Shown here: positions 1-64,000 of the stretch, one piece after another
Numbering within the stretch: the first letter of the stretch is position 1
How the letters are laid out: every line of letters starts with the position of its first letter
From: Chitinophagales bacterium
GTDB lineage: Bacteria; Bacteroidota; Bacteroidia; Chitinophagales; CAIOSU01
Direction of reading: 5' to 3'
DNA: 64,000 nucleotides
Assembly: GCA_026003335.1 (NCBI GenBank)
Contig: BPHB01000001.1
Coordinates: 704,591-768,590, forward strand
The notes under the pieces: generated by a model
Seen by the model: the letters and a program-made list of their open reading frames with translations, nothing else
The model's database searches: none
Told to the model about the DNA's origin: nothing
Position numbers and translations under genes: made by a program

Positions 1-1564
1 TGTTATCTCTCGTCTCATAGGTTTGCAGGATTTTCCCATGTATATCCATTAACTCAAACACTCCATCATCCTCACTCTGAATGATAAATTGCTCCTCAGC
101 AGGGTTAGGATATATCAAAACATTTAACGGGCTGTTGATAGCTTGCACTGCCGTAGGAGTATTGTCGTGAGCATATTTGATTAGCAGATAATCTCCATTA
201 GTTGCCCCGGTGGTAAAACCACCGACATAAATGTAGCCACTATCAGATACCGCAATGGAATGTCCTTTGTCATTTTGATTATTGGCTCCATCATAAGTTA
301 AACTAAAAAGCTGATTACCGTTAGGGTCCAGTTTAAAAACGCCTACATCAAAAAAGCTACTGCCCGCATTGGAATAAGAACCGGTAACGTAAATATTGTT
401 ATATGTATCAGTAACCACGTGATAAGAATGACTGTTTCCCGTTCCGGTGCCCCCATAAAAGTTTAACCACAACAAATTGCCGTTAGGAGAAAACTTAGCC
501 ACACCCATTTTAATGTTCATATTTGCCGCAAATATCAAATTGCCAGCATTATCCAAAGCCAAAGAGGCATCTGCTCCTGTAAAAGATCCTGTATTACCCA
601 CAATGATGGTGTCAAACTCATATTCCCAAAGTTTTACGAGTGCACTGTCATACTTTATCACTGTAAACCTTCCCGATGCATTGATTCCATAAGTATATAC
701 ATTACCATTCTGATCGGAGATAATTTCCTCAAGTTGCTCACTCACACTATTGAGGGCACCTGGTCTTGTCGCAACATGTAAGAAGTTACCCGCAGTATCG
801 ATTTTCCAAACGACAAAGTCACGCCACGTAGTCACTAAGGTTGTTAAACCACACACATATACATTGCCTGCGCCATCTATAGCCATGCTAAACCCCATAT
901 CGGAATATTCAAAGGCGGTAGAATTGTCAAAATGATTAAACCACTGTCGCACCCCGGAGGCGCTGTATTTAGCAACAAACATTCTTTCATATTCTGAAAC
1001 ATTATTTCCGGTAATATAACCGCACACATAAATGTCGCCATTGGTATGGACATCCAAATCAAACAAATAATTAGAATGAATCGGGATAGGATTGCCGTTG
1101 ACAATATTTACGTGTCCTGTTCCTTGCAGGCTATCCATCCAAAGGTAATTACCGTTTTCATCCAATGCATAAATAATAGCAATCGAATTCGTGTTTGAGG
1201 TAGCCAGTATTCTACTAACCCCCACTACTATCACATAGCCATTAGGTGCAATTTCCATATCATATACGATATCATCCAGATTGTAATCGGAATTGTTCCA
1301 CGTGTGCGACCATAACAGATTACCATCAGGATCATATTTACGGGTAACAATATCTCGGTAAGTTGCGCCCGCACCGGTCTGCACCTCACCGGTTACAACC
1401 ACATTTTGCTGCGCATCCAGGCGTATAAATTTTATCTGATCAAAAGAACTTACCGGCCCATCGAACGTACGTAACCATTCCATAACAGGTGCCTGAGCAT
1501 ACACATATCCTGCAAACGTCAATATAATTAATTCCATAAAAATAAAATAAAAACATATTTTCAT
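1..1564 (-). CDS. T9SS-exported beta-propeller (SBBP-type) protein, C-terminus cut by window edge
   Basis: An open frame on the minus strand starts at the ATG at 1564 and runs off the left edge, so the last residues are missing. The N-terminus (MKICFYFIFMELIILTF.., then AGYVYAQA) is a signal peptide. The body repeats phrases of the type 'G-N-L-L-W' followed some residues later by 'N-I-Y-V-T-G', as in SBBP beta-propeller repeats that present themselves as delta-60-like repeats in secreted proteins. Near the left edge the frame reads VLIYPNPAEEQFIIQ, the hallmark start of a T9SS type A sorting domain, so the product should be exported across the outer membrane and anchored or released at the surface. 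The function of the propeller is unknown. The preceding promoter is at 1601-1632 on the same strand. I checked parts of the frame for stops and found none, but did not check every codon. Confidence 0.85.
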   Translation of the reverse strand, partial: MKICFYFIFMELIILTFAGYVYAQAPVMEWLRTFDGPVSSFDQIKFIRLDAQQNVVVTGEVQTGAGATYRDIVTRKYDPDGNLLWSHTWNNSDYNLDDIVYDMEIAPNGYVIVVGVSRILATSNTNSIAIIYALDENGNYLWMDSLQGTGHVNIVNGNPIPIHSNYLFDLDVHTNGDIYVCGYITGNNVSEYERMFVAKYSASGVRQWFNHFDNSTAFEYSDMGFSMAIDGAGNVYVCGLTTLVTTWRDFVVWKIDTAGNFLHVATRPGALNSVSEQLEEIISDQNGNVYTYGINASGRFTVIKYDSALVKLWEYEFDTIIVGNTGSFTGADASLALDNAGNLIFAANMNIKMGVAKFSPNGNLLWLNFYGGTGTGNSHSYHVVTDTYNNIYVTGSYSNAGSSFFDVGVFKLDPNGNQLFSLTYDGANNQNDKGHSIAVSDSGYIYVGGFTTGATNGDYLLIKYAHDNTPTAVQAINSPLNVLIYPNPAEEQFIIQSEDDGVFELMDIHGKILQTYETRDN

Positions 1565-1600
1565 ACATTTAAAATTTAATTATGTTAATTTAATCTGAAC

Positions 1601-1632
1601 TAAAATTATAAAAAACTTATCCATTGCACAAA
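1601..1632 (-). promoter_or_regulatory. Candidate Bacteroidota promoter for the beta-propeller gene
   Basis: On the minus strand, TTTG (1632-1629) is followed by exactly 20 bases and then TAATTTTA (1608-1601). This matches the Bacteroidota pattern TTTG-N19/21-TAnnTTTG except for the last base, and sits about 37 bases upstream of the ATG at 1564. Confidence 0.5.
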
Positions 1633-1669
1633 TCAGTATTTTTCAGCATTACACACATCCGGTAAACTT

Positions 1670-4600
1670 TTAAAATGCCCTGCCCACCCCAATCAGAAAT
1701 CTGAATTGAAAAAAGTCGGGTGAAACAGCCGGAGTGCGAGTGAGGAGCAGAGGCAAATCCAGGCGCAGTGTCAACGGTTTGAGTTTATCCAGATATCCCC
1801 ACTTTTTTATAGTAAAGGCAATACCTGTTCCTGCATCTCCGCGAAAACGTGAAAAGATATTACCGGAATTTCCGGCATCATACACAATAATCCCACCATC
1901 GGCAAAGAGATAGAAATCCACATGCAAATAAGACGAAATTTTGCGTGGCTGCCATTTTACTAACCCATCCAGATCCAGTTCCAGATTAAAAGATGCTCCG
2001 GAGCTTCCTTTATAGGCGGCAAAGGTTTGTCCGTTAGACTCCTCCACTAATTGATATCCCGCATATCCTCTTACATTCAAATCTCCTCCCTGATGAAAAT
2101 GATTTACGTCATTACCGAAGACCCCGGTCCATGCCGGCGGGAAAAATCCCCTGGATCGGGTAAAGGCATTTTGCATCATTGCCTCCGGACCGGCTTGGGC
2201 AAAGTACAAGGCCGATTCTGCAGGAATACGGGAACCGGTTCCCCATCGGGCAGCAACTCTGGTACGCAGCTCAAAACGCCAGAAATTCAGCGCGCCCGTG
2301 TGGATAAGTTGGAGGTAATGATAGTCAAAATCACTGGCTAAGGCACTTGTTCTTAATTGTATCTGTAACAAACCCACGGCAGGTTTTCTTTCATAAGAAT
2401 ACAGTAGCTCTGTATTTAAAGAGTGATTCCGAGCACCGGATGACTCCCATTCATCGGGATAGAGCAAATAGTTCTTCTGTACATCCGATGGGCGCGTCAA
2501 TAACTTTGTATAAAGCCTTAAAGAGGTTCTGCCATTTTTGCCAAGATCTGCCTCCCCACCGAGCTTATAATAACCCAACCCATCCAGATAGCCGGCCGAT
2601 AGAAATACATAGGAATCTTTAAGCACCTTGTTGGTGCTTGTTCTGTACTCAAACTGCACATTGACCTTATCATACCACGCTGATGGGCTGTCTTCAAACC
2701 CATAGCGCGCTGATTGGCCCCGGGCAAGGGAAGTGTTACCCCAAAGGGTCAAATCAAAGACATGTTTAAAATTCAGGAAATTCCCATTCAGATTGACTCC
2801 GGCTTTTAATCCATCAAAAGCATTCCACCATAAGGCCGGTCCGGCATAAATACGGTAGTGTTTCCAGTCGGGGTAGTTTTTTGTTTTTGCATCAAAAGAC
2901 CAATTAATATTTCGTGGGGAGGCATTGTCTGGCATATACACATCCGCTAAGCGTTGAGACGGGTCAATAACCACGTTTTTCAGCCTGGATGGCAGGTTTA
3001 TGGTTGCCACATATATAGGTTTTAGCTTATCCCATCCATACCACTTAGGAAGAACGGTGGCCGTTGTTTGCCTGACGAACCATTGATTAGGTATATGGTA
3101 GAAAAGGGAGTCGCCATTCCGCGTGGTTACCAGCAAGTCCAGGGGCATCTGCATGCGGCCTTTACGCCTGATTTTCACTGCATATGTAAAAGGAGTTTCA
3201 CCTTTCAGCTTCTTTACCTTCACTATGCGGTAATCTATGTTTTTTGTTGTTTCAAGCCACTGATCAAAAAACCAGTTTAAATCCACCTTTGTGTAGCGAA
3301 TGATAGAATTCCGAAAATCCTCCTCATACGGATGACAAAACTTCCATTGGTCAAAATAATGACGCATGGCCTGCAAAAAGAGACTATCTCCCAACACATA
3401 CTGGAGATTATAGAGCATCACAGCCGTCTTGTTATAGACGTGCCGGTAGCCACCGCCATGACGCAAGGCGCCCTGAAACCCGTCTGAATGTGTATTCAGA
3501 AAAGCATCTTTCTCACGTATTGCATCGGCAAGATATCCCCAGTAGGCAACGCTGGTTCTTACATCCACGGGTTCAAAAAACCTGCGGACATAACGACCCC
3601 TTGGCGGCTGATATCTGAGGTCATATTTTCCTTCAATATTTTCCAAAGCCCATGCAGTGAGAAACTGAGTAAACCCCTCGTCCAGAAATGCCCGATATGT
3701 TTCATTGTTGGCAACGATACCATAAAACCAGTTATGCCCTACTTCGTGTGCTATCAGATAATGGTTGCTGGGCTCCACTCCCCCGCAAAGTGTTAACATC
3801 GGATATTCCATTCCATCCCGAGCATCGGCCACCACCATTTTGTGATAAGCATACATGCCAAAATCACGTGAATACACTTCTATGCATTTAGCCGTAAATT
3901 CAGGTACTCCCTGCCAGCGGGGAGCGTTGGGTTCCTGCACTATTGCTCTGCAAAGTATCCCGTTCCAAACCGTATCTCCTATCCGATAAGTAGGGTCAGC
4001 AGTAAAAGCAAAGTTGTGTACGTTCTCGGCATGATACTTCCACGTCTTTCTTACTGTCGGGTCGTAGGGTATGATAACTTCCGGCGGGCTCCCCGGAGTT
4101 TTGTTTGTAAAATTTTTCAGATCTACCCTGGCGCGCAGGTCGGGCGGCAACACCTCATCGGCATTCAGCAGATTTCCGGTGGCCTCAACAATATAATGAT
4201 TAGCAAAGGTGAGCTCTACATCAAAGGTGCCAAAGTTTGCATAAAATTCCCTGCCCAGATGCTGATCGGTAGTCCAGCCAAAACGCGCATCATACACGCA
4301 AATAACGGGATACCAGTGTACTCCGTCATAGTGTCGGTAGCCGTAAACATCAAAAACCTTATTCCGTCTTCTTACACTGCCGCCATCGTCAAAATACGTT
4401 TTGAAATCAACATAAAACACCGTGAAGGTATCCGGAAATACAGGAGCATCCAGCTTTACCCTGAAAATGGTATTGTCCAGTTCCACGTCAAGCTCCTGAT
4501 CACCCTGACGGAACGAGGTCACCACTGTGCCTTGTTGCAATTGCTCATAACGACCATAGCGGGGTTTTACTTTGTTGTTTCTATGCAGGTCATCATAGTA

Positions 4601-4687
4601 TGAGCCGGGCTGAAAAGCATTTTCATACAAATGAAAAAAAGCTTCGTACAATGTATCAGGCGAATTGTTCCAGTATGTCAGCTTCAT
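1670..4687 (-). CDS. M1-family zinc metallopeptidase fused to a C-terminal outer-membrane-barrel-like region
   Basis: The catalytic half carries the M1 (gluzincin) zinc site HEVGH at about residues 314-318, followed after 18 residues by the third ligand Glu in FLDEGF. M1 enzymes remove N-terminal amino acids from peptides. The C-terminal half (about 580-1005) is rich in alternating aromatic/polar strands and ends in ..LIGVGRAF, with a terminal Phe as in outer-membrane beta-barrels, so the protein may be an outer-membrane-anchored peptidase. The ATG at 4687 is not the true start: it lies inside the M1 N-terminal domain (..DVLSGKMKLTYW), and the same frame continues upstream without an ATG (see 4688-4937). 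Transcribed divergently from dprA. Alternative: two separable functions (peptidase and barrel transporter) in one chain. Zinc-site assignment is firm; the barrel is inferred from sequence texture. Confidence 0.85.
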   Translation of the reverse strand: MKLTYWNNSPDTLYEAFFHLYENAFQPGSYYDDLHRNNKVKPRYGRYEQLQQGTVVTSFRQGDQELDVELDNTIFRVKLDAPVFPDTFTVFYVDFKTYFDDGGSVRRRNKVFDVYGYRHYDGVHWYPVICVYDARFGWTTDQHLGREFYANFGTFDVELTFANHYIVEATGNLLNADEVLPPDLRARVDLKNFTNKTPGSPPEVIIPYDPTVRKTWKYHAENVHNFAFTADPTYRIGDTVWNGILCRAIVQEPNAPRWQGVPEFTAKCIEVYSRDFGMYAYHKMVVADARDGMEYPMLTLCGGVEPSNHYLIAHEVGHNWFYGIVANNETYRAFLDEGFTQFLTAWALENIEGKYDLRYQPPRGRYVRRFFEPVDVRTSVAYWGYLADAIREKDAFLNTHSDGFQGALRHGGGYRHVYNKTAVMLYNLQYVLGDSLFLQAMRHYFDQWKFCHPYEEDFRNSIIRYTKVDLNWFFDQWLETTKNIDYRIVKVKKLKGETPFTYAVKIRRKGRMQMPLDLLVTTRNGDSLFYHIPNQWFVRQTTATVLPKWYGWDKLKPIYVATINLPSRLKNVVIDPSQRLADVYMPDNASPRNINWSFDAKTKNYPDWKHYRIYAGPALWWNAFDGLKAGVNLNGNFLNFKHVFDLTLWGNTSLARGQSARYGFEDSPSAWYDKVNVQFEYRTSTNKVLKDSYVFLSAGYLDGLGYYKLGGEADLGKNGRTSLRLYTKLLTRPSDVQKNYLLYPDEWESSGARNHSLNTELLYSYERKPAVGLLQIQLRTSALASDFDYHYLQLIHTGALNFWRFELRTRVAARWGTGSRIPAESALYFAQAGPEAMMQNAFTRSRGFFPPAWTGVFGNDVNHFHQGGDLNVRGYAGYQLVEESNGQTFAAYKGSSGASFNLELDLDGLVKWQPRKISSYLHVDFYLFADGGIIVYDAGNSGNIFSRFRGDAGTGIAFTIKKWGYLDKLKPLTLRLDLPLLLTRTPAVSPDFFQFRFLIGVGRAF

Positions 4688-4937
4688 TTTCCCACTGAGA
4701 ACATCTGTGGTTTCATCTATGTCGGCCTTTATTTCATAGTGGACATCCTGTTGCCAGTAACCCGCATACGGCTTACGGTTTTTCCAGTAGTAGGGATTAT
4801 CCGCATTTCTGTATGTGTTAGGCGGATGAAGAGGGTCATAAGTATGATTCCTTTCCGTATTGCCTGCAAAGCACGGACATGTTGCAGGCCATGCAAAAGA
4901 CAGAGAAAAATAGCGTTCTCAAAATCCTTATCTTCAT
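4688..4937 (-). other. Displaced 5' end of the M1 peptidase gene (signal peptide in another frame)
   Basis: An ATG at 4937 opens a good signal peptide (MKIRILRTLFFSVFCMA) but its frame stops after about 30 codons. The next frame over, which joins the peptidase ORF, reads ..CPCFAGNTERNHTYDP.. and then NPYYWKNRKPYAGYWQQDV, typical of the first residues of mature M1 proteins. Removing one base, for example from AAAA at 4895-4898 or AAAAA at 4906-4910, joins the two. The true gene is therefore probably 1670-4937. Confidence 0.7.
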
Positions 4938-4957
4938 TGCGTCCAAAATAGCAAGAT

Positions 4958-6067
4958 TTGGATAAAACCCTCCTCTATAAAATAGGGCTTACCCTTCTTC
5001 CCGGCATCGGGCCGGTGCTGGCCCGCAATCTCATAAGCTGGTGCGGAGGAGTGGAAGAAGTTTTCAGGTCCCGGAAGGCACGGCTGGAGAAGATACCCGG
5101 CATTGGCCGGAAAACGGCCGAACAGATTGCATCAGCCAATGTACTAAGTCGTGCAGAAGAAGAAATACGCTTTATTGAGAAAAACCATATTCGGCCCTTG
5201 TTTTTTCAGGATGAGGATTATCCTGCCCGGCTTAAAGAATGCTATGACAGTCCGCTGCTGCTCTACTATAAGGGCAATGCCGACCTTAATGCCCCTAAGA
5301 CAGTGGCTCTGGTTGGTACCCGCAACGCTACCGACTATGGTAAAGCTGTTTGCGAAAAAATTATTGAGGCATTGGCCCCTTTACAGGTGCTTGTCATCAG
5401 CGGGTTGGCCTATGGTATTGACATAACTGCGCATAAAGCCTCTCTGAGTCATGGACTAAAAACCGTAGGCGTCCTCGGGCATGGAATGCGCACCATCTAT
5501 CCTTCTGTACATCGCTCTGTAGCACAGAAAATGCTTACTCAAGGCGGACTGCTTACCGAGTTCCTGTCGGACGAGAAACCCAACCGGGAAAATTTTCCCA
5601 CGCGCAACCGTATCATTGCAGGACTGGCAGATGCGCTGATTGTTGTTGAAACCAGAAAAAAAGGTGGAGCTATTATCACCGCAGAGGTAGCCAATACCTA
5701 CAATCGGGAGGTTTTTGCCGTACCCGGAAATATAGATGCACCTTTTTCAGAAGGATGCAATTTCCTTATTCGCACCAACAAAGCCGCGTTGCTGGATGAT
5801 ATGTCTGAGCTTATCCGATCTATGCAATGGAGCGCAGCCGATACCATGGCGCGCCCCGCCCTTCAAGCCGAACTCTTTTCAGACCTAAATCCGCATGAGC
5901 AACAACTGGTTAATCTGCTAAAAGAAAAACAGCCTTTGCGTATAGATGAGCTTTCCGCCCGCCTGCAACAACCCAGTGGTACCATCGCCAGCAGCCTCCT
6001 TGCACTTGAGCTGAAAGGTATTATTAAATCACTCCCGGGTAAACGCTATCAGCTGAACGGATGCTGA
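4958..6067 (+). CDS. dprA: DNA-processing protein DprA (Smf)
   Basis: DprA binds incoming single-stranded DNA in the cytoplasm and loads RecA during natural transformation. Order of parts: a helix-hairpin-helix-rich N-terminus (LLPGIGPVLARNLI and IPGIGRKTAEQI, residues 10-50), the Rossmann-like DprA domain (about 60-290) with VALVGTRNATDYGK, VISGLAYGIDITAHKAS, TVGVLGHG and NFPTRNRIIAGLADALIVVE, and a winged-helix C-terminus (about 300-369, PLRIDELSARLQQPSGTIASSLLALELKG across two short stretches). The length of 369 residues is normal. The start is a TTG at 4958; an in-frame TAG lies at 4949 and no ATG is nearby, and the protein matches the family from its first residues. Only about 20 bases separate it from the divergent M1 gene start at 4937. 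Confidence 0.93.
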   Translation: MDKTLLYKIGLTLLPGIGPVLARNLISWCGGVEEVFRSRKARLEKIPGIGRKTAEQIASANVLSRAEEEIRFIEKNHIRPLFFQDEDYPARLKECYDSPLLLYYKGNADLNAPKTVALVGTRNATDYGKAVCEKIIEALAPLQVLVISGLAYGIDITAHKASLSHGLKTVGVLGHGMRTIYPSVHRSVAQKMLTQGGLLTEFLSDEKPNRENFPTRNRIIAGLADALIVVETRKKGGAIITAEVANTYNREVFAVPGNIDAPFSEGCNFLIRTNKAALLDDMSELIRSMQWSAADTMARPALQAELFSDLNPHEQQLVNLLKEKQPLRIDELSARLQQPSGTIASSLLALELKGIIKSLPGKRYQLNGC

Positions 6068-6144
6068 TTTAACCTTTTGTTATCATTTACGGTCATCCGC
6101 AGGCCGGCAATATTTTTTAAAATTGCAAATACAAATAAGTACCA

Positions 6145-7254
6145 ATGAAATGCACCCACCTGCTCATCACTTTCTTGTTTTTAATATCCTGTAATAATAG
6201 CCGTCCTGTTGACACCACGAATGTTCCTCAGGCTTCATCAGTCCCGCGGGTGAAAAATGTCATCCTAATGGTCGGAGATGGTATGGGCATAGCGCAGATT
6301 ACTGCGGCTCTGTATGCCAACGGCAACCGTCTGGCACTGGAAAAAATGCAACAGGTTGGCTTAATCAAAACACACTCGGCAGATAAGCTCATAACTGATT
6401 CCGCAGCCGGTGCCACCGCTTTTTCCACGGGGAGGAAAACCTTTAACGGAGCCATCGGGTTGGATAAGGACAGCCTCCCGCAGGAAACCGTACTGGAAAC
6501 ATGCAAAAAAAACGGCATGTCCACGGGAATTGTAGTTACCAGTAGTATTACACATGCCACCCCGGCTGCTTTCTATGCACATGTGCTTTCCCGTAAGCTG
6601 ATGGATGACATAGCGCTGAATTTTGTGAAAAATCCCGTAGTGGACTTCTTTGTCGGAGGTGGCAGAAAGTATTTCACTCAACGACAGGATAATATCAACC
6701 TCTTAGACAGCCTTAAAGCTATTGGTTATAAGTTTTATCCGTTGGACAGCCTGCATGCCGTGTCCACCTTAAAGGCAGGCGTTTTCACCGCTGAGGAAGA
6801 GCCCGCCTCTCTTCTGCGTGGACGCACACCCTATCTGCCGGATGCCGTCAGCACTGCTCTTAACGTTCTTTCCAAACAGGATAAGGGCTTTTTCCTGCTT
6901 GTGGAAGGCTCCCAGATTGACTGGGGTGGCCACGCAGAAGACTCCGACTATATCATTGAAGAAATACTGGAATTTAACAGGGCTGTGGAAGAAGTCCTGC
7001 GCTTTGCTGAAAAAGATAAACACACTCTGGTAGTTGTAACCGCTGACCACGAAACCGGAGGTTATACCATTACAGATGGTACTCTGGATGGCAGCTCCGT
7101 GAAAGGCGAATTTGTCAATAACTATCACTCGGCCGAAATGGTACCGGTGTTTGCCTTTGGCCCCCGCGCAGAGTCCTTTGCCGGTATTTATGAGAATACC
7201 GCCATCTACGATAAGTTAATGGCTGCCCTGGGGTTGCAACGCTCAGCCCTCTAG
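6145..7254 (+). CDS. Alkaline phosphatase, lipoprotein
   Basis: Member of the PhoA-type alkaline phosphatase family, which hydrolyses phosphate monoesters outside the cytoplasm. Visible motifs: the metal-binding VILMVGDGMG near residue 37, the nucleophile Ser in TDSAAGATAFSTGR (Ser86), and the C-terminal metal ligands in VVTADHETGGYT. LVEGSQIDWGGHAED supplies further metal ligands. The N-terminus (LITFLFLISC) is a lipoprotein signal with Cys17, so the enzyme is likely membrane-anchored in the periplasm or at the surface. At 369 residues it is close to a minimal core PhoA without large insertions. It lies 77 bases after dprA on the same strand; co-transcription is possible. No Pho-box could be identified. 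Confidence 0.92.
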   Translation: MKCTHLLITFLFLISCNNSRPVDTTNVPQASSVPRVKNVILMVGDGMGIAQITAALYANGNRLALEKMQQVGLIKTHSADKLITDSAAGATAFSTGRKTFNGAIGLDKDSLPQETVLETCKKNGMSTGIVVTSSITHATPAAFYAHVLSRKLMDDIALNFVKNPVVDFFVGGGRKYFTQRQDNINLLDSLKAIGYKFYPLDSLHAVSTLKAGVFTAEEEPASLLRGRTPYLPDAVSTALNVLSKQDKGFFLLVEGSQIDWGGHAEDSDYIIEEILEFNRAVEEVLRFAEKDKHTLVVVTADHETGGYTITDGTLDGSSVKGEFVNNYHSAEMVPVFAFGPRAESFAGIYENTAIYDKLMAALGLQRSAL

Positions 7255-7324
7255 CCCCCTGTGTTTAAATCTTGACATTGTTCAGGGAATTGCAAAACTT
7301 GAAGCCGCAAGCGTTTTATTTCGT

Positions 7325-7332
7325 TAAATTTG
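7325..7332 (+). promoter_or_regulatory. -7 promoter box (TAnnTTTG) upstream of pckA
   Basis: TAAATTTG matches the Bacteroidota -7 consensus exactly, 34 bases before the pckA ATG. A possible -33 CTTG (7298-7301) lies 23 bases upstream, slightly too far, so only the -7 element is well supported. Confidence 0.45.
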
Positions 7333-7366
7333 CCTGTCTTTTTCATTAAAGCGAGTACTCTTATTT

Positions 7367-8977
7367 ATGACTATTCACGGACTGAAAAGCAATGTGGCTG
7401 GACTTGAAGCAGAGCTGAAAAATCCGGCTAACATATACTGGAACCTTACCCCCGCTGAATTAGTAGAGCATGCTATCACCGGGAATATGGGTGTTCTCAA
7501 TGATACCGGAGCATTGGTTGTGGATACAGGAGAATTTACAGGCCGCTCTCCGAAAGATAAATTCATTGTGAAAGACGCCCTTACAGCCAACAGCGTAGAC
7601 TGGAACAACTTTAATATCCCTTTCAGCGAGGAACATTTTAACCGGTTGCTGGAAGACATGAAAGTTTACTCCCAGGACAAGAATATTTATGTAAGGGATG
7701 CCTATGTGTGTGCGGATCCCAAATATCGCATGAACCTGCGGGTGATAACCGAGTTTCCGTGGGCCAATCTGTTTTCCTATAACATGTTTTTGCGCCCTTC
7801 TGCTGCGGAGATACAGGATATGCAGCCGGAATGGACCATCCTCGCCTTGCCATCCTTCCATGCACATGCAGGCAGACACGGTACCCGTCAGCACAACTTT
7901 GCCGTGATAAACTTTACCCGGAAAATTGCCCTTATCGGAGGAACTGCCTATACCGGAGAAATAAAAAAAGGAGTTTTTACGGTACTCAATTTTGTGCTTC
8001 CACATCAGCATGGAGTTCTTTCCATGCACTGCTCGGCTAATATGGGTCCGCAAGGAGATACCGCCCTCTTTTTTGGGCTCTCCGGCACTGGCAAAACCAC
8101 CCTTTCAGCAGATTCAGGCCGCAGGCTTATTGGCGATGATGAGCATGGATGGTCAGATGAGGGAATCTTTAATTTTGAAGGAGGATGTTACGCAAAATGT
8201 ATTGATCTGACCCCCGAAAAAGAGCCACAAATCTTTGCCGCTATCCGCTTTGGTTCGCTGCTGGAGAATGTGCGTTTCTTTAAAAACTCCCGCACGGTTG
8301 ATTATTCCGACAAGTCCGTCACCGAAAACACGCGGGTTTCCTACCCTCTTCATTATATTGATAATGCCCTCATCCCCTCGGTAGGAAACATTCCTAAAAA
8401 CATCTTCTTTCTCACTGCTGACGCCTTTGGGGTATTGCCTCCCATCTCCAAACTAACCCCCGGCCAGGCTATGTTCCATTTCATTTCAGGCTATACAGCA
8501 AAAGTTGCAGGCACGGAAGCCGGCATTATTGAACCACAGCCCTCATTTTCAGCTTGCTTCGGGGCGCCCTTTTTGCCTCTCCATCCAACCCGTTATGCAG
8601 AAATGCTGGGTATTAAGATGCAGAAATATCAGGTAAAAACGTGGCTGATAAATACAGGCTGGTCAGGTGGCCCTTATGGCATAGGTTCCAGGATAAAATT
8701 GGCCTATACCCGCGCAATGATAACGGCTGCCTTGAATGGTCAACTGGAAAATGTACCTTATGAAACGCATCCGGTTTTTGGTTTACACATGCCCCAAAGT
8801 TGTCCTAACGTGCCTTCGGAAATATTAAATCCCCGCAACACCTGGGATAATAAAGCAAATTATGATAAGCAGGCCAACATGCTGGCTGAAAAGTTTAACC
8901 GCAATTTTGAAAAATATGCCGACAAGGCCACCGAGGATATCCTGCATGCTGCCCCCAAATCAACGGCACGGGTGTAA
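7367..8977 (+). CDS. pckA: Phosphoenolpyruvate carboxykinase (ATP)
   Basis: Catalyses oxaloacetate + ATP to phosphoenolpyruvate + CO2 + ADP in the cytoplasm, the entry step of gluconeogenesis (or, in many Bacteroidota, CO2-fixing in reverse). The kinase P-loop GLSGTGKTTLSAD is at about residue 237; the PCK-specific motif LIGDDEHGWSDEGIFNFEGGCYAK follows in two adjoining stretches, and GRSPKDKFIV, the substrate-binding motif, is near residue 60. TGWSGGPYGIGSRI and the C-terminal adenine region are also present. The 536-residue length is standard. The ATG at 7367 is preceded by an exact -7 box. Confidence 0.97.
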   Translation: MTIHGLKSNVAGLEAELKNPANIYWNLTPAELVEHAITGNMGVLNDTGALVVDTGEFTGRSPKDKFIVKDALTANSVDWNNFNIPFSEEHFNRLLEDMKVYSQDKNIYVRDAYVCADPKYRMNLRVITEFPWANLFSYNMFLRPSAAEIQDMQPEWTILALPSFHAHAGRHGTRQHNFAVINFTRKIALIGGTAYTGEIKKGVFTVLNFVLPHQHGVLSMHCSANMGPQGDTALFFGLSGTGKTTLSADSGRRLIGDDEHGWSDEGIFNFEGGCYAKCIDLTPEKEPQIFAAIRFGSLLENVRFFKNSRTVDYSDKSVTENTRVSYPLHYIDNALIPSVGNIPKNIFFLTADAFGVLPPISKLTPGQAMFHFISGYTAKVAGTEAGIIEPQPSFSACFGAPFLPLHPTRYAEMLGIKMQKYQVKTWLINTGWSGGPYGIGSRIKLAYTRAMITAALNGQLENVPYETHPVFGLHMPQSCPNVPSEILNPRNTWDNKANYDKQANMLAEKFNRNFEKYADKATEDILHAAPKSTARV

Positions 8978-9023
8978 GCCGCTTACATTCTGCTCTTTCT
9001 GATCCCCTCATTCTTTGAGGCAT

Positions 9024-9053
9024 CCGGCATGCTATCGGAAGCTTTATTGCCGG
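9024..9053 (+). terminator. Possible terminator after pckA
   Basis: CCGGCA (9024-9029) and TGCCGG (9048-9053) can pair across an 18-base loop and are followed at 9060 by an A/T-rich stretch. A second small hairpin, CCTCA/TGAGG, lies just before it. The loop is long and the T tract is imperfect, so this is tentative. Confidence 0.3.
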
Positions 9054-9102
9054 CACCTGAAAAATTTTTCTGGCCTTTTTTGAAACATTTTTAAAAAAAA
9101 GA

Positions 9103-9134
9103 TTTGCATTTGGCCCATCCGCGTGCTACATTAC
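9103..9134 (+). promoter_or_regulatory. Candidate promoter of the first porP gene
   Basis: TTTG at 9103-9106, 20 bases, then TACATTAC at 9127-9134. Spacing fits the Bacteroidota TTTG-N19/21-TAnnTTTG pattern; the -7 box matches six of eight positions counting the free ones. It lies 55 bases before the ATG at 9190. Confidence 0.4.
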
Positions 9135-9177
9135 TCTTAACACTAATGATGCTCTGAGCTGTTCAGAGAGGAAGCAA

Positions 9178-9185
9178 AAAGGAGG
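9178..9185 (+). promoter_or_regulatory. Strong Shine-Dalgarno sequence before porP
   Basis: AAAGGAGG ends four bases before the ATG at 9190. Bacteroidota genes generally lack a recognisable Shine-Dalgarno sequence, and the neighbouring genes here do too, so this near-perfect anti-16S match stands out and fixes the start. Confidence 0.5.
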
Positions 9186-9189
9186 CGTT

Positions 9190-10134
9190 ATGAAAAAGTG
9201 GATGGAGATAGTCGGAATTGTTGCTCTCGTAATTTTTAATATGACCACAGCATGGGCACAGCAGGATCCCATGTACAGTATGTATATGTTCAATGGTCTC
9301 TCGGTTAATCCTGCTTATGCCGGAAGTCGCGACAGGCTTGCCATTACAGCCCTTTACCGGCACCAATGGACCGGTCTGGACGGGGCCCCGAAAACAGCAG
9401 TGTTGGTAGGCCACGCACCCACATTCAACGATAAATTAGGAATAGGATTTACCCTGGTGAGCGACAACATCGGTGTGTTTAACACCGTCACGCTCATGTC
9501 CAGTTATGCCTATCGTATCCGCATCGGCAAAACCGGCAGACTGGCCTTGGGCTTAAGCGTAGAATTGAATTATTTCCATGCCCGCTGGAACACGTTGGCA
9601 CTCAGTGACGAAACTGATTATGTTTTCCAATCCGGTAAAACCAATGTGTTCAGCCCCAATTTCGGAGGAGGTATCTACTACTACTCTGACCGGTTTTATG
9701 CAGGCTTTTCTGTTCCCCATTTCCTGAACAGCAGCCTGACGGAGCACTTCAAGCTTGAAGGCACCAACCTCGTTGCAAGACAATGGAAACACTACTTCTT
9801 CACAGCAGGGGCCATGTTCAGAATTGGCGAAAACGTGCAGTTTAAACCTTCCGTGCTTTTTAAATATGTCAAAAACGCTCCCTTCCAGGCAGACCTGAAT
9901 GTTGCTTTTCTGTTTAAAGAAGCATTTTGGATCGGTGCAGGCTACAGAACTAAGGATGCCGTTGTACTCATGACAGAATATAATTTTGCCAAAGGTGTAA
10001 GAATTGGCTATGCCTATGACATTACCCTTTCAGAACTGAATGACTATTCCTCCGGCACACATGAAATCATGCTGGGCTTTGAATTGACCAAAAAAGATAC
10101 TTACCTGAGCCCACGCAGAATGAGTTATTTCTGA
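9190..10134 (+). CDS. PorP/SprF family T9SS outer-membrane protein (locus A, first copy)
   Basis: PorP/SprF proteins are outer-membrane barrels of about 300 residues needed for secretion or surface attachment of T9SS-dependent adhesins such as SprB. This 314-residue protein has a signal peptide ending in WAQ, then the family opening QQDPMYSMYMFNGLSVNPAY and AGSRDRLAITALYRHQWTG. Strand-like segments alternate throughout (for example YYSDRFYAGFSVPHFLNSSL and VQFKPSVLFKYVKNAPFQAD), and it closes with EIMLGFELTKKDTYLSPRRM. It is closely similar along its whole length to the gene at 14661. A perfect terminator follows at 10170-10207, so it forms its own transcription unit although it lies beside the SprB adhesin. 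Confidence 0.9.
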   Translation: MKKWMEIVGIVALVIFNMTTAWAQQDPMYSMYMFNGLSVNPAYAGSRDRLAITALYRHQWTGLDGAPKTAVLVGHAPTFNDKLGIGFTLVSDNIGVFNTVTLMSSYAYRIRIGKTGRLALGLSVELNYFHARWNTLALSDETDYVFQSGKTNVFSPNFGGGIYYYSDRFYAGFSVPHFLNSSLTEHFKLEGTNLVARQWKHYFFTAGAMFRIGENVQFKPSVLFKYVKNAPFQADLNVAFLFKEAFWIGAGYRTKDAVVLMTEYNFAKGVRIGYAYDITLSELNDYSSGTHEIMLGFELTKKDTYLSPRRMSYF

Positions 10135-10169
10135 TGCAGGCAATCCCAAAAGAAAGGCCCAACCCCTCC

Positions 10170-10207
10170 GGGTCGCTGACATAAGCCTCAGCGACCCTTT
10201 TTTTTTT
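10170..10207 (+). terminator. Rho-independent terminator after the first porP
   Basis: GGGTCGCTGA (10170-10179) and TCAGCGACCC (10188-10197) form a perfect 10-base-pair stem with an 8-base loop, followed by ten T residues (10198-10207). It separates porP from the downstream adhesin gene. Confidence 0.9.
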
Positions 10208-10285
10208 ACCAGCATGACCAATACCACAAGTATTGAGGAAATCATCCCAAATGAAAAAATTAATACTTACAAACGTTTTAATAAT

Positions 10286-10317
10286 TTTGACTTTTAGGTT
10301 TAATCTACATACTTTAG
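10286..10317 (+). promoter_or_regulatory. Promoter of the SprB adhesin gene (locus A)
   Basis: TTTG (10286-10289), exactly 20 bases, then TACTTTAG (10310-10317), seven of eight positions matching TAnnTTTG counting the two free ones. It lies between the terminator and the adhesin start at 10382, so the adhesin and second porP have their own promoter. An overlapping TAATTTTG (10282-10289) is an exact -7 box but lacks a -33 partner. Confidence 0.5.
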
Positions 10318-10381
10318 AGACTCCTGTTCCCTCCTGCCCGAAAAATGCTGATTTTTGAATGAAGGTATTAATATCCTTGTG

Positions 10382-13300
10382 ATGCAAGCACGGCTAATCC
10401 TTTTACTGTGGTTTATGGGATACGGCTGCTTTTATGTGCAGGCTCAATGTCCGGCTGATCTGGCAAACCCTTCTGTGACAGGGGTTAGCTGCAACAAAGG
10501 CAGTGATGGCAGCATCCATCTTATCAACTTCCAGGGAACCCCACCTTATACCTTCTTATGGTCCACAGGAAATACCGGCAGTTCCCTTACCGACATTCCT
10601 GCCGGCACATACAGTGTCACCATCACCGATGGAGCTGGCTGCAGGGATACCATCAGCTCCATCGTGGTTACACAACCGGGTGCTTTTGTATATAACGTGA
10701 TTATTAAAAATGTAACCTGCCCGGGAGGCAGCGATGGATCCCTTACCTTCTTCCTTTCCGGAGGCACTCCGCCCTACACGTACCTATGGCTCAATGCCGC
10801 TACGGGCGATACCCTTGGCACTACCAAAGATCTCACCGGGCTGAAGGCAGGCATTTATCAGCTTGACGTTACCGATAATAATGGTTGCACAGGCAGAATC
10901 TTTTACCTTATTGCCGAACCACAGCCCATGAATATTCAGGGCACTATAAACTCCGTTTCATGCCCTGGAGGATCAAATGGAAGTATTCTGCTCACCGTTA
11001 CCGGGGGTACGGGCACAAAAACATATCAATGGTCAAGCGGAGAGAATTCGAAAAACCTGCTGAACAAACCTGCCGGTACCTATAGTGTGACTGTCACCGA
11101 TGTCAACCGGTGCATAGCAACGCGGACATTCACTATTAATGCACCAGACTCTCTGAGAGCCAATGGAACACCTTCCCCCGTATCATGCCATGGTCAACAA
11201 GATGGAGCAATTGACATTTCTCCTTCAGGAGGCACTCCCCCTTACAGCTTTTTATGGTCTGACAGCTCCTCGGATGAAGACCGCAATAATCTTGCACCCG
11301 GGCAATATTGCCTTACTATAAGCGATGCCAATGGTTGCCTGAGCGCACCGTTTTGTTTCACAATACAGGAGCCCCAACCCCTATCAGTATCCGGAACAAT
11401 TTCTCCTGCTTCATGCAATACAGCTTCTGACGGGTCCGTAACGCTATCCGTAAGTGGCGGCACTCCGCCTTATAGTTATCAATGGTCAAATAATAGTACA
11501 TCATCCCAACTCAACGGCTTATCTCCGGGCTCTTACTCGGTAACTGTAACCGATGATAACGGATGCACTCAAGCGGCTTCATTCCTGATTGAACCGGCTG
11601 GCAATATTACCCTTTCACTGGGTGTTGTACATGCTTATTGCGGCACTTCCAACGGAGCAGTTTATACAGGAATCAGCGGGGGCACCCCCCCTTATCAATT
11701 TATCTGGAACAACGGCTTTAGCACCCCCTTCGCGGAAGAGCTTTCGGCAGGAGTATATTCCATTACTGCTACCGATGCCAACGGTTGTTCTGCCTCTGCA
11801 GTTGCACTGGTAAATGATACCGGAAGCCTTGCCCTGCAGGTATCCGCTACTCCGGCCCTCTGTGGTGCAGGAGCAAGTGGCACTGTTAACCTGACCGTGT
11901 CCGGAGGTCTTGCGCCCTATTCCTACTTCTGGAGCACAACCGATACAACGGAAGACCTTGTGGGATTACCGGCAGGAAACTACAGCGTAACCGTGAGCGA
12001 TAATAATGGATGTGCTGTTGTAGCATATGTGGAGATACAGGAAACCAGCGGCCTTAGCCTAAGTCTCTCTACCTCACCCTCCACATGTGGAGAAGCAACC
12101 GGCACGGCCTCAATAGCTGTAAACGGTGGTACCGCTCCGTATAGGTATGTTTGGTCCACCGGTGATTCAGCCATGGCGGTAAACAACCTGGCTGCCGGAA
12201 TTTATAGCATCACGGCTACCGATGCTAACGGGTGCAGCGCAACTGCCTGGGTGACTATTACCGATACCGGTGCACCTACACTTACTTTTTCTACTTCTGA
12301 TGCTTCCTGTGCCGGAAATGATGGAAGCATATCTGTCCAGGTAAACGGTGGGCTGGTACCCTACTCCTACCAGTGGTCAACGGGTGATTCTACCTCTGCC
12401 ATCACCGGTTTAGCGGCAGGTTCGTATACTTTAACAGTAACCGATGCTGCCGGCTGTGCAGCTGCCGCTGTTAGGGAACTATATGCATCTCCGGGCATTA
12501 TCGCAGCGGCGGACAGAGAGGAGCCTTCCTGTTATAACTACGAGGATGGTAGCATTGACATATCCATCAGTCAGGGCACCGCACCTTTTTCATTCTTCTG
12601 GTCAACCGGAGCGTTTACAGAAGACCTGGATAGTTTGTCCGCAGGAAATTACTTTATAACCATTACCGATGGCAGTGCCTGTTCGGTTGCCATGTCTATC
12701 ATACTGGATGCCCCGGATTCCATTCAAATTACTCCGGATATTACCCGGCCTGCCTGCAACGGCAGTATGGATGGAGCAATAACGATCAATGTCTCAGGAG
12801 GCCAACCGCCTTTCGCCTATGACTGGACAACCGGAGATACTTCCCATATACTTACCGGACTTTCTGCAGGAAACTATATAGTTACTGTCAGTGATGCAAA
12901 CGATTGTTCAACCACCCAAACCATTACCATTGAAGAACCAGACTCTTTGTCTATCATCATAACAGATGTGTCGGACATCTCCTGCCCTGGCGCACAGGAC
13001 GGAAGTATTACCATTCAGGTCAGTGGAGGAACATTTCCCTATTTCTTTAACTGGTCAAACCAGGATAGCACACAAAACGTTTTTGGACTGGCACCGGGCG
13101 AGTTCTCAGTGACTGTAACCGACATCAATGGCTGTAAAGATTCCTCTGATATTATAACCGTTGCAGATGCGGACTCCATGCTGCTGACTGCCAACATTGT
13201 ACAGCCTACGTGTACCACAACCGGCAGCATTACCTTAAGCGTGAGCGGGGGCAAAAATCCTTACACTTTCCTCTGGTCAAACGGGGTTGATACTTCTCTG

Positions 13301-14659
13301 CTGGACGGTCTGAGCGGTGGCGGAGAATATGTGGTTACAGTAACCGATGCTCACGGATGCACTTTGTCTGATACTTTTCTCATTGTAGAGCCCCCTGTAA
13401 TAGATGTACTTATCACCATACAAGACACCATTGCCTGTGCAGGAGATTCCAGCGGAACCATCTGCGCCAGTGTGGATGGAGTGCCTCCTCCGCACTTCTA
13501 CCTGTGGTCTAATGGGTATACCACAGCCTGTGTCAGCGGTCTGCCTGCCGGGATGTATGCGGTAACGGTATCTGATGGACAGGGATGTGAAGCCTACATG
13601 GACAGCATTTTCATTCACCAGCCTGAGCCGATAACCATTACGCCAGTAAACATTAACGGCATTAGCTGTATAGGCAACTCCGATGGATCGGCTGGAGTAA
13701 GCGCAGGCGGAGGCACGCCTCCTTTCACCTTTCAATGGAGCAATGGTGACACGGGCAACTTTGCTGATGAGTTACCGGCCGGACCTGTGACCGTGACAGC
13801 CACAGACTCCCGCGGTTGTACGGCTACATTAACTATTCTCATCCAGCAACCCCAGCCTTTTGATTTCAGTAATTCGGAGGTAAGAGGAGTTACCTGCGAC
13901 ACGATGCAGGATGGCTCCATTCTGGTAATCCTGTCAGGCGGCAGTGCGCCTTACACATTTTTATGGAATGATACATTCACCGGCCCTGTCCGCAATAATC
14001 TGGCTTTGGGCAACTATACTGTGACAGTAACAGATGCCCGCGGATGCACGGCAGAAAATCAGTTTGAAATCACCGGACCCCGATGCAATTCACCCCCGGT
14101 AGCTGGTGACGATACCCTTTCCTTTTACATTTGTGAAAATGATACCATTCATATTGCCGTATTGCTCAATGACTTTGACCCTGACGGAGACGCTCTGTTT
14201 GTACAGGTCATCCTGCAGCAGCCTGCTCACGGAACGGTAAGGATTAATCCCACCCAAACCATCACGTACGCGCCTGACCCGAATTTCACCGGAACGGATT
14301 CTTTTTCCTACCTGGTTTGCGATCAGGGCCAACCACCCCAGCTATGCGATACCGGCCAGGTAGTGGTTGTTGTGCAGCCCTGCCGTCCAAACATTTTTAT
14401 ACCCAACGGATTTTCTCCTAACGGAGACGGCACCAATGATGAGTTTGAAATACCGGGCATAGAATCGTATCCTGACAACGAACTTCTGATATTTAACCGC
14501 TGGGGTAATAAAGTAAAAGAATATAAAGGCTATGACAATTCCTGGAGAGGTACCAACGAAAAAGGGGAGCCCCTCCCGGACGGGACATACTACTATATCC
14601 TCAAGCTCAAAGATCAGGACAATACTATATTCACCGGTTATGTAATAATCCATCGTTAA
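10382..14659 (+). CDS. Giant SprB-repeat surface adhesin with gliding-motility C-terminal (CHU_C) domain, locus A
   Basis: A cell-surface adhesin exported by the T9SS. After a signal peptide (MQARLILLLWFMGYGCFYVQ, then AQ) come 16 SprB-type repeats of about 70-80 residues. Each has a 'SC.G..DGSI' opening, a 'SGGTPPY.Y.WS' core and a 'AG.Y.VTVTD.NGC' close. Then follows a cadherin-like/Ig-like domain (about 1240-1335, with VLLNDFDPDGD and TYAPDPNFTGTDSFSY) and a CHU_C domain (about 1340-1425, with FIPNGFSPNGDGTNDEF and LPDGTYYYIL), which directs T9SS export. The repeats differ strongly from each other, so they are old. Start: the open frame begins at a TTG at 10355, but the ATG at 10382 starts the signal peptide directly. 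The next gene (porP) begins one base after its stop, so the two are co-transcribed and probably partners. Confidence 0.9.
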   Translation: MQARLILLLWFMGYGCFYVQAQCPADLANPSVTGVSCNKGSDGSIHLINFQGTPPYTFLWSTGNTGSSLTDIPAGTYSVTITDGAGCRDTISSIVVTQPGAFVYNVIIKNVTCPGGSDGSLTFFLSGGTPPYTYLWLNAATGDTLGTTKDLTGLKAGIYQLDVTDNNGCTGRIFYLIAEPQPMNIQGTINSVSCPGGSNGSILLTVTGGTGTKTYQWSSGENSKNLLNKPAGTYSVTVTDVNRCIATRTFTINAPDSLRANGTPSPVSCHGQQDGAIDISPSGGTPPYSFLWSDSSSDEDRNNLAPGQYCLTISDANGCLSAPFCFTIQEPQPLSVSGTISPASCNTASDGSVTLSVSGGTPPYSYQWSNNSTSSQLNGLSPGSYSVTVTDDNGCTQAASFLIEPAGNITLSLGVVHAYCGTSNGAVYTGISGGTPPYQFIWNNGFSTPFAEELSAGVYSITATDANGCSASAVALVNDTGSLALQVSATPALCGAGASGTVNLTVSGGLAPYSYFWSTTDTTEDLVGLPAGNYSVTVSDNNGCAVVAYVEIQETSGLSLSLSTSPSTCGEATGTASIAVNGGTAPYRYVWSTGDSAMAVNNLAAGIYSITATDANGCSATAWVTITDTGAPTLTFSTSDASCAGNDGSISVQVNGGLVPYSYQWSTGDSTSAITGLAAGSYTLTVTDAAGCAAAAVRELYASPGIIAAADREEPSCYNYEDGSIDISISQGTAPFSFFWSTGAFTEDLDSLSAGNYFITITDGSACSVAMSIILDAPDSIQITPDITRPACNGSMDGAITINVSGGQPPFAYDWTTGDTSHILTGLSAGNYIVTVSDANDCSTTQTITIEEPDSLSIIITDVSDISCPGAQDGSITIQVSGGTFPYFFNWSNQDSTQNVFGLAPGEFSVTVTDINGCKDSSDIITVADADSMLLTANIVQPTCTTTGSITLSVSGGKNPYTFLWSNGVDTSLLDGLSGGGEYVVTVTDAHGCTLSDTFLIVEPPVIDVLITIQDTIACAGDSSGTICASVDGVPPPHFYLWSNGYTTACVSGLPAGMYAVTVSDGQGCEAYMDSIFIHQPEPITITPVNINGISCIGNSDGSAGVSAGGGTPPFTFQWSNGDTGNFADELPAGPVTVTATDSRGCTATLTILIQQPQPFDFSNSEVRGVTCDTMQDGSILVILSGGSAPYTFLWNDTFTGPVRNNLALGNYTVTVTDARGCTAENQFEITGPRCNSPPVAGDDTLSFYICENDTIHIAVLLNDFDPDGDALFVQVILQQPAHGTVRINPTQTITYAPDPNFTGTDSFSYLVCDQGQPPQLCDTGQVVVVVQPCRPNIFIPNGFSPNGDGTNDEFEIPGIESYPDNELLIFNRWGNKVKEYKGYDNSWRGTNEKGEPLPDGTYYYILKLKDQDNTIFTGYVIIHR

Positions 14660-14660
14660 G

Positions 14661-15614
14661 ATGAAAAAGATTCGCCCCATCCTTGATCTGACCGTCTTGC
14701 TCACCCTGGTATTGGTACAGGCTCCTCCGCTGCGGGCGCAACAGGATGCTATGTACAGTATGTATATGTTTAATGGCTTAGCCCTTAACCCCGCGTATGC
14801 TGGTGCCCGCGACAGGGCTACCATAGTGGCCCTGTATCGCCACCAATGGACAGGCCTTGATGGTGCCCCCCAAACCCTATCGCTGAGCGGTCACTCTCCT
14901 TTGCTGAATGATAAAATCGGGCTGGGACTTTCGTTGACCAACGATCGCATCAGCATTTTTAACCGGCTGGCTATTACAGGGCATTATGCTTTTCGGATCA
15001 ATATTCGCAATAAAGGCAAGCTGGCTCTCGGGCTGAGCGTAACGTTTCATCAGATTATTGCACGATGGGGAGATATTACCCTCAACGAAATGAATGATCA
15101 AGCCTTCCAACAAAGCCGCGAAAGCCTCATCACACCCAACTTCGGTGCCGGTATTTATTACTACATGGATAAGTTCTATGCTGGATTTTCGGTGCCGAAT
15201 TTCTTAAATATGAGCCTGAAAGAAAATGTACGATTTGAGGGTACAGCCGATATCGCCCGGTTCTGGAAACATTACTTCTTTACAGCAGGCATGATGTTCA
15301 GAATAACCGATAAGGTGAAGTTTAAGCCATCGGTACTTTTTAAGTATGTAAGAAATGCCCCGTTTGAAGCTGACCTTAATGCTTCGTTTCTTTTTATGGA
15401 TGCCTTCTGGCTGGGAGCCAGTTACCGAACCGGTGATGCAGTTTTATTCATGGTTGAATATAACTTCAGCAAAGGCATTCGCATTGGCTATGCCTATGAC
15501 TACACACTTACCGAGCTGACTGACTACAATTCCGGTACCCATGAAATCATGGTGGGTTATGAGTTTGTAAAAAAGGATACATACCTTACTCCGCGAAGAA
15601 TGAGCTACTTCTAG
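14661..15614 (+). CDS. PorP/SprF family T9SS outer-membrane protein (locus A, second copy)
   Basis: A 317-residue outer-membrane protein with a signal peptide (ending LRAQ) and the family opening QQDAMYSMYMFNGLALNPAY. It lines up with the gene at 9190 along its full length, including the ending KKDTYLTPRRMSYF, so the two are paralogues, probably from a local duplication. The ATG lies one base after the stop of the SprB adhesin, showing translational coupling. By analogy with SprF, it is expected to help export or hold that adhesin at the outer membrane. Which of the two copies does so is unknown, but transcription favours this one. Confidence 0.92.
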   Translation: MKKIRPILDLTVLLTLVLVQAPPLRAQQDAMYSMYMFNGLALNPAYAGARDRATIVALYRHQWTGLDGAPQTLSLSGHSPLLNDKIGLGLSLTNDRISIFNRLAITGHYAFRINIRNKGKLALGLSVTFHQIIARWGDITLNEMNDQAFQQSRESLITPNFGAGIYYYMDKFYAGFSVPNFLNMSLKENVRFEGTADIARFWKHYFFTAGMMFRITDKVKFKPSVLFKYVRNAPFEADLNASFLFMDAFWLGASYRTGDAVLFMVEYNFSKGIRIGYAYDYTLTELTDYNSGTHEIMVGYEFVKKDTYLTPRRMSYF

Positions 15615-15683
15615 CATCCATCTCTCCTGACCTATATGGCCAATTTAGCGGACAGGTTTCCCGATAAACTTTCATTGCTCTGG

Positions 15684-15713
15684 TTTTATTCTAAAAACAG
15701 ATAAGTATCTTTG
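15684..15713 (+). promoter_or_regulatory. Candidate promoter of the small secreted-protein gene
   Basis: TATCTTTG (15706-15713) matches the -7 consensus exactly. TTTT (15684-15687) lies 18 bases upstream as a weak -33 element. The ATG follows at 15758. Confidence 0.45.
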
Positions 15714-15757
15714 CGCCCATTGCATTGTATAATTTACTTACCCAATCCTGTAATTCC

Positions 15758-16333
15758 ATGAAACAACTTATTTTGCTGCTTGCCTTCTTCTGCCTGGTTG
15801 GCGGGCTTACGGAAGTTCAAGGTCAGGCCTTCCGCAAGGGCGACACTTACCTTAGCCTGGGAACCGGAGGTTCAAATTTCTGGCATATTGTGTCCGATGA
15901 AAGATATTTACCCAGAGGCACATATACCGGCATAACGTTTCAGGTAAACCTTCAGATGGAGTTTAGTATACACGAATATGTGGGAATCGGTTTTACAACA
16001 GGTTTTGGTGTAGGAGGAGCAGGCTATTACTATAGAAACAGCACTGAATTTAACGTTCCGTTCGGGTTTATAGGCAACTTTCACTTTCTGCAACTCATTG
16101 CAGACAAAACGGGAAAGTCCTTTGCAGATAAACTGGACGTATACGGTGGGGTAAATGTGGGGTCAGGCTTTGCCGTATTCACCACTCCTGATGCTGTTTT
16201 TGCAGCCCTTGTTTTCGCGGGTCCGCATGTAGGCATTCGTTATTTCTTTCATCCCTCCATAGCGGTGAATGGCGAACTCGGCTATGGGAAACACTGGATC
16301 AATGGGGGCTTAACCTTTAAGTTGAATAAATAA
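15758..16333 (+). CDS. Secreted small beta-barrel-like protein of unknown function
   Basis: About 191 residues with a signal peptide (MKQLILLLAFFCLVGGLTEV, then QGQA). The mature part is glycine- and aromatic-rich with alternating strands (for example IHEYVGIGFTTGFGVGGAGY, and FFHPSIAVNGELGYGKHWIN near the end) and ends GGLTFKLNK, which resembles small outer-membrane beta-barrels. I do not recognise the family. An upstream in-frame TTG (15725) exists, but the ATG at 15758 starts the signal peptide and follows a -7 box at 15706, so it was chosen. It lies 143 bases after the second porP, with its own promoter candidate, and is convergent with the alpha-2-macroglobulin gene. Confidence 0.7.
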   Translation: MKQLILLLAFFCLVGGLTEVQGQAFRKGDTYLSLGTGGSNFWHIVSDERYLPRGTYTGITFQVNLQMEFSIHEYVGIGFTTGFGVGGAGYYYRNSTEFNVPFGFIGNFHFLQLIADKTGKSFADKLDVYGGVNVGSGFAVFTTPDAVFAALVFAGPHVGIRYFFHPSIAVNGELGYGKHWINGGLTFKLNK

Positions 16334-16388
16334 AGTTGCTTCCCCTTTATCCCTCTGCCGAGCGGCATTATTCCATTATAATCAGCAG

Positions 16389-19300
16389 TTATTCAACTCG
16401 CACCCTGATGCCTTCGGAGTGTGCAGCAAATGACGGAGCATACATACTTTGAATGGTGGTAATTCCATTGGAAAAGTTGCCGCGTTGAGCCACACGCAGA
16501 GCATATTCAAAAACATAAGTACCCTTGGGCAGCCAATCAATAAAAAAATGTGTTGCAGCATCCCGTGTGCTTTCATAATATCCCAGCCCACCTTGCCAGC
16601 GGTAACCGGATAGTACCTGCACAGGTTCAAAACCTGCTGCACGCATATCCTTCATGTGGATAAATTCCATGTCCCTGTCGCAACGTAGTTCAATTCTTAC
16701 CTTAATCAAATCACCCGGTTTAAGGGGTGTCTGCTCATTTACCGGCCGCATAAGAGGACCCCGATCGGTATGCACTTCCACAAACAGTTGTTTTTTCAGT
16801 TTCAGAGGTGTTTCATGGGAAGTAATTTTATCTAACTGCTCAAAGTATTGCCAATACATAGCTCCCCATCCTATACTACTCCCACCGAGCGTAACGGAAA
16901 CCTTCCCCATCTTTGGAACAATATCAGGCTGTGTCCACGAGGTCATAAGATAGCCTGTTCCTGCTTCTGCGGACATATCGGTTGTGATAGGTTTTCCGGC
17001 AACCTGAATTGTAACAGCAGGTGTCTCTTTTATCCAGTCCGTTCCCCTCAATAAAAGCGCATAACAGGCATCCGCAGTGGCTTTGGTAGTTTGCCAGTCC
17101 TGCACCTGCTTTTGTTTGAGCAGCCATATACGCATATTGTTTACCGAAAATGTATCAGCGGCAATCTCATCAAATGCTTCTATCAGCAAAGCCTGTGTTT
17201 CAACCGGGGCCTCATGCCACAAGTAGCCTGCGGCATTCTGACTCCAATACATGCCCAGTTCATCACTCCATAATGCTCTTTCCTTCAGGGAGGCAATAAG
17301 ATTACCCGCCTGCTGCTTTATTCCCTGACGATGCAGAGCCAAAGCAAGCATGCCCTGAGCAAATATGTTCTTCTTCAATCCGTATTTTTCTGCCTGATTG
17401 AGGTAGTATTTAAAAGCTGCATTCGCTTCAGGTGAAAAAGGAATTTCAGGGAAAAAACTACGGGCATAAACATACTGTATCTGCACGTATCCCAGATGAT
17501 CATCATCCGGAGCCGAACTTTTCATGGCTTTTGCATAATCTTCATGCGCGCGCCCATCCATATAGCGTACAGCATGTATCAGCATTTCATTGATACGGGG
17601 AATCTGAGCGGCAGGTACGGCATGCAGCTTGAGCAGCCTACCCAGCCCGATGATAATATACTGGGTAATAAACCTATTATCGGGCATACCTTTAAACCAT
17701 GGCCACCCCCCGTTGGGCAACTGTGTTTCCTCCAACTTTTTCAAGGCTGCCTGTGACCCGGAAGCCATCCGGTTGAAATCGCACAGCAGCGCAAGCCGTC
17801 TTTGTTTTTCCGTAATGTTTTTCGCATCCAGTACCCACGGAGTTTCTTCCAGCAACACTGCTTTCAGGTCTGCATTCTTTTCCAGGTTTGACAGCAAAGC
17901 TTCCGGAGTGATATGTTGCCACGTTTCAAAGACCTGCCGTATTCGCGGACTGGAGCCGACAATGCTACCTGCAATGCTATTGGCATAATACCTGTTAAAA
18001 ATCTGTTCTGCACACTCATAGGGATATTCCATCAGATAGGGCAAAGACTGCACCGCATACCATACCGGATTGGCCGCAAACTCCAGCTTCAGTTGATGGT
18101 GTCTTAATGTTGGGGATGCGGTTGCATGCATAAGCCTGGTGAAGGTAAACTCTTTTGTCTGGCCTCCTCTCACATGGATAGGCATGGTTTCCGTTACCAG
18201 CATCCGGTTGGTCAATACCGGCAACATGTTTTCTTCTCCATCAGTAAATCCATTTGCTGAAGCCGAAACACGATACACTACCGCAGAGATCCCCTCGGGT
18301 ATTTTGAGCTTCCAGGACACGCTCGTGCTCTGGCCTTTTTTTAATGAAAAATTGCGCACTCCGCTGCGATTGTCAAAAGCATCATCAACCGGTTGTAAGG
18401 TAAATGCATCAAACAACATCAGGCGGGCTGCTCCCTGCACATCTTCATTGGCAAGACTGGAAATTTTAATCATGAAATCCATGGTATCCTTTTCGCGGAA
18501 AAAGCGCGGGGCGTTCGGTATGACCATTAATGACTTTTGCGTAACGGCTTCAAAAATCCATGTGCCTGTTTTTAAATCCTGCGTATGTGCCAAGGCCATA
18601 AACTTCCACCGGGTAAGGGCTTCCGGGGCTTTGAAAGACAATAAAACCTGCCCTGCGGTATCTGTTTTCAGTTGAGGATAAAAGAATGCTGTTTCCTGCA
18701 GGTCCTTTCTGATTATAACCTGCGGAGACAAGGGTATGGTCTGAGACAGTGGCATTTTGTTTTCCCGTGCCTCCTCGTCTTTAACTGGCGCATCTTCTCC
18801 CATAGCAGAAAGTGCATCCCTGATGCTTTCGGTAACAGGCCCCTCGCCCGCTGATGTGCTTTGTTTGTGCATGCGATACATGCCCGGCAAATCATCCCAG
18901 CGCGTAAATGGATAATACTCCTTCAGCCAAAACCAATTTAACTGATCATAGCGTGGATATTGCAGGGATATGCGACTACCCTGATGAAAAGAAAACAAAA
19001 TACCCGTAGACACCGAAAACGTATGGCTGTTCCAGCTTTTCCCGAAATAATTGAACGGGTTATAAATTGGCAGGCCCCAGCCGTGAGGCACAAAGGCATC
19101 CAGAGAAGCATCGTACATGGCTGCCAGCATTTCGGCCATAACCTTTTCTCCTTGCGGTCCGGTAATTTTAAATTGCCATTCCTCATGTTCCCCGGGTAAA
19201 AGCCGATCCCGGAAAGTGGTTGCTTCAAGATGAAGCTGTTTGTTGCTGAAAGGCACTTCAACGATATGGGAATAATTATACACCCTCCCGAAACGAATCA

Positions 19301-22300
19301 ATACCAGGTTCACAACGAAGTTGCCCCTGTATTCTTCCGTAACCGGGATTTCCAACTTCCGCACTCTATTGCCGATTTCCAGCCATTTCCTTTCAATAAT
19401 CCTGTCTTGTAGCATAACCTCATAAAGTACACGTGTATTTTCCGCAGCCGAGCCGACAAAAAGCTCAACCTGCTGCCCGGGCTCAGCGATCTGGTTTTTA
19501 AGATGAACCCATGAGAATGTTTTATAAGGCAGCCCTCCGCTACCCTCCTGAAAAACCGAAAAGTAAGCGACCTCAGTTATGATTTGTCCAAAAGGGTCGG
19601 TCGTCTGTAGTTCAGCCGCATACATGCCTACAGGCCACTGCGCAGTATTTTCCAGAACCAGAAAGCCCGCCCGTTTCGTATCAAAGTTAGATGACCAAAC
19701 AAGTGATTCCCGCTCCCAGTTTTCATGCTTATTTTCATTTTCATATACATCATACGGGAAGTTTTTAATATAAACCTCGCGGGGAATGATGTTTGTATCA
19801 GGACTTTCCCATAAACGCGGGCGAAGCAGGCGGTCAGGGTTTTTTAATTTAAAAATGGAAATCGTTCCCTTTGCCTCCTGAGGCTGGTTATTCAGATTAC
19901 GGATGGAAAAACGCAGGGTATCTATTTGTCCGGCAAGCAAAACTTCTCCTAATTCTATAGTAGCCTGCCATGCACGATAACCGGCATGTACTACTGTTTG
20001 AGCACTCTGAGTTTCTCCGTTCACATCGGTGATGTCTGCATAAACACGGTAATGAAATACCGGAGCCTGATCAGGCGATATAGATGGGTCCGGCAGCAGC
20101 CGGAAAGAAAAGTAAAACCCGCCGGATTCATCGGTTGTAGTTGTGCCGCTGGTTATTTCCATGCGTTCTCCGGAAGGCCAGGGAGAGCGGAAGTGATTAA
20201 GGAAAGGGAAAAATACCGTGCGTTCCACACGATAGCGCACCTCTGCCCGCGTGAGGGCCGCACCGGCATAGCTCACGGCCATACCTTCCACGACAGCGGT
20301 GTCATATAGGCGAAAGCTGCCCGTCACCGGCTGAAAGCTTACCGAAAAGCGCGGGCGTTTATAATCTTCTACCTGAATGCTCTTGCTGCCGCTTTTGCAT
20401 CGGAGTGTAAATGTGCCGTTCAATAACCCATGAGGAAGCACAAAACTACCATGAAAGGTGCCATATTCATTAGTTACCAGAGTTACTTCAGCCACCTTCT
20501 GGTAATTCACATCCAGCAATTCAACTGTTTCAGTAAAATTTTTTCTTATCGTATTTTTTATTCCATCCGTCTGCAGCACCAGCGCCTTGAAATACACCGT
20601 TTGTCCGGGACGATAGATCGCCCTGTCAGTGAAGAAGAAAGTTTTATTTCGCATGGTGGGTTCTTCAGAATGCCCCATATAGTCGTAAAACGGATAGTTC
20701 ACAAGTAAAGAATCATTTTTATGCATGAGCTTAAGAAAAAAGGGCTCACTGTCTTTTGGAAAGGCAATCATCCGAAATCCGTTGTTATCGGTTTTATATA
20801 CACTGCCGTCTTTCAAAACATATTCGCGCTTTACGTAGTCGTAGGATTTACGATAAGTCTGGATAGATACATTTTTCATCGGCTTTCCGCTAATGCGGTT
20901 ATTGACATAAATCTCCAGGCGGCCTTTTTCACCCTTACGAGTAATGCAACTAAGATGGGACACCGAAAAAGATACAGCCGCAACAGGATACGCATCACTA
21001 AAATCAGCAGTGGATGAAGCCAGCAGATAATAAAAACCAGCGGGTAGAGCAGGAACTACAATTTCGGTAGTCAGCGTATTATAGTCACCTGCTGATGGGA
21101 GGGCTTGCTGCCATTGCTGAATGGCGGGTTTGACGAGCAGGCGCTGTTTGCGTTCTGCAGAGGGAACGGTATTAAGTTTCATTTCCTCGGCAGGTGAAAC
21201 GCGCACGACACGTAACCAGAGGCGCTCTACATTTTTGTATCGCACAAACGCGCGGAATGGCATATCCGGTGTATTTACTTCTTCCAGTTGCAGCCCGATA
21301 GAGGGTTGCTGAATTTCTTCCAGCAGCATCCGGCAGTTAGCAGCCCCTTTCGTTCCGGGGTACAGTTCAATTATCCGCTGGCATTGCTGATAGGCATCCC
21401 TTTTTTTCCAGCGCAGACTATCATTGCCTCTCTGATAGCGCCTGCCTACATCATAAAGGAATCGCGCTCTTTCAAAGCCGCTGAAGGCAGCTACTGCAGT
21501 GTCGCTCGCGTATTGCTGCTGGTGATGCAATAATGCCTGCATGAAAAGATTTTCTTTGTCTTCACCGCGGTAATAGGTAAAAATAAATCTCAGCCGATGC
21601 AGGTCGGCATCGCCCAGAGCTGCCCAGTCAGCCCGTTGCAGATGAAAAGCCAGAAGCTTTTGCCAGATTAAGACTGCCTGATAAATAAATGACAGCGTAT
21701 CCCGTGATTGCACCTGGATGCGGATAAAAGCCTCAGGGGGTGCAAAAAAGGCAGGATCATCCAGTGAAAACTGATAGAGCGGACGTGTCAGACCTGATTC
21801 TGAATTCTGAAAAAATTCCAGTGCCCGGTGTGCAAAAAAATCAAACAAAGTAGGCCTGTAAACCTTAGATTCTTTAGTATGATCAAGCAAGGGATAGAAC
21901 AAGTCAACGGGTAGGACCTTCAAACTGTCTTCTGGTTTCAGAGAGGATAAAAATAATTCCGAGACCCTGCGGACAAACTTTTCGGCATCCCATGTTTTAA
22001 AATCATCAGGCACAAAACCATCAGTTGCAGTGCGATTGAGTATCCGGTAACGGTTTATCTGATAATATCTCCAATACAGAGATGCAAGTATGGATTGAGC
22101 AAACTGCTTCTGCGGGAAGGTCAGATGCGGCAGTTCTCTTTCCAGCAAACTGATAACGCTTGCCTGCGGTTCTTCCTCAAACTGGTATTCTGCCCCCGCA
22201 CGATACAATAAAGCCTTCACTACCTGCGGGTGATTTTTTTCTTTGCGGGCTGCTGCATAAATATGCTCAATCCGCGTAAGAGCAGAACGGGGCAGACCGG

Positions 22301-22451
22301 CCTGCATCAAGGAATCCACCTCATTCCATTCTTTTTCATAGTTATTCCAATTGGGGTCGGGAAGAAGAAAAGCAGATTTTTCGGCATTTATGGCTGCCCA
22401 ACCCGCACAAATCAGCAAAACAGAAAGAGCAACAACCAGATTTTTTTTCAT
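16389..22451 (-). CDS. Alpha-2-macroglobulin family protein with thioester motif
   Basis: A 2020-residue secreted protease-trap-like protein. It has a signal peptide (MKKNLVVALSVLLICAGWAA) without a lipobox Cys. An alpha-helical N-terminal region (about 30-400) has no obvious domain. Macroglobulin domains follow, with the MG2-type phrase FFFTDRAIYRPGQTVYFKAL at about 610-630. The A2M domain includes TAGQVLLSFKAPEALTRWKF. The thioester motif CAEQ (in YPYECAEQIFNRYY, near residue 1480) is intact, followed by the helical thioester domain. Bacterial A2Ms are thought to covalently trap foreign proteases in the periplasm or at the surface. Unlike the classical arrangement, no pbpC-type transglycosylase gene is adjacent. 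The only same-strand neighbour is a CPBP protease 94 bases upstream. Confidence 0.92.
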   Translation of the reverse strand: MKKNLVVALSVLLICAGWAAINAEKSAFLLPDPNWNNYEKEWNEVDSLMQAGLPRSALTRIEHIYAAARKEKNHPQVVKALLYRAGAEYQFEEEPQASVISLLERELPHLTFPQKQFAQSILASLYWRYYQINRYRILNRTATDGFVPDDFKTWDAEKFVRRVSELFLSSLKPEDSLKVLPVDLFYPLLDHTKESKVYRPTLFDFFAHRALEFFQNSESGLTRPLYQFSLDDPAFFAPPEAFIRIQVQSRDTLSFIYQAVLIWQKLLAFHLQRADWAALGDADLHRLRFIFTYYRGEDKENLFMQALLHHQQQYASDTAVAAFSGFERARFLYDVGRRYQRGNDSLRWKKRDAYQQCQRIIELYPGTKGAANCRMLLEEIQQPSIGLQLEEVNTPDMPFRAFVRYKNVERLWLRVVRVSPAEEMKLNTVPSAERKQRLLVKPAIQQWQQALPSAGDYNTLTTEIVVPALPAGFYYLLASSTADFSDAYPVAAVSFSVSHLSCITRKGEKGRLEIYVNNRISGKPMKNVSIQTYRKSYDYVKREYVLKDGSVYKTDNNGFRMIAFPKDSEPFFLKLMHKNDSLLVNYPFYDYMGHSEEPTMRNKTFFFTDRAIYRPGQTVYFKALVLQTDGIKNTIRKNFTETVELLDVNYQKVAEVTLVTNEYGTFHGSFVLPHGLLNGTFTLRCKSGSKSIQVEDYKRPRFSVSFQPVTGSFRLYDTAVVEGMAVSYAGAALTRAEVRYRVERTVFFPFLNHFRSPWPSGERMEITSGTTTTDESGGFYFSFRLLPDPSISPDQAPVFHYRVYADITDVNGETQSAQTVVHAGYRAWQATIELGEVLLAGQIDTLRFSIRNLNNQPQEAKGTISIFKLKNPDRLLRPRLWESPDTNIIPREVYIKNFPYDVYENENKHENWERESLVWSSNFDTKRAGFLVLENTAQWPVGMYAAELQTTDPFGQIITEVAYFSVFQEGSGGLPYKTFSWVHLKNQIAEPGQQVELFVGSAAENTRVLYEVMLQDRIIERKWLEIGNRVRKLEIPVTEEYRGNFVVNLVLIRFGRVYNYSHIVEVPFSNKQLHLEATTFRDRLLPGEHEEWQFKITGPQGEKVMAEMLAAMYDASLDAFVPHGWGLPIYNPFNYFGKSWNSHTFSVSTGILFSFHQGSRISLQYPRYDQLNWFWLKEYYPFTRWDDLPGMYRMHKQSTSAGEGPVTESIRDALSAMGEDAPVKDEEARENKMPLSQTIPLSPQVIIRKDLQETAFFYPQLKTDTAGQVLLSFKAPEALTRWKFMALAHTQDLKTGTWIFEAVTQKSLMVIPNAPRFFREKDTMDFMIKISSLANEDVQGAARLMLFDAFTLQPVDDAFDNRSGVRNFSLKKGQSTSVSWKLKIPEGISAVVYRVSASANGFTDGEENMLPVLTNRMLVTETMPIHVRGGQTKEFTFTRLMHATASPTLRHHQLKLEFAANPVWYAVQSLPYLMEYPYECAEQIFNRYYANSIAGSIVGSSPRIRQVFETWQHITPEALLSNLEKNADLKAVLLEETPWVLDAKNITEKQRRLALLCDFNRMASGSQAALKKLEETQLPNGGWPWFKGMPDNRFITQYIIIGLGRLLKLHAVPAAQIPRINEMLIHAVRYMDGRAHEDYAKAMKSSAPDDDHLGYVQIQYVYARSFFPEIPFSPEANAAFKYYLNQAEKYGLKKNIFAQGMLALALHRQGIKQQAGNLIASLKERALWSDELGMYWSQNAAGYLWHEAPVETQALLIEAFDEIAADTFSVNNMRIWLLKQKQVQDWQTTKATADACYALLLRGTDWIKETPAVTIQVAGKPITTDMSAEAGTGYLMTSWTQPDIVPKMGKVSVTLGGSSIGWGAMYWQYFEQLDKITSHETPLKLKKQLFVEVHTDRGPLMRPVNEQTPLKPGDLIKVRIELRCDRDMEFIHMKDMRAAGFEPVQVLSGYRWQGGLGYYESTRDAATHFFIDWLPKGTYVFEYALRVAQRGNFSNGITTIQSMYAPSFAAHSEGIRVRVE

Positions 22452-22545
22452 GTGTTCAGATTAAGATCAAGCAAACCATGTGTGCATTGTTGCATGCACA
22501 ATTATACAGATGCTGTTCAGATGGATTTTCCATAAAAAGACTGTA

Positions 22546-23115
22546 TCACTCCTTTCCTATATTCCACTTTAAGAAGGAAAACATGACTAAATCAAACATA
22601 AAATGAGCGATCATGGCGGCAAAAATTCCATAAATCTCAAACAGATAACCCAGTCCGGCACTTATGAGAATCATAAACAATCCATACATGGTGATAGGCC
22701 AGTTAAACGGATTGAGATACCCGTGCAGGAAAATAAAAAGTACGGAAGTCCACCATATCCCCAGATGGGGCTGAATGGCTCCACGAAAAAGAATTTCTTC
22801 ACCAATACCTGCACAGAGGGAATAAAAAACGATATGCCCGGCTCCGGGATTTATGGATGCGATTAATCCGGTAAAAAAAATACGGGAAGGCTTAAACCAC
22901 CGGGTTCTGACCAGCAGAAGCGCATTCAATGCAGCGATAATACCAAAAGCCGATCCCAGCCAGAGCTGTTTTGTCCAGGGGATGCCCGCAGCGAAAAACT
23001 CATCCGGAGATTTTTGCTGATAGAAATAAATAGCTGCCAGTCCGATAGTGCTAAAACCTATCAGCGTAAATAAGCTCAGAAAGAATAATGTTTTTCTTTT
23101 GATCATCATTTCCAT
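22546..23115 (-). CDS. CPBP family intramembrane metalloprotease
   Basis: A 189-residue membrane protein with several hydrophobic segments. It carries the CPBP (Abi, Rce1-like) motifs: GIGEEILFRGAIQP (the EExxxR catalytic motif), then FIFLHGYLNPFNW and AMIAHFMFDLVMF, each with a conserved His. Members cleave or bind prenylated or small membrane substrates; the substrate here is unknown. The N-terminus has three Met codons close together (MEMMIKRK); the first is used, but the third is equally plausible. It sits upstream of and in the same direction as the A2M gene, and diverges from thiL. Confidence 0.85.
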   Translation of the reverse strand: MEMMIKRKTLFFLSLFTLIGFSTIGLAAIYFYQQKSPDEFFAAGIPWTKQLWLGSAFGIIAALNALLLVRTRWFKPSRIFFTGLIASINPGAGHIVFYSLCAGIGEEILFRGAIQPHLGIWWTSVLFIFLHGYLNPFNWPITMYGLFMILISAGLGYLFEIYGIFAAMIAHFMFDLVMFSFLKWNIGKE

Positions 23116-23166
23116 AGTATTCTTTTGAAAAACATGTTTTCCGCTAAAATAGACAGAATGCCTGCT

Positions 23167-23174
23167 TATCTTTG
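23167..23174 (+). promoter_or_regulatory. -7 promoter box upstream of thiL
   Basis: TATCTTTG matches the Bacteroidota -7 consensus exactly, 71 bases before the ATG at 23245. No convincing -33 element at the proper distance. Confidence 0.4.
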
Positions 23175-23244
23175 AAATTCATTCATCACAGAAGATCATC
23201 TGGCACATTTTCCGGTGCTGGCATCTTCAAGCGATATAGTTATC

Positions 23245-24297
23245 ATGGATGAACAAAAGCAACGAACTGAAATAGCTGCATTAGGTGAGTTCGGTCTTAT
23301 CAAAGCCCTAACCAGCCAATTCAAAAATATCCATTCTTCTACCATCAAGGGTGTGGGCGATGATGCCGCGGTCATTGACACGGGTAATAAGTTTACTCTG
23401 GTAACCACTGATCTGCTGGCCGAAGGTATTCACTTTGACCTGATGTATTACCCGCTCAAGCATCTTGGCTATAAGGCAGTAGTGGTGAATCTGTCTGACA
23501 TATACGCTATGAACGGCATTCCCAAGCAGGTTACCGTATCGTTTGCCGTATCCAACCGGTTTTCCGTTGAAGCGCTTCAAGAGCTGTATGCGGGGGTGCG
23601 GTATGCCTGTGAGCGGTATAGGGTGGATTTGGTGGGAGGCGATACCAGCTCTTCACTTAAGGGTATGTTTATTAGCGTAACCGCAATTGGCGAGGTAGAT
23701 AAGGATAAAGTTACCTACCGCAGCACCGCACGGGAAGGAGACTATTTGTGTGTGAGCGGTGACCTGGGAGGGGCCTATCTGGGTTTGCAATTGCTGGAAC
23801 GTGAAAAACAGATTTATCTGGAAAACCCGGAGGTACAGCCTGATCTGGAAGGGCAGCATTATCTGGTGGGCCGTCAGCTTAAGCCTGAAGCCCGCAGAGA
23901 TATCATAGAGCTTTTTGCAGAAAAAGGAATTCTCCCCAGCGCCATGATTGATATCTCGGATGGTCTTTCTTCCGACCTGCTGCATATCTGCCTGCAGTCA
24001 AATGTAGGGTGCCGGCTTTATGAAGCGGATATCCCTATCAGTCAGGAAGCACTGGAACTTGCTTTTAAGTTCAGCCTTGACCCTACGACCTGCGCTTTGA
24101 GCGGAGGGGAAGATTATGAATTGTTGTTTACTTTATCACGCGAAGACAAAACCAAATTGGAGCATGAATGGGATATCACGGTCATCGGTGATATTGTAAA
24201 AAAAGAGCATGGCACCAAGTTGCTTACCAAAGGAGGCAACCTTTACGATCTTACCGCACAAGGGTGGGATGCTTTTCTGAAGAGCCCGCGGCAGTAG
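23245..24297 (+). CDS. thiL: Thiamine-monophosphate kinase
   Basis: Phosphorylates thiamine monophosphate to the active cofactor thiamine diphosphate using ATP, in the cytoplasm. Family motifs in order: LGEFGLIKALT near the start, IKGVGDDAAVID (Mg-ATP binding), LVTTDLLAEGIHFD, AVVVNLSDIYAMNGIPKQ, DLVGGDTSSS, and SALIDISDGLSSDL-type AMIDISDGLSSDLLHIC, then ALSGGEDYELLFT. About 350 residues, normal length. The open frame begins at a GTG at 23215, but the ATG at 23245 gives the family's usual N-terminus. No other thi genes are next to it. Confidence 0.95.
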   Translation: MDEQKQRTEIAALGEFGLIKALTSQFKNIHSSTIKGVGDDAAVIDTGNKFTLVTTDLLAEGIHFDLMYYPLKHLGYKAVVVNLSDIYAMNGIPKQVTVSFAVSNRFSVEALQELYAGVRYACERYRVDLVGGDTSSSLKGMFISVTAIGEVDKDKVTYRSTAREGDYLCVSGDLGGAYLGLQLLEREKQIYLENPEVQPDLEGQHYLVGRQLKPEARRDIIELFAEKGILPSAMIDISDGLSSDLLHICLQSNVGCRLYEADIPISQEALELAFKFSLDPTTCALSGGEDYELLFTLSREDKTKLEHEWDITVIGDIVKKEHGTKLLTKGGNLYDLTAQGWDAFLKSPRQ

Positions 24298-24334
24298 GAG
24301 CCGTTCCTGCATCCGAAGGGTTCGGGGGAGTTTA

Positions 24335-25780
24335 TTATCTTTTTACCGAACTTCCCAGCTCGCGCTCAAAAATTTCAGGCAGTTGTTTGGAATCAATATT
24401 ACTGGCGATAATTCTATGCTCTTTATTCATCACATAGATTTCCGGGGTTACATCAATATGATATTTACGATGATACTGGCTTTCTCTGTTAAAGTCAAAC
24501 ACATTGTGAAACTGAATGAGCCCGCTTTGGGTAATATATTCCTTCCACAGCTTTTCATCGTTATCCACACTTAACGTAAAAGCATCCGCTACGCCTTTAG
24601 CTTTCCATTCCTTCATCACTTCCACAAAGTGAGGGGTTTCTTTTTTGCAGTTGTCGCACTCATAGGAAAAAATATACAATACGGTTATAGGCGTTTTTAT
24701 AACCTCATACATGGAAATGTATTCACCCTTTTCGTTCTTAGCACGTATATCCTGACCTATTTCTCCGATGAGGCTGGGTTTCATATAGCTGATTTCCTTG
24801 CGCAGGCCATTGATCTCTTCGTCATTTGACCACCAGGCCTGGTCTTTGGTCCAGTATTTATCTACCATGTGTACATACACTTTTTCCAGACCCATGATTT
24901 TGGAATTTTTATACTGCAGTGCAATCCAATTCACTGTAAACTTGAAGAGCTCTTTATTGGCTTTTGACTTCTCACTGATGATATCGGCATATTTGATTAA
25001 AGAGTCAGGAATCTGAGGCGTTAATTCTTTCATGAATTTTTTGAGTTTATTGAAATACACCGGAGTACGCAGCAGCCGTTCATCGGTAAAATCCACATTA
25101 TCCCAGAATTCATTCCTATAATAATACACCTGCAGCTCCTCATCTACCGACCCATCAGGGCGAAGGGGCTTTTTCAATTCAGGATTTTGTCCGGCTATTT
25201 TGAAACGGGTAAAAAAAGCATTTGGATAATTATCCGCAAACCAGCGAATGTGAGCCTTACGTTCCTCCAACAGTTTATTTTGCTCTTCTTCCAGCTTCTT
25301 ATACTCATCAGACGCCTTATCCAATTTATCCATTTGCTCTTTCAGCTCATCAAATTTACGGGTCAGGCCGGCCTCAAATCTCAGATTCTTGTAAAGCAAT
25401 TCCATATCCAGAGAGCCTTGGGTTTGCATCGTGTTTACGACATCGGCTTTATCAAATTCCATTGTAATGTGCTGACTTTTATCTATCAGCATCTGCGCGA
25501 ATGTTTCATCAGGGAATACAAGGAAATACATACCCGAAGGCAGAAGCGTGTCGTGTTTAAATTGTGCTTTGCCGGTCGCATCTGTCATAGCAGAATCCAA
25601 CAAGAAAGACTGATCTCCGATAAATCCCAAAAGTTTGACTTTCCCGTTGGGAAATCCTTTTATTTTGACAGTCAGGTGAAAGTTTTGTGAGGTTTTCTCT
25701 TCGGCAGCCGGCTGCCCTTTCGGACTGTTACATGCCCACCATAACAGCACCAAGGCAAAAATTAGGTTAACATTTTTCAT
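24335..25780 (-). CDS. Thioredoxin-like lipoprotein (DUF4369-type N-terminus, TlpA/AhpC-like C-terminus)
   Basis: About 481 residues, with an N-terminal signal ending ..LVLLWWACNS, a probable though atypical lipobox. Residues about 30-130 resemble the DUF4369 beta domain of Bacteroidota disulfide proteins (KLLGFIGDQSFLLDSAMTDA). A charged helical middle (about 135-190, coiled-coil-like) follows. The C-terminal thioredoxin fold has ITVLYIFSYECDNCKKETPH, with the CxxC pair CDNC, and ends near SNIDSKQLPEIFE. It probably reduces or forms disulfides in envelope proteins. The start is the ATG at 25780; the upstream TTG at 25789 overlaps a -7-like box. Convergent with thiL, 37 bases away. Confidence 0.85.
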   Translation of the reverse strand: MKNVNLIFALVLLWWACNSPKGQPAAEEKTSQNFHLTVKIKGFPNGKVKLLGFIGDQSFLLDSAMTDATGKAQFKHDTLLPSGMYFLVFPDETFAQMLIDKSQHITMEFDKADVVNTMQTQGSLDMELLYKNLRFEAGLTRKFDELKEQMDKLDKASDEYKKLEEEQNKLLEERKAHIRWFADNYPNAFFTRFKIAGQNPELKKPLRPDGSVDEELQVYYYRNEFWDNVDFTDERLLRTPVYFNKLKKFMKELTPQIPDSLIKYADIISEKSKANKELFKFTVNWIALQYKNSKIMGLEKVYVHMVDKYWTKDQAWWSNDEEINGLRKEISYMKPSLIGEIGQDIRAKNEKGEYISMYEVIKTPITVLYIFSYECDNCKKETPHFVEVMKEWKAKGVADAFTLSVDNDEKLWKEYITQSGLIQFHNVFDFNRESQYHRKYHIDVTPEIYVMNKEHRIIASNIDSKQLPEIFERELGSSVKR

Positions 25781-25800
25781 ATTGTTCAAATTTAACCGAT

Positions 25801-25808
25801 CAAAGTTA
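25801..25808 (-). promoter_or_regulatory. -7 promoter box of the thioredoxin-like lipoprotein gene
   Basis: On the minus strand TAACTTTG reads an exact TAnnTTTG, 20 bases before the ATG at 25780. A second match, TAAATTTG at 25794-25787, overlaps the unlikely TTG start. Confidence 0.4.
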
Positions 25809-25860
25809 TCAATGACCTGATAAAAAGACTCTTAAAAAATATTCACCCGCGAGATATTAT

Positions 25861-25868
25861 TAAATTTG
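25861..25868 (+). promoter_or_regulatory. -7 promoter box of tRNA-Arg
   Basis: TAAATTTG, an exact -7 consensus, ends 12 bases before the mature 5' end of the tRNA at 25881, the spacing expected if transcription starts at or very near the tRNA. Confidence 0.5.
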
Positions 25869-25880
25869 CAGGCACCGAAT

Positions 25881-25952
25881 GGTCCCGTAGTACAATGGAT
25901 AGTACGGAGGTCTCCGGAACCTCAGATCTGCGTTCGATTCGCAGCGGGACTA
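25881..25952 (+). tRNA. tRNA-Arg (anticodon CCG)
   Basis: A full cloverleaf can be drawn: acceptor GGTCCCG/CGGGACT (one G-T pair at the end), U8-A9, D-stem GTAC/GTAC, anticodon stem GAGGT/ACCTC with loop CTCCGGA (anticodon CCG, reading CGG), variable loop AGAT, T-stem CTGCG/CGCAG with loop TTCGATT, and discriminator A at 25952. The 3' CCA is not encoded (CTA follows). It has its own -7 box and a terminator at 25966-25988. Confidence 0.95.
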
Positions 25953-25965
25953 CTAATAATACATC

Positions 25966-25988
25966 GTCTGAAGTCAGACTGTTTTTTT
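25966..25988 (+). terminator. Terminator after tRNA-Arg
   Basis: GTCTG (25966-25970), loop AAGT, CAGAC (25975-25979), then TG and seven T residues. A short but clean rho-independent terminator placed 14 bases after the tRNA. Confidence 0.65.
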
Positions 25989-26050
25989 CTGTACACAACA
26001 CCATACGTAAGAGTAACCCCGGATTCCGGGAAGGTCGCCTGTTTGCTTTC

Positions 26051-26707
26051 ATGCTGCGTGTAAAAAAAATCCTCAGCTATCTGATGGATATTCCGATCAG
26101 AGAGGTGGAGAGTACCATAAGCGGCAAACTGAAGCTTACCCTTGTAAACGGCAGATACTGTCTGAGTACACAACATGCTGTTTATTCCTTTGATACGCAG
26201 TATGTCTCCTATCGCATAGCTTTTGAGCAGCTGCATATCGGGGAACGCTCTGTCAGGAAGGCGTTGATACTGGGTTACGGGCTGGGAAGTATCTCCAAAC
26301 TTTTAAACCTGAAGCATCATCTGTATCCGGCAATTACAGCCGTTGAACTGGATCCCCAGGTTATCGGTCTGGCAAAACAATATGGCTATTTGCCTGAATC
26401 AGTAAAGCTAACAGAAGCCGATGCCTATGCCTTTATGCTCCAATGCTGCGAGCAGTATGACCTTATCAATGCAGACCTGTATGTGGACGACACTACCCCC
26501 TCCCAGTTTGAAAAAACGGAATTTCTTTATGCTTTAAAAAAGTGTCTGACGCCCGGAGGATTATTGCTGTTCAGCCGGTTTTATAACCAGGAGCATCACC
26601 GCAGGCTCACAGAAGCTTTTTTGCAAGGGGCTTTTTCCACAGTATTCCCGCAAGCACGCACCATTCATGCGCAGGGCAATCTGATGCTGGTGTGGGAAAA
26701 CATATGA
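26051..26707 (+). CDS. Spermidine-synthase-like class I SAM methyltransferase-fold protein
   Basis: About 218 residues with a Rossmann fold: KALILGYGLGSISKLL (motif I, nucleotide binding), TAVELDPQVIGLAKQYG (acidic residue after strand 2), EADAYAFML, YDLINADLYVDDTTP (the phrase typical of spermidine-synthase-like proteins at motif IV) and LTPGGLLLFSRF. The donor and acceptor substrates cannot be told from sequence. The open frame extends upstream to an ATG at 25895 inside the tRNA, which cannot be a real start; the ATG at 26051 lies after the tRNA terminator and gives a normal N-terminus. It stands alone, followed by a 476-base gap. Confidence 0.8.
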   Translation: MLRVKKILSYLMDIPIREVESTISGKLKLTLVNGRYCLSTQHAVYSFDTQYVSYRIAFEQLHIGERSVRKALILGYGLGSISKLLNLKHHLYPAITAVELDPQVIGLAKQYGYLPESVKLTEADAYAFMLQCCEQYDLINADLYVDDTTPSQFEKTEFLYALKKCLTPGGLLLFSRFYNQEHHRRLTEAFLQGAFSTVFPQARTIHAQGNLMLVWENI

Positions 26708-27183
26708 GCTTTGCTTTGTTATTCCCTTCTATATAAGTCAATCACAGCAAAAATCCTTTTGTTAAAAATCTGCTAATTGAAACCACTTACATCCTCAAAG
26801 CAATATTTACAAGCTACCTCAAAAAGAATAATCTGCGCATATCTGTGTCATCTGTACAAGAAATTTCCCTCTGATTCCGCTACCCTTTGCAGAATTGCTA
26901 CAGCATAATGCAATTAAAGCATTTTTGAGATAGGCTCTGATCATTCTCATATTGCCGATGAATGCTAAGTGTCACCTTTCTGTAATCAGATATGGACGTT
27001 GAGAAAACAGGAATACACAATCTGTGGATAGTTTCCAGTATTTACATTTCCTGCTTAGTATCGGCCCCAACTATGCCGCACTTTGAAGAAACATGAAAAC
27101 CCCGAACCGAGTTGCCGGGAATAGATAATTTTGGCTCCATTAAATTTAATTTATTACTCCCTCAGGCTGGCGTTGATATTCAG
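26708..27183. other. Intergenic stretch, no gene seen
   Basis: AT-rich, with stops in all frames and no RNA cloverleaf or clear hairpin. The only signal is TAATTTTG at 27126-27133, an exact -7 promoter box 51 bases before the sulfotransferase ATG. Confidence 0.6.
27126..27133 (+). promoter_or_regulatory. -7 promoter box of the sulfotransferase gene
   Basis: TAATTTTG fits TAnnTTTG. It lies inside the reading frame that would start at the TTG at 27112, which argues for the ATG at 27184 as the true start. Confidence 0.4.
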
Positions 27184-28305
27184 ATGAACATCCCTTATGG
27201 CCCTCGGGCATATTTTAATTTCAGAGGTCATCCCGCCTTTGGCTCAAGTCTTCAATCCTGGCTGAAGCTTCTTTGGCGCTACCGCAGTGAGATAGCTTTA
27301 CCTTTTCTGCCTAAAATCATGTATATCACGCTAATTATTCTATTGAGCACTCCTGTGAGGCTTTATGAGCAGTTGCGCTACAATAAAAAAATTTGGCGCT
27401 ATCATCTCAGGGCGCCTGTATTTATTCTGGGTTATCCAAGAAGCGGCACAACTTATCTGCATTACCTTCTGAGTGCAGATTGCCGGTTTGGATACTGTGC
27501 AGTGTTGGAGAGCTTCATGCCGTGGATTTTCCTGAGCTCAGAGAAGTTGCTCAAAAAAATCATGAGCCAGTCTTTACCCGTAATCCATCCCATGGATAAC
27601 CTGAAATTGCATGCCACATCTCCCAGCGAGGAAGAGATGGCCCTCTTCTGCATGGGCGAAGAGTCTATGATAACCGGCTATGTTTTCCCGAAAAAGATTT
27701 ATTCCTGCTTCAAAAAGTATGTTTTATTCCAGAATAAGACCAGAGAAATTCTGGCCACCTGGAAAAGCAATCTTGCTTTTTTTATGCAAAAGCTCTGCTA
27801 TAAAAATGAGGGCAGGCCTCTTTTGATGAAAAACTCTTTCCATATCGGACGGGTGCGGGAGCTGCTGGAAATGTTTCCGGATGCAAAGTTTATCCATATA
27901 TATCGCAATCCCTATGCAGTGTATGCCGCTAATGTGCAATTGTATGAAAAAATGCTCCCCGTTCTTTCCTTTCATGAGGCTGATGTCAGGATTATTGAAG
28001 ACTTCATCCTCAGGTCGTATTCGGATATTTTCCGCAAATACAACGAAGACAAGAAAAGCATTCCGCCGAAAAACCTGATTGAGTTTTCCTATGAAGAGTT
28101 TACAGACAACCCCCTTCAGACTCTGGAAAGAATATACAATCAGCTCAACCTGGGCGATTTTGACCGGCTACTGCCTGTCTTTGAAAAGGCCCTTGCCGAG
28201 AGTGCCGGCTATCATTTCAATTCCTATACTCCCGACCCTGAACTGAAAGACAAAGTGTATGCTGCCTGGAAGCCGTATTTTGAAGCAATGGGCTATGCTT
28301 CCTGA
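27184..28305 (+). CDS. Sulfotransferase family protein
   Basis: About 373 residues with the PAPS-binding sulfotransferase fold. PVFILGYPRSGTTYLHYLLS is the 5'-phosphosulfate loop (GxPRSGTT), and DAKFIHIYRNPYAVYAANVQ is the 3'-phosphate motif (R-N-P, then a Ser/Tyr region). NLIEFSYEEFTDNPLQTLER is the usual C-terminal region of the family. A hydrophobic segment near the N-terminus (IMYITLIILLSTPVRLY) may be a membrane anchor. The acceptor, probably a lipid or surface sugar, is unknown. The ATG at 27184 was preferred to a TTG at 27112. Its stop is two bases from the stop of the convergent lipoprotein gene. Confidence 0.87.
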   Translation: MNIPYGPRAYFNFRGHPAFGSSLQSWLKLLWRYRSEIALPFLPKIMYITLIILLSTPVRLYEQLRYNKKIWRYHLRAPVFILGYPRSGTTYLHYLLSADCRFGYCAVLESFMPWIFLSSEKLLKKIMSQSLPVIHPMDNLKLHATSPSEEEMALFCMGEESMITGYVFPKKIYSCFKKYVLFQNKTREILATWKSNLAFFMQKLCYKNEGRPLLMKNSFHIGRVRELLEMFPDAKFIHIYRNPYAVYAANVQLYEKMLPVLSFHEADVRIIEDFILRSYSDIFRKYNEDKKSIPPKNLIEFSYEEFTDNPLQTLERIYNQLNLGDFDRLLPVFEKALAESAGYHFNSYTPDPELKDKVYAAWKPYFEAMGYAS

Positions 28306-28307
28306 AC

Positions 28308-28739
28308 TTATTCGTTCTTGGGCGCTAAGCTATCCATTATCTCGTCTGTGGTCTTTTCTATTTTACCTTCAAGATTTGCCCACCAGCTCTCAAATTCTTC
28401 CTTAAACTGATCAAAGTTTTTCTCGGTAACGGCTTCCAGTTCCTTTAGTTTACGCTCTACCTTTTCCCGCTGCTGATTCAGGGATTCACGCACATCATCC
28501 ACATTTTCCTGAACGTTGTCCTGTAACTCGTTTTGTTTTTCTTCTACTTTTTTCTGCAACTCCTCAATTTTTGCATCCAGCTCCTGCTTTTTCTTTTCCA
28601 ATTTTTCTTTGATTTCAGCTTTGCGCATTTCAAATGATGGCTTTTCTTTCTCTGTTGCCTGCTCAGATGACTTACTACCACTGTTGCATCCTGCCATCAT
28701 AAAAAATACGATCATTGCTGCGGATAATATTGTTTTCAT
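28308..28739 (-). CDS. Small coiled-coil lipoprotein
   Basis: 143 residues: a lipoprotein signal ending FFMMAGCNSG (Cys18), then almost pure charged coiled coil (about 35-125; for example KEKLEKKKQELDAKIEELQK) and a short tail. Function unknown. The composition and length resemble envelope spacer or Lpp-like proteins, but no known domain was recognised. Overlaps nothing and is convergent with the sulfotransferase gene. Confidence 0.8.
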   Translation of the reverse strand: MKTILSAAMIVFFMMAGCNSGSKSSEQATEKEKPSFEMRKAEIKEKLEKKKQELDAKIEELQKKVEEKQNELQDNVQENVDDVRESLNQQREKVERKLKELEAVTEKNFDQFKEEFESWWANLEGKIEKTTDEIMDSLAPKNE

Positions 28740-28990
28740 AGCAATAAGGTTTAAATCATTAAAAAACTACTCTTCAAGATAGTGATTTAGTTTTTAAATT
28801 CTTTGCGTGCGGGCAAAAAATACAAATAATTTCTTCCCACGCTTACAACAGCCGGCATTTGCTGCTGTTGTTGTATTGAATCGCTTTGTCCAAACACAGT
28901 CGCAGAATAATCATACGCAAGGGTAAGATTACAAAAGGTAAATCCGGATCTGATGCTTATCCATACTTAAGCACCCCCTTTGAGTTTAAT

Positions 28991-30940
28991 TCAACGTGGA
29001 ACAACCGGCAGGGCAATCATGGATGGCCAGGAAGCATTATGCTGTACACGCCATTCTGCATCCGGGCCTACGGGGGTAAAATGATCACGATCGGCACCGG
29101 ATAGACTGATGCGTATGCGATGTCCTTTCTTAAACAAATAAGAAACAGGTAAGAGCTCAAATGAAACCTCCTCTACCTTACCCGGCACCATCGGGCTGCC
29201 ATCTTTTCTCAAAAAGGAATGATATGGCAAATGCGGATCATCTTTATAGGGCGGCTGTTCTTCGCTGACCTTTCGGTGGAGTAAGCGGAACTGTCCTTCC
29301 GTAACATAGGTAGTCTTGCCGTTTTCGTCCACATCCTGCAAATAGACAAATAATCCTGCATCCGGTACGCTGCAGGAGATATAAAAAGAGACTATCGGCT
29401 GTCCGGTTACTTCCATTTCGTGCTGCAAGGGCTCGCTATCAAAATACGTAAGCTGCTGACTGCGCTCATGCCAGTCTTCATACACTCTGGGAGTATGCAA
29501 TTGACCGATCAGGGAGCGCCAGCGGCTTTTGGTGCCCGTGCCGAAAGTGGTATCTGTTTTAAAAACAGTAAATCCGGCCGGGTATGCCGAAGGAGTGTGT
29601 GAATAGGCGCCTGCCACAGCATCCGGTTGTACATCGTACAGTTTGTTGTCAGCCTGTAAATAAAAATGCCTGTAGGATACATTTTCCGGTGGCCAGGTAG
29701 AGGAGGCTTTCCAGCGCTCCTCTCCCACAGTGAAGTAGTGCACCCGCGGTTCTTTGTCAATACCGGTGTCTTTGCCTTTCAAATAGTAATCAAAAAACTT
29801 CAACACCTCCGCTGTTTTGTCGAAACCAGAAGCGCCTGGGTTAAAGGGGCTGCAGTTGAAATTTCCGCCATGCTCCCAGGGACCCAGCAGCAGCCTGTTT
29901 TGCGGATTTTGCAGGGTAAGAAACCGTTTTATTGCCGCATGCCCATACGCTCCGTCATAATAGCCGCTCACCGAATACACCGCTATGCCGGCATCATCAA
30001 TTTTTTTTGCATAGCTGTGCGGACTGAACACATCAGGGCCTGTCTGGCCATCCACTTCGGAAACGTCATCGCGAAAGGTCAGAGAGCGCACTCCGTCATG
30101 CACGTTCAGGTTAGCCTGATGATCGGGCAGAGCCTCTCTTTTTAGCACTTTTTTTTGGCCCTTCACCGGCTGCACACCTTTCACCAACAGGCGTATTGAT
30201 CCTCTCCTGGGCAATTTGTTGTTATCCAGCTTCTGGTTGGCAAATCCCCAGTTTTTAGTAAAATACTCCAGCTGCAGACCGCCCGGCATGGCAATATCAT
30301 CGTATACATCAAATAAGGAAAACATGGGCATCACGGCTTTCACAGCGGGATGCTGTGTAGTAGCCAGAAACTCGCTGGTAGTACCACTGTAGCTGATGCC
30401 TGTGGCCCCCACACGCCCGTTAGACCAGGGCTGGGCAATGATCCAATCCACTATCTGTGCTCCATCCTGTACTTCGTCAGCCGTCCACGGATGCTTACGG
30501 CTGCCGGTGCTTGCCCCCGACCCCCTGACATCCACAGCTACAAAAGCATAGCCACACCGGATTGCATCACGAATCATCCGGCCAGTTTTAGTGCTGAAAT
30601 TGTTGACAAACATGCTGAAGGGCCAACGGAATTTTGCCCCCCGCCAGTAACGGGTCTGATAGAGAATTGTCGGAATTTTTTCTCCTTCCTCCAGGTTGCG
30701 GGGCAATGAAAGGTTGATTGCAATTTTAACACTGTCGCGCATGATTAAATAATGCGAAGTGGTTTTTATCTTTTTATACTTCATCTGGCTTTTATAGTCA
30801 TAGGGCAGCGGCCCGGCATAGGTGTTTGCTGTGTCTGAGGGAATGTATTTTTTATTCTGCCGTTGTGCGGATTGCGCAATAGTCAGCAAAACGGGAAAGA
30901 CAATCAGCAAAGCGAGCAGGTAACACTTCTTCATTTTCAT
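28991..30940 (-). CDS. CocE/NonD family hydrolase (X-Pro dipeptidyl-peptidase S15-like)
   Basis: About 649 residues. A signal peptide (MKMKKCYLLALLIVFPVLLT) is followed by an alpha/beta-hydrolase domain: FVAVDVRGSGASTGSR, the nucleophile elbow GATGISYSGTT (Gly-x-Ser-Tyr-x-Gly, Ser near residue 180), RLLLGPWEHGGNF, whose His is probably catalytic, then the jelly-roll XPD/CocE C-terminal domain (KTTYVTEGQFRLLHRK, HRIRISLSGADRDHF). Such enzymes cleave dipeptides after Pro or hydrolyse esters; the substrate is not deducible. The frame also opens at an ATG at 30991, but the two Met codons at 30940/30934 start the signal peptide exactly. It follows the TrmH-type gene by 51 bases on the same strand. 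Confidence 0.9.
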   Translation of the reverse strand: MKMKKCYLLALLIVFPVLLTIAQSAQRQNKKYIPSDTANTYAGPLPYDYKSQMKYKKIKTTSHYLIMRDSVKIAINLSLPRNLEEGEKIPTILYQTRYWRGAKFRWPFSMFVNNFSTKTGRMIRDAIRCGYAFVAVDVRGSGASTGSRKHPWTADEVQDGAQIVDWIIAQPWSNGRVGATGISYSGTTSEFLATTQHPAVKAVMPMFSLFDVYDDIAMPGGLQLEYFTKNWGFANQKLDNNKLPRRGSIRLLVKGVQPVKGQKKVLKREALPDHQANLNVHDGVRSLTFRDDVSEVDGQTGPDVFSPHSYAKKIDDAGIAVYSVSGYYDGAYGHAAIKRFLTLQNPQNRLLLGPWEHGGNFNCSPFNPGASGFDKTAEVLKFFDYYLKGKDTGIDKEPRVHYFTVGEERWKASSTWPPENVSYRHFYLQADNKLYDVQPDAVAGAYSHTPSAYPAGFTVFKTDTTFGTGTKSRWRSLIGQLHTPRVYEDWHERSQQLTYFDSEPLQHEMEVTGQPIVSFYISCSVPDAGLFVYLQDVDENGKTTYVTEGQFRLLHRKVSEEQPPYKDDPHLPYHSFLRKDGSPMVPGKVEEVSFELLPVSYLFKKGHRIRISLSGADRDHFTPVGPDAEWRVQHNASWPSMIALPVVPR

Positions 30941-30991
30941 TTTTTTATGCCAAGAAGAAAAATACTTTTCAGAAGTTGCACGAGTGGGCAT

Positions 30992-31525
30992 TTATTTTTG
31001 ATGCACCTGCTTCCAGAATTCCCACACCACGATAGCGGCACTTACAGCAATATTCAGGGAGTGCTTGCTGCCAAACTGGGGAATTTCCACACTTGCGTCA
31101 GCCAGCTTTATCACCGCTTCGCTGACACCATGTACTTCATTGCCGAAAATCAATGCAAGCGATTTGTTCTGAGGAGCATTAAAATGCTGTAAAGGAATAC
31201 TGCAGTCTGTTTGTTCGGCAACTATGATCATACGGTTTTCTGCTTTGAGTAACAGAACAGCTTCTTCAGCAGACGGAAAGTATTTCCACGCCACGGTTTC
31301 TTCAGCCCCCAAAGCAGTTTTGCGTATTTCTCTATGGGGAGGAACAGGCGTAATACCACAAAGATAAATTGCCTCAACCCGAAAAGCATCAGCGGTGCGA
31401 AAGACAGCACCAACATTAAAGCGGCTCCTCACGTTATCCAGCACAATAATGCATGGATTTTTTTTAGCTTCTTTGAAAGCCTGCGGGGAGAGTCGGTTCA
31501 ACTCATCCCCAGTTAATTTCCGCAT
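30992..31525 (-). CDS. TrmH/SpoU-family RNA methyltransferase
   Basis: A 177-residue SPOUT 2'-O-ribose methyltransferase core without an extra N-terminal domain. Motif 1 is VLDNVRSRFNVGAVFRTADA, motif 2 is LIFGNEVHGVSEAVI, and motif 3 is VEIPQFGSKHSLNIAVSAAI, which form the trefoil-knot SAM site. It modifies tRNA or rRNA in the cytoplasm; the target cannot be told from the core alone. It lies divergently upstream of mutS (67 bases) and is probably co-transcribed with the CocE-type hydrolase. Confidence 0.93.
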   Translation of the reverse strand: MRKLTGDELNRLSPQAFKEAKKNPCIIVLDNVRSRFNVGAVFRTADAFRVEAIYLCGITPVPPHREIRKTALGAEETVAWKYFPSAEEAVLLLKAENRMIIVAEQTDCSIPLQHFNAPQNKSLALIFGNEVHGVSEAVIKLADASVEIPQFGSKHSLNIAVSAAIVVWEFWKQVHQK

Positions 31526-31592
31526 GGTGTTGGCATTTTAGGGAATCGCTAAGGCTGCAAAATTTCTATTTTTATCCGTCTGAAGAGAAAAA

Positions 31593-34211
31593 GTGAGCAC
31601 CTCAACGGATACGGCAGCCAAAGATACCCCGCTGATGCAGCAATACCACCGGATTAAGGCAAAATATCCGGATGCCATTCTTTTATTCCGTGTGGGCGAC
31701 TTTTACGAGACCTTCGGGGAAGATGCAATTAAAACCTCTGCCGTGTTGGGCATTGTGCTCACCAAGCGCTCCAATGGTGCAGCCGCGGATGTGGAACTGG
31801 CTGGATTTCCCTATCATGCTCTGGATACTTACCTCCCCAAGCTGGTTAAGGCTGGCTACCGCGTGGCAATATGCGACCAGCTGGAAGATCCCAAGCTGAC
31901 TAAAAAGCTGGTTAAGCGCGGAGTAACAGAGCTCATAACACCGGGAGTTACGCTCAACGATCAGATACTGGATGTAAAAAGCAATAACTACCTGGCATCG
32001 CTTTATTTCAACCGCGATGTTACCGGCATCGCTCTGCTGGATATCTCCACCGGAGAGTTTATGGTTACCCAGGGAACCCGTGAATATATTGACAATCTGT
32101 TGCAGTCATTCCGCCCTGCTGAAGTGCTGTTTGCCAAACACCAGCAAGAGATATTCAGGAGCGAATATGCAGAGCAGTGTTATTCTTATGCTCTGGATGA
32201 GTGGATATACAAAGGAAACTATGCCTATGAAAAGCTCATCCGCCATTTTGAAACTCAGTCGCTGAAAGGCTTCGGAATTGAGGACCTCCCCGAAGGCATT
32301 ATTGCCGCTGGAGCTATCATTCATTATTTAGGCGAAACCGAGCATGCCCACTTACAACATATCTCTTCCATTAACCGCCTGATACAGGATGACTATGTAT
32401 GGCTGGATAAGTTTACCATTAAAAATCTGGAACTGATTGAAGCAGCTCCGGGAGGACGCTCTCTGGTTGAGGTGTTGGATCTGACGTTAACGCCCATGGG
32501 CGGCAGGCTGCTGAAAAAATGGATCGTGTTCCCTCTCCGCGATAAGGTAAAAATTGAAGAGCGCCTGGCAGTGGTTGCATACCTAATGCAAAACTCGCAG
32601 CTGCGAGAGACACTCCGGCAACATATCCGCCAAACAGGCGATCTGGAAAGACTGATATCCAAAGTGGCCTCACGGAAAATATCCCCCCGCGAAGTGATGC
32701 AGCTGAAGCGCTCGCTGGATCACCTGCTTCCGGTCAAAGAAGCATGTGCTGCAGCATCCTGTGAACAACTCAACAAAATAGCCGACCAGCTTAATCCCTG
32801 TGAGTTGCTTCGCGAACGCATCGGAAAGTATCTGGTGCCAGAGCCTCCGGCAATGCTGCATAAGGGGAATGTTATTGCTGCCGGGGTGTCTGCTGAGTTG
32901 GATAAATTGCGCAGGCTGGTGCGTTCAGGCAAAGATTATTTGCTTGAAATTCAAAAACGCGAAGCTGAACGTACAGGTATCAGTTCATTAAAAATCGGAT
33001 TTAATCAGGTTTTCGGCTATTACCTGGAGGTCACTCACACGCATAAAAACAAAGTGCCGCCCGAATGGATACGCAAACAAACCCTCACAAACTCCGAACG
33101 CTACGTAACTGCGGAGCTGAAAGAGTATGAAGAGAAAATCATTGGAGCCGAAGAGCGTATCATGGCCATGGAAGAGCAACTGTTTCAGGAATTGATTCTG
33201 TTTATACAGGATTATATCCGTCCGGTTCAGGTCAATGCCCATCAGGCAGCGCGATTGGATTGTTTGCTGTCCTTTGCCGAGGCAGCAATTGCATACAACT
33301 ATTGTAAGCCGGAAATACACCAGGGGCTCACCCTGCAATACAAGGAAGGCCGTCATCCGGTAATTGAACGACAATTACCCCCCGGTGAAGCTTACGTGCC
33401 CAATGACCTGCTTCTGGACAATGATTCGCAGCAAATCATCATTCTGACGGGCCCTAATATGTCCGGCAAGTCAGCGCTTCTCCGCCAAACAGCCCTTATC
33501 ACCCTGATGGCTCAGGCAGGAAGTTTTGTTCCCGCTACTTCAGCCAGTATAGGAGTGGTAGATAAAATTTTCACCCGCGTAGGAGCCTCAGATAATATCA
33601 CTTCGGGAGAATCCACCTTTATGGTGGAGATGAATGAAACGGCAAGTATCATCAACAATATTTCTCCGCGCAGTCTTATCCTGCTGGATGAAATTGGCCG
33701 CGGCACCAGTACTTATGACGGTATCTCTATCGCATGGTCTCTGGCTGAGTATCTGCACAACAATCCTGTTGCCCACCCGAAAACACTTTTCGCCACGCAC
33801 TATCATGAACTGAATGAGCTGGAAAACCGATTTTCCCGCATCCGCAACTATACGGTAGCGGTGAAAGACACGGGCAACAAAGTGATTTTTCTGCGCAAGC
33901 TTTTACCGGGTGGCAGCAAACATAGCTTCGGTATCCATGTGGCACGCATGGCCGGTATGCCCAAAGCAATTATTGACAGGGCAAGTGAAATTCTGCGTGA
34001 GCTGGAACACAAAAGCATTGCCTCCGGCACGCAAAATACCGCCAGTCCTATACCCTCACCGGGCTATCAGCTGAGCATTTTTCAAATGGATGATACCCGC
34101 TATCAAAGGATAAAAGAAATACTGCAATCCATAGACATTAATACCTTTACTCCCGTGGAAGCTCTGTTGAAACTACAGGAACTAAAACAGATTCTGGAGG
34201 AGGGAGCCTGA
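31593..34211 (+). CDS. mutS: DNA mismatch repair protein MutS
   Basis: Recognises base mismatches and starts repair with MutL. 872 residues with all MutS domains. Domain I has TPLMQQYHRIKAKYPDAILL and the mismatch-wedge motif GDFYETFGEDA. The clamp/lever region follows. The ATPase has Walker A GPNMSGKSALLRQ (Gly near residue 620), TRVGASDNITSGESTFMVEM, Walker B SLILLDEIGRGTSTYDG and TLFATHYHEL. The start is a GTG at 31593; the family's N-terminus begins within 15 residues of it. The 3' end overlaps the convergent SRPBCC gene by 30 bases. Confidence 0.97.
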   Translation: MSTSTDTAAKDTPLMQQYHRIKAKYPDAILLFRVGDFYETFGEDAIKTSAVLGIVLTKRSNGAAADVELAGFPYHALDTYLPKLVKAGYRVAICDQLEDPKLTKKLVKRGVTELITPGVTLNDQILDVKSNNYLASLYFNRDVTGIALLDISTGEFMVTQGTREYIDNLLQSFRPAEVLFAKHQQEIFRSEYAEQCYSYALDEWIYKGNYAYEKLIRHFETQSLKGFGIEDLPEGIIAAGAIIHYLGETEHAHLQHISSINRLIQDDYVWLDKFTIKNLELIEAAPGGRSLVEVLDLTLTPMGGRLLKKWIVFPLRDKVKIEERLAVVAYLMQNSQLRETLRQHIRQTGDLERLISKVASRKISPREVMQLKRSLDHLLPVKEACAAASCEQLNKIADQLNPCELLRERIGKYLVPEPPAMLHKGNVIAAGVSAELDKLRRLVRSGKDYLLEIQKREAERTGISSLKIGFNQVFGYYLEVTHTHKNKVPPEWIRKQTLTNSERYVTAELKEYEEKIIGAEERIMAMEEQLFQELILFIQDYIRPVQVNAHQAARLDCLLSFAEAAIAYNYCKPEIHQGLTLQYKEGRHPVIERQLPPGEAYVPNDLLLDNDSQQIIILTGPNMSGKSALLRQTALITLMAQAGSFVPATSASIGVVDKIFTRVGASDNITSGESTFMVEMNETASIINNISPRSLILLDEIGRGTSTYDGISIAWSLAEYLHNNPVAHPKTLFATHYHELNELENRFSRIRNYTVAVKDTGNKVIFLRKLLPGGSKHSFGIHVARMAGMPKAIIDRASEILRELEHKSIASGTQNTASPIPSPGYQLSIFQMDDTRYQRIKEILQSIDINTFTPVEALLKLQELKQILEEGA

Positions 34212-34661
34212 AGCGGCTGGCCTTGTTTGTTTTTCGGCAATCTTTTTAAACATATGATAGTCCCACTGACTGCGGTTTTGCAGCAGCCCCTTTAAGAAAG
34301 GCATTGCCAGTCTGACCTTTAAATTTTTCGGGAATATTTTTACCCGATATCCTAATTCGGTAACATTTCCTGTACCCTCAAAACAAATCACCGAATGAGT
34401 TTTAAACTGCCTGTGCTCCATTTCAAGGGTTAAGCGCTGATGAGGCTCCGCCTGAAGCAACTTGTAATACACTGTTACATCCTCATCCTGATAACGAATG
34501 CGTAACCGGTACATACTCCCTGCCTGGCGGGGTGCGCCCATGACAATTTCTATAGACTGAAACCCTGATATCCACTGCGGCATCAGGCGCTCGTCCAGAA
34601 ATAGCTGATAGGTAAACCAGGAAGGATGATTAACCAGTACCCTGGAAGAAAAACTGTTCAT
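34182..34661 (-). CDS. SRPBCC (START/Bet v1-like) family protein
   Basis: 159 residues with the helix-grip pattern of polyketide-cyclase/START-like proteins: strands around MYRLRIRYQDEDVTVYYKLL, and SVICFEGTGNVTELGYRVKI, then a long C-terminal helix (FLKGLLQNRSQWDYHMFKKI). Such proteins bind hydrophobic ligands. Assignment rests on fold-like pattern only. The stop lies inside the 3' end of mutS (30-base convergent overlap). Confidence 0.65.
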   Translation of the reverse strand: MNSFSSRVLVNHPSWFTYQLFLDERLMPQWISGFQSIEIVMGAPRQAGSMYRLRIRYQDEDVTVYYKLLQAEPHQRLTLEMEHRQFKTHSVICFEGTGNVTELGYRVKIFPKNLKVRLAMPFLKGLLQNRSQWDYHMFKKIAEKQTRPAASGSLLQNLF

Positions 34662-34863
34662 ACCGGCTGAGCATACGTGAAAGACCTCTTTCGGGTTGCA
34701 GAGCCACCAAATATTTTCCTCTACACCATGCGCAGAAACAAACCCGTTTTTAAACTATTTTTCCGGCCAGATAAATTTTATCTTTCATGTGTGCTTTTTT
34801 TATTAATTTAGGCTCAATCTCCCTGGAATACAAAAATCATCTGAACAAAACTTTGTGAGTATT

Positions 34864-36420
34864 ATGAAACAATGGATGGTTATCCCCGCAATGTTTTTAG
34901 CAGCAGCACTAAGTGCCGCGCAATCTCCTAACTACAGCGAGCATGTAGCTCCTATTATTTACAGCAAATGCACCAACTGCCACCGTGCCGGAGGCATAGC
35001 TCCCTTTAAGCTGGAGTCTTACTCAGATGCCTATACCTGGAGCCCATTCATAGCATCGGCAGTAGCGAATCGGGTTATGCCCCCATGGCCACCTGATCCC
35101 AACTACACGCGGTTCCTGCATGAACGTATTCTCACGGAGGAAGAAATCAATACAATTGTGGACTGGGTAAATTCCGGTGCTCCGCGCGGCAACGCGGATC
35201 TTGAACCTCCGGTGCCTTACTTCCCTCCGGGCAGAATACTTCCCGGCACACCCGATTTGACTATCAAAATGCCGGTATATGAAAGCAAAGCCGATAATGT
35301 AGATGAATATGCCTGTTTCTCCATACCCTCAGGGCTCACAAAAGACAAATTCATCCGGGCTATAGAAATTGTGCCGGGCAATATAGCCATTGTACACCAC
35401 GTCATTGTATTTGCAGCTGATTCAGCCATCAACGACTGTACGATGTCTATACTGCTGGGGCAAACGCTGATGGGTTATGCTCCAGGTGCTCCGCCCACTA
35501 TTTTTCCAAGTGGTGATGAACTTAAACTGGGTATGAAACTTAAAGCAGGTAGCAACATCCTTTTGCAGATGCACTACCCCAAAGGGACTGCAGGCCAATT
35601 GGATAGCACTGTGGTTAATTTCTATTTCTACCCCGATGATGAAACCGGTATCCGGGAAGTGGTTTCAGGACCTTATTTGCAAAACTTTGTCTTTCCACCT
35701 ATTCAGCCTAACACGCTGCAAATCGTGGAAGGAGTCTATCTGGAGCTGGGTAATTCATTCCAGCTGGGAGGGCCAACGCGGGAAGACAAGTCGCTGCTGG
35801 CAGTTTTTCCTCATATGCACCTCATCGGAAAAACGATTGTCTCGTATGCAATTGACCCGGCAGGTGACACCATACCGCTTGTGCGAATTAATAACTGGGA
35901 TTTTGAATGGCAGGGCTTTTACTTTTACAAAAACCTGGTTAAAATACCAGCCGGCAGCCAAATGATTGGGTGGGGGCTTTACGACAATACCGTGAATAAC
36001 CATCATAACCCCTATCGCCCGCCTCAAACCATTACTGTGGGAGAGGCTACCACGGATGAAATGTTTTTAATCTCTTACCTCTCGCTCCCCTATCAGCCCG
36101 GTGACGAGAACCATGATCTGGAAAAGCTGATGTCCTTACCGGTGGCTACCAACAGACCCGAAAACATGCAGGCAGAAGAGCATATCGTGGTATTCCCAAA
36201 TCCCTCGGAAGGCAAATTCATTGTTGGCGGCCCTGACCCCTTTGATCACATGCTGACAGAAATTAAAGTAACCGATGCCACCGGAAAGATTGTACTCACC
36301 CAACGTACACGCACCGCCCCATTCCGTATTGATTTAGGCAATGTGCCGGATGGAGTTTACTTTCTGTATGTAAGCAACAACCGCACTCAGAGCAGCCATA
36401 AATTATTGGTGAGCAGGTAA
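34864..36420 (+). CDS. T9SS-exported protein with cytochrome-c site and copper-monooxygenase-like domain
   Basis: About 518 residues. After a signal peptide (MKQWMVIPAMFLAAALSAAQ) a haem c site CTNCH lies at 36-40. Residues about 130-430 resemble the copper type II ascorbate-dependent (PHM/DBM-like) monooxygenase fold: IAIVHHVIVFAADS (His-His pair), ILLQMHYPKG and VFPHMHLIGKT (further His ligands). The C-terminus (IVVFPNPSEGKFIVGG and onward) is a T9SS type A sorting domain. A haem domain fused to a PHM-like domain suggests a redox enzyme outside the cell; the electron path from haem to copper is my inference. A GTG lies at 34855 but the ATG at 34864 starts the signal peptide. Confidence 0.8.
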   Translation: MKQWMVIPAMFLAAALSAAQSPNYSEHVAPIIYSKCTNCHRAGGIAPFKLESYSDAYTWSPFIASAVANRVMPPWPPDPNYTRFLHERILTEEEINTIVDWVNSGAPRGNADLEPPVPYFPPGRILPGTPDLTIKMPVYESKADNVDEYACFSIPSGLTKDKFIRAIEIVPGNIAIVHHVIVFAADSAINDCTMSILLGQTLMGYAPGAPPTIFPSGDELKLGMKLKAGSNILLQMHYPKGTAGQLDSTVVNFYFYPDDETGIREVVSGPYLQNFVFPPIQPNTLQIVEGVYLELGNSFQLGGPTREDKSLLAVFPHMHLIGKTIVSYAIDPAGDTIPLVRINNWDFEWQGFYFYKNLVKIPAGSQMIGWGLYDNTVNNHHNPYRPPQTITVGEATTDEMFLISYLSLPYQPGDENHDLEKLMSLPVATNRPENMQAEEHIVVFPNPSEGKFIVGGPDPFDHMLTEIKVTDATGKIVLTQRTRTAPFRIDLGNVPDGVYFLYVSNNRTQSSHKLLVSR

Positions 36421-36928
36421 TATCAGGTAGTATAGATTAGGTGTGTCAATCTATGCAGAAGGGAAACCCCTCATAGTGCTTACAATTCCATGTCTGGACG
36501 TGCGGACAGCACTCCTTTCTCTGTATCACGGTGCAAAACCAGGTGCACGTCAAATACATTAACCGAAAGGCTATCACATCAAGGGCAGAAGCAATTTCGG
36601 AGTAAATGATTTAACACTGCCTGTGTAAATCCAGAAAAAACCAGCTAATGCTTTAGGCACTACATCAGGGCTGCATGATGGTCATGCCGTGCCGGCAGGG
36701 AATCTACTTTGCCTTCTTCTAAAACCGGAGACTTTTGCGAATTACTCGAAAGTAAAAGTGGATACAGCCCAAATTGCAGCTTCCTTATTCATCCTCCCGC
36801 TGTGTTCTCTCCTATCGGCAAAATAAAGTTTCCCACACCAGACGTTTTTCGGATTTACGCCCTACACAAAATCCGCTTATTTAAAACCTGTCAGCATTAG
36901 AGGGTAAGCTGCAGGTAACGCAGCGCCT
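36421..36928. other. Intergenic stretch, no gene seen
   Basis: Lies between the convergent ends of the monooxygenase-like gene and the locus B porP. A 63-codon plus-strand frame (36709-36900) has no signal, homology or spacing to support it. No tRNA, clear hairpin or repeat found. Confidence 0.55.
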
Positions 36929-38350
36929 TTAGTCTTCAATGTAATAAATCCAGGCATCTTTGTATTGCGGGTCTGTTTTAAGCTGATTGAGCTTTTCCAG
37001 ACCCTCCTTAAGCGTGCCGGTGTTTTTCAGGAAAATGTAATAGATATCTTTGGATTTACGGTAAAATATGCCAGCATCAATTCCTTTCTGGCGGAGGTCA
37101 GCAGCTTTTCTTGCTGCATTGTTTTCATTGGAAAAGGCTCCTACTACAATCATGTATTTTGCCGGTGGTGGCGGGTCGGTTTTCAGCTGGCTTCCCGGAC
37201 GCATGTCTATATCGCTTGCGGGAATGCTCTTCAGAAAATCCTGTTGAAGCTGTAATAATTCTTCTTTAGCATTTCTAAGGGAGTCCTGAAACTCCCGCAC
37301 CATTAATTCAATTTCGTTTTTAAGCTGGCTAATTTGTTCGTCTTTTTCATTGATAGCTTGCTGCAGATCGTCATTCTGCTGACGAAGTTCAGCAAGCTGC
37401 TGCTCCTGATCAGCCTGGCGGTTCTGAAGATTCTTTAGGGTTTCAATCAGCCCTTTGTCTTCGCGCTTGCCAAATTTAATGCCCAGCAGAAGCTCATGTG
37501 TTCCACCCGCATAATTTTTTAATTCGTTCAACACCCAGTCATAAGCATACCCTACCTGCACCCGGTCATGTATGCGAAATCCTCCGGCAAATGACACCGC
37601 ATAGTCATAGCGATATTGTGCAGCCACCCATGCCAGCTCCTTATAGCGGAAAGAGGCTCCTGCATCTACCTGAAAGGTATTGAATCGGTCGGTTGCCCTG
37701 AACATGGCATTCGGGGCAATGTAAAACACTTCCTGAATAACCGGAATATCATAGGACAGCGTAGCCAGATAATGCCTTCCCATCTGATACGACCGATCGT
37801 CATTATTTTGAAATTTTATACTTGTTCCCAGCACCTGAGGTACGGAAAAACCGGCATGCAATCCTTTGAAGCGATAACTTACTCCGGCCGAGCCGTCAAA
37901 GTTCAAGCCTCGCTGACGGTCGCTGGTCAGAACCGATTCGTTGGGGTCATGCACCCGAGCCCTGTTAAAGTCTACACTCACCTCCTGCACACCCACGGCA
38001 ATACCCAAAGCTAGCACGTGCTCTCCGAAACGCAAATGATAGGCATAATCCAGTTGTACTCCCAGTCTTTCAATGATATTGGTAATATCACTGTACACAT
38101 ACCCCCCTAGTCCGATTTTATCCTTGATAAGGCCGTCTATAGTAGCCGCGCGCGTTTCGGGGGCTCCCTTAAAATCAGCCCATTGCTTTCGGTAGATCAC
38201 GAAAAGTTGGGTAGCTTCTTTTTCTCCGGTGCGGGCTGGATTATAAATAAAGGGGTTGTAGTAATACTGTGAATACAGTGGTATCTGCTGGGCGTTGACT
38301 TCTGCTACCAAGGCCGCCACAGCTATCATCAGGGATGTAAACCGTTTCAT
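36929..38350 (-). CDS. PorP/SprF family protein with coiled coil and C-terminal SPOR domain (locus B)
   Basis: 473 residues in three parts. First, a PorP/SprF outer-membrane protein (1-290): signal peptide to NAQ, then QIPLYSQYYYNPFIYNPART and YRKQWADFKGAPETRAATI, and KNYAGGTHELLLGIKFGKRE at the end of the barrel. Second, a coiled coil (about 300-375; EKDEQISQLKNEIELMVREF). Third, a SPOR-like domain (about 395-473; YMIVVGAFSNENNAARKAAD, ending DAWIYYIED). PorP/SprF proteins normally stop at about 310 residues; SPOR domains bind denuded peptidoglycan glycan strands in the periplasm. The fusion therefore suggests an outer-membrane adhesin partner tied to the cell wall. It lies 14 bases after the SprB adhesin gene in the same operon. 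Confidence 0.88.
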   Translation of the reverse strand: MKRFTSLMIAVAALVAEVNAQQIPLYSQYYYNPFIYNPARTGEKEATQLFVIYRKQWADFKGAPETRAATIDGLIKDKIGLGGYVYSDITNIIERLGVQLDYAYHLRFGEHVLALGIAVGVQEVSVDFNRARVHDPNESVLTSDRQRGLNFDGSAGVSYRFKGLHAGFSVPQVLGTSIKFQNNDDRSYQMGRHYLATLSYDIPVIQEVFYIAPNAMFRATDRFNTFQVDAGASFRYKELAWVAAQYRYDYAVSFAGGFRIHDRVQVGYAYDWVLNELKNYAGGTHELLLGIKFGKREDKGLIETLKNLQNRQADQEQQLAELRQQNDDLQQAINEKDEQISQLKNEIELMVREFQDSLRNAKEELLQLQQDFLKSIPASDIDMRPGSQLKTDPPPPAKYMIVVGAFSNENNAARKAADLRQKGIDAGIFYRKSKDIYYIFLKNTGTLKEGLEKLNQLKTDPQYKDAWIYYIED

Positions 38351-38364
38351 GGGTTAAGTTTAGA

Positions 38365-41300
38365 CTATCTTAAAATGGTAATGGCCCCCTTCAACACAAA
38401 ATCAGATTCCGGACAATGTATTACATAGTAATAGGTGCCATCCGGTAACGGTTGTCCGTTGAGGGTGCCGTCCCAGTCATTTTGATAATTCTTGGTCACA
38501 AATATTTTGCTCCCCCATCTGTTAAATACACCCACCTCGCAGCCCGGATATACTTCTATATTTGGTACTACCCAGTTGTCATTATGCCCGTCTCCGTTGG
38601 GCGTAAAGAGATTGGGCGGATTGAACAGAAAATCTTCTGCCACCTCCACCAGCACACTATCTACTGCCACACATCCATTTTCATCGGTGATGACTACCGT
38701 ATAAAGTATCGTACTCAGAGGCTTAGCCACAGGAGTAGCCGCAGTAGAATCATCCAGATAAGTGGAAGGCGACCAAACATAGCTCACTCCGCCTTCGGCA
38801 ACAAGCTTTATACTGACTCCTTTACTGATCAAAGTATCTTCCGTTACACGAATACTGAGCGGGTCAAAGGCAGTAACCTGAATGCGTCCGGTATCCGCAC
38901 AGGTATTAGCATCCACTACCGTGATGGAATACTCACCCGTTTGATTGACATAGATGGGCACCGTATCTTGCCCGGTTGACCATTGGTAGTTTAAGCCGGG
39001 AGCTGTTGCCACCGTGAGACGCACACTATCATAAGCGCAAATTACAGCTCCCGGAGGATCCGCTTGTATGGTGGCATCCGGCAGGGCAAACACGCGCACC
39101 TGACCGACCACGGTGTCAGCACATTCCTGATTGGAAATAGCAATGAGCGTGACAGTGTACACTCCAGGAGCCTGATATTTATGCACTGGATTGTATTGAG
39201 ATGAAGTTATTCCGTCACCGAAGTTCCAGAAAACACTGTCTATAAAGCCGGAGGCAATTGCTGTCTGGTTAATGAACTCAGTAAAGCGGCCCAAACACTC
39301 ATCATCTGCAATAAAGCGTGCAATAGGATAAGGGGGAGGATTCACTACCTGAGAGATGGTCACCGTACACTGGTGCGCATCAGTTACTGTTACCGAGTAA
39401 GTTCCGGGAGCTACGGAAACCAGATTTTTGGTTGTATCCCCGTTTGACCACAGATAGGAATAAGGAGGTGTGCCCCCGCTTACAGAAATCTGCACATCAC
39501 CGGATGCCACACCGCAAAAGAGTCCTTTGGCCTGAGCGGTCAGCTCCAGTTTAGGCGGTTCACCCACAATGCCGGTTTGGGTTGCAAGGCAGCCATTCTG
39601 GTCAGTTACGATCACCGAATAGCTTCCGGCACCTAGTCCGCTTAAATCTTGTGTGAATGCAAAATTTGACCACAGATAGGAATAAGGAGGTGTGCCCCCG
39701 GAAACGGTAAGATCCAGCGCTCCATCTTTAAATCCAAAGCAACTTACGCTATCCGATGTAATGGCAGTAATGATAGCTGTAGGCTGCACGATCACAAACG
39801 TATCAGACTGCTGGCAGCCATTGCCATCCGTAACCGTTACGGCATACGTTCCGGCAAACAGACTATCTATAACACGGGTTGTTCTGTTGTTGGACCAGTA
39901 GTAGGTATAATTGCCACTTCCTCCTGTTACGTTAAGTTCAATTCTCCCGTCATTGAAGCCAAAGCAACGCACATTTCTGATTAATGCTGCCAGCTCCAGA
40001 CTATCGGGGTCATGGATTGTGTAAGAGAACGTTTGCTGGCATCCGGCAAGATCAGTAACAGTAACATTATAAGTACCTGCTGCAAGATTGCTCACATCCT
40101 CGCTGGAAGCCCCGGTGCTCCAGGCAAAGCTATATCCGGCACTACCACCTGACACCGTCAGGTCTATTGAGCCCTGAGCAAATCCGAAACATGGGTTATC
40201 ACTGATGGAGGCAATGGCTGTAATGGGCTGAGGCTGCGTAAGCCGCACGGAATCTACCTTTACACAACCTCTGCTATCGGTAACCAACACGGTGTAGCTA
40301 CCTGCCGGTATTCCCGTAATGTCTTCGGTAGTGGCAAAATTTGACCATAAAAAACTGTAAGGAGGAGTGCCCCCTGAAGCTGTAAGGTCAATGCTGCCGG
40401 TGGCTCCGTTGTTACATGCAGGGTTGATTACGGTCAAAGATGTACTGAGTGGTGAAGGTTGGGTAATCGTGAATGTAGTATCTGCCGTGCAGCCGTTGTT
40501 GTCTGTAACGGTTAGTCCATAGTTTCCGGCTTGGATGTTGTTAATGAGCTGGGTTGTTGCCCCGTTTGACCAGAGGAAAGAATAAGGGGAGGCTCCACCG
40601 CTGACGGTAATAAATATGGAACCGTCCGAGCCGTTATTGCACGTCACATGCTGCATGGTTGCTTGCAGTGCAAGCGCAGCAGGCTCATTTACCACAGCCG
40701 TCAGGGTCTCCGTACAACCATTGGAGTCGGTGATTGTTACCATGTAGCTCCCTCCGCTTACATTAGATAAATCCTCCGAGGTTGCCCCGTTTGACCATTG
40801 AAACTGGTAGGCAGGTGTACCTCCTACGACAACCAAATTGACCGCACCGGAGCCACCGTTGCAAGCTATATGACTTACCGATACTGTGGCCTGTAGTTTT
40901 TGAGGTTCAATAATCTGATATGTTTTGATGCTCAGACAATTGCTGTCATCTGTAATTGTTACGGTGTAAATGCCAGGAGACAAGCCATTAAGGTCTTCGG
41001 TAGACTGGCCGGATGACCAGCTAAATGTATAAGGGGCAATACCTCCGCTCACGGTGAGGTCTATTGCTCCGTCATTATTTCCGGTACATGTAACAGGAGA
41101 AACATTTCCGCTTACCGTGATGTTGGAAGCGGAAGTAACCGAAACCGCTGCGCTTTTACTGCATCCGTTGAAGTCGGTAACGGTGTATATGTAAGTACCA
41201 TTAGGCAGATTGCCAATGTCCTCGGTTGTAGCTCCGTTAGACCAGAAAAATGTATAAGGCGGGTCGCCTCCGCTCACCGTAAGATCAATACTGCCGGTGC

Positions 41301-44300
41301 TATCACCACTGCAGACAACAGGAGAGGCCACAGCAGTGATAATCAAAGGAGCCGGTTGTGAAATAGCATAAGAGGCGCTTACCGAACAACCGCCTGCATC
41401 AGAAACCGTCACCGCATAGGTGCCTGCGGTCAAACCGGCAACATCTTCAGTGGTATCGCCCGTTGACCAGATAAATCGGTAAGGGAGCCTGCCTCCACCC
41501 ACAGTAATATCAATGGCGCCAGAATGTCCGCCAGCACAGGCTACATGAGTGAGATTGGCCAGACTTAAAAAGAGAGCAGCAGGCTCTGTGAGTGTAAAGG
41601 TGGCTGAATCTGAGCAGCCGATATTATCGGTAACCGTTACTTTATAGGTCCCTCCAGCAAGACCACTCAGATCTTCGCTGCCAGAGCCGTTTGACCATAG
41701 AAAAGTGTAAGGTGGCACTCCTCCGCTTATGGTCAGATCTATACTTCCATCCCCGCTGCCATTACAACTGACTTCCTGCACGATTGCACTTATGAGGATA
41801 TCAGACACTGCATGGATAGTAACAGTGGTTGTTGCTGAACAGCCATTCGCATCTGTTACAATCACCGTGTAATTACCCGAGGTTATGGCAGGCAAATCCT
41901 GCGAGGAAGCGAAATTTGACCACAGATAGGAATAAGGCGGCACACCCCCGCTGACACTCAAATCAATACTTCCGGTATTATCGCCTGCACAAACCACATC
42001 TGTTTTGTTGTAGGCAAGCGCTATTGGTGGAGGTTCATTCACCACATAAGAAGCGGAAGCCGTGCATCCGTTAGCATCTGTGACTGTTACACCATAGCTG
42101 CCGGCAGAAAGATTTGTATTATCTTCCAGGGACGACCCGTTTGACCAGTTATATGCATAAGGAGGAATTCCTCCGGTTACCGTAATATCTATCAGACCGT
42201 TAGTACCCCCTTTACAACTGACATCCGTGATTTTTGCCAACGTAATGTGCAGAGGATTGGGCTGAGTTAACGTAACCGAAACAGAAGCCGTGCAGCCGTT
42301 AGCATCTGTGACTGTCACACCATAGCTACCTGCCTGCAGGTCAGCAAGATCTTCTGTAGTAGCCCCATTTGTCCAAACGTAACTATAGGGAGCGGTTCCT
42401 CCGGATACGGTAATATTAATGGCTCCGCTTGAATCTCCCGTACACAGATTGTTCTGTAAGGAGGTAATTGCTATCGTCAGAAGTGAAGGCTCTGTAATGA
42501 TGACACTCACCGTAGCCTGACATCCGGCAGCATCTTTGGCGATGACATTGTAGGTGCCGGGAGGTTTATTCATAAATACCGGTGAAGACTGAAAGAATAT
42601 GCCATCCGTAGAAAAGCTGTAAGGGCTGATGCCATTGAGTGCAACCAAAGAAAAGTATCCATCATTAGCACCTCTGCAACTAACATGGCGCAGGCTGTCT
42701 ACGGAAAGGAGAATGGCTGTTTGATTTTCCAGTATAAAGGTGGTGGTCTTTTCACAACCGTTTGCATCACGCACCAGAGCCACGTAAGTGCCAGCTGTGA
42801 GGTTGTTGAAACGCCCGGAAGGCTGAAAAGGGCTGCCATTGAGGGAAAACTGGTAAGGGGTGGGCCCCCCAGAGGCTGCCACCTCCACAAAACCATTGTT
42901 GACACCAGCACAACTGGGATCACCGGAATCAACAGGTGTAATAATCAGTGCAGGCGGATCAATAAGTGTTACGTCATTGGAAACAGCCGAACATCCGTTA
43001 TCATCGGTAACTGTTACACGGTAGGTGCCCGGTCCAAGACCAGTGGCTGTTTGTGTGGTTTGCACGGGAGTAGTGTTCCATGTGTATGAATAAGGAGGCT
43101 GCCCACTGCTGGGTAAAGCAGTTGCTGTGCCATCCATGGCTCCGTTACAGGTAGGATGGGTACCGGTGGCAGTGACAGCCGGATTTTGTACAGAAGTGAT
43201 AACCAATGGTGGCGCTGATTCAACTGAACAGTTAAAACTGTTGGTAACAACCACAGTGTAGCTGCCCGGTTGATTAGCATTGTATGTTGATGAATTGGTG
43301 CCTACATTTCCTCCATTAAGTTTCCATTGATAGCTGCTGATCGTGCCACTACCCGGTGAAGCTGTTGCAGTGAGAGTAACCGAGCTCCCCTGACAGAAAA
43401 AAGTACCCCCGCTCACGGTGACCGTTGGTTTCTGGGCAACATTTAACACTACGGGAGCTGAAGTACTGGAGCAACCGTTGGAATTTGTCACTATTACAGT
43501 AAAGCTGCCTGCCTGCGTGGCTGTATAGGTGGCGGTGGTGGCTCCCGCAATATTTGCTCCGTTACGCTGCCATTGATAGCTGCTAATCGTGCCACTACCC
43601 GGTGAAGCATTAGCATTCAGCCTTACAGAGTCTCCGACACAAAAGGTAGATACCCCCGTAAGATTGACAATAGTTACCGAAGGCGGATCAGTAACCGTGA
43701 TATTCTGCGTTCTGGAACACTGTCCCAGTGTATAGGTAATGGTGTAGGTACCCGCTGTGGCTGGCGCGGTGAATAAGCTACCGGTGAGGCATCCGCTGCA
43801 GGAAGCTGAGAACGTGCCTCCTGAAGGGGTTGCGGTCAGTGTGCGCGTAGCCCCGGGACACATGGATGCCGATGAGGAGGTAATAGTCAGGTTATTATTC
43901 TGCCGATACTGCAATACGGCCGAGGTCAGAGAGTAAGAAGTACAGAAAAATGAGTCAACCAAAACCCGGATAGTACCCGAAAAGGTTGCCGTCCAGTTTA
44001 CGGAAGCCCTATTTGACAGGCATTCCGGTCCGCCATCATCGTTAAAAAAAATGTTATTGCCGGCTAAATCATATCCGGTCAGCATGGTGTTGTAGGAGGA
44101 AAGGCAGGTGCTGAAGGTATAACTGGCGTTTTGCACCACATTAAACGTAGCGTAGGTGCCTCCACCGATCTGCATTTGGCCGAAACTACCACAGGGTGGC
44201 GCCCCTCCGGCTACCCAGAACACATTATCATTGGGACACTGAGCAGCCGCAAAAAACGAAAAAAATGTAAAAGACAAAATAATAAAGTACCATCGCCAAA

Positions 44301-44316
44301 ACACAAATTGGGCCAT
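38365..44316 (-). CDS. Giant SprB-repeat surface adhesin with PKD and CHU_C domains (locus B)
   Basis: 1983 residues, T9SS-exported. Signal peptide (WRWYFIILSFTFFSFFAAAQ); an N-terminal beta domain (about 27-140, CSSYNTMLTGYDLAGNNIFF-like CLSSYNTMLTGYD); Ig-like repeats with ISSYQWQRNGANIAGATT (about 145-375). Then 17 SprB-type repeats (about 375-1690), each with the IDLTVSGGTPPYSY.WSNG core and a VTVTD.NGC close. A PKD domain follows (about 1690-1770, VFWNFGDGITSSQYNPVHKY), two further Ig-like segments, and the CHU_C export domain (about 1900-1983, LFTPNGDGHNDNW and LPDGTYYYVIH). The first three repeats are less regular than the rest. Probably a filamentous adhesin for attachment or gliding. 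A PorP-SPOR protein follows directly, presumably its outer-membrane partner. Confidence 0.92.
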   Translation of the reverse strand: MAQFVFWRWYFIILSFTFFSFFAAAQCPNDNVFWVAGGAPPCGSFGQMQIGGGTYATFNVVQNASYTFSTCLSSYNTMLTGYDLAGNNIFFNDDGGPECLSNRASVNWTATFSGTIRVLVDSFFCTSYSLTSAVLQYRQNNNLTITSSSASMCPGATRTLTATPSGGTFSASCSGCLTGSLFTAPATAGTYTITYTLGQCSRTQNITVTDPPSVTIVNLTGVSTFCVGDSVRLNANASPGSGTISSYQWQRNGANIAGATTATYTATQAGSFTVIVTNSNGCSSTSAPVVLNVAQKPTVTVSGGTFFCQGSSVTLTATASPGSGTISSYQWKLNGGNVGTNSSTYNANQPGSYTVVVTNSFNCSVESAPPLVITSVQNPAVTATGTHPTCNGAMDGTATALPSSGQPPYSYTWNTTPVQTTQTATGLGPGTYRVTVTDDNGCSAVSNDVTLIDPPALIITPVDSGDPSCAGVNNGFVEVAASGGPTPYQFSLNGSPFQPSGRFNNLTAGTYVALVRDANGCEKTTTFILENQTAILLSVDSLRHVSCRGANDGYFSLVALNGISPYSFSTDGIFFQSSPVFMNKPPGTYNVIAKDAAGCQATVSVIITEPSLLTIAITSLQNNLCTGDSSGAINITVSGGTAPYSYVWTNGATTEDLADLQAGSYGVTVTDANGCTASVSVTLTQPNPLHITLAKITDVSCKGGTNGLIDITVTGGIPPYAYNWSNGSSLEDNTNLSAGSYGVTVTDANGCTASASYVVNEPPPIALAYNKTDVVCAGDNTGSIDLSVSGGVPPYSYLWSNFASSQDLPAITSGNYTVIVTDANGCSATTTVTIHAVSDILISAIVQEVSCNGSGDGSIDLTISGGVPPYTFLWSNGSGSEDLSGLAGGTYKVTVTDNIGCSDSATFTLTEPAALFLSLANLTHVACAGGHSGAIDITVGGGRLPYRFIWSTGDTTEDVAGLTAGTYAVTVSDAGGCSVSASYAISQPAPLIITAVASPVVCSGDSTGSIDLTVSGGDPPYTFFWSNGATTEDIGNLPNGTYIYTVTDFNGCSKSAAVSVTSASNITVSGNVSPVTCTGNNDGAIDLTVSGGIAPYTFSWSSGQSTEDLNGLSPGIYTVTITDDSNCLSIKTYQIIEPQKLQATVSVSHIACNGGSGAVNLVVVGGTPAYQFQWSNGATSEDLSNVSGGSYMVTITDSNGCTETLTAVVNEPAALALQATMQHVTCNNGSDGSIFITVSGGASPYSFLWSNGATTQLINNIQAGNYGLTVTDNNGCTADTTFTITQPSPLSTSLTVINPACNNGATGSIDLTASGGTPPYSFLWSNFATTEDITGIPAGSYTVLVTDSRGCVKVDSVRLTQPQPITAIASISDNPCFGFAQGSIDLTVSGGSAGYSFAWSTGASSEDVSNLAAGTYNVTVTDLAGCQQTFSYTIHDPDSLELAALIRNVRCFGFNDGRIELNVTGGSGNYTYYWSNNRTTRVIDSLFAGTYAVTVTDGNGCQQSDTFVIVQPTAIITAITSDSVSCFGFKDGALDLTVSGGTPPYSYLWSNFAFTQDLSGLGAGSYSVIVTDQNGCLATQTGIVGEPPKLELTAQAKGLFCGVASGDVQISVSGGTPPYSYLWSNGDTTKNLVSVAPGTYSVTVTDAHQCTVTISQVVNPPPYPIARFIADDECLGRFTEFINQTAIASGFIDSVFWNFGDGITSSQYNPVHKYQAPGVYTVTLIAISNQECADTVVGQVRVFALPDATIQADPPGAVICAYDSVRLTVATAPGLNYQWSTGQDTVPIYVNQTGEYSITVVDANTCADTGRIQVTAFDPLSIRVTEDTLISKGVSIKLVAEGGVSYVWSPSTYLDDSTAATPVAKPLSTILYTVVITDENGCVAVDSVLVEVAEDFLFNPPNLFTPNGDGHNDNWVVPNIEVYPGCEVGVFNRWGSKIFVTKNYQNDWDGTLNGQPLPDGTYYYVIHCPESDFVLKGAITILR

Positions 44317-44335
44317 TACATTAACATTTTGACGA

Positions 44336-44367
44336 TTAAATTATGTATATTCCCTCATTATTGCAAT
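44336..44367 (-). promoter_or_regulatory. Candidate promoter of locus B
   Basis: On the minus strand ATTG (44367-44364), 20 bases, then TAATTTAA (44343-44336). Spacing is right; both boxes have one or two mismatches to TTTG/TAnnTTTG. It lies 20 bases before the ATG at 44316. Confidence 0.35.
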
Positions 44368-44477
44368 TTTAGTTCCCCCTCTCAGATAAGGAATGGCTTT
44401 TACCTTGTAACACAGACCTGCAATGCAGAAAGATGCCTCACTGCAAACTCCTGCATGTACGAAAAATAAAATGCCAG

Positions 44478-45026
44478 CTAATCTTTTGATGCCCCGGGTG
44501 TACCGAAGCGCTCATTTAGGGCAGCAATAAAAAGATGCATGTAGCGCGGAAGATCAGGGGGGCGCTGAGCAGATATTATATTTTCGTCTCTTACTGCAGG
44601 CTCATCCACCCACTGGGCACCGGCATTCATCAGGTCATCTTTTATGGCAGGAGTACCCGTTATCCGTCGGCCCCGCACAATGCCTGCAGAAATCAAAACC
44701 CAACCACCATGGCATATAGTGCCGATGAGTTTTTTTTCGGCATCCATTGATTTGATAATGTGTAGTACGTCCTCTTTTCTGCGCAGCTTATCGGGAGCCC
44801 ACCCGCCGGGTACAAGGATGGCATCATAAAACTCAGGATTAACATCCCCAAAGGCATACTCCGCCTTTGCCGGTACGCCATGTTTACCGGTGTAAATATC
44901 CTGCTGCTCCCCTATCAGATGTACAACAGCTCCATATTCCTGTAGGCGATAAACCGGATACCACAATTCCAGATCTTCAAATGCATCATGCACCAGCTGC
45001 AGAATTTTAATTTCCTTGTTCATCAT
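44478..45026 (-). CDS. DJ-1/PfpI family protein
   Basis: 182 residues of the DJ-1/PfpI (class I glutamine-amidotransferase-like) fold. The nucleophile-elbow motif is LIGTICHGGWVLISAG with Cys105 followed by His106; an acidic residue in the early DAFEDLELWYP region is the usual catalytic partner. AILVPGGWAPDKLRR precedes it. Related enzymes are chaperone-deglycases or cysteine proteases in the cytoplasm; which applies here is not visible. Convergent or stand-alone; no operon partner. Confidence 0.88.
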   Translation of the reverse strand: MMNKEIKILQLVHDAFEDLELWYPVYRLQEYGAVVHLIGEQQDIYTGKHGVPAKAEYAFGDVNPEFYDAILVPGGWAPDKLRRKEDVLHIIKSMDAEKKLIGTICHGGWVLISAGIVRGRRITGTPAIKDDLMNAGAQWVDEPAVRDENIISAQRPPDLPRYMHLFIAALNERFGTPGASKD

Positions 45027-45343
45027 TGTGGATTTTTTTGGCTCATAAATGACTTACTGCCCTTAAAAATATGGCATTTTCTTTCATCCGCTGATGATCT
45101 GCAGAGTTTTCTTGCTCCCTGTGGCATCCCCTTCTGTTTCATCCCGTCCCGCTTTTAAAATACCGAAGATTACAACATTCTGTTTATTTCGTGAAGCCCT
45201 GGTTCTTTACTTCAGTATTTTTATGAAATCATTCCCCTGCATTCCATGCATAGCAAAAAACATTCTAAGTTTGACAGCTATTCTGACTGAGGATTTTACC
45301 CGTACATTCAGTCTTTACTAAACTAAAAAACAAAAGGCGCGAG
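45027..45343 (+). promoter_or_regulatory. Upstream region of the baeRF-like gene with -7 box
   Basis: A 317-base stretch between divergent genes. TAAGTTTG at 45266-45273 is an exact -7 box, 71 bases before the ATG at 45344. A 75-codon frame (45094-45321) spans it and shows no supporting signal, so I leave it out. Confidence 0.45.
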
Positions 45344-46561
45344 ATGACACAGATTGAAAAACAATTATCAGAACTGAATAGCTGGAGTGAAAGCGTTGAA
45401 GACAACTTTCTCAGTATTTATGCTGATGTGAATCCGGCCCGCCCAGAAAACACTGGTAAGGGATGGATCATACGTGTCAAGAATCGGTTGAAAGAAATTC
45501 CGGAAATACGCAATGCGGAAGGGAAAAGAGATGAGCCTTTTTACAACAAAGCCCTTGAGCTGCTGGAGCAGGAGCGGCCTGAAGCCCGCACCCTGGCGCT
45601 ATTTCTTCACCGCGACAAAAACAATAAGCTCCATGCCTTAAGATTAGACCTGCAGATTGACCTGCCTGTGGTGGATATTGCGCACGGACATGTGGATGCC
45701 CGATTCGGAGCCCCATATCTGACACCATTGTGGTATGCCGCAGATGAATATGAAAGAACTGGTATCCTGCTGCTGGATGAAAGAAAGTGGCGTTTTTTTG
45801 AAATATACCTCGGGGAGATACAGGAAGATCAGGAAATATTTGCAGAGGCCGCTGCCGAAGACTGGCAAACACTGCAAGAACTCAGCAGGCGGCTTTCGTC
45901 TGAGCTTGCCTCCAGAGCGGCAAAGCCAGGCGGCAGATATGACAAACTTTCGCATAAGGAAAGAATAGCTGCGCGGGTGAGTGGCTGGCTGCATAAATTT
46001 TATACTCTGACGAAACGGTTGCTGGAGAAAACGGTGGACAAGCTGGCCATTGACCGGATAGTTCTGATCGGAGAATCCTGGCAGGTCAGTCATTTTGAAA
46101 CCTATCTGAACAGCCGGCTGCAGCAAAAGGTCATTGCACGCCTGCCATTGTGGCCTGAAGTCAAAGACGCCTCTCCTTTGGCGGTTTGGAGAAAAGCAGA
46201 GCCGGCAGTGGTCGCCCATGAACGGCAAAAAGAACTGCGCCTGCTGGCTGCTATAAAAGAACAACCCGGCATATGGGGCACCGACCCTGTTCTTGATGCG
46301 CTGCACATGGGAAGGGTAAAAACCTGGGTATTACCCTGGTCACTGGAACAAAAAATATGGATTTGTAAGGAAGAAAAATATGCAGCAGCCACTGAGGAAT
46401 TAGCCCGTATTCTGTGTGATCAACCAGAGCTGGTGCCTCTGAGAGAATACGCCCTGCAACTTGCAGCAGATTACGGATGCGAGATTGACTTCGTCCGAGG
46501 AGAAGCTGAACAAGAGCTTCTCAACACCATGCATGGCATGGCTGCCTTGCTCCGCTGGTAG
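45344..46561 (+). CDS. baeRF/VLRF1-like protein (archaeo-eukaryotic release-factor fold), tentative
   Basis: 405 residues without signal peptide, so cytoplasmic. The layout resembles the bacterial archaeo-eukaryotic release factor (baeRF) group. The N-terminal part is ALFLHRDKNNKLHALRLDLQ. The central phrase is HVDARFGAPYLTPLWYAADE, followed by TGILLLDERKWRFFEIYLGE, a strand-rich segment typical of eRF1-domain-2-like folds. The C-terminal L7Ae/domain-3-like segment is about 320-405 (GIWGTDPVLDALHMGRVKTW, LADYGCEIDF). Proteins of this kind are proposed to act on stalled ribosomes. I see no GGQ-type motif, so catalytic peptide release is uncertain. The next gene is a thioredoxin-TPR protein. 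Recognition is by overall pattern rather than a diagnostic motif. Confidence 0.55.
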   Translation: MTQIEKQLSELNSWSESVEDNFLSIYADVNPARPENTGKGWIIRVKNRLKEIPEIRNAEGKRDEPFYNKALELLEQERPEARTLALFLHRDKNNKLHALRLDLQIDLPVVDIAHGHVDARFGAPYLTPLWYAADEYERTGILLLDERKWRFFEIYLGEIQEDQEIFAEAAAEDWQTLQELSRRLSSELASRAAKPGGRYDKLSHKERIAARVSGWLHKFYTLTKRLLEKTVDKLAIDRIVLIGESWQVSHFETYLNSRLQQKVIARLPLWPEVKDASPLAVWRKAEPAVVAHERQKELRLLAAIKEQPGIWGTDPVLDALHMGRVKTWVLPWSLEQKIWICKEEKYAAATEELARILCDQPELVPLREYALQLAADYGCEIDFVRGEAEQELLNTMHGMAALLRW

Positions 46562-46616
46562 AACACAAGGTTCCAACTCCCTTTTTATGTAAGCGGAAAT
46601 AACCGCACCATACCCT

Positions 46617-46624
46617 TAACTTTG
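46617..46624 (+). promoter_or_regulatory. -7 promoter box of the thioredoxin-TPR gene
   Basis: TAACTTTG, exact consensus, 34 bases before the ATG at 46658. It overlaps the TTG at 46622 that would otherwise extend the gene, which excludes that start. Confidence 0.5.
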
Positions 46625-46657
46625 CCCCGTGTTCCAAACCATAAATATGTCAACCAT

Positions 46658-47476
46658 ATGAGCACAAGTTATGAGGTAAAAGATTTTGATAAAGAAGTAA
46701 CGGAGCACAGTCATACGGTGCCTGTGGTGGTGGATTTCTGGGCTCCGTGGTGTGGGCCGTGTCAGGCCCTGGGCCCTATATTGGAAAACCTTGCCGCAAA
46801 AAGCAACGGGAGCTGGAAGCTGGTAAAAGTGAATGTGGATGAGCATCCCGACCTGGCAACCCGATTCAGAGTGCGCAGCATTCCCATGGTGTTGCTGTTT
46901 AAAGGGGGCAAACCAGCCGACAGCTTTACCGGTGCCGTGCCGGTGAGTTGGCTGGAGAAGTGGCTTACAAAACATATCCCTTCCGATAACGACAAAAAAA
47001 CCGGTAATGCCATAGCCCTTCTGAAAGCTGGCAAAACAGATGAGGCCGAAAAGCTGCTGAAAGAAGTGCTGGAAACAGAGCCCACACATGCTCAGGCCAG
47101 CATAACTCTTGCCGAATTGCTTCTTTTCCGACAGCCGGAAAAGGCCCGTGAAATGGTTAGCCATATTCTGGAGGATAATGAAGCCTTCCTGAAAGCCGAT
47201 GCCATCAGAACTATCAGCACCTTGCTGCAACTATACAGGCATCCGGAAAAACTGGAAGAAGATCCTGTAAAACCGATCTTCCTCAAGGGCCTACAGCATC
47301 TGGCAGACCAGCAATTCGGAGAGGCAGCGGAGCAGTTCATTGAAGTAATTCTGCAGAACAAAGCCTATCAGGATGAAGCTGCCCGCAAAGCTGCCATTGC
47401 TATATTCAATTTACTGGGCCGTGACCATGAAGTAACCCGCACATACCGGAGAAGATTTGACATGTCTCTTTATTAA
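46658..47476 (+). CDS. Thioredoxin domain fused to TPR-like region (CnoX/YbbN-like)
   Basis: 272 residues, cytoplasmic. Residues 1-110 are thioredoxin: VPVVVDFWAPWCGPCQALGP with redox Cys32 and Cys35, VNVDEHPDLATRFRVRSIPM (cis-Pro at IPM) and LLFKGGKPADSFTGAVP. Residues about 120-270 are helical TPR-like repeats (ALLKAGKTDEAEKLLKEVLE, ITLAELLLFRQPEKAREMVS, AAEQFIEVILQNKAYQDEAA). The two-part layout is that of CnoX (YbbN), a redox-holding chaperone. Escherichia coli CnoX has lost the first active-site Cys, while both are kept here, so this one may also act as a true thioredoxin. The start follows from the -7 box at 46617. No other gene in the operon. Confidence 0.9.
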   Translation: MSTSYEVKDFDKEVTEHSHTVPVVVDFWAPWCGPCQALGPILENLAAKSNGSWKLVKVNVDEHPDLATRFRVRSIPMVLLFKGGKPADSFTGAVPVSWLEKWLTKHIPSDNDKKTGNAIALLKAGKTDEAEKLLKEVLETEPTHAQASITLAELLLFRQPEKAREMVSHILEDNEAFLKADAIRTISTLLQLYRHPEKLEEDPVKPIFLKGLQHLADQQFGEAAEQFIEVILQNKAYQDEAARKAAIAIFNLLGRDHEVTRTYRRRFDMSLY

Positions 47477-47487
47477 ATGATTAAATG

Positions 47488-48024
47488 TCAACCTCCCGGG
47501 CTATTGTATGCGCGTGTTATCTCTTCCATAAGCTCCTGAAGGGTTGAAGCCTTACGAATGACGGAGCGCATTCTGCTGTCTAACACCTGTCCGGCAAGGT
47601 GCTCACTCCAGCCACCCATCCCGGTATAGCATACTATCGGCTTGCCCAGTTGCCAGGCAAAAGCTATTTCTGACAATGTGCCCGCTCCTCCCCCCACGGC
47701 AACAACCACGTGCCCTGTATTAACCACCAGCAGATTTCGGGCTATACCTAAACCCGTAGGAATTACTATATCACAATAGGGGTTTGCATCGGAACAATGG
47801 AGGGTAGGTATAATACCAATAGTGCACCCCACACGATAATGGGCCGACTGTCTGGCGCCTTTGCAGACGGCTTCCATCAATCCTCCCAGCCCACCACATA
47901 CGATCACATAACCGGCATCGGCAAGTGCCTCTCCCAATTGCATACCCAATTGATATATATCCGGAGTACAGGATTCCCGGTTCGGACCGATGACAGATAT
48001 CAGGCGAATAGTTTGCGACTTCAT
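47488..48024 (-). CDS. LOG/TIGR00725-like Rossmann protein
   Basis: 178 residues with the nucleotide-binding LOG-type fold: GYVIVCGGLGGLMEAVCKGA, RVGCTIGIIPTLHCSDANPY, GLGIARNLLVVNTGHVVVAV and VGGGAGTLSEIAFAWQLGKP, the last being the PGGxGTxxE-type motif (here GGGAGTLSE). Family members of this short type have no proven activity; related proteins cleave nucleotide monophosphates (cytokinin riboside phosphorylase-like). Transcribed convergent to the thioredoxin-TPR gene. Confidence 0.85.
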   Translation of the reverse strand: MKSQTIRLISVIGPNRESCTPDIYQLGMQLGEALADAGYVIVCGGLGGLMEAVCKGARQSAHYRVGCTIGIIPTLHCSDANPYCDIVIPTGLGIARNLLVVNTGHVVVAVGGGAGTLSEIAFAWQLGKPIVCYTGMGGWSEHLAGQVLDSRMRSVIRKASTLQELMEEITRAYNSPGG

Positions 48025-48204
48025 CTGCGGTCAGCTAAAAACAATAATAGACATAGCATGGAGCGCTATCGGCACACAAAAAATCATTCCTGTCAGCGGG
48101 ACTATTTCCTTAAATATCATCCTTTACGTTAAATGTCCTGAAGGCAGATTATTTTTTAAATACCAGGCCAGCTATAATTTAAAACCATAAGGATGAGTTT
48201 CGGC

Positions 48205-48843
48205 TTAATGCTTCAGCGGATCGTTCTTCCTCATAAAAGCACAAAAAACAAAGTTCTGCACAGCTCCGGAAGGTGTGATATGGTCAACTGTCAGGCATTC
48301 TTTCTTTTCAAAAAAAGCTTCAAGGAGGTGTGTTAGTGATTTTTCAGAATACTGTTTGATTGCAATTCCGCTGCAACTCCTGGGTCCCTGCTCTGAAAAT
48401 ACCCCTATAATTAACAAACCTCCCGGTCTTAGTGCGGCCTGTAGTATGCTCACATATCGCATTATTTCCACTTCTTCGGTAATGAAGTGCAGAGTAGCCC
48501 TGTCATGCCACACATCGTATTGCTCGTGAGGATTGAAATGCACCACATCATCAACAATCCATTTTACCTTAGCTGCATGCTCACCGAGGCGCTGTCTGGC
48601 TCTCTGCAGGGCAGTGGATGAAATATCTAACACCGTAATGTCTGTGTAACCCCAATCAAGCAGGCTATCCACCAGAAAGCTATCTCCCCCACCTATATCT
48701 ATAATTTTTGCTGTGGGATGTATGTTAAACTTTTTGAAAAAGCGGAGAGCCATAACAGGAGCCGACTGATACCAACTCATGTCTTTGTACTCTTTTGTCC
48801 GATAGATATGCTCCCAATGTTTTTGTCTGTCAAAGTTTTTCAT
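48205..48843 (-). CDS. Class I SAM-dependent methyltransferase
   Basis: 212 residues. Motif I is AKIIDIGGGDSFLVDSLLDW, motif II TDITVLDISSTALQRARQRL, then KVKWIVDDVVHFNPHEQYDV and DRATLHFITEEVEIMRYVSI, LRPGGLLIIGVFSEQGP. The order is that of small-molecule methyltransferases of the UbiE/tellurite-resistance type. The substrate is unknown. A Ser/Gly-rich loop before the C-terminus (PRSCSGIAIKQYSEKSLTHL) matches the group's substrate flap. Divergent from the isoaspartyl peptidase gene. Confidence 0.88.
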   Translation of the reverse strand: MKNFDRQKHWEHIYRTKEYKDMSWYQSAPVMALRFFKKFNIHPTAKIIDIGGGDSFLVDSLLDWGYTDITVLDISSTALQRARQRLGEHAAKVKWIVDDVVHFNPHEQYDVWHDRATLHFITEEVEIMRYVSILQAALRPGGLLIIGVFSEQGPRSCSGIAIKQYSEKSLTHLLEAFFEKKECLTVDHITPSGAVQNFVFCAFMRKNDPLKH

Positions 48844-48984
48844 GTATTTCGTTTTTTACTTTACAAAATGCACAGCGAATCTGACTACCCCTTACATTTA
48901 AGGAGGTAGATTTATCCGTTCAGAAAGAAAAGAGTTATGGATACCCAAAAGTTCCTTCCGTGCATATTAATACATCCTTGCCGG

Positions 48985-50008
48985 ATGATAAAAAGGATGT
49001 GTTTAATTTTTGCAGCCGTAATCCCTATACTTCACGCTATGGGACAAACAGAGGACAGCCGTATTATCATTGCCGTGCATGGCGGTGCAGGAACCATAAC
49101 GCAGGAAAATCTTCCACCTGAGCGGAAAGCCGCCTACCTTGAGGGATTGGAGCAGGCATTGAATACCGGATTTGCAATCCTGAAAAACGGAGGCTCCGCA
49201 CTGGACGCTGTAGAAGCAGCGGTAACTGTCCTGGAAGATAATCCGCTTTTTAATGCCGGGAAGGGGCTCGGTTTTCACCCGTGCCGGCACACACGAGATG
49301 GATGCTTCCATCATGGACGGACGCACTCTGCAGGCAGGAGCAGTGGCCGGAGTAAAAACCATAAAGAATCCCATCAAAGCAGCCCGTGCTGTGATGGAAC
49401 GCACTCCGCATGTGATGCTTATCGGAGAGGGGGCGGACGCCTTTGCACGGGAACAGGGACTGCAAACAGCTGACCCTACCTATTTTTTTGATGAATACCG
49501 TTATCGGCAGTATCAGCAAACCCAGCCGCTGAAGCAACCCGTGCTGGATCATTCAGATGATAAAGGCCAGCTTCCGCAATCCGAAAATACTGATGAGTAT
49601 GGAACCGTAGGCGCAGTGGCACTTGACCGGTATGGCAACCTGGCTGCAGCCACATCTACGGGCGGTATGACCAACAAACTACCCGGACGCATCGGAGATA
49701 CACCAATCATAGGAGCAGGTACCTATGCCAATAACCATACGTGTGCAGTTTCCTGTACGGGTCACGGAGAATATTTTATCCGGACGGTAGCGGCACACAT
49801 GGTTTCTGACTTAATGCAGTATCGGCACCACTCGCCCGAGGAGGCTGTGCATACTGTGCTGGACTCTATTGCTGCTCTGGGCGCAGGCGGAGGCATCATT
49901 GCGCTGGATAAGCAAGGAAGGCTTACGATGCAATTTACCACAACTGCCATGCTGCGGGGCTTTGTGACGCAGGATGGAAAAACAAAAGTGTATATTTTCA
50001 AACCCTGA
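48985..50008 (+). pseudogene. Isoaspartyl peptidase / type 2 L-asparaginase, frame broken once
   Basis: Ntn-hydrolase that cleaves isoaspartyl dipeptides or asparagine; the precursor self-cleaves before a catalytic Thr. The first part, from the ATG at 48985 (signal peptide CLIFAAVIPILHAMG), reads RIIIAVHGGAGTITQENLPP and TVLEDNPLFNAGKG. The second, in the next frame, continues SVFTRAGTHEMDASIMDG and carries the autocleavage Thr in DEYGTVGAVALD, then AAATSTGGMTNKLPGRIGD and CTGHGEYFIRTVAAHMV. Removing one G from GGGG at 49263-49266 joins them exactly (..NAGKGSVFTRAG..), giving a full-length enzyme of about 340 residues with all motifs. The break is therefore more likely a base overcall than decay. 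A 178-codon frame from 48937 covers only the first part. Confidence 0.85.
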
Positions 50009-50027
50009 TTAATTCTGTATTTCCAGA

Positions 50028-50825
50028 ATGCTGCAACGTAAACCCATTTTCTTTACGGCACTGTTTACCGCAATCGTCTCCCTGTTGTTATTTTTCGTTG
50101 CCCTGTGGAATGGTTGGTTTGGCCCATCCTCCGGAGTGGGTGCTGTATTTTGCGAGGCATCGCGGGATGGACTGGTGAAACAGCCTGCAAATACGTGGTC
50201 AAACCTGGCGTTTGTGGTTGCGGGGTTACTTCATCGGCTGGCAGCTTGCAGGCAATCGGTTTGCAGCTAAGGCTAATCCCTTTACACGCTCCTGTGTTTC
50301 TTCCGGCATTTTTTTCCGGCTTTGTTGTGTTTCTTGGCCCGGGCTCCATGGCCATGCATGCAACAGAAACCGCACTGGGTGGTTTTTTTGATATGCTCTC
50401 CATGTATTTGATTGCGGCCTTTACGACTTCTTATGCACTACAACGCTTTTTCCGGGGAGGGGCTTTATTTTTTCCGGTGGCATTTACCCTTGTTCTTGAC
50501 CATTTGCCTATGGGCCAACTTTCAGCCTTATCGTGTGGTGTTTGATTTTTTCGGGGTAACAGCTTTTGCATTTTTTGTTTCTCTTACGGTGCTGTTTGAA
50601 TTCCTGAACCACTATCTGAAAAAGATACAGCGGGAATTTAAATGGGGCTTGGCCTCGTTAGCCCTTATTCTGATTGCCTTCCTGATCTGGAATTTATCCA
50701 GAACCGACAGTCCGTTGTGTGATCCGTATTCTCCGATACAGGGGCATGCAATCTGGCATGTGCTGGACGCAGCCTCTGTGTATTGTCTTTTCAGATTCTA
50801 TGTTAGCGAAGATGCTTCTGGATGA
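50028..50825 (+). pseudogene. Ceramidase-like (CREST) membrane protein, frame broken three times
   Basis: A seven-helix hydrolase-like membrane protein spread over three frames. Frame 1, from the ATG at 50028, has CEASRDGLVKQPANTWSNLA. The next reads YFIGWQLAGNRFAAKANPF. The third reads PVFLPAFFSGFVVFLGPGSM, then AMHATETALGGFFDMLSMYL. The last returns to the first frame, QPYRVVFDFFGVTAFAF and HAIWHVLDAASVYCLFRFYV. The NTWSN, GxxSxxxHA and HAxWH motifs of alkaline ceramidases (CREST superfamily; metal-dependent amide hydrolases of membrane lipids) are all present. Each join needs one base removed: from GGGG at 50222-50225, near CCC at about 50280, and between about 50455 and 50520. It starts 19 bases after the isoaspartyl peptidase gene, so the two are likely co-transcribed. 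Confidence 0.75.
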
Positions 50826-50956
50826 CGGGAGCGGCAGGCTTCACAATGTTGCATTCTGTCCTGAATGAGAACAGGGTAGAGTAAACCCTGCGACTGTTAG
50901 TATTTTATCAGGACACGGATAGTGATTTTACTAAATTGCGCTGGTAACGTTATTGA

Positions 50957-51832
50957 ATGACAGAACAAACAGGCAAAGCCCCGCGCAAACGCTCAAAGCC
51001 GTCTTACCTCTATTCCATTATCAGCATGTCGCTCGTGCTTTTCATGCTCGGAATATTAGGAATGGTGTTGCTGTTTTCTCAGAAGGTATCGGCTTATCTG
51101 CGGGAGAGCATTGAAATTTCCCTTATTCTGAAAGATGATCTCAGCGATGCTGATATTTTTCAATTTCAAAAGAAACTGGAAAAAAAGCCATATATCAAAA
51201 GCACCCGCTATATCTCAAAGGAAGAGGCAGCCCGTATCCTGCAGGAAGATTTTGGCGAAGACCTGAAAATACTGGGGTATAACCCCTTGTATGCCTCCAT
51301 AAATTTTCATCTCCGTGCAGAGTATGCAAATACAGACAGCCTTCAGGCTATTGAAGCCGAGTTGTTGACCATGCCACAGGTACAGGAGGTATATTACTTT
51401 AAAGCCATTGTAGATCTAATAAATCAGAACATTCGCAAAATCACACTCGTGCTCACCGCCATCTCTTTTATTCTCATCGGTATTGCCATCACTCTTATAG
51501 ATAACACAATCAGGCTGGCAATGTATTCCAACCGATTTCTCATCAAGAGTATGCAACTAGTGGGCGCCACCCGCTGGTTCATAATCCGCCCGTTTATGTG
51601 GCGGGGAATTCTGAATGGCCTTATCAGCGGACTGCTGGCAGTTATTGCCTTAACAGGGCTGCTTTATTACGCCCAGACTCATTTACCCACGCTTATTGTA
51701 TCCTCTGATGATTTATTTAACTTTGGCATCGTTTTTACATCCATTATTCTGATTGGGATTTTTATTTCGTGGTTGAGTACGTACTTGTCGGTTTCAAAAT
51801 ATCTGCGGCTGAAATTGGATGATTTGTACTAA
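50957..51832 (+). CDS. ftsX: Cell division protein FtsX
   Basis: The membrane partner of the FtsE ATPase; it relays divisome signals to peptidoglycan hydrolases. 291 residues: N-terminal transmembrane helix (SIISMSLVLFMLGILGMVLL), a large extracytoplasmic loop (about 50-160, SAYLRESIEISLILKDDLSD, EVYYFKAIVDLINQN), and three C-terminal helices (KITLVLTAISFILIGIAITL, LNGLISGLLAVIALTGLLYY, GIVFTSIILIGIFISWLSTY). KSMQLVGATRWFIIRPFMWR between helices 2 and 3 is the conserved FtsX coupling motif. It heads the order ftsX-DUF3098-uppP that is common in Bacteroidota. No ftsE lies nearby. Confidence 0.95.
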   Translation: MTEQTGKAPRKRSKPSYLYSIISMSLVLFMLGILGMVLLFSQKVSAYLRESIEISLILKDDLSDADIFQFQKKLEKKPYIKSTRYISKEEAARILQEDFGEDLKILGYNPLYASINFHLRAEYANTDSLQAIEAELLTMPQVQEVYYFKAIVDLINQNIRKITLVLTAISFILIGIAITLIDNTIRLAMYSNRFLIKSMQLVGATRWFIIRPFMWRGILNGLISGLLAVIALTGLLYYAQTHLPTLIVSSDDLFNFGIVFTSIILIGIFISWLSTYLSVSKYLRLKLDDLY

Positions 51833-51924
51833 AAGCAGGAGTCCCTCAAGCGTAAGAAAAAATATGTCTGCAGCAAAATCTCTCCCAAAACCAATCTGAA
51901 TCACCGGCATTTGTATTTGGCCGG

Positions 51925-52125
51925 ATGAATTATCTGCTGATGATTGCCGGAATCGTGGTGATTATTATCGGTTTTTTACTCATGACGGGAGGAGCTCCTG
52001 ACAATCCTGCAATATTTAATCCTGATGAAAAGTACAGCTTCAGGCGTATCACTCTTGGTCCTATCGTAATTCTGATTGGACTGGCTATTGAATTTCTCTC
52101 TATTCTTGTGAAAGCGCGGGAGTGA
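51925..52125 (+). CDS. DUF3098 family two-helix membrane protein
   Basis: 66 residues: helix 1 (LLMIAGIVVIIIGFLLMTGG), a short loop with the family phrase NPAIFNPDEKYSFRRITLGP, and helix 2 (IVILIGLAIEFLSILV). Its position between ftsX and uppP is a conserved Bacteroidota arrangement. The TTG of the next gene's extended frame follows its stop directly, so the two are tightly packed. Function unknown; inner-membrane protein of the cell-envelope operon. Confidence 0.88.
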   Translation: MNYLLMIAGIVVIIIGFLLMTGGAPDNPAIFNPDEKYSFRRITLGPIVILIGLAIEFLSILVKARE

Positions 52126-52134
52126 TTGCTGACC

Positions 52135-53007
52135 ATGACCCTCCTGCAGGCTGTTATTCTCGCCATCATTGAAGGCCTAACCGAGTTTCTTCCCGTATCC
52201 TCTACAGGGCACATGATTCTTGCTTCCTGGGCAATGCAGATTCATGATTCGGAATTTGTCAAAACCTTTGAAATAGTGATTCAACTGGGTGCCATTCTTG
52301 CTGTTGTTGCCTTGTATTACCGCAGATTTTTTGTCAGCATAGATATTTATCTGAAACTGCTGGCCGCGTTTCTCCCTACCGGCATTCTGGGATTTCTCTT
52401 TTATAAGTTTATCAAAAGCTATTTGTTTAACCCCTGGACGGTAAGTACCGCGCTGGTAGCAGGCGGGGTGGTATTAATTATATTAGACCGCTGGGCGGAA
52501 CGGAGAAAGACAAGGTATTCCTCGGTTGAGGCATTATCTTATGGGGGAGCCTTTCTCATCGGACTGATTCAAAGCCTTTCCATGGTTCCGGGGGTTTCTA
52601 GGGCCGCGGCAACTATCATAGGCGGAGTGCTTGCAGGTTTTGATCGCAAACAGGCAACGGAATTTTCTTTTCTGTTAGCTATTCCAACCATGCTGGCCGC
52701 ATCGGGATATGACCTGCTTAAGTCCTATGCATACATTCAGCGCGAAGACCTTTTTCTGCTGCTGACTGGCAGTGCGGTGGCTTTTGCTGTGGCCCTAGCG
52801 GCCGTGAAAGGATTTATTTATCCTGGTACAGCGCTACGGTTTCAAGCATTTTGGTTATTACCGTATCGTTCTGGGATTGGCTTTCTTTCTTTTCAGCCTT
52901 CTGTTGGGGAAGGAGCTGACCCCTTAAACTCTTCTCTGCTCATGGAGAGCAAAATATGGTGTATGGCAAGCACCTGTTTAATCAGAGAATGTCGCATATC
53001 GTTGTAA
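52135..53007 (+). CDS. uppP: Undecaprenyl-diphosphatase, 3' end frame-shifted
   Basis: Dephosphorylates undecaprenyl diphosphate so the lipid carrier for peptidoglycan can be reused; also called BacA. The motif IEGLTEFLPVSSTGHMILAS (Glu and Ser/His of the active site) is at the N-terminus, and SMVPGVSRAAATIIGGVLAG (PGxSRxxxT) in the middle. Up to AVKGFIY at about 52820 the protein is normal; then the open frame reads PGTALRFQAFWLLPYRSG to 53007, which is foreign. In the next frame the normal ending follows: LVQRYGFKHFGYYRIVLGLA and FFLFSLLLGKELTP, stop at 52925-52927. Removing one C from CC at 52822-52823 restores it. The true gene is thus probably 52135-52927. The ATG at 52135 is preferred to a TTG at 52126. 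Confidence 0.9.
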   Translation: MTLLQAVILAIIEGLTEFLPVSSTGHMILASWAMQIHDSEFVKTFEIVIQLGAILAVVALYYRRFFVSIDIYLKLLAAFLPTGILGFLFYKFIKSYLFNPWTVSTALVAGGVVLIILDRWAERRKTRYSSVEALSYGGAFLIGLIQSLSMVPGVSRAAATIIGGVLAGFDRKQATEFSFLLAIPTMLAASGYDLLKSYAYIQREDLFLLLTGSAVAFAVALAAVKGFIYPGTALRFQAFWLLPYRSGIGFLSFQPSVGEGADPLNSSLLMESKIWCMASTCLIRECRISL

Positions 53008-53522
53008 ATAACAAAATCAGCCATTTTAACCTTTTCTTCATCGGGCATCTGATTTCTCATGCGGGCAATCACCTGCTCATAGGTGAGCTGATCGCGGGCC
53101 TGCACCCGCCTGATACGCTCCGCCTGCGGTGCATACACCACGATGATGGTATCCAGAATCCGATGGGATCCGCTTTCAAACAATATGGCGGATTCTTCAA
53201 TCGCATAAGGCACCTGTTCAAGATGCTCCATCCACTGTTTTACATCCCGGGTCACAACCGGATGTACCAGTGCATTCAGCTTTGCCAACAGGGGTTTGTT
53301 GTTGAAAACCTTCTCGGCAATAAACTGCCGGTTGAGTTTTCCTTCCACATACGCCTCGGGGCCCATAAGTTGTCGGATAGCTTCTGCCAGGTGCTTGTCC
53401 TCCTGCATGAGCTCCTTCGCCCTTTGATCCGCATAATAAACCGGCACGCCCAACAATTCAAAAATTTTACAAACAGTGGTTTTGCCACTTCCTATCCCTC
53501 CGGTAACTCCTGTCTTTAGCAT
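52893..53522 (-). CDS. coaE: Dephospho-CoA kinase
   Basis: Last enzyme of coenzyme A synthesis: phosphorylates the 3'-OH of dephospho-CoA. 209 residues; P-loop TGGIGSGKTTVCKIFELLGV at residues 7-16, then VPVYYADQRAKELMQED, ALVHPVVTRDVKQWMEHLEQ, YAIEESAILFESGSHRILDT, IIVVYAPQAERIRRVQARDQ and RMRNQMPDEEKVKMADFVIY. The C-terminus (EFKGSAPSPTEG) overlaps the uppP 3' end by 35 to 115 bases depending on which uppP end is correct. It is last in the order DUF1573-yajC-ybbR-coaE. Confidence 0.95.
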   Translation of the reverse strand: MLKTGVTGGIGSGKTTVCKIFELLGVPVYYADQRAKELMQEDKHLAEAIRQLMGPEAYVEGKLNRQFIAEKVFNNKPLLAKLNALVHPVVTRDVKQWMEHLEQVPYAIEESAILFESGSHRILDTIIVVYAPQAERIRRVQARDQLTYEQVIARMRNQMPDEEKVKMADFVIYNDMRHSLIKQVLAIHHILLSMSREEFKGSAPSPTEG

Positions 53523-53530
53523 ACAGTGAT

Positions 53531-54448
53531 TTACTTGTGTACAATGAATTCAACCGACTTGGGGGAATAGTCCAGATTTTTAATGAATGGCGGATACCTG
53601 GAAATGTTTACTAACAGGTATTTTGTTTTTGTCCATTCTATACCAGCCAGATCCACTTCTGCAGTGAACAGTTCCGGAATGGCTTTCTCATAATTATTTA
53701 AGCCAACCTTAAACACAACTCTGACGTTGCGCGGGAAAATAGTTACTTCTGTTCCCTTTGGTACATTTATCGGACGAATGGGCAACTCCAGTGTTTTTTC
53801 AGTGTATTCCTCTACAACAATAACATAACGCACCCGGTCAGGTTCCAGCACAATAGCCTCAATGGAGGGGCGTTGCAGCGGCAACTCTCCTTCTACAGAG
53901 CGATTCAGGTCATTTAGAAAAAGCTTTTCTGTTTTCCACGCATGAATAGTATCCAGACTATTAGCCGGTCCGGTAATTTTCACACTTTCCGGCTGTATTA
54001 CAAGAGGCTCGGCAAAATCATATTGCTTGCGGAATGAAATTAAAATATCCGAAATAATCCGCACCCGTTTGGTCTGACTGTTATCCAGAGAAAAAAATAA
54101 AGTATCCGGCTGGATGCTTACCAGTTTGTAGTCGGCAGGCAATTGACTTACAATAGATGGGCGCAGATCCTCCGCCACCAGAAAGTCAGCCTGAGTCAGA
54201 CGGGAAAGATCAATGGTTACTTTGACAGGCCTGGATACTTTTAGCCACAGCAATTTCATCCCGGTGGTCTCTACCAATAGTTTTAACTCCGTGGGCAGGG
54301 GTGCAACAGCAACCTTGTTTTCAGGGAAGTTGCGGTAAGAAACCTTAGCGGGAATAGCAGAGGTGTAATTGCGGCTCAGCTTGTTTACCAGCAATAACGC
54401 CAAAGCTATAAGCAGGCAAAACAGAAAAATTACGCCATTGCGGGTCAC
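53531..54448 (-). CDS. YbbR-domain protein (CdaR-like)
   Basis: 305 residues with an N-terminal membrane helix (GVIFLFCLLIALALLLVNKL) followed by repeated beta domains of the YbbR type (SRPVKVTIDLSRLTQADFLV, VIQPESVKITGPANSLDTIH, YTEKTLELPIRPINVPKGTE). In Firmicutes such proteins regulate the diadenylate cyclase CdaA; in this context a direct link is not shown. The start is a GTG at 54448, giving the helix directly. Nine bases separate it from coaE, which indicates co-transcription. Confidence 0.88.
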   Translation of the reverse strand: MTRNGVIFLFCLLIALALLLVNKLSRNYTSAIPAKVSYRNFPENKVAVAPLPTELKLLVETTGMKLLWLKVSRPVKVTIDLSRLTQADFLVAEDLRPSIVSQLPADYKLVSIQPDTLFFSLDNSQTKRVRIISDILISFRKQYDFAEPLVIQPESVKITGPANSLDTIHAWKTEKLFLNDLNRSVEGELPLQRPSIEAIVLEPDRVRYVIVVEEYTEKTLELPIRPINVPKGTEVTIFPRNVRVVFKVGLNNYEKAIPELFTAEVDLAGIEWTKTKYLLVNISRYPPFIKNLDYSPKSVEFIVHK

Positions 54449-54498
54449 GGACAGTCAAGTTAGCCATTATTTATACATGCTAACTCCTTGAAGGAAGA

Positions 54499-54831
54499 TT
54501 AATTACCGTTATCAGAGTCTTTCCGTGCATTGGCTGCTTTGGTGAAATCCATGGAAATCACTGACTTCTCCACTTTTATTTTGGTTCCGCCATCCACTTC
54601 AAGCAGAAAAGTGTCGTCATTGACTTTGGCCACCCGGCCATGAATGCCTCCGGCAGTGACCACTTTATCTCCTTTTTTTATTTCAGAAATAAATTTCTTC
54701 TGTTCTTTGGCCTTTTTGGCCTGCGGCCGGATCATGAAAAAATACATTACCGCGAAGATGGCCACCATAAAAAGCAAAGTGGGCACAGGACTACCCTGCC
54801 CACCTTGCAGTAAGACTATATTCATCAGCAT
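54499..54831 (-). CDS. yajC: Preprotein translocase subunit YajC
   Basis: 110 residues: a single membrane helix (PTLLFMVAIFAVMYFFMIRP) followed by the family motif RPQAKKAKEQKKFISEIKKG, DKVVTAGGIHGRVAKVNDDT and LEVDGGTKIKVEKSVISMDF. Accessory subunit of the Sec translocon in the inner membrane. Only two bases separate it from the DUF1573 gene upstream. Confidence 0.95.
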   Translation of the reverse strand: MLMNIVLLQGGQGSPVPTLLFMVAIFAVMYFFMIRPQAKKAKEQKKFISEIKKGDKVVTAGGIHGRVAKVNDDTFLLEVDGGTKIKVEKSVISMDFTKAANARKDSDNGN

Positions 54832-54833
54832 TT

Positions 54834-55349
54834 TTAATTGGCAGCAGCCGGAGTTTCGTCCACAATCTCGCTGACAACAGTGAGCACCGTGCGGGGCGGA
54901 TTGGTATTAGCCGTGATGGTAACAGTTTTTCTTTGTACACCTTTTTTCCCTTTCGGGTCAAAGGAGACGGTAATCTCTCCGGATTCTCCCACAGCTACCG
55001 GCTCTTTAGGATAGCTGGGGACGGTGCAACCACAAGATCCCTTAGCTTCTGTAATCACCAGAGGCTCGGTGCCTGTATTGGTGAATTTAAACGTATACTC
55101 CACGTTTTGTGTGGGAGGTATCTTGCCAAAATCATGCTCGGTTTTCTCAAAGGTGAAGGCAGCATTGCCAGGTGCCGGATCAGCGGGGGGCGTGGCAGCC
55201 GGATCACTTGTGGCACCGGGAGTAGCAGCATTCGGGGCAGATGTGGTCACATCTGCGGATTTGTTTTCTTCGGATGCATTGGTGCCGCCTCCGGTGTTGC
55301 AAGCATACAATGCAATGGACATCATCCATACATAAAGCAGGTTTCTCAT
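54834..55349 (-). CDS. DUF1573 lipoprotein
   Basis: 171 residues: lipoprotein signal ending MSIALYACNTGG (Cys17), a Ala/Pro/Thr-rich linker (about 25-65), then the DUF1573 beta-sandwich (about 68-165) with TEHDFGKIPPTQNVEYTFKF, the family signature TEAKGSCGCTVPSYPKEPV and GEITVSFDPKGKKGVQRKTV. Sits at the outer face of a membrane by prediction; function unknown. First gene of the operon DUF1573-yajC-ybbR-coaE, preceded by a -7 box at 55390. Confidence 0.92.
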   Translation of the reverse strand: MRNLLYVWMMSIALYACNTGGGTNASEENKSADVTTSAPNAATPGATSDPAATPPADPAPGNAAFTFEKTEHDFGKIPPTQNVEYTFKFTNTGTEPLVITEAKGSCGCTVPSYPKEPVAVGESGEITVSFDPKGKKGVQRKTVTITANTNPPRTVLTVVSEIVDETPAAAN

Positions 55350-55389
55350 CGGATTATTTGTTTTGGTTTAGGTTAAAATTCAGGCTGAG

Positions 55390-55397
55390 CAAAGATA
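55390..55397 (-). promoter_or_regulatory. -7 promoter box of the DUF1573-yajC-ybbR-coaE operon
   Basis: TATCTTTG on the minus strand matches the Bacteroidota -7 consensus exactly, 40 bases before the ATG at 55349. Confidence 0.5.
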
Positions 55398-55484
55398 GGG
55401 ATAATTATGAAAAAATAATGCCTCCCTGAAGGAGTTCTCCCTGATGTTTAGCATCTTTTAACTATCCATATTATTGCCGCTGAA

Positions 55485-56897
55485 TCAGTTGTCATAATAC
55501 AAATAAAATTCATAGGGATGTGGCCGCAATGCCAGTTCGGCCAGCTCATTTTTCCGTTTGTAAGATATCCACGTTTCAATAAGATCTTCGGTAAAAACAT
55601 CTCCTTTCAGCAGGAAGTCATGGTCTTTTTCCAGTGCATCCAGCGCTTCCCCCAGTGAAGCCGGCACATGACGGAACTTTTTTAACTCACTTTCCGAAAG
55701 CTCGTAGATATCAACATCAAGGGGTTCTCCGGGATCAATTTTATTGGTGATGCCATCTAAAGCAGCCATGAGGATAGCCGTAAAAGTGAGGTATCCGTTA
55801 CAGCTTGGATCGGGGCAACGAAACTCAAAACGCTTTGCCTTGGGATTATTGGAATACATCGGAATACGCACGGCTGCCGAGCGGTTACGCTGTGAATAAA
55901 CCAGGTTTACCGGAGCTTCAAATCCTGGAACAAGTCTTCTGTACGAGTTGGTAGTAGGTGCTGCAAATGCCAGGATAGCTGCCGCATGTTTTAGCACTCC
56001 GCCAATAGCATGCAGCGCAATATCACTGAGGCCTGCATATTTATTGCCGGCAAACAGCGGCTTACCGCGTTTCCACAGTGAGAAGTGGGTATGCATGCCG
56101 CTTCCGTTGTCCTGAAATATAGGCTTGGGCATAAAGGTTACCGTTTTGCCATAGCGCTTGGCCACATTTTTTACGATGTATTTATACCACATAAACTGAT
56201 CTGACATGGTGAGCAAGTCCGCAAAGCGCATGTCAATTTCGCTCTGGCCTCCGGTAGCCACTTCATGATGATGGGCTTCTACCTTAATGCCAATTTTTCG
56301 CATCTCATTGACCATTTCCCCGCGCAGATCATGATAAGTATCGGTAGGACTTACCGGAAAATAACCTCCCTTATAACTGGGTTTGTATCCCAGGTTGGGC
56401 TCCTCAATACGGTTGGTATTCCATGCCCCTTCCACAGAATCAATTTTATAGAACCCGGTATGCTGGTTTTGCTCAAACCTAATCTCGTCAAATATGAAAA
56501 ATTCAGGCTCAGGACCTATATAGGCGGTATCTGCAATGCCGGTTTTTTTCAGATATTCTACTCCCTTGCTGGCTACATAGCGGGGGTCACGAGAATAACG
56601 CTTCCGGGTTTCGGGATCTACAATGTTGGCGATAACGCTTACGGTGGGCTCTTTGAAAAAGGGATCTAATAGAGCGGTAGCCGGATCCGGCACTGCAAGC
56701 ATATCACTCACATGAATGCCCTGCCATCCTCTGATAGAAGAGCCGTCAAAACCCAGCCCGTCCTCAAAAATGCTTTCATCCCATAACTCAATCGGATACG
56801 TGCAGTGTTGCCAGGTGCCCAACAAATCCACAAACTTGAGATCCACCATTTCGGCTTTGTGCTTGCGGGCAAATTCAAAAAATTGTTTGGGATTCAT
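55485..56897 (-). CDS. glnA: Glutamine synthetase, type I
   Basis: Makes glutamine from glutamate, ammonia and ATP in the cytoplasm, as a dodecamer. 470 residues with the type I motifs: [20 protein letters not shown] (near the N-terminus), [16 protein letters not shown] (metal ligands), [40 protein letters not shown] (ATP/metal site), [20 protein letters not shown] and [36 protein letters not shown]. Near residue 395 the [18 protein letters not shown] stretch holds a Tyr where type I-beta enzymes are adenylylated, but the flanking residues differ and I cannot say whether it is modified. Stands alone; no glnB or ntr genes nearby. Confidence 0.97.
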
Positions 56898-57087
56898 ATA
56901 ACTTTAAGATTTTAGGCAGCGCCCCAAGGTAGTAAACATGCCCCAAAAATCCTATTTCATTTATGCACGCATGTGAGTAATCGGAAGCTGGTTGGTATCC
57001 TTTCTTCATTATTTTTTTGACCCGATATTATAGCTGTCTTGTTTTTACCGAAATAAAAATGCATTTTTAGGTAGAAAAAGGAATAAA

Positions 57088-57627
57088 ATGAGGAAAGTAT
57101 CACGGTTTCTTGGTGTTTTGCTGCTCGGCCTTACTGGTATGGTATCTGTTTTCGCCCAGGCTCCTACTATAAGCCGCGAAGTGATTGCGGCCGGAGGTGA
57201 TTTTTTTGTTTCTCCCATTGGCTCTCTCTCCTGGACGCTGGGCGAGCCTGTAGTGGAAACGGTAGTAAATGGCAGCATCAGCATCGTACTTACCCAGGGA
57301 TTTCAGCAGCCTGATGAACGGGATTCTATCACCATCGGAATATTTGCTCCTGCAGTTTCCGGCAGTGTAGCTCTTTCACTTTACCCCAATCCGGCCTCCC
57401 ACCATATCTATTTAGACCTGCGCTATAACCAGAGCGCTACCCTTCGTATTGAACTTCTGGACATGCTGGGGCGCGTTCTGAATTCCGATGAGTTAGAAGT
57501 GTATCATGAACAGGTGCATCAGTATACCATGGATATTCATGCCCTCCCCTCGGCAATGTATATCCTGAGGATTACCGAAAAAGGGAAACTCCTGAACAGC
57601 TATAAATTCCAGAAAGTGACGCACTAA
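57088..57627 (+). CDS. Small T9SS type A sorting-domain protein
   Basis: 179 residues: signal peptide (FLGVLLLGLTGMVSVFAQ), a short beta-rich body (ISREVIAAGGDFFVSPIGSL, LTQGFQQPDER) and a T9SS type A C-terminal domain starting LSLYPNPASHHIYLDLRYNQ and ending YKFQKVTH. Bodies of this size occur in many Bacteroidota proteins with a repeated SWTLGE..V phrase, usually annotated only as sorting-domain proteins. A weak promoter (TTTG at 57016-57019, then TGTTTTTA at 57040-57047) precedes it. First gene of the collagen-like cluster. Confidence 0.88.
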   Translation: MRKVSRFLGVLLLGLTGMVSVFAQAPTISREVIAAGGDFFVSPIGSLSWTLGEPVVETVVNGSISIVLTQGFQQPDERDSITIGIFAPAVSGSVALSLYPNPASHHIYLDLRYNQSATLRIELLDMLGRVLNSDELEVYHEQVHQYTMDIHALPSAMYILRITEKGKLLNSYKFQKVTH

Positions 57628-57652
57628 AAAAAGGCATTGAAAAGATATCTGT

Positions 57653-57694
57653 GTGCAACAACTCTTTTTATTTGTGCAACAACTCTTTGTATTT
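57653..57694 (+). repeat. 21-bp tandem direct repeat, two copies
   Basis: GTGCAACAACTCTTTTTATT(T) at 57653-57673 and the same with one T-to-G change at 57674-57694, directly adjacent, upstream of the collagen-like gene. Confidence 0.9.
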
Positions 57695-57838
57695 AAACCA
57701 TGAAAAAGGAGCTGCTGAAAGAAGAAAATCCTTTGAACCAGAAATAAGCGTCAGAGCTTCCGTGTAGTATCAGGAGGAAAACTTCTAAAGAAGATTTTTA
57801 ATTATCTGAGTCTTTGCAGAACTTAAAAACGTTTTCAC

Positions 57839-60800
57839 ATGCGTGCTTTAAAAATCATTGCGGCTTTATTATTTAGCTGCCTAACTTTTACTATACTTTC
57901 CGCTCAACTGCCCCAGGCAATAAAATATCAGGCAGTAGCCAGAAATGAAAGCGGTAGCATTCTAAGCAATCAAAATATCAGCGTACGGATCAGCATCCTG
58001 GACAGTGCGGCCGGAGGGGTGCCTGTGTACACCGAAATACATAAAACAGGTACAAACCCTTACGGACTATTTTCCATACAAATCGGAGAAGGGCTCACTC
58101 CTACGGGTGTATTCGCCAATATTCCCTGGGCAACCGGTGATAAATATTTGAAGGTTGAACTTGACCCAGGAGGAGGCTCTAACTATTTTTTAATGGGTAT
58201 CTCTAAAATGCTGAGCGTTCCCTATGCCTTGTATGCTGGCCATGCCGCTTCAAGCAATGACTATATTACCGATGTACATTACGATGCGGCTTCTGATATC
58301 CTCACCATCACCGAAGGAGGTATAAGTCATACCACCACCATTCGGGAGAAAGCAGATGACCTGAGTGACAACGTCCTGTCTGACCTCTTAGATGTATCCG
58401 GCATGCCTGCTGTTGGCCACATTCTAAAGTGGAACGGAACGCAATGGACACCCGCCCAGGATGAAGTAAACAATCAAACGCTCTCTATGATCGGTGGGAC
58501 CGTTCTTTCCATCAGCGATGGCAATACCGTGGACCTTTCTTCTTTTCTGGATAATACTGACAACCAAACCTTGCAGTTCAATCCCTCTACCAACACTCTA
58601 TCTATTTCCAATGGCAATTCCGTCAGTCTGAACAGCCTCGTTTCTGGGGCATTTAACACAGCTTTCCAGTATAATGCCGGCATCCTTTCCATCACCGATA
58701 ATGGGGGCACGCTGAGTGTGACCATTCCTGATAACGTCAATGATGCGGATGCCGACCCAACTAATGAAATACAGAACATTACCCTTTCGGGAAACATCCT
58801 TTCCCTCTCCCGGAGCGGAGGATCTATTGACCTCTCTGCCTTTCTGGACAACACCGATAATCAAACCCTCTCTTTTAATGCCGGCATCCTGTCCATCAGC
58901 GGTGGCAACTCCGTAACCATCCCTGACAATGTCAATGATGCGGATGCCGACCCAACCAATGAAATACAGAACATTACCCTTTCGGGAAACATCCTTTCCC
59001 TCTCCCGGAGCGGAGGATCTATTGACCTCTCTGCCTTTCTGGATAACACCGATAATCAAACCCTCTCTTTTAATGCCGGCATCCTGTCTATCAGCGGTGG
59101 CAACTCCGTAACCATCCCTGACAATGTCAATGATGCGGATGCCGACCCAACCAATGAACTCATTCAAAGTGTAAGCTTTAATGGTACATCCCTTACAATT
59201 ACGGATGCTGGAGGCACCCAAGCCGTAAATCTCAGTTCTTTGATAAATGATGCAGATGCAGATCCTACCAATGAAATTCAACACCTCGTCAAAGTGAATG
59301 ACACCACCCTCTCACTCACAGGCAGCGGAGTGAATGTAGTTATTCCTACAAGTGCAGGACCGCAAGGACCTGCCGGCAATGATGGTGTTGGCATTACCAG
59401 CACGGTTGACAATGGCAACGGTACCTTTACCCTCTTCTTCTCCGATGGCTCTTCCTTTACCACCTCTAACCTCACAGGACCTCAAGGACCTGCCGGACCT
59501 CAGGGACCCCAGGGACCACAAGGACCTCAGGGCAATGATGGCGTTGGTATTACCAGCACGGTTGACAATGGCAACGGTACCTTTACCCTCTTCTTCTCCG
59601 ATGGCTCTTCCTTCACCACCTCTAACCTCACAGGACCGCAAGGACCTCAGGGACCACAAGGACCTCAGGGACCGCAAGGACCTCAGGGACCTCAGGGACC
59701 TCAAGGACCACAAGGACCTCAAGGACCTCAGGGCAATGATGGCGTTGGCATTACCAGCACGGTTGACAATGGCAACGGTACCTTTACCCTCTTCTTCTCC
59801 GATGGCTCTTCCTTCACCACCTCTAACCTCACAGGACCTCAAGGACCTGCCGGACCACAAGGACCACAGGGACCTGCCGGACCTCAGGGACCCCAGGGAC
59901 CACAAGGACCGCAAGGACCTCAAGGACCTCAGGGCAATGATGGCGTTGGTATTACCAGCACGGTTGACAATGGCAACGGTACCTTTACCCTCTTCTTCTC
60001 CGATGGCTCTTCCTTCACCACCTCTAACCTCACAGGACCGCAAGGACCTGCCGGACCAGTAGGACCTCAGGGACCACAAGGACCACAAGGACCACAAGGA
60101 CCGCAAGGACCGCAAGGACCAGTAGGACCTCAAGGACCACAAGGACCTCAGGGCAGTGATGGCGTTGGTATTACCAGCACGGTTGACAATGGCAACGGCA
60201 CCTTTACCCTCTTCTTCTCCGATGGCTCTTCCTTCACCACCTCTAACCTCACAGGACCTCAAGGACCTCAGGGACCACAAGGACCACAGGGACCTGCCGG
60301 ACCTCAGGGACCCCAGGGACCACAAGGACCGCAAGGACCTCAAGGACCTCAGGGCAATGATGGCGTTGGCATTACCAGCACGGTTGACAATGGCAACGGT
60401 ACCTTTACCCTCTTCTTCTCCGATGGCTCTTCCTTCACCACCTCTAACCTCACAGGACCTCAAGGACCTGCCGGACCACAAGGACCACAGGGACCTGCCG
60501 GACCTCAGGGACCCCAGGGACCGCAAGGACCGCAAGGACCAGTAGGACCTCAAGGACCACAAGGACCTCAGGGCAGTGATGGCGTTGGTATTACCAGCAC
60601 GGTTGACAATGGCAACGGCACCTTTACCCTCTTCTTCTCCGATGGCTCTTCCTTCACCACCTCTAACCTCACAGGACCGCAAGGACCTGCCGGACCAGTA
60701 GGACCTCAGGGACCACAAGGACCACAAGGACCACAAGGACCGCAAGGACCGCAAGGACCAGTAGGACCTCAAGGACCACAAGGACCTCAGGGCAGTGATG

Positions 60801-61429
60801 GCGTTGGTATTACCAGCACGGTTGACAATGGCAACGGTACCTTTACCCTCTTCTTCTCCGATGGCTCTTCCTTCACCACCTCTAACCTCACAGGACCTCA
60901 AGGACCTGCCGGACCTCAGGGACCTGCCGGACCACAAGGACCCCAGGGACCACAAGGACCTCAAGGACCTCAAGGACCTCAGGGACCTCAAGGACCCAGT
61001 GGAATCTCTATCCTTGCTTCGGCTACCGGAACCACGAACGTTTCCATTGCTGCCAATACAGCCTATACTGCCGTGCCTGGAATGAGTGTCACTTTTGTCC
61101 CCACCCAGTCCACCGTGACGGTCTCCTTTTCTGCCAGTGGTACATTCACCGGAACTTACACTGCAGGTCAGTTTGTCAACTTCAGAATACTTGTAAACGG
61201 AACGGTACAGAATGGCAGAGGAACTTTTGCCCCTGTGGGCGCCTATGATGGTTTTTTTGGAGAGGGGCAAAATACATGGGCCGCAAGCATGGAAATACCT
61301 GTTACCGTTACTCCCAATGTAAACAATACCATTACCATTGAATGGTTTTTTTCTTCTTTATACGCCAATACGCTGTATAATTATCCTGCTACGTATCCTG
61401 AACACCATAGAAGCCTGGTAATACGATAA
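57839..61429 (+). CDS. Large collagen-like surface protein with beta-domain N-terminus and C-terminus
   Basis: 1196 residues. Signal peptide ([16 protein letters not shown]), then a beta domain shared with the gene at 61999 ([20 protein letters not shown] at 24-43; [20 protein letters not shown]). Residues about 270-500 hold 65-residue repeats ([20 protein letters not shown]). Residues 507-1054 are collagen-type Gly-Pro-Gln / Gly-Pro-Ala triplets ([10 protein letters not shown]), broken by eight copies of a 33-residue cassette beginning [20 protein letters not shown]. The C-terminus (about 1055-1196, [20 protein letters not shown]) is beta-rich with no sorting domain recognised and resembles a jelly-roll head. 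Collagen triplets form triple helices; the protein is therefore probably a trimeric fibre. How it is exported is not visible. Confidence 0.88.
58736..59159 (+). repeat. 195-bp tandem repeats (65 residues) in the collagen-like gene
   Basis: Copy 1 runs 58736-58930, copy 2 58931-59125, and a partial copy 3 59126-59159. The period is exactly 195 bases. The start phrase is GTCAATGATGCGGATGCC in each. Copies 1 and 2 differ at a few positions only. Confidence 0.9.
59357..61000 (+). repeat. Nested collagen-like repeat array with eight non-collagen cassettes
   Basis: Collagen triplets (mainly CAAGGACCT, CCGGACCTC-type codons) alternate with eight near-identical cassettes whose first bases lie at 59378, 59534, 59735, 59936, 60155, 60356, 60575 and 60794. 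The distances are 156, 201, 201, 219, 201, 219 and 219 bases, that is, whole numbers of triplet repeats (201 = 67 codons, 219 = 73). The long frame on the opposite strand here (59312-61270) is only a side effect of the repeat. Confidence 0.92.
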
Positions 61430-61441
61430 AGAATGGTTACG

Positions 61442-61759
61442 ATGAAAAACTATCTTACATTGTGTTTTCCGTTTCTGTTGCTGCTTCTGTCCGTTAAGGA
61501 GGTTTTAGCGCAACAACAAGACTCCTCCCGTGAAGCGGACGCTTCGCATGTTTCCCAGGCACATGTTTTCTCTGCTAAAAATGCCCATCAGGCATCTTAC
61601 CCGCGCCTTTTTATCCTGGATTCTGCACCTCAATACACCCGAATTAAGCCCGACTCTGCAGTGCTCCCGGAGAATGGCCGGATACGGTTTGAGGAACCTT
61701 CGGCAACCATCCTCAGCAATAAAAGCTATACGCCCCCGGAGCCCTCTGCTCCCAGATAA
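61442..61759 (+). CDS. Small secreted protein of unknown function
   Basis: About 105 residues: signal peptide (LTLCFPFLLLLLSVKEVLA, then QQQD) and a short polar body rich in Pro/Ser that ends KSYTPPEPSAPR. It starts 13 bases after the collagen-like gene and lies between two related large repeat proteins, so it probably belongs to the same operon. No domain recognised. Confidence 0.65.
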   Translation: MKNYLTLCFPFLLLLLSVKEVLAQQQDSSREADASHVSQAHVFSAKNAHQASYPRLFILDSAPQYTRIKPDSAVLPENGRIRFEEPSATILSNKSYTPPEPSAPR

Positions 61760-61772
61760 AACAGAAAAGAAA

Positions 61773-61795
61773 GCCTGCGCTTACAGGCAGATCTT
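61773..61795 (+). terminator. Possible terminator after the small secreted-protein gene
   Basis: GCCTG (61773-61777), loop CGCTTA, CAGGC (61784-61788), then AGATCTTTT. Short stem and weak T tract. If real it separates the two large repeat genes. Confidence 0.35.
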
Positions 61796-61998
61796 TTATG
61801 CAAAGAGAAGAGTAAAAGATAACCTACCCGTCAAAAGCCGGGTACTTTCTGTGTTTCAGAAGGTTTTAAATATGCGATTTAAAAAAATGTGCATTTCCTG
61901 TTGATATTTTTATTTCCATTAACTACATTCTTCCTGCCAACCAGATTACTACCTTGTAGCATCGTATTAGTATTTCATTCACCAAAAACACGCTTAGC

Positions 61999-64000
61999 AT
62001 GAAAAAAGGGGCATTTTTCATACTGGGATTCCTGTTTATTGTCTTTTCTCAAGCACAAGTGCCTGAAGGAATTAAGTATCAGGCTGTTGCCCGAAATGAA
62101 GCAGGACAGATCTATGCCAATCATCCTATCAGCCTGCGTTTGGTCGTTGTAGACAGTATGCAGGGGGGAGCCATTGTATTTCAGGAATTCCACAAGGTGC
62201 GTACGAACGACTACGGACTTTTTAGCGTCACCCTGAATGACGGCATCGGCAAAATAGGTTCTTTTGAGGGAATCAACTGGGCACAAAGTAAACCTTATCT
62301 GGCCGTTTACCTAGATCCTAATAATGGCACCAATTATCAACTGATAGGCATATCGAGGTTAGTAGCTGTACCCTACGCGCTTTATGCCAAAAATGCCGGT
62401 GGTCCGGGACTCAAAGACACCAGCAGCACCAATGAGCTGATTACCAGTTTTACTTTCATCCCCGCTACCAATGAACTGGTTATCGTGGAATCCGGAAATA
62501 CCTATACGGTCACCATTAACAAAGAAGCCGATGATCTGAGTGACAACCTGATCAATGACCTTGCCGATGTGGATGCACATCCCGACAGCGGTCAAATTCT
62601 GAAATGGAACGGAAACCAATGGACAGCATCCGATGAACTTAAAATCTTCATGGCAAATAACAAGCTAATCACAAGCACCGGTGATACGATTGACCTGGTA
62701 ATGTTTTTGGATAATACCGATACGCAGAAAATTTCCTTTGATGCGAATACCAACATCCTGACATTGACCAACGGTGGCTGGGTTGATCTTTCTGATCTTT
62801 CTACAGATGCCTACAACCAGTCCATGACTTTTGATTCGGTCAGTAAATTGCTCACAATTACTGATGGAAATGGACAAGTATTTGTAGACCTCAGTCCCCT
62901 GATTAATGATGCCGATGCCGATCCGCGAAATGAAATAAATCAGTTTCTCCATTATGACCCGATCACCAAAAGACTCAGTATTACGGATGCCGGAGGTACC
63001 CTATCGGTTGATTTATCTAACCTGATCAATGATGCGGATGCCGACCCGCTGAATGAAGTGAACCGGGCCATAAGACTGGTAGGAACAACTCTGGAAATTG
63101 AAGATGCCGGAGGTACTATATCCGTGGACCTCAGCCCCATTAGCAATGATGCTGATGCGGATCCTACCAATGAATTACAAACTATCTCAAACTCACGGGT
63201 GGGCAACAATATTACCCTCCAGATATCCAATGGGAATACCACTACCTTCAGCGTGAATGACTCCGATCCGGACCCTTTTAATGAATTGATTCAAACTGTT
63301 GAACTTTCCGGCACCCAGCTTACTATAACCGAGGGAAATAATGTCTCCACCGTGGACCTCAGCAGCCTGATCAACGATGCCGATGCCAATCCGACTAATG
63401 AAATCCAATACCTGAACTTTAATAGTAATACAAATACTCTCAGCATCAGCGGAGGCAACTCGGTGAATCTGAGCTCTCTTGTGGGAACCGATAATCAGGA
63501 ACTCAGCGTAGTTGTTGTAGATAATAGTTTGGCCTATATCACCATCACTGACGGCAACACCATTGCTTTCCCGATTGAAGACAAAGACGCAAATCCCACA
63601 AACGAATTGATTAAACTGTTTCAGTTTGATTCCGTAGCTAATAGCATTACTATTGGAGACTTAGGCGACACCCTGACCCTCAGCCTTCAGGACCTGGTCA
63701 ATGATGCATTCAACAAAGACTTTACTTTTGATTCCCTTACCAACACCATCACCATCACCGATGACGGTGGCTCTTTTACCCTCAGCCTTCAAGACCTGGT
63801 CAATGACGCCTTTAACAAAAACTTTACTTTTGATTCCCTTACCAACACCATCACCATCACCGATGACGGAGGCTCTTTTACCCTCAGCCTCCAGGACCTG
63901 GTCAATGATGCATTCAACAAAGACTTTACTTTTGATTCCATCTCCAACACCATCACCATCACCGATGACGGTGGCTCTTTTACCCTCAGCCTTCAGGACC
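61999..64000 (+). CDS. Second large repeat protein related to the collagen-like one (3' end beyond window)
   Basis: Frame from the ATG at 61999 to the edge, 667 codons with no stop. Signal peptide (GAFFILGFLFIVFSQA), then the same N-terminal domain as at 57839 ([40 protein letters not shown]), then [10 protein letters not shown]-type repeats. From 63691 on, 34-residue units occur with the phrase TFDSLTNTITITDDGGSFTL and end LSLQDLVNDAFNK. The rest is outside. It may also continue into collagen triplets, which cannot be seen here. Expected to be exported; no C-terminus is available to test for a sorting domain. Confidence 0.85.
   Translation, partial: MKKGAFFILGFLFIVFSQAQVPEGIKYQAVARNEAGQIYANHPISLRLVVVDSMQGGAIVFQEFHKVRTNDYGLFSVTLNDGIGKIGSFEGINWAQSKPYLAVYLDPNNGTNYQLIGISRLVAVPYALYAKNAGGPGLKDTSSTNELITSFTFIPATNELVIVESGNTYTVTINKEADDLSDNLINDLADVDAHPDSGQILKWNGNQWTASDELKIFMANNKLITSTGDTIDLVMFLDNTDTQKISFDANTNILTLTNGGWVDLSDLSTDAYNQSMTFDSVSKLLTITDGNGQVFVDLSPLINDADADPRNEINQFLHYDPITKRLSITDAGGTLSVDLSNLINDADADPLNEVNRAIRLVGTTLEIEDAGGTISVDLSPISNDADADPTNELQTISNSRVGNNITLQISNGNTTTFSVNDSDPDPFNELIQTVELSGTQLTITEGNNVSTVDLSSLINDADANPTNEIQYLNFNSNTNTLSISGGNSVNLSSLVGTDNQELSVVVVDNSLAYITITDGNTIAFPIEDKDANPTNELIKLFQFDSVANSITIGDLGDTLTLSLQDLVNDAFNKDFTFDSLTNTITITDDGGSFTLSLQDLVNDAFNKNFTFDSLTNTITITDDGGSFTLSLQDLVNDAFNKDFTFDSISNTITITDDGGSFTLSLQD
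63691..64000 (+). repeat. 102-bp tandem repeat (34 residues), at least three units, open at right edge
   Basis: GACCTGGTCAATGA occurs at 63691, 63793 and 63895, and GACC begins again at 63997; the period is exactly 102 bases. The units differ at only a few bases. Confidence 0.92.

Follow-up and report, generated by a model that had tools for sequence, protein, structure and literature searches.

A gene in the 64,000-nucleotide stretch of a Chitinophagales bacterium genome analysed here (the window) encodes, in one uninterrupted frame of 473 amino acids, a predicted PorP/SprF outer-membrane β-barrel followed by a long helix and a SPOR domain, and lies directly after the gene of a giant adhesin with a type B T9SS sorting signal. 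The fusion is a recurrent carrier subfamily, neither a one-off nor universal, and we consider it probable that the gene product is a dedicated carrier of the T9SS type B kind that brings its own peptidoglycan anchor and would thereby hold the adhesin static.

The carrier gene occupies window positions 36929-38350 on the reverse strand. Residues 19-290 (37481-38296, reverse strand) matched the Pfam PorP_SprF profile PF11751 with 223.5 bits (cutoff 22.3), the same span being returned by the genome search, and the protein scored 230 bits against TIGR03519, the NCBIfam T9SS PorP family (cutoff 90.55). The AF2 model (mean pLDDT 82, with most of the SPOR domain near 90) ordered the chain as a barrel of about 14 strands from residue 47 to 293, a single helix at residues 299-372, a linker and a β-α-β-β-α-β domain at residues 399-472; its best PDB match was a chain of a T9SS complex, with FadL next, in line with the predicted barrel assignment. 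The helix (74 residues; 37235-37456, reverse strand) is a probable coiled-coil rod, with weak Pfam matches to many coiled-coil families and a heptad-like hydrophobic spacing that was equalled in 3 of 2000 shuffles. The C-terminal segment, residues 396-468 (36947-37165, reverse strand), matched SPOR (PF05036) with 32.3 bits (cutoff 21). The profile searches proposed in the earlier note, which had read the gene as a PorP/SprF-coil-SPOR fusion from the DNA letters and translations, thus returned both domains above their cutoffs with the helix between them. The whole carrier is devoid of cysteine.

Modelled alone, the SPOR segment resembled the solved SPOR structures of RlpA (Z 7.9), CwlC (7.5) and DedD (7.2) and, lower down, those of DamX (5.9) and FtsN (4.7), the top match being an uncharacterised exported protein (6ozd, Z 8.6); since non-SPOR folds start at Z 5.3, the fold evidence is moderate when taken alone. 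Searching the PDB with the single SPOR sequence gave no useful SPOR match, and searching with a SPOR profile matched the SPOR domains of CwlC and FtsN, low-complexity matches to designed repeat proteins having been set aside. Combined with the Pfam score and these profile matches, the fold makes the assignment firm. In a comparison of five close orthologues and of four sequences from a second paralogue group, dN/dS of the SPOR domain was about 0.02-0.06 where dS was measurable, indicating strong purifying selection and a tighter constraint than on the coil. The domain also often surpassed the barrel in conservation (86% versus 69% identity, for instance, between the L050 and L054 loci), and these observations identify it as a working part of the carrier.

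The probable cargo is a T9SS adhesin of 1983 amino acids, encoded by the first gene of the pair (38365-44316, reverse strand), which ends 14 bases upstream of the carrier gene on the same strand, as had been noted before. Its residues 1901-1983 (38368-38616, reverse strand) form a type B T9SS C-terminal sorting domain, with 91.1 bits for CHU_C and 70.9 bits for TIGR04131 (cutoff 35). Between approximately 39397 and 43149 on the same strand lie about 17 SprB repeat units of about 75 amino acids each, counted by eye from the periodic C-x-G landmarks; Pfam recognised 16 SprB stretches (549.8 bits), in good agreement with the 17 repeats of the earlier note, whose observation is thereby confirmed in its essentials. 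The window contains a second SprB-repeat CHU_C adhesin (10355-14659, 14 SprB stretches), flanked by two PorP genes whose products have short, cysteine-free tails (9190-15614), and thus holds both fused and unfused adhesin carriers. Elsewhere in the window, an ORF of 1196 amino acids (57839-61429, forward strand) carries collagen triple-helix repeats (PF01391), unusual for a bacterial surface protein.

A genome-wide profile search detected 19 PorP/SprF genes in the source genome. Consistent with the premise of the earlier note that members of this family normally end after the barrel, 17 of the 19 products terminate in a short tail, 4-26 amino acids past it. The remaining two bear a helix and a SPOR domain, namely the carrier described above and a divergent paralogue of 527 amino acids near position 1308 kb of the genome (G000:C1), whose SPOR domain scored 23.7 bits with PF05036 (cutoff 21); with two fusions among 19 genes, an architecture universal in the family, which the same note had named as part of a refuting outcome, was rejected. 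Three SPOR proteins were found in this genome, two of them the fused carriers. The second fusion gene is preceded by that of a CHU_C adhesin with PKD repeats, which shows that fused carriers also occur with adhesins of another type; a pairing limited to SprB-repeat adhesins was rejected. Directly after this second gene lies one for an 869-residue SprB-repeat protein (L063:189-2798, reverse strand), a possible second cargo.

Beyond the source genome, fusions, full-length or cut by contig ends, were present in all six same-family genomes searched and in two genomes from other families of the order. A scan of species genomes added more from uncultured Bacteroidota labelled Chitinophagales, Sphingobacteriales, Flavobacteriales and others, and a class-wide search of 395 genomes, in which the tails of the top-ranking loci were examined individually with custom SPOR and OmpA profiles, gave further SPOR fusions. 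The final set comprised 38 non-redundant SPOR-fused barrels from at least 15 family groups, with spacers of 83-266 amino acids; the family of L066, a locus whose SPOR-like tail was detected by the custom profile only and not by Pfam, was left out of the count. One genome (G021) carries a third SPOR-fusion copy split into two overlapping frames (L091:6888-8356, equivalent to L064:5889-7357), through a frameshift, a pseudogene or an assembly error. The survey of adhesin adjacency that the earlier note had suggested showed that all 27 SPOR fusions with enough upstream sequence are preceded, in the same orientation, by a gene whose product has a type B signal; the type B profile had been built partly from the adhesins upstream of nine of them, the other 18 being independent.

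In a tree of 83 barrel sequences, built with a quick method and with many supports of only 80-95, 37 of the 38 SPOR-fused barrels grouped in one subfamily, which also contained OmpA-fused barrels and a few with short tails; six switches between SPOR, OmpA and short tail were required. A recent one-off fusion was therefore rejected, and the remaining SPOR fusion (L073) likely represents a separate origin. As judged from these comparisons, the architecture is widespread and conserved, and SPOR and OmpA are exchanged at the same place. The novelty that had been attributed to the fusion holds in that no description of it was found in the open-access papers searched, although the architecture may already be listed in InterPro, but the fusion is no isolated case.

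Four other loci of the source genome have the gene order adhesin, PorP, PorE-like. At each of them PorP has a short tail with Cys-Pro-Arg-Phe or Cys-Pro-Arg-Leu at its end, and is followed within 50 bases by a gene for an OmpA-domain product of about 700 amino acids (L192:8825-10891; L194:8367-10415; L196:4611-6761, reverse strand; L198:3910-5922, reverse strand) with similarity to PorE over nearly the full length, at 273-353 bits, under the strict NCBIfam cutoff of 600. All four PorE-like proteins share the motif Thr-Cys-Cys-Asp-Asp-Ile, which could pair with the tail cysteine of the carriers. At one locus, a tandem pair of PorP genes (L196:6808-9000, reverse strand) separates the gene of a type B adhesin from that of a PorE homologue, which suggests a mixed carrier or two carriers for one substrate. 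No PorE-like gene was found after either fusion of the source genome. Across the loci compared, a PorE-like neighbour accompanied none of 36 fused carriers (28 SPOR and 8 OmpA) versus 8 of 66 unfused ones, a difference in the expected direction that is statistically weak.

The wall-anchor reading is well backed, if indirectly, by the homology and fold of the SPOR domain, its strong selection and the constant pairing with type B adhesins, by the occurrence of OmpA, another peptidoglycan-binding fold, at the place of SPOR in related carriers, and by the presence, in one genome, of PorE-like genes beside unfused carriers and after neither of the fusions. The barrel, given its family and the gene order, would receive the neighbouring adhesin by way of its type B C-terminal signal when the adhesin emerges from the translocon, and would then retain it at the cell surface. 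Below the outer membrane, the helical rod could span up to about 11 nm of the periplasm (74 residues at 0.15 nm), and the SPOR domain at its end would grip glycan strands. The adhesin would thereby be fixed statically to the cell wall, and not to the moving gliding track, with one chain possibly doing the job of the adhesin-PorP-PorE operons and their separate OmpA-type partner.

The earlier note had gone further and suggested that the anchor might be focused at division sites. Characterised SPOR domains indeed recognise denuded, septal glycan (PMC6895207), and binding of this kind would concentrate both carrier and adhesin where cells divide, at the septum and the new poles. The residues involved are known from FtsN, in which changes of Q251, S254, W283, R285 and I313 lowered septal localisation, an S254A mutant retaining it; Q270 and R309 of RlpA are the counterparts of FtsN Q251 and R285, and the β-1 glutamine contacts the glycan (NAM) in FtsN, DamX and RlpA (PMC6895207). 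This glutamine, required in FtsN and DamX and typical of the characterised members, though not a defining feature, is absent from the carrier, where V402 takes the place of FtsN Q251, and valine occupies the position in nearly all SPOR fusions according to profile and family alignments. FtsN S254 corresponds to A405 (serine in most fusions) and, in the profile alignment extended to β-3, FtsN W283 corresponds to I437 (tryptophan in most close fusions) and FtsN R285 to Y439. W467 in β-4 is an invariant column among the fusion SPOR domains and appears equivalent to DamX W416, a residue needed for septal localisation of DamX, the correspondence being obtained by counting from the alignment ends (model residue 93 to DamX 422). 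The glycan site thus looks conserved but altered; with V402 in place of the glutamine and Y439 in place of the FtsN arginine, glycan binding may be weaker or different, and a preference for denuded glycan cannot be assumed. OmpA binds peptide-bearing wall and has no septal preference, and its exchange with SPOR argues that general wall attachment is the selected property. Targeting to division sites is therefore an unlikely reading. An elaboration in which Bacteroidota would sort their type B adhesins by the carrier C-terminus, a cysteine tail conferring movement, PorE or OmpA general static attachment and a modified SPOR domain site-specific placement of giant adhesins at the septum or new poles, appears similarly improbable. 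The interpretation given in the earlier note is thus supported in part, for the wall anchor by homology, selection, pairing and the OmpA exchange, and is unsupported for the focusing on division, given V402 and Y439.

The missing glutamine, together with a spacer that varies in length and can form a coiled coil, would also suit a rod and SPOR domain that act as a module for protein contacts, for instance to oligomerise the carrier or to dock it to T9SS components or division proteins, with no wall binding. The constraint on SPOR exceeding that on the coil, and the replacement of SPOR by a wall-binding fold, point instead to a shared wall-binding job, and we regard such a module as quite unlikely. 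It is very unlikely that the fused carrier rides the gliding track non-covalently, its SPOR domain acting as a transient brake or positioner: the source genome does encode GldJ and GldK, and a cysteine-less SprF still makes short track-like movements (PMC12635249), but the carrier has no cysteine at all and continuous movement conflicts with wall binding. The idea that the fusion stems from an assembly error, from a frameshift or from two genes running together neutrally has in its favour only the absence of the fusion from the literature searched; it was rejected, and can practically be dismissed, because many independent assemblies, and another locus in the source genome, show this architecture, with purifying selection on the SPOR domain also speaking against it.

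The peptidoglycan-anchored carrier, our preferred reading, bears on a current open question, namely which of the type B adhesins are mobile, which are stationary and what keeps the latter in place. The PorE static anchor of the 2025 work was proposed from gene order and microscopy, which fall short of direct proof, and a natural fusion of carrier and wall binder in which OmpA and SPOR alternate provides independent evidence that the periplasmic end of the carrier decides the fate of the adhesin. The fusion also supplies a rule by which static adhesins can be predicted from sequence, and points to a likely role of SPOR domains outside cell division.

Each type B substrate retains a dedicated PorP/SprF carrier as its anchor (PMC9143113, PMC12618676). 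SprF, which carries the gliding adhesin SprB in Flavobacterium johnsoniae, resembles the carrier described here in its PorP/SprF barrel, its periplasmic C-terminus and the position of its gene next to that of a giant adhesin of the SprB type bearing a type B signal (PMC12635249, PMC9143113). The C-terminal tail of SprF is short and its Cys-X-Cys motif is disulfide-linked to GldK of the moving track; when this motif is missing, SprB continues to be exported and is, for the most part, nearly stationary (PMC12635249). The carrier has a rod and a SPOR domain in place of such a tail and lacks the Cys-X-Cys motif, so that an SprF-style disulfide to the gliding track is impossible, although the partner cysteine is conserved in GldK of the source genome (C299 in the alignment with PorK). 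Absence of cysteine alone is no proof of static anchoring, since six short-tailed carriers of the same genome also have no C-terminal cysteine. The other 11 of its 17 short-tailed carriers (L008, L010-L019) carry one cysteine among their ten C-terminal residues, mostly in the form Cys-Pro-Arg-Phe/Leu, a candidate for a disulfide to GldK, in which C299 is present, or to the PorE homologues.

FtsN, DamX, DedD, RlpA and CwlC share the SPOR domain of the carrier by Pfam score and fold (PMC6895207) but are cell-division or wall-lytic proteins and not outer-membrane adhesin carriers, and their glycan-contact residues are changed in the carrier. Closer relatives are the PorP/SprF-OmpA fusions (L065, L067-L071, L074, L089, L090, L157 and L159), in which the same barrel family is followed by a spacer and a C-terminal peptidoglycan-binding fold, with a type B adhesin beside nearly all of those with enough sequence; they differ in having OmpA instead of SPOR and a spacer that sometimes consists of thrombospondin type 3 repeats. 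A static link from type B substrate through PorP to peptidoglycan has likewise been proposed for PorP-PorE-PG1035 of Porphyromonas gingivalis and for Fjoh_3952-3951-3950 of F. johnsoniae, PorP and PorE holding the adhesin (PMC9143113, PMC12618676). Fjoh_3952, a type B adhesin in an operon with a PorE homologue, was seen as static foci only, and PorE was proposed to tie it to the wall (PMC12618676). The wall binder of these systems is a separate OmpA-type PorE, whereas that of the carrier would be the fused SPOR domain, and the carrier locus has no separate protein with TPR, propeller and OmpA domains beside PorP. By analogy, the carrier may work like PorE, but it is not PorE.
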